Source: Anaerolineales bacterium (GTDB taxonomy: Bacteria > Chloroflexota > Anaerolineae > Anaerolineales > Villigracilaceae). From it: a DNA stretch of 10,550 nucleotides. Position numbers and translations under genes: made by a program. This document shows, in pieces, positions 1-10,550 of this stretch (the first letter of the stretch is position 1; every line of letters starts with the position of its first letter). The notes beneath the pieces are model-generated. The model did no database searches. It had not been told where the DNA came from and saw only the letters and a list, made by a program, of their open reading frames with translations. Where the stretch lies: the NCBI GenBank assembly GCA_028689195.1, contig JAQTWR010000043.1, forward strand, positions 1,849 to 12,398. The letters are read 5' to 3'.

Positions 1-2
1 TA

Positions 3-3000
3 TGGGACGGGTCAGTTTGGCAAAATATTGTCACCAGATTGAACGACTTCAACAATCCGCCGGCTGAAACCTACGACATCTCGACGTACGCCAACGCAAA
101 CACAAAAGTTCGCTTCCGCGGCACATCAAACGCTACAGGCGAAACCGCTTATGTAACGTTGGCAAGCGTCACTTACGATGATTTCGCGACCGCGTCTGGC
201 GCTACGCATACGCCGCCCAACATCGTTCAGGCAGCCGACAACTACGACCTTGCGGCTGGCGCGTCCATGACCGTTAACTATCAAGTAACCGTAGCAAACA
301 CGATACCCGCCGGACAAATGAACATCGTCAACACCGCGACGGTCACAAGCGTGGAACAACTCACGCCGCTGACCAGTTCCGCAGTCATACATCCGATTGC
401 AAAAAACTACGGACACCTGCCCGACTCTTACACGGGTATGAACTTGATCGCCGACGGCGGCGCGTCTCACATCACCTCGACAACCATAAAACTCGGCGCG
501 ACAGTACCTATTGAACCGGATGGAATCAACAACCCGACATTCACAGAAGACGCCGCTTACGACAACGGCGTAACGCCAACCGGCACATGGAGATACGGAC
601 CTCTCGCCTCAGGCAACGGCGGCTCGGTAACTGTAGACGTCACCTGCCCCACCAGCTCGTGCTACCTCGCCGCATGGATTGATTGGGACAACGACAACGC
701 CTTCGGCGGCGACCAGATTATCGGTCAAACGGTGGGCAACGGCACGGGGCAAACCATCAATTTCGATATTCCGGGCGGCACGCCGGGCAATTCAATCAAC
801 GGCGCTTTCTATGTCCGCTTCCGATTGTACGCATCAGCGCCGGACGCCGATAGTCCAAACGGAGAAGCGCTCACGGGCGGCGTTGCAACGATAGGCGAAG
901 TGGAAGAATATAGATGGGGCTTCGTCAACGGCACGCCCACCCCTGTGACCGTAGCCTACTTCCGCGCGGAACAGCAGGGCGGAAGCGTTGACTTTGAATG
1001 GTCAACCGTCACCGAAACCGGCAACGTCGGATTTAATTTATACGTCCAGGATCAAGACGGCAAACTGACGCGAATCAACGACGAATTGATTCCGTCTCAT
1101 GTTGTCGATTCGTTGGAGCGTCAAGATTACGCGTACAGCGCCTCCGCAAATGGAGAGACTTTCTACATCGAAGACGTCAGCGTCTTCAACGAAACGCGCC
1201 GACATGGACCCTTCCAAATCGGCGAAACATACGGCGAACGCGCCGAGATGGAAAAAATCAATCAGGCTGCCATAGGACTTGAACTGCAAGGCAAATCCAG
1301 CGAACGCCAGACGCAACTTAAACGGGAGATGGAAATTCCCGCGGCGGCGTACCAAACTCCAGAGTTGGAAGCCGCGTCCGGTTTGCGGAGTCAACTCGAG
1401 GCGCAGCCCGTATCGTCAGCCAATCTGCAATTAACATCCACGCTTAATGTCAAAGTGCGCCAGACGGGCATGTACCGCCTGACGTATGGAATGCTGCGAA
1501 ATGCCGGACTCGACCTCGACGGCGTGCCGGTCGCCAACATCACGCTCACAAATCGCGGACGCTTTACGCCCATATTCATCCAAGGGCAAAGCGACGCGAA
1601 TCTGCGCGATAAATTCGGCGCGGGGGCGTACATCGAATTCTACGGGCAGGCGTTGGATACCCTCTACACCGACACAAATATCTACACGGTGCAAGTCAGC
1701 GCGACGCCCACGCCCCGCATTCCAAGAGTTAGCGGCGCGCCGAAAGCAAATCCGCTGCCCGCGTCCTTCAACGAAACGGTGAAGGTGAATAATCAGCGCG
1801 CGTTCAGTTCGTCCGCGCCCGGCGCCGACCCCTGGTACGATACCAGAATGTTCGCCCTAGCGGATACCGCCGATACCACTTACACGCACGACTGGAGTTA
1901 CCCCTTCCAAGTGACTGGGTTGGCGAATACTTCAACGCCTCAAACGCTCACTTTGGTCGTTTGGGGAATGACGGATTGGCCCTCGGCAAATCCAGACCAC
2001 CATGTAAAGGTCAGCGTCAATGGAACCGCCGTAGCCGACGAAACCTTTAACGGCACGGTAGAAAAGGTCATAAAGGTCACGCTGCCCGCCGGCACGCTGC
2101 ACGAAGGAGAAAACACGCTTCAAATCAACGTGCCTTGCGATCTCGGCGTAAGTTACGACATCGTAAATCTGGATAAATTTGCGGTCGCCTACCCGCGCCG
2201 CTATCAAGCGCGGAATGGACGACTTGAGTTTACAGCCGCAGGCAAAGTCTTTAGGGTACTCAACCTGCCCGATAAAAATGTCGAAGTCTACCGCATAGAT
2301 AGAAAGGGCATTGTCCGCCTTACGCAACTAAAAGTTATCCCCACCGGCAAAACCTTTGCCGTTGCCTTTGCCGGCACAAATACGCCAGCAAGGTATATCG
2401 TCACTTCGGCTAGGAAGTTGTATCTTCCCGCGCTGGAAGCGACGCGCCTTACCGCGAACTTGAATCAGCCCGCGCAGTATCTCGTCATTTCTCACCCCGA
2501 TTTCATCAGCAGACTGCAACCGCTCATTACGGCGCGTCAGGCGCAGGGACTTACCGTCAGCGTGGTGGATGTGAACGACATATACGCGCAGTACGGCTAC
2601 GGAATCTTCACCCCGAACGCGATTAAGTCATACATCGCCTACGCCAAGCAAAATCTCGGCGTTGAATATGTCCTGCTCGTTGGCGGAGATACTTACGACT
2701 ATCGCAACTTCTTGGGCATAAACAGCGTTAGTTTCATTCCTTCGCTCTACGCCGCGACGGGCAGCCCATACGCAAGATTCGCCCCCGTAGACCCGTTGTA
2801 CGCGGACGTAAACAACGACAACGTACCCGACCTGGCAATTGGGCGCTTCCCGGTACGCACATCGGCTGAATTAGACCTAATGGTCAACAAGACGCTGGCG
2901 TACGCCGCGAAAGATTACGCGCGCACCGCCGCCTTCGCCTCAGACAAATTCGACGGGATCGTATCCTTCAAAGACATCAGCAACGGATTATCCGCGGGGC

Positions 3001-3506
3001 TGCCCGTCGGCTGGTCGGCGGAGAACTTCCATTTAGACGACGTTCCCATGGCAACCGCCCAGAGTCAACTAATCGCGGCGATGAATAGAGGCGTTTCGCT
3101 GGTCACATACACGGGACATTCAGGACCTACCGTATGGTCGCTGGGATTGTTCGACATGACCAAAGCCGCAGCCTTAACCAATTACGGACGCCCCTTCGCA
3201 GCCGTTCAATGGGGCTGCTGGAATACCTATTATGTAGACCCGAAAAACAATTATCTTGTACAGAGTTTGCTGTTCTCAGGAGACAACGGCGCCGCCGCAG
3301 TATTTGGAGCGGTGACCGTCACCGATTCAACTTCCGAACAATTGCTTGGAAACGCGCTCACGCCGCGCCTAACCGCGACAGGCGCGCCGATGGGCAAAGC
3401 CTTGCTGGAAGCGAAACAAGAACTGGCGCAAACTCATCCAAACATGCTGGACGTGCTGCTCGGCTGGACTCTCATGGGAGACCCCGCGCTGGTAGTCGAA
3501 CCTTAA
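3..3506 (+). CDS. Secreted multidomain C25 (gingipain-type) cysteine peptidase, 5' partial
   Basis: The reading frame is open to the left edge (first full codon at 3), so the N-terminus and signal peptide are missing; the TTG at 39 is just an internal codon. Residues counted from position 3: ~1-60 look like the end of a beta-sandwich binding module; ~65-135 resemble a DUF11-type repeat (NYQVTVANTIPAGQ); ~140-307 form a GEVED module (DWDNDNAFGG, then GEVEEYRW at 298); ~317-410 look like a fibronectin-III-type module (VAYFRAEQQ, FEWSTVTETGNVGFNLYV); ~480-800 form a beta-rich region that usually precedes the peptidase. The C25 domain fills the C-terminal third: VLLVGGDTYDYRNF (GG at 894), DPLYADVNNDNVPDLAIGRFPV (930-951), His1039 in YTGHSGP and Cys1072 in QWGCW. 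The His-Cys spacing of 33 equals that of the RgpB dyad (His211/Cys244, from memory). It ends at LLGWTLMGDPALVVEP without a sorting domain. The likely role is extracellular proteolysis, substrate unknown. The hairpin downstream separates it from the lasso genes. Confidence 0.88.
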   Translation, partial: WDGSVWQNIVTRLNDFNNPPAETYDISTYANANTKVRFRGTSNATGETAYVTLASVTYDDFATASGATHTPPNIVQAADNYDLAAGASMTVNYQVTVANTIPAGQMNIVNTATVTSVEQLTPLTSSAVIHPIAKNYGHLPDSYTGMNLIADGGASHITSTTIKLGATVPIEPDGINNPTFTEDAAYDNGVTPTGTWRYGPLASGNGGSVTVDVTCPTSSCYLAAWIDWDNDNAFGGDQIIGQTVGNGTGQTINFDIPGGTPGNSINGAFYVRFRLYASAPDADSPNGEALTGGVATIGEVEEYRWGFVNGTPTPVTVAYFRAEQQGGSVDFEWSTVTETGNVGFNLYVQDQDGKLTRINDELIPSHVVDSLERQDYAYSASANGETFYIEDVSVFNETRRHGPFQIGETYGERAEMEKINQAAIGLELQGKSSERQTQLKREMEIPAAAYQTPELEAASGLRSQLEAQPVSSANLQLTSTLNVKVRQTGMYRLTYGMLRNAGLDLDGVPVANITLTNRGRFTPIFIQGQSDANLRDKFGAGAYIEFYGQALDTLYTDTNIYTVQVSATPTPRIPRVSGAPKANPLPASFNETVKVNNQRAFSSSAPGADPWYDTRMFALADTADTTYTHDWSYPFQVTGLANTSTPQTLTLVVWGMTDWPSANPDHHVKVSVNGTAVADETFNGTVEKVIKVTLPAGTLHEGENTLQINVPCDLGVSYDIVNLDKFAVAYPRRYQARNGRLEFTAAGKVFRVLNLPDKNVEVYRIDRKGIVRLTQLKVIPTGKTFAVAFAGTNTPARYIVTSARKLYLPALEATRLTANLNQPAQYLVISHPDFISRLQPLITARQAQGLTVSVVDVNDIYAQYGYGIFTPNAIKSYIAYAKQNLGVEYVLLVGGDTYDYRNFLGINSVSFIPSLYAATGSPYARFAPVDPLYADVNNDNVPDLAIGRFPVRTSAELDLMVNKTLAYAAKDYARTAAFASDKFDGIVSFKDISNGLSAGLPVGWSAENFHLDDVPMATAQSQLIAAMNRGVSLVTYTGHSGPTVWSLGLFDMTKAAALTNYGRPFAAVQWGCWNTYYVDPKNNYLVQSLLFSGDNGAAAVFGAVTVTDSTSEQLLGNALTPRLTATGAPMGKALLEAKQELAQTHPNMLDVLLGWTLMGDPALVVEP

Positions 3507-3516
3507 TAAATCAAAA

Positions 3517-3549
3517 AGCCCCTAAGGGTTTGATAAACCTTTAGGGGCT
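3517..3549. terminator. 15-bp stem-loop between the peptidase gene and the lasso cluster
   Basis: The arms AGCCCCTAAGGGTTT (3517-3531) and AAACCTTTAGGGGCT (3535-3549) pair over 15 bp with one G-U wobble around a GAT loop. The stem starts 10 nt after the peptidase stop, where a terminator is expected. On the + strand, however, the stem is followed by GAAGGAAATGA, not by a T run. The T-rich tract (TTTTTGATTTATT) lies beyond the stem on the other strand. It is therefore a textbook intrinsic terminator only for minus-strand transcription. On the + strand it could be a weak terminator, an mRNA 3'-end or processing element, or a 5' leader hairpin of the lasso transcript. Confidence 0.6.
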
Positions 3550-3560
3550 GAAGGAAATGA

Positions 3561-5378
3561 TTGAGCGCTTTCGCCGTCATTTACGATGCAAATCCGTTGG
3601 AGAACCCCGGCGCGCTTCATAGAATCATGGAACGCCTCAATCATCGCGGTCCCGACGGAAGCAGTTTTGTCTTTGCGAAAAACGTCGCCATGGGACATTG
3701 GCGCTTCTGGACGACTCCCGAAGAAGTCGGCGAGCGCCAGCCTTTAGAGTTGCGCGGCTTGCCGTTCAAAATTGTCCTCGACGGAAGGATTGACAACCGC
3801 GAAGAATTATTTGCGAAGTTGAACCTCTCGCCCGCCGAAGGCAAAACGCTCTCAGACGCCGCGCTGATCTTACGCGCGTATGACCGCTGGCGCGAAGAAT
3901 GTTTCCAATATTTTGTCGGCGAATTCGCGCTCGCGATATTCGACGAACAGCGCGGCGAACTCGTCTGCGTCCGCGACCAACTTGGAGACCGCACATTATT
4001 CTACGCCAACGGGAACGCGCAAACGATCGTCGCTTCAGAACCCTGGGCAATCGCCGCCGTAAACGACGCAAAACCAGATTTGAACGAAAGCGCCGTCGCG
4101 CATTACTTCGCGCTGAAAGCGCCCGAAAACGGACAAACGCTCTTTAATAACATCTACGAACTATTGCCCGCGCACGTCATGGTCGTCTCCAAAACCGCGC
4201 GCCGAATTCGGCGGTACTGGCAGCCTGACCCGCAAAAGAAAATTCGCTACAAAACGGACGAGGAGTACGCCGCGCATTTTCTCGCGCTATTGGAAGAGAG
4301 CGTCCGCTGCCGAATGCGCTCGAACGCGCCCATCGGAATTTTGATGAGCGGAGGACTGGACTCCACGTCGGTTGCCAGCATTGCGGCGCGTAAGATAAAA
4401 CCCGAAGCGCTTACCGCCATCTCCTACGTTTTCGACGAACTGACGGACTGCGACGAAAGGCAATATATCAACGCGGTGAAGGCGCAATGGAATACGCGCT
4501 CGATTCAAATTCCATGCGACGACGCGTATCCTTATAAAGATTGGGCGAACTGGCGGCGCAACCCGAATCATCCCGAAGGAAATCCCTACCGCCTGCTCAA
4601 AGAACGCGCTTATCAACGCGCAAACAACGAGGGGGTGCGCGTGCTGCTCACCGGCGGATTTGGCGACCACTTGTACGATGGCGCAGAAGATTGGATGGCT
4701 GACTTGATTGAAGACGGACGACTAATGCAAGCCGCGCAGGGATTTGCCTATCATGTCCGCGCGTTTGGATTGCGCCGCTCCCTCGCGGCAAAATCAACGC
4801 GGCGAGCGGCAAGGCGCGCGCTGGATCAACTCCCCGGCGGCAAACGCTTACGCGGAAAAGCCACCGCCGCGCCCTGGCTAACGCCATTTTCAATCCGCAG
4901 CATGGATAATCAATCCGGCGCATGGCTCGATCCCGCTTTTGCGACGAAAGAAAATTTGCTGGGATTGATCGCCGCGCAAAACGGCACAGGCGATACGTTC
5001 GGCGCAAGCCGCCACGCAATCGAACTCCGTCACCCATACCGCGACCGCCGCCTAGTCGAATTTGCGCTGGCGCTGCCGGCATATCAATTTTATTATCGCG
5101 GCGTTCATAAATATATTCTGCGCGTCGCCATGCAGGGAATTTTGCCCGAAATAATCCGCGCGCGCAGCCAGCCTTCTTCGCTCATATCGCTGTTCTTTCG
5201 CGGGGTCGAGCGCGAAAAAAATCTTCTGGAAGGGTATTTTCAAAACCCAAACGCGAACTGGCGCAAGTTTGTAAAAGCGGATTGGCTCTCGAGCCGATGG
5301 AACATTCCCGTCACGCCCGAAAAAGACGGACCCGAGGCATTAATTTCCTGGTTATGCGCTTCATACGAAGCATGGTAA
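3561..5378 (+). CDS. Lasso peptide macrolactam synthetase (asparagine-synthetase-like cyclase, C protein)
   Basis: A 605-aa protein with the two-domain layout of class B asparagine synthetase. An N-terminal amidotransferase-like fold covers ~1-200 (NHRGPDG at 27-33, LDGRIDNREEL at 73-83, GEFALAIFDEQRGELVCVRDQLG at ~119-141). A C-terminal ATP-pyrophosphatase domain follows, with the P-loop SGGLDSTS at 263-270, LLTGGFGDHL at 362-371 and the C-terminal block RHPYRDRRLVEFALALP and KYILRVAMQGILPEIIRAR. The catalytic Cys2 of true glutamine-dependent asparagine synthetases is replaced by Ser2 (MSAFAV), so ammonia release from glutamine is unlikely. That, plus the adjacent precursor, B1 and B2 genes, identifies it as the enzyme that adenylates the core Asp and closes the ring onto Gly1. 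The start is a TTG with AAGGA (3551-3555) 5 nt upstream; an ATG at 3557 is in another frame and soon meets a stop. This gene sits before the precursor instead of after it. Confidence 0.93.
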   Translation: MSAFAVIYDANPLENPGALHRIMERLNHRGPDGSSFVFAKNVAMGHWRFWTTPEEVGERQPLELRGLPFKIVLDGRIDNREELFAKLNLSPAEGKTLSDAALILRAYDRWREECFQYFVGEFALAIFDEQRGELVCVRDQLGDRTLFYANGNAQTIVASEPWAIAAVNDAKPDLNESAVAHYFALKAPENGQTLFNNIYELLPAHVMVVSKTARRIRRYWQPDPQKKIRYKTDEEYAAHFLALLEESVRCRMRSNAPIGILMSGGLDSTSVASIAARKIKPEALTAISYVFDELTDCDERQYINAVKAQWNTRSIQIPCDDAYPYKDWANWRRNPNHPEGNPYRLLKERAYQRANNEGVRVLLTGGFGDHLYDGAEDWMADLIEDGRLMQAAQGFAYHVRAFGLRRSLAAKSTRRAARRALDQLPGGKRLRGKATAAPWLTPFSIRSMDNQSGAWLDPAFATKENLLGLIAAQNGTGDTFGASRHAIELRHPYRDRRLVEFALALPAYQFYYRGVHKYILRVAMQGILPEIIRARSQPSSLISLFFRGVEREKNLLEGYFQNPNANWRKFVKADWLSSRWNIPVTPEKDGPEALISWLCASYEAW

Positions 5379-5401
5379 TTATTATTTATATAGAGGTACT
5401 T
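5379..5401 (+). promoter_or_regulatory. AT-rich gap with the precursor ribosome binding site
   Basis: The 23-nt gap between the cyclase stop and the precursor ATG is almost entirely A/T in otherwise GC-rich DNA and carries GAGG at 5393-5396, 5 nt before the ATG. It decides the start of the precursor at 5402. An unstructured AT-rich site would favour strong translation of the precursor relative to the genes after it; that is an inference. TATATA at 5387-5392 overlaps the Shine-Dalgarno and is too close to the ATG to be a sensible promoter. Confidence 0.55.
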
Positions 5402-5611
5402 ATGACAAATCATAATGAAATACAAACTAACGCCGAAATCGCCCCTGCAATGGAAAACAACGAAGAGCAAATCCGCAAACCGTATTGCAAGCCATTACTG
5501 GAAGACCTGGGCGATTTACGCGCGCTGACCCTGGGCGGCTCTCCGGGCTGCGGCGACAGCGGCGCGAACATCGGCATTCAAGCCCCGTGGGGCGGCGGCT
5601 CTATCTGCTAA
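5402..5611 (+). CDS. Lasso peptide precursor (A), BI-32169-like two-cysteine core
   Basis: A 69-aa peptide. Residues 1-44 are a hydrophilic leader containing the lasso recognition motif Y28-x2-P31-x-L33 followed by L36-G37 and Thr43 at the penultimate leader position (YCKPLLEDLGDLRALTL), the hallmark read by B1 and B2. Cleavage after Leu44 gives a 25-residue, Gly-rich core that starts GGSPGCGDSG and ends QAPWGGGSIC. Gly1 is the canonical N-terminal residue, and Asp8 is the only acidic residue of the core, so an 8-residue macrolactam ring is predicted. Cys6 is inside the ring and Cys25 is the last residue, allowing a ring-to-tail disulfide as in the class III peptide BI-32169 (Cys6-Cys19, C-terminal Cys). 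The frame is open upstream to an ATG at 5282 inside the cyclase gene, but the Shine-Dalgarno and family length favour 5402. A third cysteine, Cys29, lies unusually within the leader motif. Confidence 0.93.
   Translation: MTNHNEIQTNAEIAPAMENNEEQIRKPYCKPLLEDLGDLRALTLGGSPGCGDSGANIGIQAPWGGGSIC
5534..5608 (+). other. Predicted mature lasso core region
   Basis: Codons 45-69 of the precursor. Composition read from the sequence: Gly9, Ser3, Ile3, Pro2, Ala2, Cys2, and one each of Asp, Asn, Gln and Trp. With loss of one water (Gly1-Asp8 amide) and two hydrogens (Cys6-Cys25 disulfide) I calculate a neutral monoisotopic mass of about 2196.93 Da. The tail (residues 9-25) holds Trp19 as its only aromatic residue. 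Cleavage site and ring size are predicted from the Thr(-2) rule and the Asp position, not observed. Confidence 0.8.
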
Positions 5612-5614
5612 TCT

Positions 5615-6460
5615 ATGCCGCGCTACCGCCTCGCCGCGCAGGACTTTCATTTCGCGCATCCTATCGCTGAATTGGAATCTTTTGAAACCGCGCGCGAGGC
5701 GGATGGCGAATCCGTTCTGTTTACGATGGATTCGCTTGATGAAAAAACGCCAATCGCGCGCGCAGAAGGATGGGTGGGCGGAGCGCAGCGCATCGTGGAA
5801 ACATACGATACGCCGCGCGGAATCCTTTTGAAGGTCGAAGGAGGCGGCGCGTTCTTCATCAATCGAGGCGGAGAAATCATCGGCGCGCAGAATCCGAATC
5901 AACTTGACCGCGAAATCATCCTCGGTCCCGCCCTGGTATTGGCGTTGGCGCAGCGCGGCGTATGGAGTCTTCACGCCAGCGCCGCAACGTACAAAGAAAA
6001 TTGTTTTGCGTTTCTCGGCGAATCGGGACAGGGCAAATCCACGCTTGCCGCGTATCTATCTCAAAGCGCGGGATGGCGTTTGGTCGCAGACGACATCCTG
6101 CCGATAGAAATGGAATCGAAAACCGTCAACGCGCTGCCGCATTTTCCGCAACTTAAATTACCGCCAAACGCGCAGCCCGGCGCCGACCTGCCCGAACGCA
6201 TCCCATTGAAGTACGTCTGCGCGCTCGCGGACGTTGAAGCAAACCACGCGCCCGAATTGCAAATCCTCCCGACCGCGCAAGCCGTTCAAGTTTTGCTCGG
6301 TCACACTGCGGGAACGCGCATGTTCAACGCGGCGGCGCTGGCAAAGCATTTGGAATTCTCGACGCAAGCCGCAAAACAAATTTCGGCGCGCCGTTTGAAT
6401 TATCCGCATCGCCGCGACGCGCTGCCGCTCATCAAAGATTTTTTAGAAACGCTATGCTGA
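5615..6460 (+). CDS. HPr-kinase-like lasso tailoring kinase (K), HprK/COG1493-type
   Basis: A 281-aa protein. The diagnostic block is LHASAATYKENCFAF, then Walker A GESGQGKST (135-143), then RLVADD (Asp159-Asp160). This reproduces the order His, Walker A, RLVADD of HPr kinase/phosphorylase. The ~115 residues before it are a poorly conserved N-terminal part, as in stand-alone HprK-like proteins outside the PTS. In paeninodin-type clusters such proteins (PadeK, ThcoK) phosphorylate the C-terminal serine of the lasso precursor; this is the most likely family role. Here the precursor ends Ser67-Ile68-Cys69, so the target would have to be the serine two residues from the end (core Ser23), another core serine (3 or 9), or something else. 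It starts 3 nt after the precursor stop with no clear Shine-Dalgarno, implying translational coupling and lower output than the precursor. Family call is firm; activity on the peptide is inference. Confidence 0.85.
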   Translation: MPRYRLAAQDFHFAHPIAELESFETAREADGESVLFTMDSLDEKTPIARAEGWVGGAQRIVETYDTPRGILLKVEGGGAFFINRGGEIIGAQNPNQLDREIILGPALVLALAQRGVWSLHASAATYKENCFAFLGESGQGKSTLAAYLSQSAGWRLVADDILPIEMESKTVNALPHFPQLKLPPNAQPGADLPERIPLKYVCALADVEANHAPELQILPTAQAVQVLLGHTAGTRMFNAAALAKHLEFSTQAAKQISARRLNYPHRRDALPLIKDFLETLC

Positions 6461-6735
6461 CTCTCGACGCAATTTTACGCATCCCCGCCCACGTTTCATT
6501 TTCCGTCGTCGGCGAAGACGCTTTCCTTTTGAATGCGCAAACCCACAAATATTACGGGCTTGAAAAAGTCGGCGCGCGTTTGTGGCAAATTTTAATCGAG
6601 GGCAAATCGTTGAGCGAAGCGCATCAAACGCTTTTGAGCGAATACAACGTCGCCGCAGACGAACTGGAGCGGGATATACTTGATCTGGTCAAACGCCTGC
6701 AAGAGCAAGAACTTGTCGAAGTCATTGAAGCGTAA
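6454..6735 (+). CDS. PqqD-like lasso leader-binding protein (B1, RRE domain)
   Basis: A 93-aa single-domain protein of PqqD fold: N-terminal beta strands with ...FSVVGEDAFLLNAQTHKYYGLEKVGARLWQIL, followed by helices (SLSEAHQTLLSEYNVAADELERDILDLVKRLQEQELV). The pattern 'YYGLEKVGARLW...L.EG.S..E....L..EY.V....L..D....L..L.E..L' is typical of discrete RiPP recognition elements. In lasso clusters this protein binds the Y-x2-P-x-L leader motif and delivers the precursor to B2 and the cyclase. Its ATG overlaps the kinase stop by 7 nt (6454-6460), so the two are translationally coupled. PqqD itself would need PQQ genes, which are absent. Confidence 0.92.
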   Translation: MLTLDAILRIPAHVSFSVVGEDAFLLNAQTHKYYGLEKVGARLWQILIEGKSLSEAHQTLLSEYNVAADELERDILDLVKRLQEQELVEVIEA

Positions 6736-7174
6736 AGCGCAACTTGCGCGAGGATTTTCATTATCGGATTGGAGCGCGCTGATCGAGGCGTGGCTGCGAT
6801 TACTTTACTACCGCCTCGCGCTTCTCGCGGTAAACTACCAACGGTTGAAAGAATCCACGCGGCGAATAGAAAACCAATCCTCTGAGTTATCCCTCCCGCG
6901 CGCGCGGAAAATCGAACGGCTGGTTGGGTACGCCGCGCGGCTGCATCTCATCCCCATGACCTGCCTCGACAAATCGCTCGCGCTGCAAAGCATGTTGAGC
7001 AGGCGCAAAATCGCGGCGCAAATCAAAATCGGCGCGCAAAAAATCGAGGGGACGCTTTACGCCCACGCATGGGTGGAAGTGAATGGAAAACCCATCGGCG
7101 AGGCGGAAGATGTTTCCAAAAGATTCTCCGCGCTGGAATCCGTCGCTGAAATCACAAACCGTCAATTGATATAG
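6725..7174 (+). CDS. Lasso leader peptidase (B2, transglutaminase-like cysteine protease)
   Basis: About 149 aa, the size expected for a stand-alone B2 (C-terminal half of McjB). Catalytic Cys80 lies in PMTCLDKSLALQSMLSRR and His114 in YAHAWVEVNG, matching the family pattern 'C-L-x-x-S-L...L' followed by 'H-A-W-V-E-x-x-G'; an acidic residue in GEAED probably completes the triad. It removes the leader after Thr43-Leu44 of the precursor, guided by B1. The N-terminal helices (LSDWSALIEAWLRLLYYRLALLAVNYQRL) look membrane-associating, as often seen in B2 proteins. The start is uncertain: TTG at 6725 gives an 11-nt overlap with B1 and was chosen, while an ATG at 6680 would add 15 unlikely residues read out of frame across B1. 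Confidence 0.9.
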   Translation: MKRKAQLARGFSLSDWSALIEAWLRLLYYRLALLAVNYQRLKESTRRIENQSSELSLPRARKIERLVGYAARLHLIPMTCLDKSLALQSMLSRRKIAAQIKIGAQKIEGTLYAHAWVEVNGKPIGEAEDVSKRFSALESVAEITNRQLI

Positions 7175-7185
7175 AGGCTCGGCGT

Positions 7186-9750
7186 ATGCCGTCCGAAAAC
7201 AAGCAACTCGAAACGCTAAAATATATTCTCGAAAACAGCCTGCATCCCGAGGTTCTCGACTCGCATCCCTGGACAAAAAGCCTGGTCGCGCTCGAGGCGG
7301 CGACGGACAACCCCGAACTGGAAGGCAAAACGGCGGGACAGCAACTTGTGATTGCCGTCGCGAAATTTTTTACACAGATGACTCCCGCCACCCCGCCGAG
7401 GCGCGGCAAACGGCTGGACACAAATTGGGGCGCATTCGGACTCCTTGCCGCGCAATATTTTGCGCCGCTCATTTTTGGCGCGCCGGTTCCCGTCTCGCTC
7501 CGCGACGCATGGGGGCGCATTGACCAGAGCATTTTGCTTTTTGTTTTCGGCAAAACGGACGGCGCGATTCCGCAAGAGAAAAAAGACGCATACAAATTAG
7601 TCGGCGGCGAGTTGGAAGCGGCGGCGAACAGCACATTGAGCGATTGGCACAGAAAAGGTTTGCAACAACTGACCGATGCGCTCATGGCGCGCGAACGTTT
7701 TTTATCCGAGTCGCTGGGCGTTCCCGCAGTCATCGCATCTGCGCCAAACCGCGCAAGCCGTTCGCCGAGGACGCGCGCTGGCGCGAAGAAACCGCAAGCG
7801 TCAAATAAGCGGTGGCGCATATTCCTGTTCGCGTCCATTCTTATTGGATTGGCGCTGATCGTCGTCGGCGGATTCAAAGCAGGCAAGGTTTACAACCTGA
7901 CTCGCGTAGTGCGCGCGGACGCGACCTACATTCAAAAATTAATTTCAGAACCCGCGCCGCGCTTGGGAAAATTCAAAAACATCGGCTCTGGGATTTCGAT
8001 ATTAAGAAAAGATTTTGCCGCGCTCAAAAACGAAACGCAGCCTTTTTTTTGGACAGGCTCGCTTTTGAAAGGATTGCCCAATCGCGGCGGCGACCTTGCC
8101 GCGATTGAAGACCTCGCAACCCTCGCGGATTCCCTGCTCGTCTCCGCCGATCTAACTTATCAAACGATAGCGCCCCTTGTAGATAAGGGCGATCTTTCGG
8201 CAGTCAATCCAACGCGATTAACCGAGTTTTTGAAACAAAACCAGCCGCGATTGCAGCGGGCGCAGCAGTCCTTAAAGCAAGCCGAAGAAGCCCGCGCCCG
8301 ATTGAAGGTCGAAACCCTATCGCCTGAAGTACGCGACCTCATTTTGAACGACGCAGACCCGCTTATGCGGCTTATGCAAGACGGCTTAACCGTCGCCGTG
8401 GAATTGCCGCGCATTATGGGCGCAACCGACGAAGGTCCAAAGACCTATTTGTTTTTGGTCGAAAACGAAGACGAGCTGCGCCCCACCGGGGGGTTCATTA
8501 CTGCGGCAAGCACAATTCTCGTGAAAGACGGGAACATCAGCAATTTGAAATTTGTGAACTCCGGCGATTTGGACAACTGGCAGAAAATATATCCCGCCGC
8601 GCCGTGGCAACTCAAGGAGTATATGAACAGCCCCGTTCTTGTATTCCGCGACGCAAATTGGTTCACAAATTATCCCACCACCGCGCTGTACGCGGAGTAT
8701 TTATATTCCTACGCCAGCGATCATTCAGTGGACGGCGTCATCGCGTTTGATCAGCGCTTGTTAATCGAAATACTAACCGCGACGGGACCAATCGCGGTGG
8801 CGGGCGCGTCTCATCCTGTGGACGCGAAGAATGTCGCCCAATATATGCGCGAATCGAAAAAGCCCGACGCGCAGCAAGCCCCCTCTGCGGATTGGGACAA
8901 CAAAGCCTTTTTGAACAAGATCGCCTACGCGCTGATCGAAAAAATATTCAGCGGCGACGTTCAATGGGAAACCATCTCCGCAACGCTGGCGCGGGCGTTG
9001 AACGAACATCACATCCTGCTGCAAGTGGACAACCCCGATATGACCGCGCTTTTGGCGCGCTATCATTGGGACGGCGCGGTACAAGTTGGCGCGGGCGATT
9101 TTCTCATGGCGGTAGACTCGAATATCGGGTTTAACAAGACCAACACGGTGGTCGAATCAAGCGCGGCGTACGACGTGGATTTAACCGACTTATCGCATCC
9201 CATCGGCTCGTTGACTATCGTCCACAAAAATAACGCGAAAGAAAATCTAATCTGCAAGCAGTGGCTGAAAGACAGGCGCAAGGGCGAAGAGAGTTATCCG
9301 ATTACCGATTGTTACTGGAATTACCTGCGGATTTACAAGCCCGCAGGGACAACGCTTATCAGCGCCACGCCGCAAAACGTCCCCGCGATTTGGATGATCA
9401 ATAAGCAAAAAAATCCCGGGCAGGTGGATATTCTCAGCGAGGAAATCAGCGGCGCGCAGGCGTTCGGCACGCTGCAAGTCGTCCCTACGGGTGAAACGCT
9501 GGCGGTCAATTTTGAGTTTGCGCTGCCCGCAAGCATCCTGCAAACGGACGCGAAGCAAACGACCTACGCGCTGAAAGTACAAAAACAACCCGGCACGCTG
9601 GCAACGCCGATCACAATCCGCGCGCATTTGCCGAATAACGCGTCAATCATAAAAACGCCTTCGGGCGCTATTGTGGAAAACAACAGCGTTCTGTATGAAA
9701 CCGACCTCAGAGTAGACCTTATCTTTACGGTCGTTTTTTCGACGCCATAA
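7186..9750 (+). CDS. Membrane-anchored DUF4012 protein with an extra N-terminal cytoplasmic region
   Basis: 854 aa. Residues 1-~180 are a mostly helical region I do not recognise (WGAFGLLAAQYFAPLIFGAP; WGRIDQSILLFVFGK). A basic linker (RSPRTRAGAKK...NKRWR) precedes one membrane helix at ~212-231, so the N-terminus should be cytoplasmic and the rest external. After a helical stretch (~235-400, e.g. LKQNQPRLQRAQQSLKQAEEARARL) comes the DUF4012 hallmark ENEDELRPTGGFI at 426-438, with the domain running to ~700 and a beta-rich tail beyond. DUF4012 proteins have no established biochemical role and are often found near envelope or polysaccharide genes. The ATG is preceded by AGAGG that overlaps the B2 stop codon (gap 11 nt), so it is probably transcribed with the lasso genes. 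Whether it takes part in peptide export, immunity or surface display cannot be told from sequence. A run of 8 T at 8043-8050 leaves the frame intact. Confidence 0.85.
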   Translation: MPSENKQLETLKYILENSLHPEVLDSHPWTKSLVALEAATDNPELEGKTAGQQLVIAVAKFFTQMTPATPPRRGKRLDTNWGAFGLLAAQYFAPLIFGAPVPVSLRDAWGRIDQSILLFVFGKTDGAIPQEKKDAYKLVGGELEAAANSTLSDWHRKGLQQLTDALMARERFLSESLGVPAVIASAPNRASRSPRTRAGAKKPQASNKRWRIFLFASILIGLALIVVGGFKAGKVYNLTRVVRADATYIQKLISEPAPRLGKFKNIGSGISILRKDFAALKNETQPFFWTGSLLKGLPNRGGDLAAIEDLATLADSLLVSADLTYQTIAPLVDKGDLSAVNPTRLTEFLKQNQPRLQRAQQSLKQAEEARARLKVETLSPEVRDLILNDADPLMRLMQDGLTVAVELPRIMGATDEGPKTYLFLVENEDELRPTGGFITAASTILVKDGNISNLKFVNSGDLDNWQKIYPAAPWQLKEYMNSPVLVFRDANWFTNYPTTALYAEYLYSYASDHSVDGVIAFDQRLLIEILTATGPIAVAGASHPVDAKNVAQYMRESKKPDAQQAPSADWDNKAFLNKIAYALIEKIFSGDVQWETISATLARALNEHHILLQVDNPDMTALLARYHWDGAVQVGAGDFLMAVDSNIGFNKTNTVVESSAAYDVDLTDLSHPIGSLTIVHKNNAKENLICKQWLKDRRKGEESYPITDCYWNYLRIYKPAGTTLISATPQNVPAIWMINKQKNPGQVDILSEEISGAQAFGTLQVVPTGETLAVNFEFALPASILQTDAKQTTYALKVQKQPGTLATPITIRAHLPNNASIIKTPSGAIVENNSVLYETDLRVDLIFTVVFSTP

Positions 9751-9764
9751 ATCCGTTCCAAATC

Positions 9765-9788
9765 CGAACCGGGCGGTTCGCGTTTTCG
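9765..9788 (+). terminator. Short hairpin after the DUF4012 gene, candidate terminator
   Basis: CGAACC (9765-9770), loop GGGC, GGTTCG (9775-9780) form a perfect 6-bp stem 15 nt after the stop codon, followed by CGTTTTCG. The stem is short and the T tract has only four residues, so this is a modest candidate for the 3' end of the lasso-DUF4012 transcription unit. Confidence 0.4.
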
Positions 9789-9833
9789 TATAAAATACGC
9801 CATCAAAGTTTGCCATTTTTAGGAGAACTCGTT
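9789..9833 (+). promoter_or_regulatory. Candidate -10 box and strong RBS of the secreted repeat protein gene
   Basis: TATAAAAT at 9789-9796 resembles a -10 element; no convincing -35 lies 16-18 nt upstream (that position falls in the GC hairpin). AGGAGA at 9821-9826 is a strong Shine-Dalgarno 7 nt before the ATG at 9834 and fixes that start. A start of transcription near 9803 would give a ~30-nt leader. Confidence 0.4.
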
Positions 9834-10550
9834 ATGAAAAAATATATCCAGTATCTTATTGCGATCATTCTGACCGCGAGCGTTGTAGGCGTGGCGCGGA
9901 ACAGCCCCGCATGGGCAAGCCCGAAGACTTCCAATGAAGCGCGTCCAAATTTCGAGATTGTCGTAACTCAAGACGGGAAATATACCGTCGGCGGCATTTG
10001 CGATTTCACGGTGGCTTATAACGTTCCCAACATCAGCGACAAAGCCGCAGTGGACGTTCCCGCAGAAGTTTCGCGCGAAGTGCCATTCTCCTATCCTGAT
10101 AATCTCTATCTTTCGGGTTGTCACATCATACATTACAAGGACAATCAATTTGCGAGCGAGATGACCGCCACAGAAGGCGACTGGGAAGTGTGTTTTGGAA
10201 ATCGTCCCGATGAAAAATTGACCATTTATTATTATCCCGACGATCTCGCCGCCACAGGTCAAGCCGCCTGGCTGCCCCTGCCCACCACCGAGAAAGACAC
10301 CTACGTTTGCGCCCCCGCAATGCACAGCGGAGTCTACGCCCCCGGCGGAGTCATCATTCCGCGCACAGGCGAAACCGCGAACGCAGGCGATCAGACTACG
10401 GTCATTCACGCGGGGACTGTAATCATAACCACCGCCAATACTGGTTTAATCACAAAACCCGGTAAATACGGCGCGGGCGGAATCTGCGAGATGACCGTGG
10501 ATTACTATGTTCCAAACCTTACCAACGAACTGCACGTGGAAGAAAACGTC
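9834..10550 (+). CDS. Secreted protein of unknown function with ~162-residue repeats, 3' partial
   Basis: 239 codons are visible and the frame is open at the right edge. Residues 1-28 are a clear Sec signal peptide (MKKYIQYLIAIILTASVVGV..., cleavage likely after AWA at 26-28). The mature part begins a repeat unit: GKYTVGGICDFTVAYNVPN at 48-66 recurs as GKYGAGGICEMTVDYYVPN at 210-228, an offset of exactly 162 residues. The first unit has four cysteines (56, 96, 120, 159), so paired disulfides are plausible in an extracytoplasmic protein; Cys218 is the counterpart of Cys56. I do not recognise the family. A surface or matrix protein is the natural guess. It has its own ribosome binding site and probable promoter, so it is likely a separate unit from the lasso genes. 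Confidence 0.8.
   Translation, partial: MKKYIQYLIAIILTASVVGVARNSPAWASPKTSNEARPNFEIVVTQDGKYTVGGICDFTVAYNVPNISDKAAVDVPAEVSREVPFSYPDNLYLSGCHIIHYKDNQFASEMTATEGDWEVCFGNRPDEKLTIYYYPDDLAATGQAAWLPLPTTEKDTYVCAPAMHSGVYAPGGVIIPRTGETANAGDQTTVIHAGTVIITTANTGLITKPGKYGAGGICEMTVDYYVPNLTNELHVEENV
9975..10550 (+). repeat. Diverged in-frame tandem protein repeat (period 486 nt)
   Basis: The block coding for GKY-x2-GGIC-[DE]-x-TV-x-Y-x-VPN starts at 9975 and again at 10461. The second copy is cut by the window end. Similarity is clear in the protein but DNA identity is only partial, so the duplication is old. Confidence 0.7.

Follow-up and report, generated by a model that had tools for sequence, protein, structure and literature searches.

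A candidate class III lasso peptide with a predicted ring phosphate, encoded behind a predicted secreted C25 protease in Chloroflexota

Class III lasso peptides are defined by one disulfide between ring and tail, and most lasso peptides have, to our knowledge, no known function. The class III members named in reviews are BI-32169 (PMC9266682, PMC13352647, PMC12427821, PMC7549694) and 9401-LP1 (PMC9266682), both from Streptomyces; pseudovenmycin (2025), which stands beside BI-32169 in the references of PMC13352647, may be a further one, and other members, smaller rings included, may exist outside the literature searched. BI-32169 (GLPWGCPSDIPGWNTPWAC, with Cys6 and Cys19 bridged according to Table 1 of PMC12427821) has 19 residues and a 9-residue ring. 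At the time of PMC9266682 the cluster that encodes it had not been identified, so its leader and operon offer no comparison. In 9401-LP1, which has Cys5, Cys18 and Ala1, the disulfide was shown by a gain of 2 Da on treatment with DTT, and the carboxypeptidase product A1-W10 points to a ring closed at Asp9 (PMC5974421). The 9401-LP1 cluster as given in PMC9266682 has no genes beyond A-D.

Two kinds of lasso kinase have been described in PMC10368454. The paeninodin-type kinases (PadeK, ThcoK), encoded inside the lasso operon, modify a C-terminal Ser. In Bradymonas sediminis, the kinase BsfK phosphorylates Ser3 of BsfA, to which a Gly1-Asp8 ring is assigned, with help from B1; according to the same source, the mature BsfA lasso was never detected (PMC10368454).

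The locus compared here with these systems is a window of 10,550 nucleotides, the whole stretch of DNA analysed (G000, contig C30, positions 1849-12398), from a MAG that is 82% complete and consists of 422 contigs. On its + strand, the end of a C25 protein gene is followed by the lasso genes in the order C, A, K, B1 and B2, and then by a DUF4012 protein gene and another ORF:

3..3506, + strand: large protein, C-terminal part with a Peptidase_C25 domain at its end (2340-3503; PF01364, 241.5 bits) and GEVED
3561..5378, + strand: lasso cyclase C, asparagine-synthase-like (PF00733/PF13537), TTG start
5402..5611, + strand: lasso precursor A, 69 aa, ATG start, GAGG ribosome-binding-like motif upstream
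5615..6460, + strand: kinase K (HprK-like), starting 3 bases past A
6454..6735, + strand: B1, PqqD-like leader-binding protein (PF05402; NF033536 under cut-off)
6725..7174 (start approximate), + strand: B2 leader peptidase, transglutaminase-like (PF13471; NF033537 74 bits, cut-off 33)
7186..9750, + strand: DUF4012 protein
9834 to the end of the window, + strand: further ORF

The five lasso genes C-A-K-B1-B2 lie close together or overlap, an operon-like arrangement as in one transcription unit; the start of B2, a TTG overlapping B1, was chosen by the analyst. C, B1 and B2 are all present, B2 scoring above its NCBIfam cut-off and C and B1 being recognised through Pfam (C reached 399.7 bits against the lasso cyclase model NF033535, under its cut-off of 525). 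A preliminary description of this DNA had omitted both the kinase and the gene upstream of C, a predicted secreted C25 (gingipain/PorU-like) protease. The frame of the latter runs on beyond the window to the contig start, which cuts it off, and spans 1783 aa on the contig. The Pfam scan of the window recognised neither an ABC transporter nor a thiol oxidoreductase, and no ABC transporter was found among nine scanned flanking ORFs of relatives. Thus the usual export/immunity gene was not found in these ORFs, and export and oxidation lack candidate genes in the window. A search of the genome contigs for close relatives of the cyclase confirmed none.

It was also found that a strong hairpin without a T-run (3517-3549; 15 bp, -25.3 kcal/mol, z -5.3) lies between the C25 gene and the cyclase; it may separate the expression of the protease from that of the lasso genes. 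The DUF4012 protein gene and the ORF after it hold their position behind the lasso genes in seven further loci (L086, L087, L089, L091, L100, L101, L102).

The core was found where the preliminary description had placed it, inside the ORF with the ATG start, and the precursor is divided as follows:

5402..5533, + strand: leader, 44 aa, Y(-17)xxPxL(-12), T(-2)
5534..5608, + strand: core GGSPGCGDSGANIGIQAPWGGGSIC, 25 aa, predicted ring Gly1-Asp8
5540..5542, + strand: Ser3 codon, predicted phosphorylation site (Ser/Thr3 in family cores; BsfK precedent)
5549..5551, + strand: Cys6 codon, ring half of the predicted disulfide
5555..5557, + strand: Asp8 codon, predicted isopeptide acceptor
5606..5608, + strand: Cys25 codon, C-terminal half of the predicted disulfide

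The leader has Tyr(-17), Pro(-14), Leu(-12), Thr(-2) and Leu(-1), and the spacing of its YxxPxL motif is that described for lasso leaders (PMC10368454); the -2 residue is Ile in BsfA. This motif, a match of the precursor to the NCBIfam lasso leader model NF033521 (20.9 bits, cut-off 19) and the presence of the C, B1 and B2 genes support its identity as a lasso precursor. The core begins with Gly1, and Asp8, within the range of positions 7-9, is its sole Asp or Glu. Cys6 and Cys25 are its sole cysteines, as had been stated; the leader holds one more (precursor residue 29). The likeness to BI-32169 that had been drawn comprises ring Cys6, the terminal Cys and a PW in the tail, and these are found in both, as is Gly1 (PMC12427821, Table 1), but the Trp is 2 residues before the last Cys in BI-32169 and 6 here. 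The window core is longer (25 residues, BI-32169 having 19), and with Asp8 as its only acidic residue, it is predicted to form a ring of 8 residues, one smaller than that of BI-32169, and not one of 9. It shares a ring Cys and a terminal Cys with 9401-LP1, from which it differs in Cys positions and first residue.

The precursor belongs to a large family. The first search returned the window's own protein and 4 relatives, a search with three Cys6 precursors gave 49 proteins (all listed), and a profile retrieved 508 at E<=0.01; since only the 120 best-scoring of these 508 were listed, the sample is biased towards the query. Together, 151 database proteins (the window's own included) and 26 locus-derived precursors made 177 proteins with 164 distinct cores. 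The patterns used for core extraction required Gly1 and Ser/Thr3, at which positions the locus-derived cores are uninformative; all 151 database proteins fitted them. Of the 164 cores, 150 have Asp and 10 have Glu at position 8, and this acidic residue in 160/164 supports the Gly1-Asp8 ring. Within the ring, position 6 varies most. The ring, leader and operon are thus common to a large family whose cores mostly have no Cys or a Cys pair within the tail, so the window core is a variant inside this family and not a relative of BI-32169 that stands by itself.

Two further searches added no precursors: the pattern GSPGCGDxG occurred in 36 stretches of the genome contigs, none of which gave a lasso precursor when read in frame, and one relative precursor searched against plasmids had no match. 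No mention of GGSPG in connection with lasso peptides was found in the literature searched. One database precursor (P0099) is identical to that of locus L048 in a genome of the same genus (G491). In genome G494, a family precursor (L065/L104) has the core GTSTGGGWSLPP..., translated by eye, which keeps Ser3 and has no Asp/Glu at positions 7-9; K, B1, B2 and C25 are present in its neighbourhood, and no cyclase was found in the stretch. Its product is possibly a linear, phosphorylated cousin. Genome G496 has two precursors (L095, L096), each directly behind its own C25 gene, one with K, B1 and B2 but no C nearby and the other without biosynthetic genes nearby. Three tandem lasso precursors with AGGG, GSAG and GGAG cores, and no kinase in the stretch, were seen in L113 (G1052), a cluster of another lasso type.

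The gene directly after A encodes the HPr-kinase-like protein K. In 14 aligned proteins, H120, G135-x2-G-x-GKS/GKST and D159-D160 are invariant. This His, P-loop and Asp-Asp set is that of BsfK, with a step of 15 residues from His to the first Gly in both, and a step from P-loop to Asp-Asp that is one residue off (PMC10368454). Unlike the window operon, the Bsf locus has a nucleotidyltransferase and a transporter (PMC10368454). K itself had no match in Pfam and weak matches, below cut-off, to TIGR04352/TIGR04355, while a profile search of the PDB returned P-loop proteins, PEPCK and one designed protein, and no HPr kinase. K lies downstream of A in 18 of the 20 parsed family loci; in the two exceptions, K is about 6 kb further on (L162) or the precursor is an orphan (L096). 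At core position 3, 161 of the 164 cores have Ser and the other 3 have Thr, Ser/Thr having been required there by the extraction pattern; this position is Ser or Thr in 5 of the 62 lasso peptides in Table 1 of PMC12427821.

As the key residues of K match those of BsfK and Ser/Thr3 is conserved, the product may be phosphorylated at Ser3. The computed masses are 2216.958 (linear, reduced), 2198.947 (lasso, reduced), 2196.932 (lasso with disulfide) and 2276.898 (the same plus one phosphate). The arithmetic behind the mass of 2196.93 Da given earlier is right for an unphosphorylated disulfide lasso, but a phosphorylated product of 2276.90 Da is judged at least as likely. The invariant Ser3 could instead be structural. 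In L106, Ser3 comes without a K in the stretch that was read. There are too few lasso clusters of other types to settle a link between K and Ser3: L110 and L117 have both Ser3 and K, L113 has Ala/Gly3 and no K, L111 has Gly3 and K, and L108 has Ala3, a C-terminal Ser and K.

It is unlikely that K acts on another hydroxyl of the core (Ser9 or Ser23) or, in the paeninodin manner, on a C-terminal Ser. The described kinases other than BsfK do act on a C-terminal Ser (PMC10368454), and the distant cluster L108 has such a residue. However, the window core ends in Cys25, a C-terminal Ser occurs in only 2 of the 164 cores, and position 3 (161 Ser and 3 Thr, with Ser/Thr required by the pattern) is more constant than position 9 (149 Ser and 4 Thr). 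Ser3 is kept here as the predicted site.

The precursor co-occurs closely with the gene upstream of the lasso genes. The GTDB family of the window comprises 152 genomes, of which the precursor profile finds 21. Strong C25 matches (PF01364 >200 bits) occur in 19 of the 152, and all 19 are among the 21 precursor-positive genomes (Fisher p = 3e-22, kinship ignored); in the 131 precursor-negative genomes, the best C25 match was 48.8 bits. The two precursor-positive genomes without a strong match have a C25 fragment at a contig start (G477) or none (G479). Weak or partial matches were seen in 17 further family genomes, G477 included. The C25 gene is upstream of the precursor in 19 of 22 family loci (GCWN-type C25 in 17 of the 20 parsed loci, plus L091 and L104, examined separately), and in G392 the precursor and C25 are on different contigs.

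In a survey of the class (392 genomes), C25 at E<=1e-10 was found in 217, and C25 proteins close to the window copy (>330 bits) in nine. A precursor match is present in eight of these nine; in the ninth (G144), C25 is followed directly by a precursor-like ORF, C and K. A close C25 is lacking in 4 of the 12 class genomes with a precursor match (G311, G571, G572, G636), these matches being weak (best 6e-6); weak precursor matches elsewhere in the order likewise had no close C25. Six C25 loci outside the subfamily (three in G748, and one each in G645, G596 and G569) had no C, K, B1 or B2 nearby, and no C25 was found upstream in L110, L111, L113 and L117, which are clusters of other lasso types; the C25 of L108 is different and lacks GCWN. 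Because these other C25 loci are without lasso genes nearby, and these other lasso types without such a C25, the link appears to be to one C25 subfamily. A link between lasso peptides and C25 or gingipain proteases was not found in the literature searched, outside the scope of which most subscription literature lies.

Large C25 genes linked to this family were recorded in the window (3-3506) and in L084-L097, L099-L101, L104-L107, L118, L068 and L193. In L162 (G064), a single precursor and a single cyclase lie between two C25 genes whose ends are very similar, K following the second C25.

Open frames of 2591-3505 aa hold 11 of the 22 strong C25 matches in the family; the others are in shorter frames, several of which are cut by contig ends. 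Hydrophobic, signal-like N-termini were seen by eye in nine frames, and three scanned relatives contain SdrD_B, SpaA, DUF11, GEVED or DUF7933/DUF7948 domains. The GHS and GCWN motifs, whose His and Cys we take to be the C25 catalytic residues, are kept in every aligned lasso-linked family copy and in L068, L105, L106 and L107. With its PF01364 domain over cut-off and both motifs, the window protein resembles gingipain and PorU, but here the C25 domain comes last in long frames (of up to 3505 aa) with SdrD_B/GEVED-type domains, and lasso genes adjoin it.

What the pairing serves is a matter of weighing. Many lasso peptides act on competitors, and the core anatomy would also suit a class III disulfide lasso without phosphate that is a free-standing antibiotic or signal, the protease gene being a mere neighbour; C25 genes are, moreover, common in the class (the 217 of 392 genomes above). 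This is rather improbable, since K is present in 18 of 20 parsed loci with a hydroxyl at position 3 throughout, and every genome in which the close C25 subfamily was found is lasso-positive. The main alternative to an inhibitor or regulator would be a PorU-like sortase role, in which the C25 domain attaches either the lasso peptide or the large adhesin-like protein of which it is part to an acceptor on the surface, with the lasso as substrate or cap. In its favour, the NCBIfam matches over the C25 domain of three relatives are to PorU-type sortases, and the N-terminal SdrD_B, SpaA, GEVED or DUF7933 domains and signal-like N-termini (seen by eye) would suit such a role. These matches, however, reached 163-175 bits against cut-offs of 420-450, PorU acts in the outer-membrane type IX system (T9SS), and no sorting signal was seen on the lasso peptide, which makes a sortase role doubtful. 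Co-occurrence alone fits an inhibitor, a substrate and mere co-regulation alike. Other pairs of protease and inhibitor genes exist, and by analogy with them, the gene for a stable threaded peptide next to that for a secreted protease points to an inhibitor or regulator.

The cysteines were recounted in the database proteins only, the locus-derived rows including residues upstream of the leader. In 143 distinct cores (one of them cut at the wrong place), 131 have no Cys, 12 have two and none has an odd number. The leaders of the same proteins, serving as internal control, have one Cys in 26 cases and two in 2 (Fisher p = 2e-8, kinship ignored). These even-only counts suggest that the cysteines of the family behave as pairs. 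Among all 164 cores, the 12 with Cys have two each, at positions 6/25 (two cores), 7/23, 14/25, 14/26 (two), 15/26 (two), 15/27, 16/23, 17/20 and 17/23 (one core each where no number is given). Most would thus be tail-tail pairs on the 8-residue ring kind, class IV-like (P0003/L084, P0006, P0011, P0012, P0020, P0032, P0051, P0122, P0130), and three cores would have class III-like ring-tail pairs, P0030 with Cys7 and Cys23 being one.

The other core with Cys6, Asp8, Cys25 and a length of 25 is shared by P0007 and P0054, and the retention of these features despite differing leaders argues against chance. Cys6 occurs in 2 of the 164 cores, both ending in Cys25, and a terminal Cys is found in four (p = 4e-4); being close relatives, the two represent effectively one origin. 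A tree of 19 cyclases did not resolve the place of the Cys types, many family forks in it being open. With exactly two core cysteines, one in the ring and one in the tail, and with family cores holding none or two and never an odd number, a Cys6-Cys25 pair is the natural reading, and the prediction of a class III ring-to-tail disulfide on an 8-residue ring has good though not conclusive support. That the cysteines are instead free, metal-bound or intermolecular, in a threaded class II-like peptide without disulfide, is the least probable of the alternatives considered, for although no oxidoreductase was recognised in the window and single-Cys lasso peptides exist (albusnodin and caulonodin III in Table 1 of PMC12427821), it sits poorly with even-only counts in cores against mostly odd counts in Cys-bearing leaders.

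The explanation that we favour, with somewhat better than even confidence, is a phosphorylated class III lasso peptide in a unit with a C25 protease, acting on or for that protease. B1 would bind the leader, K would phosphorylate the ring Ser3 on the precursor, and B2 would cut after Leu(-1). C would then close the 8-residue ring from Gly1 to the side chain of Asp8 around the tail. The disulfide between Cys6 in the ring and Cys25, the last residue, would form outside the cytoplasm after export, giving the class III topology. In Chloroflexota, the genes of this family would form a unit with the large secreted C25 cysteine protease, and the peptide would act on or for it, most likely inhibiting or regulating it as a compact molecule that resists proteolysis. 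The variable tail and the optional Cys pair may tune its fit to the protease.

A broader reading, which we hold more tentatively and at somewhat less than even confidence, is that the lasso family and a large secreted cysteine protease encoded by the same genome are dedicated partners, the peptide being ring-phosphorylated and having a hypervariable tail (locked in the window peptide by a ring-to-tail disulfide), and the pair being gained and lost as a unit. The lasso peptide would then inhibit, prime or be handled by the C25 protease encoded just upstream.

The biosynthetic logic proposed is known from other systems; what appears new, judging from the sequences compared and the literature searched, is the 8-residue ring in class III, the predicted ring phosphate and the protease link. 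If made as predicted, the product would be a class III lasso peptide on an 8-residue ring, from outside Streptomyces, in which a ring phosphate and a ring-to-tail disulfide occur together. The family offers a natural series on one scaffold, with variants that have no Cys, a tail-tail pair or a ring-tail pair, and its tight co-occurrence with one secreted protease gives it a direct, testable target.
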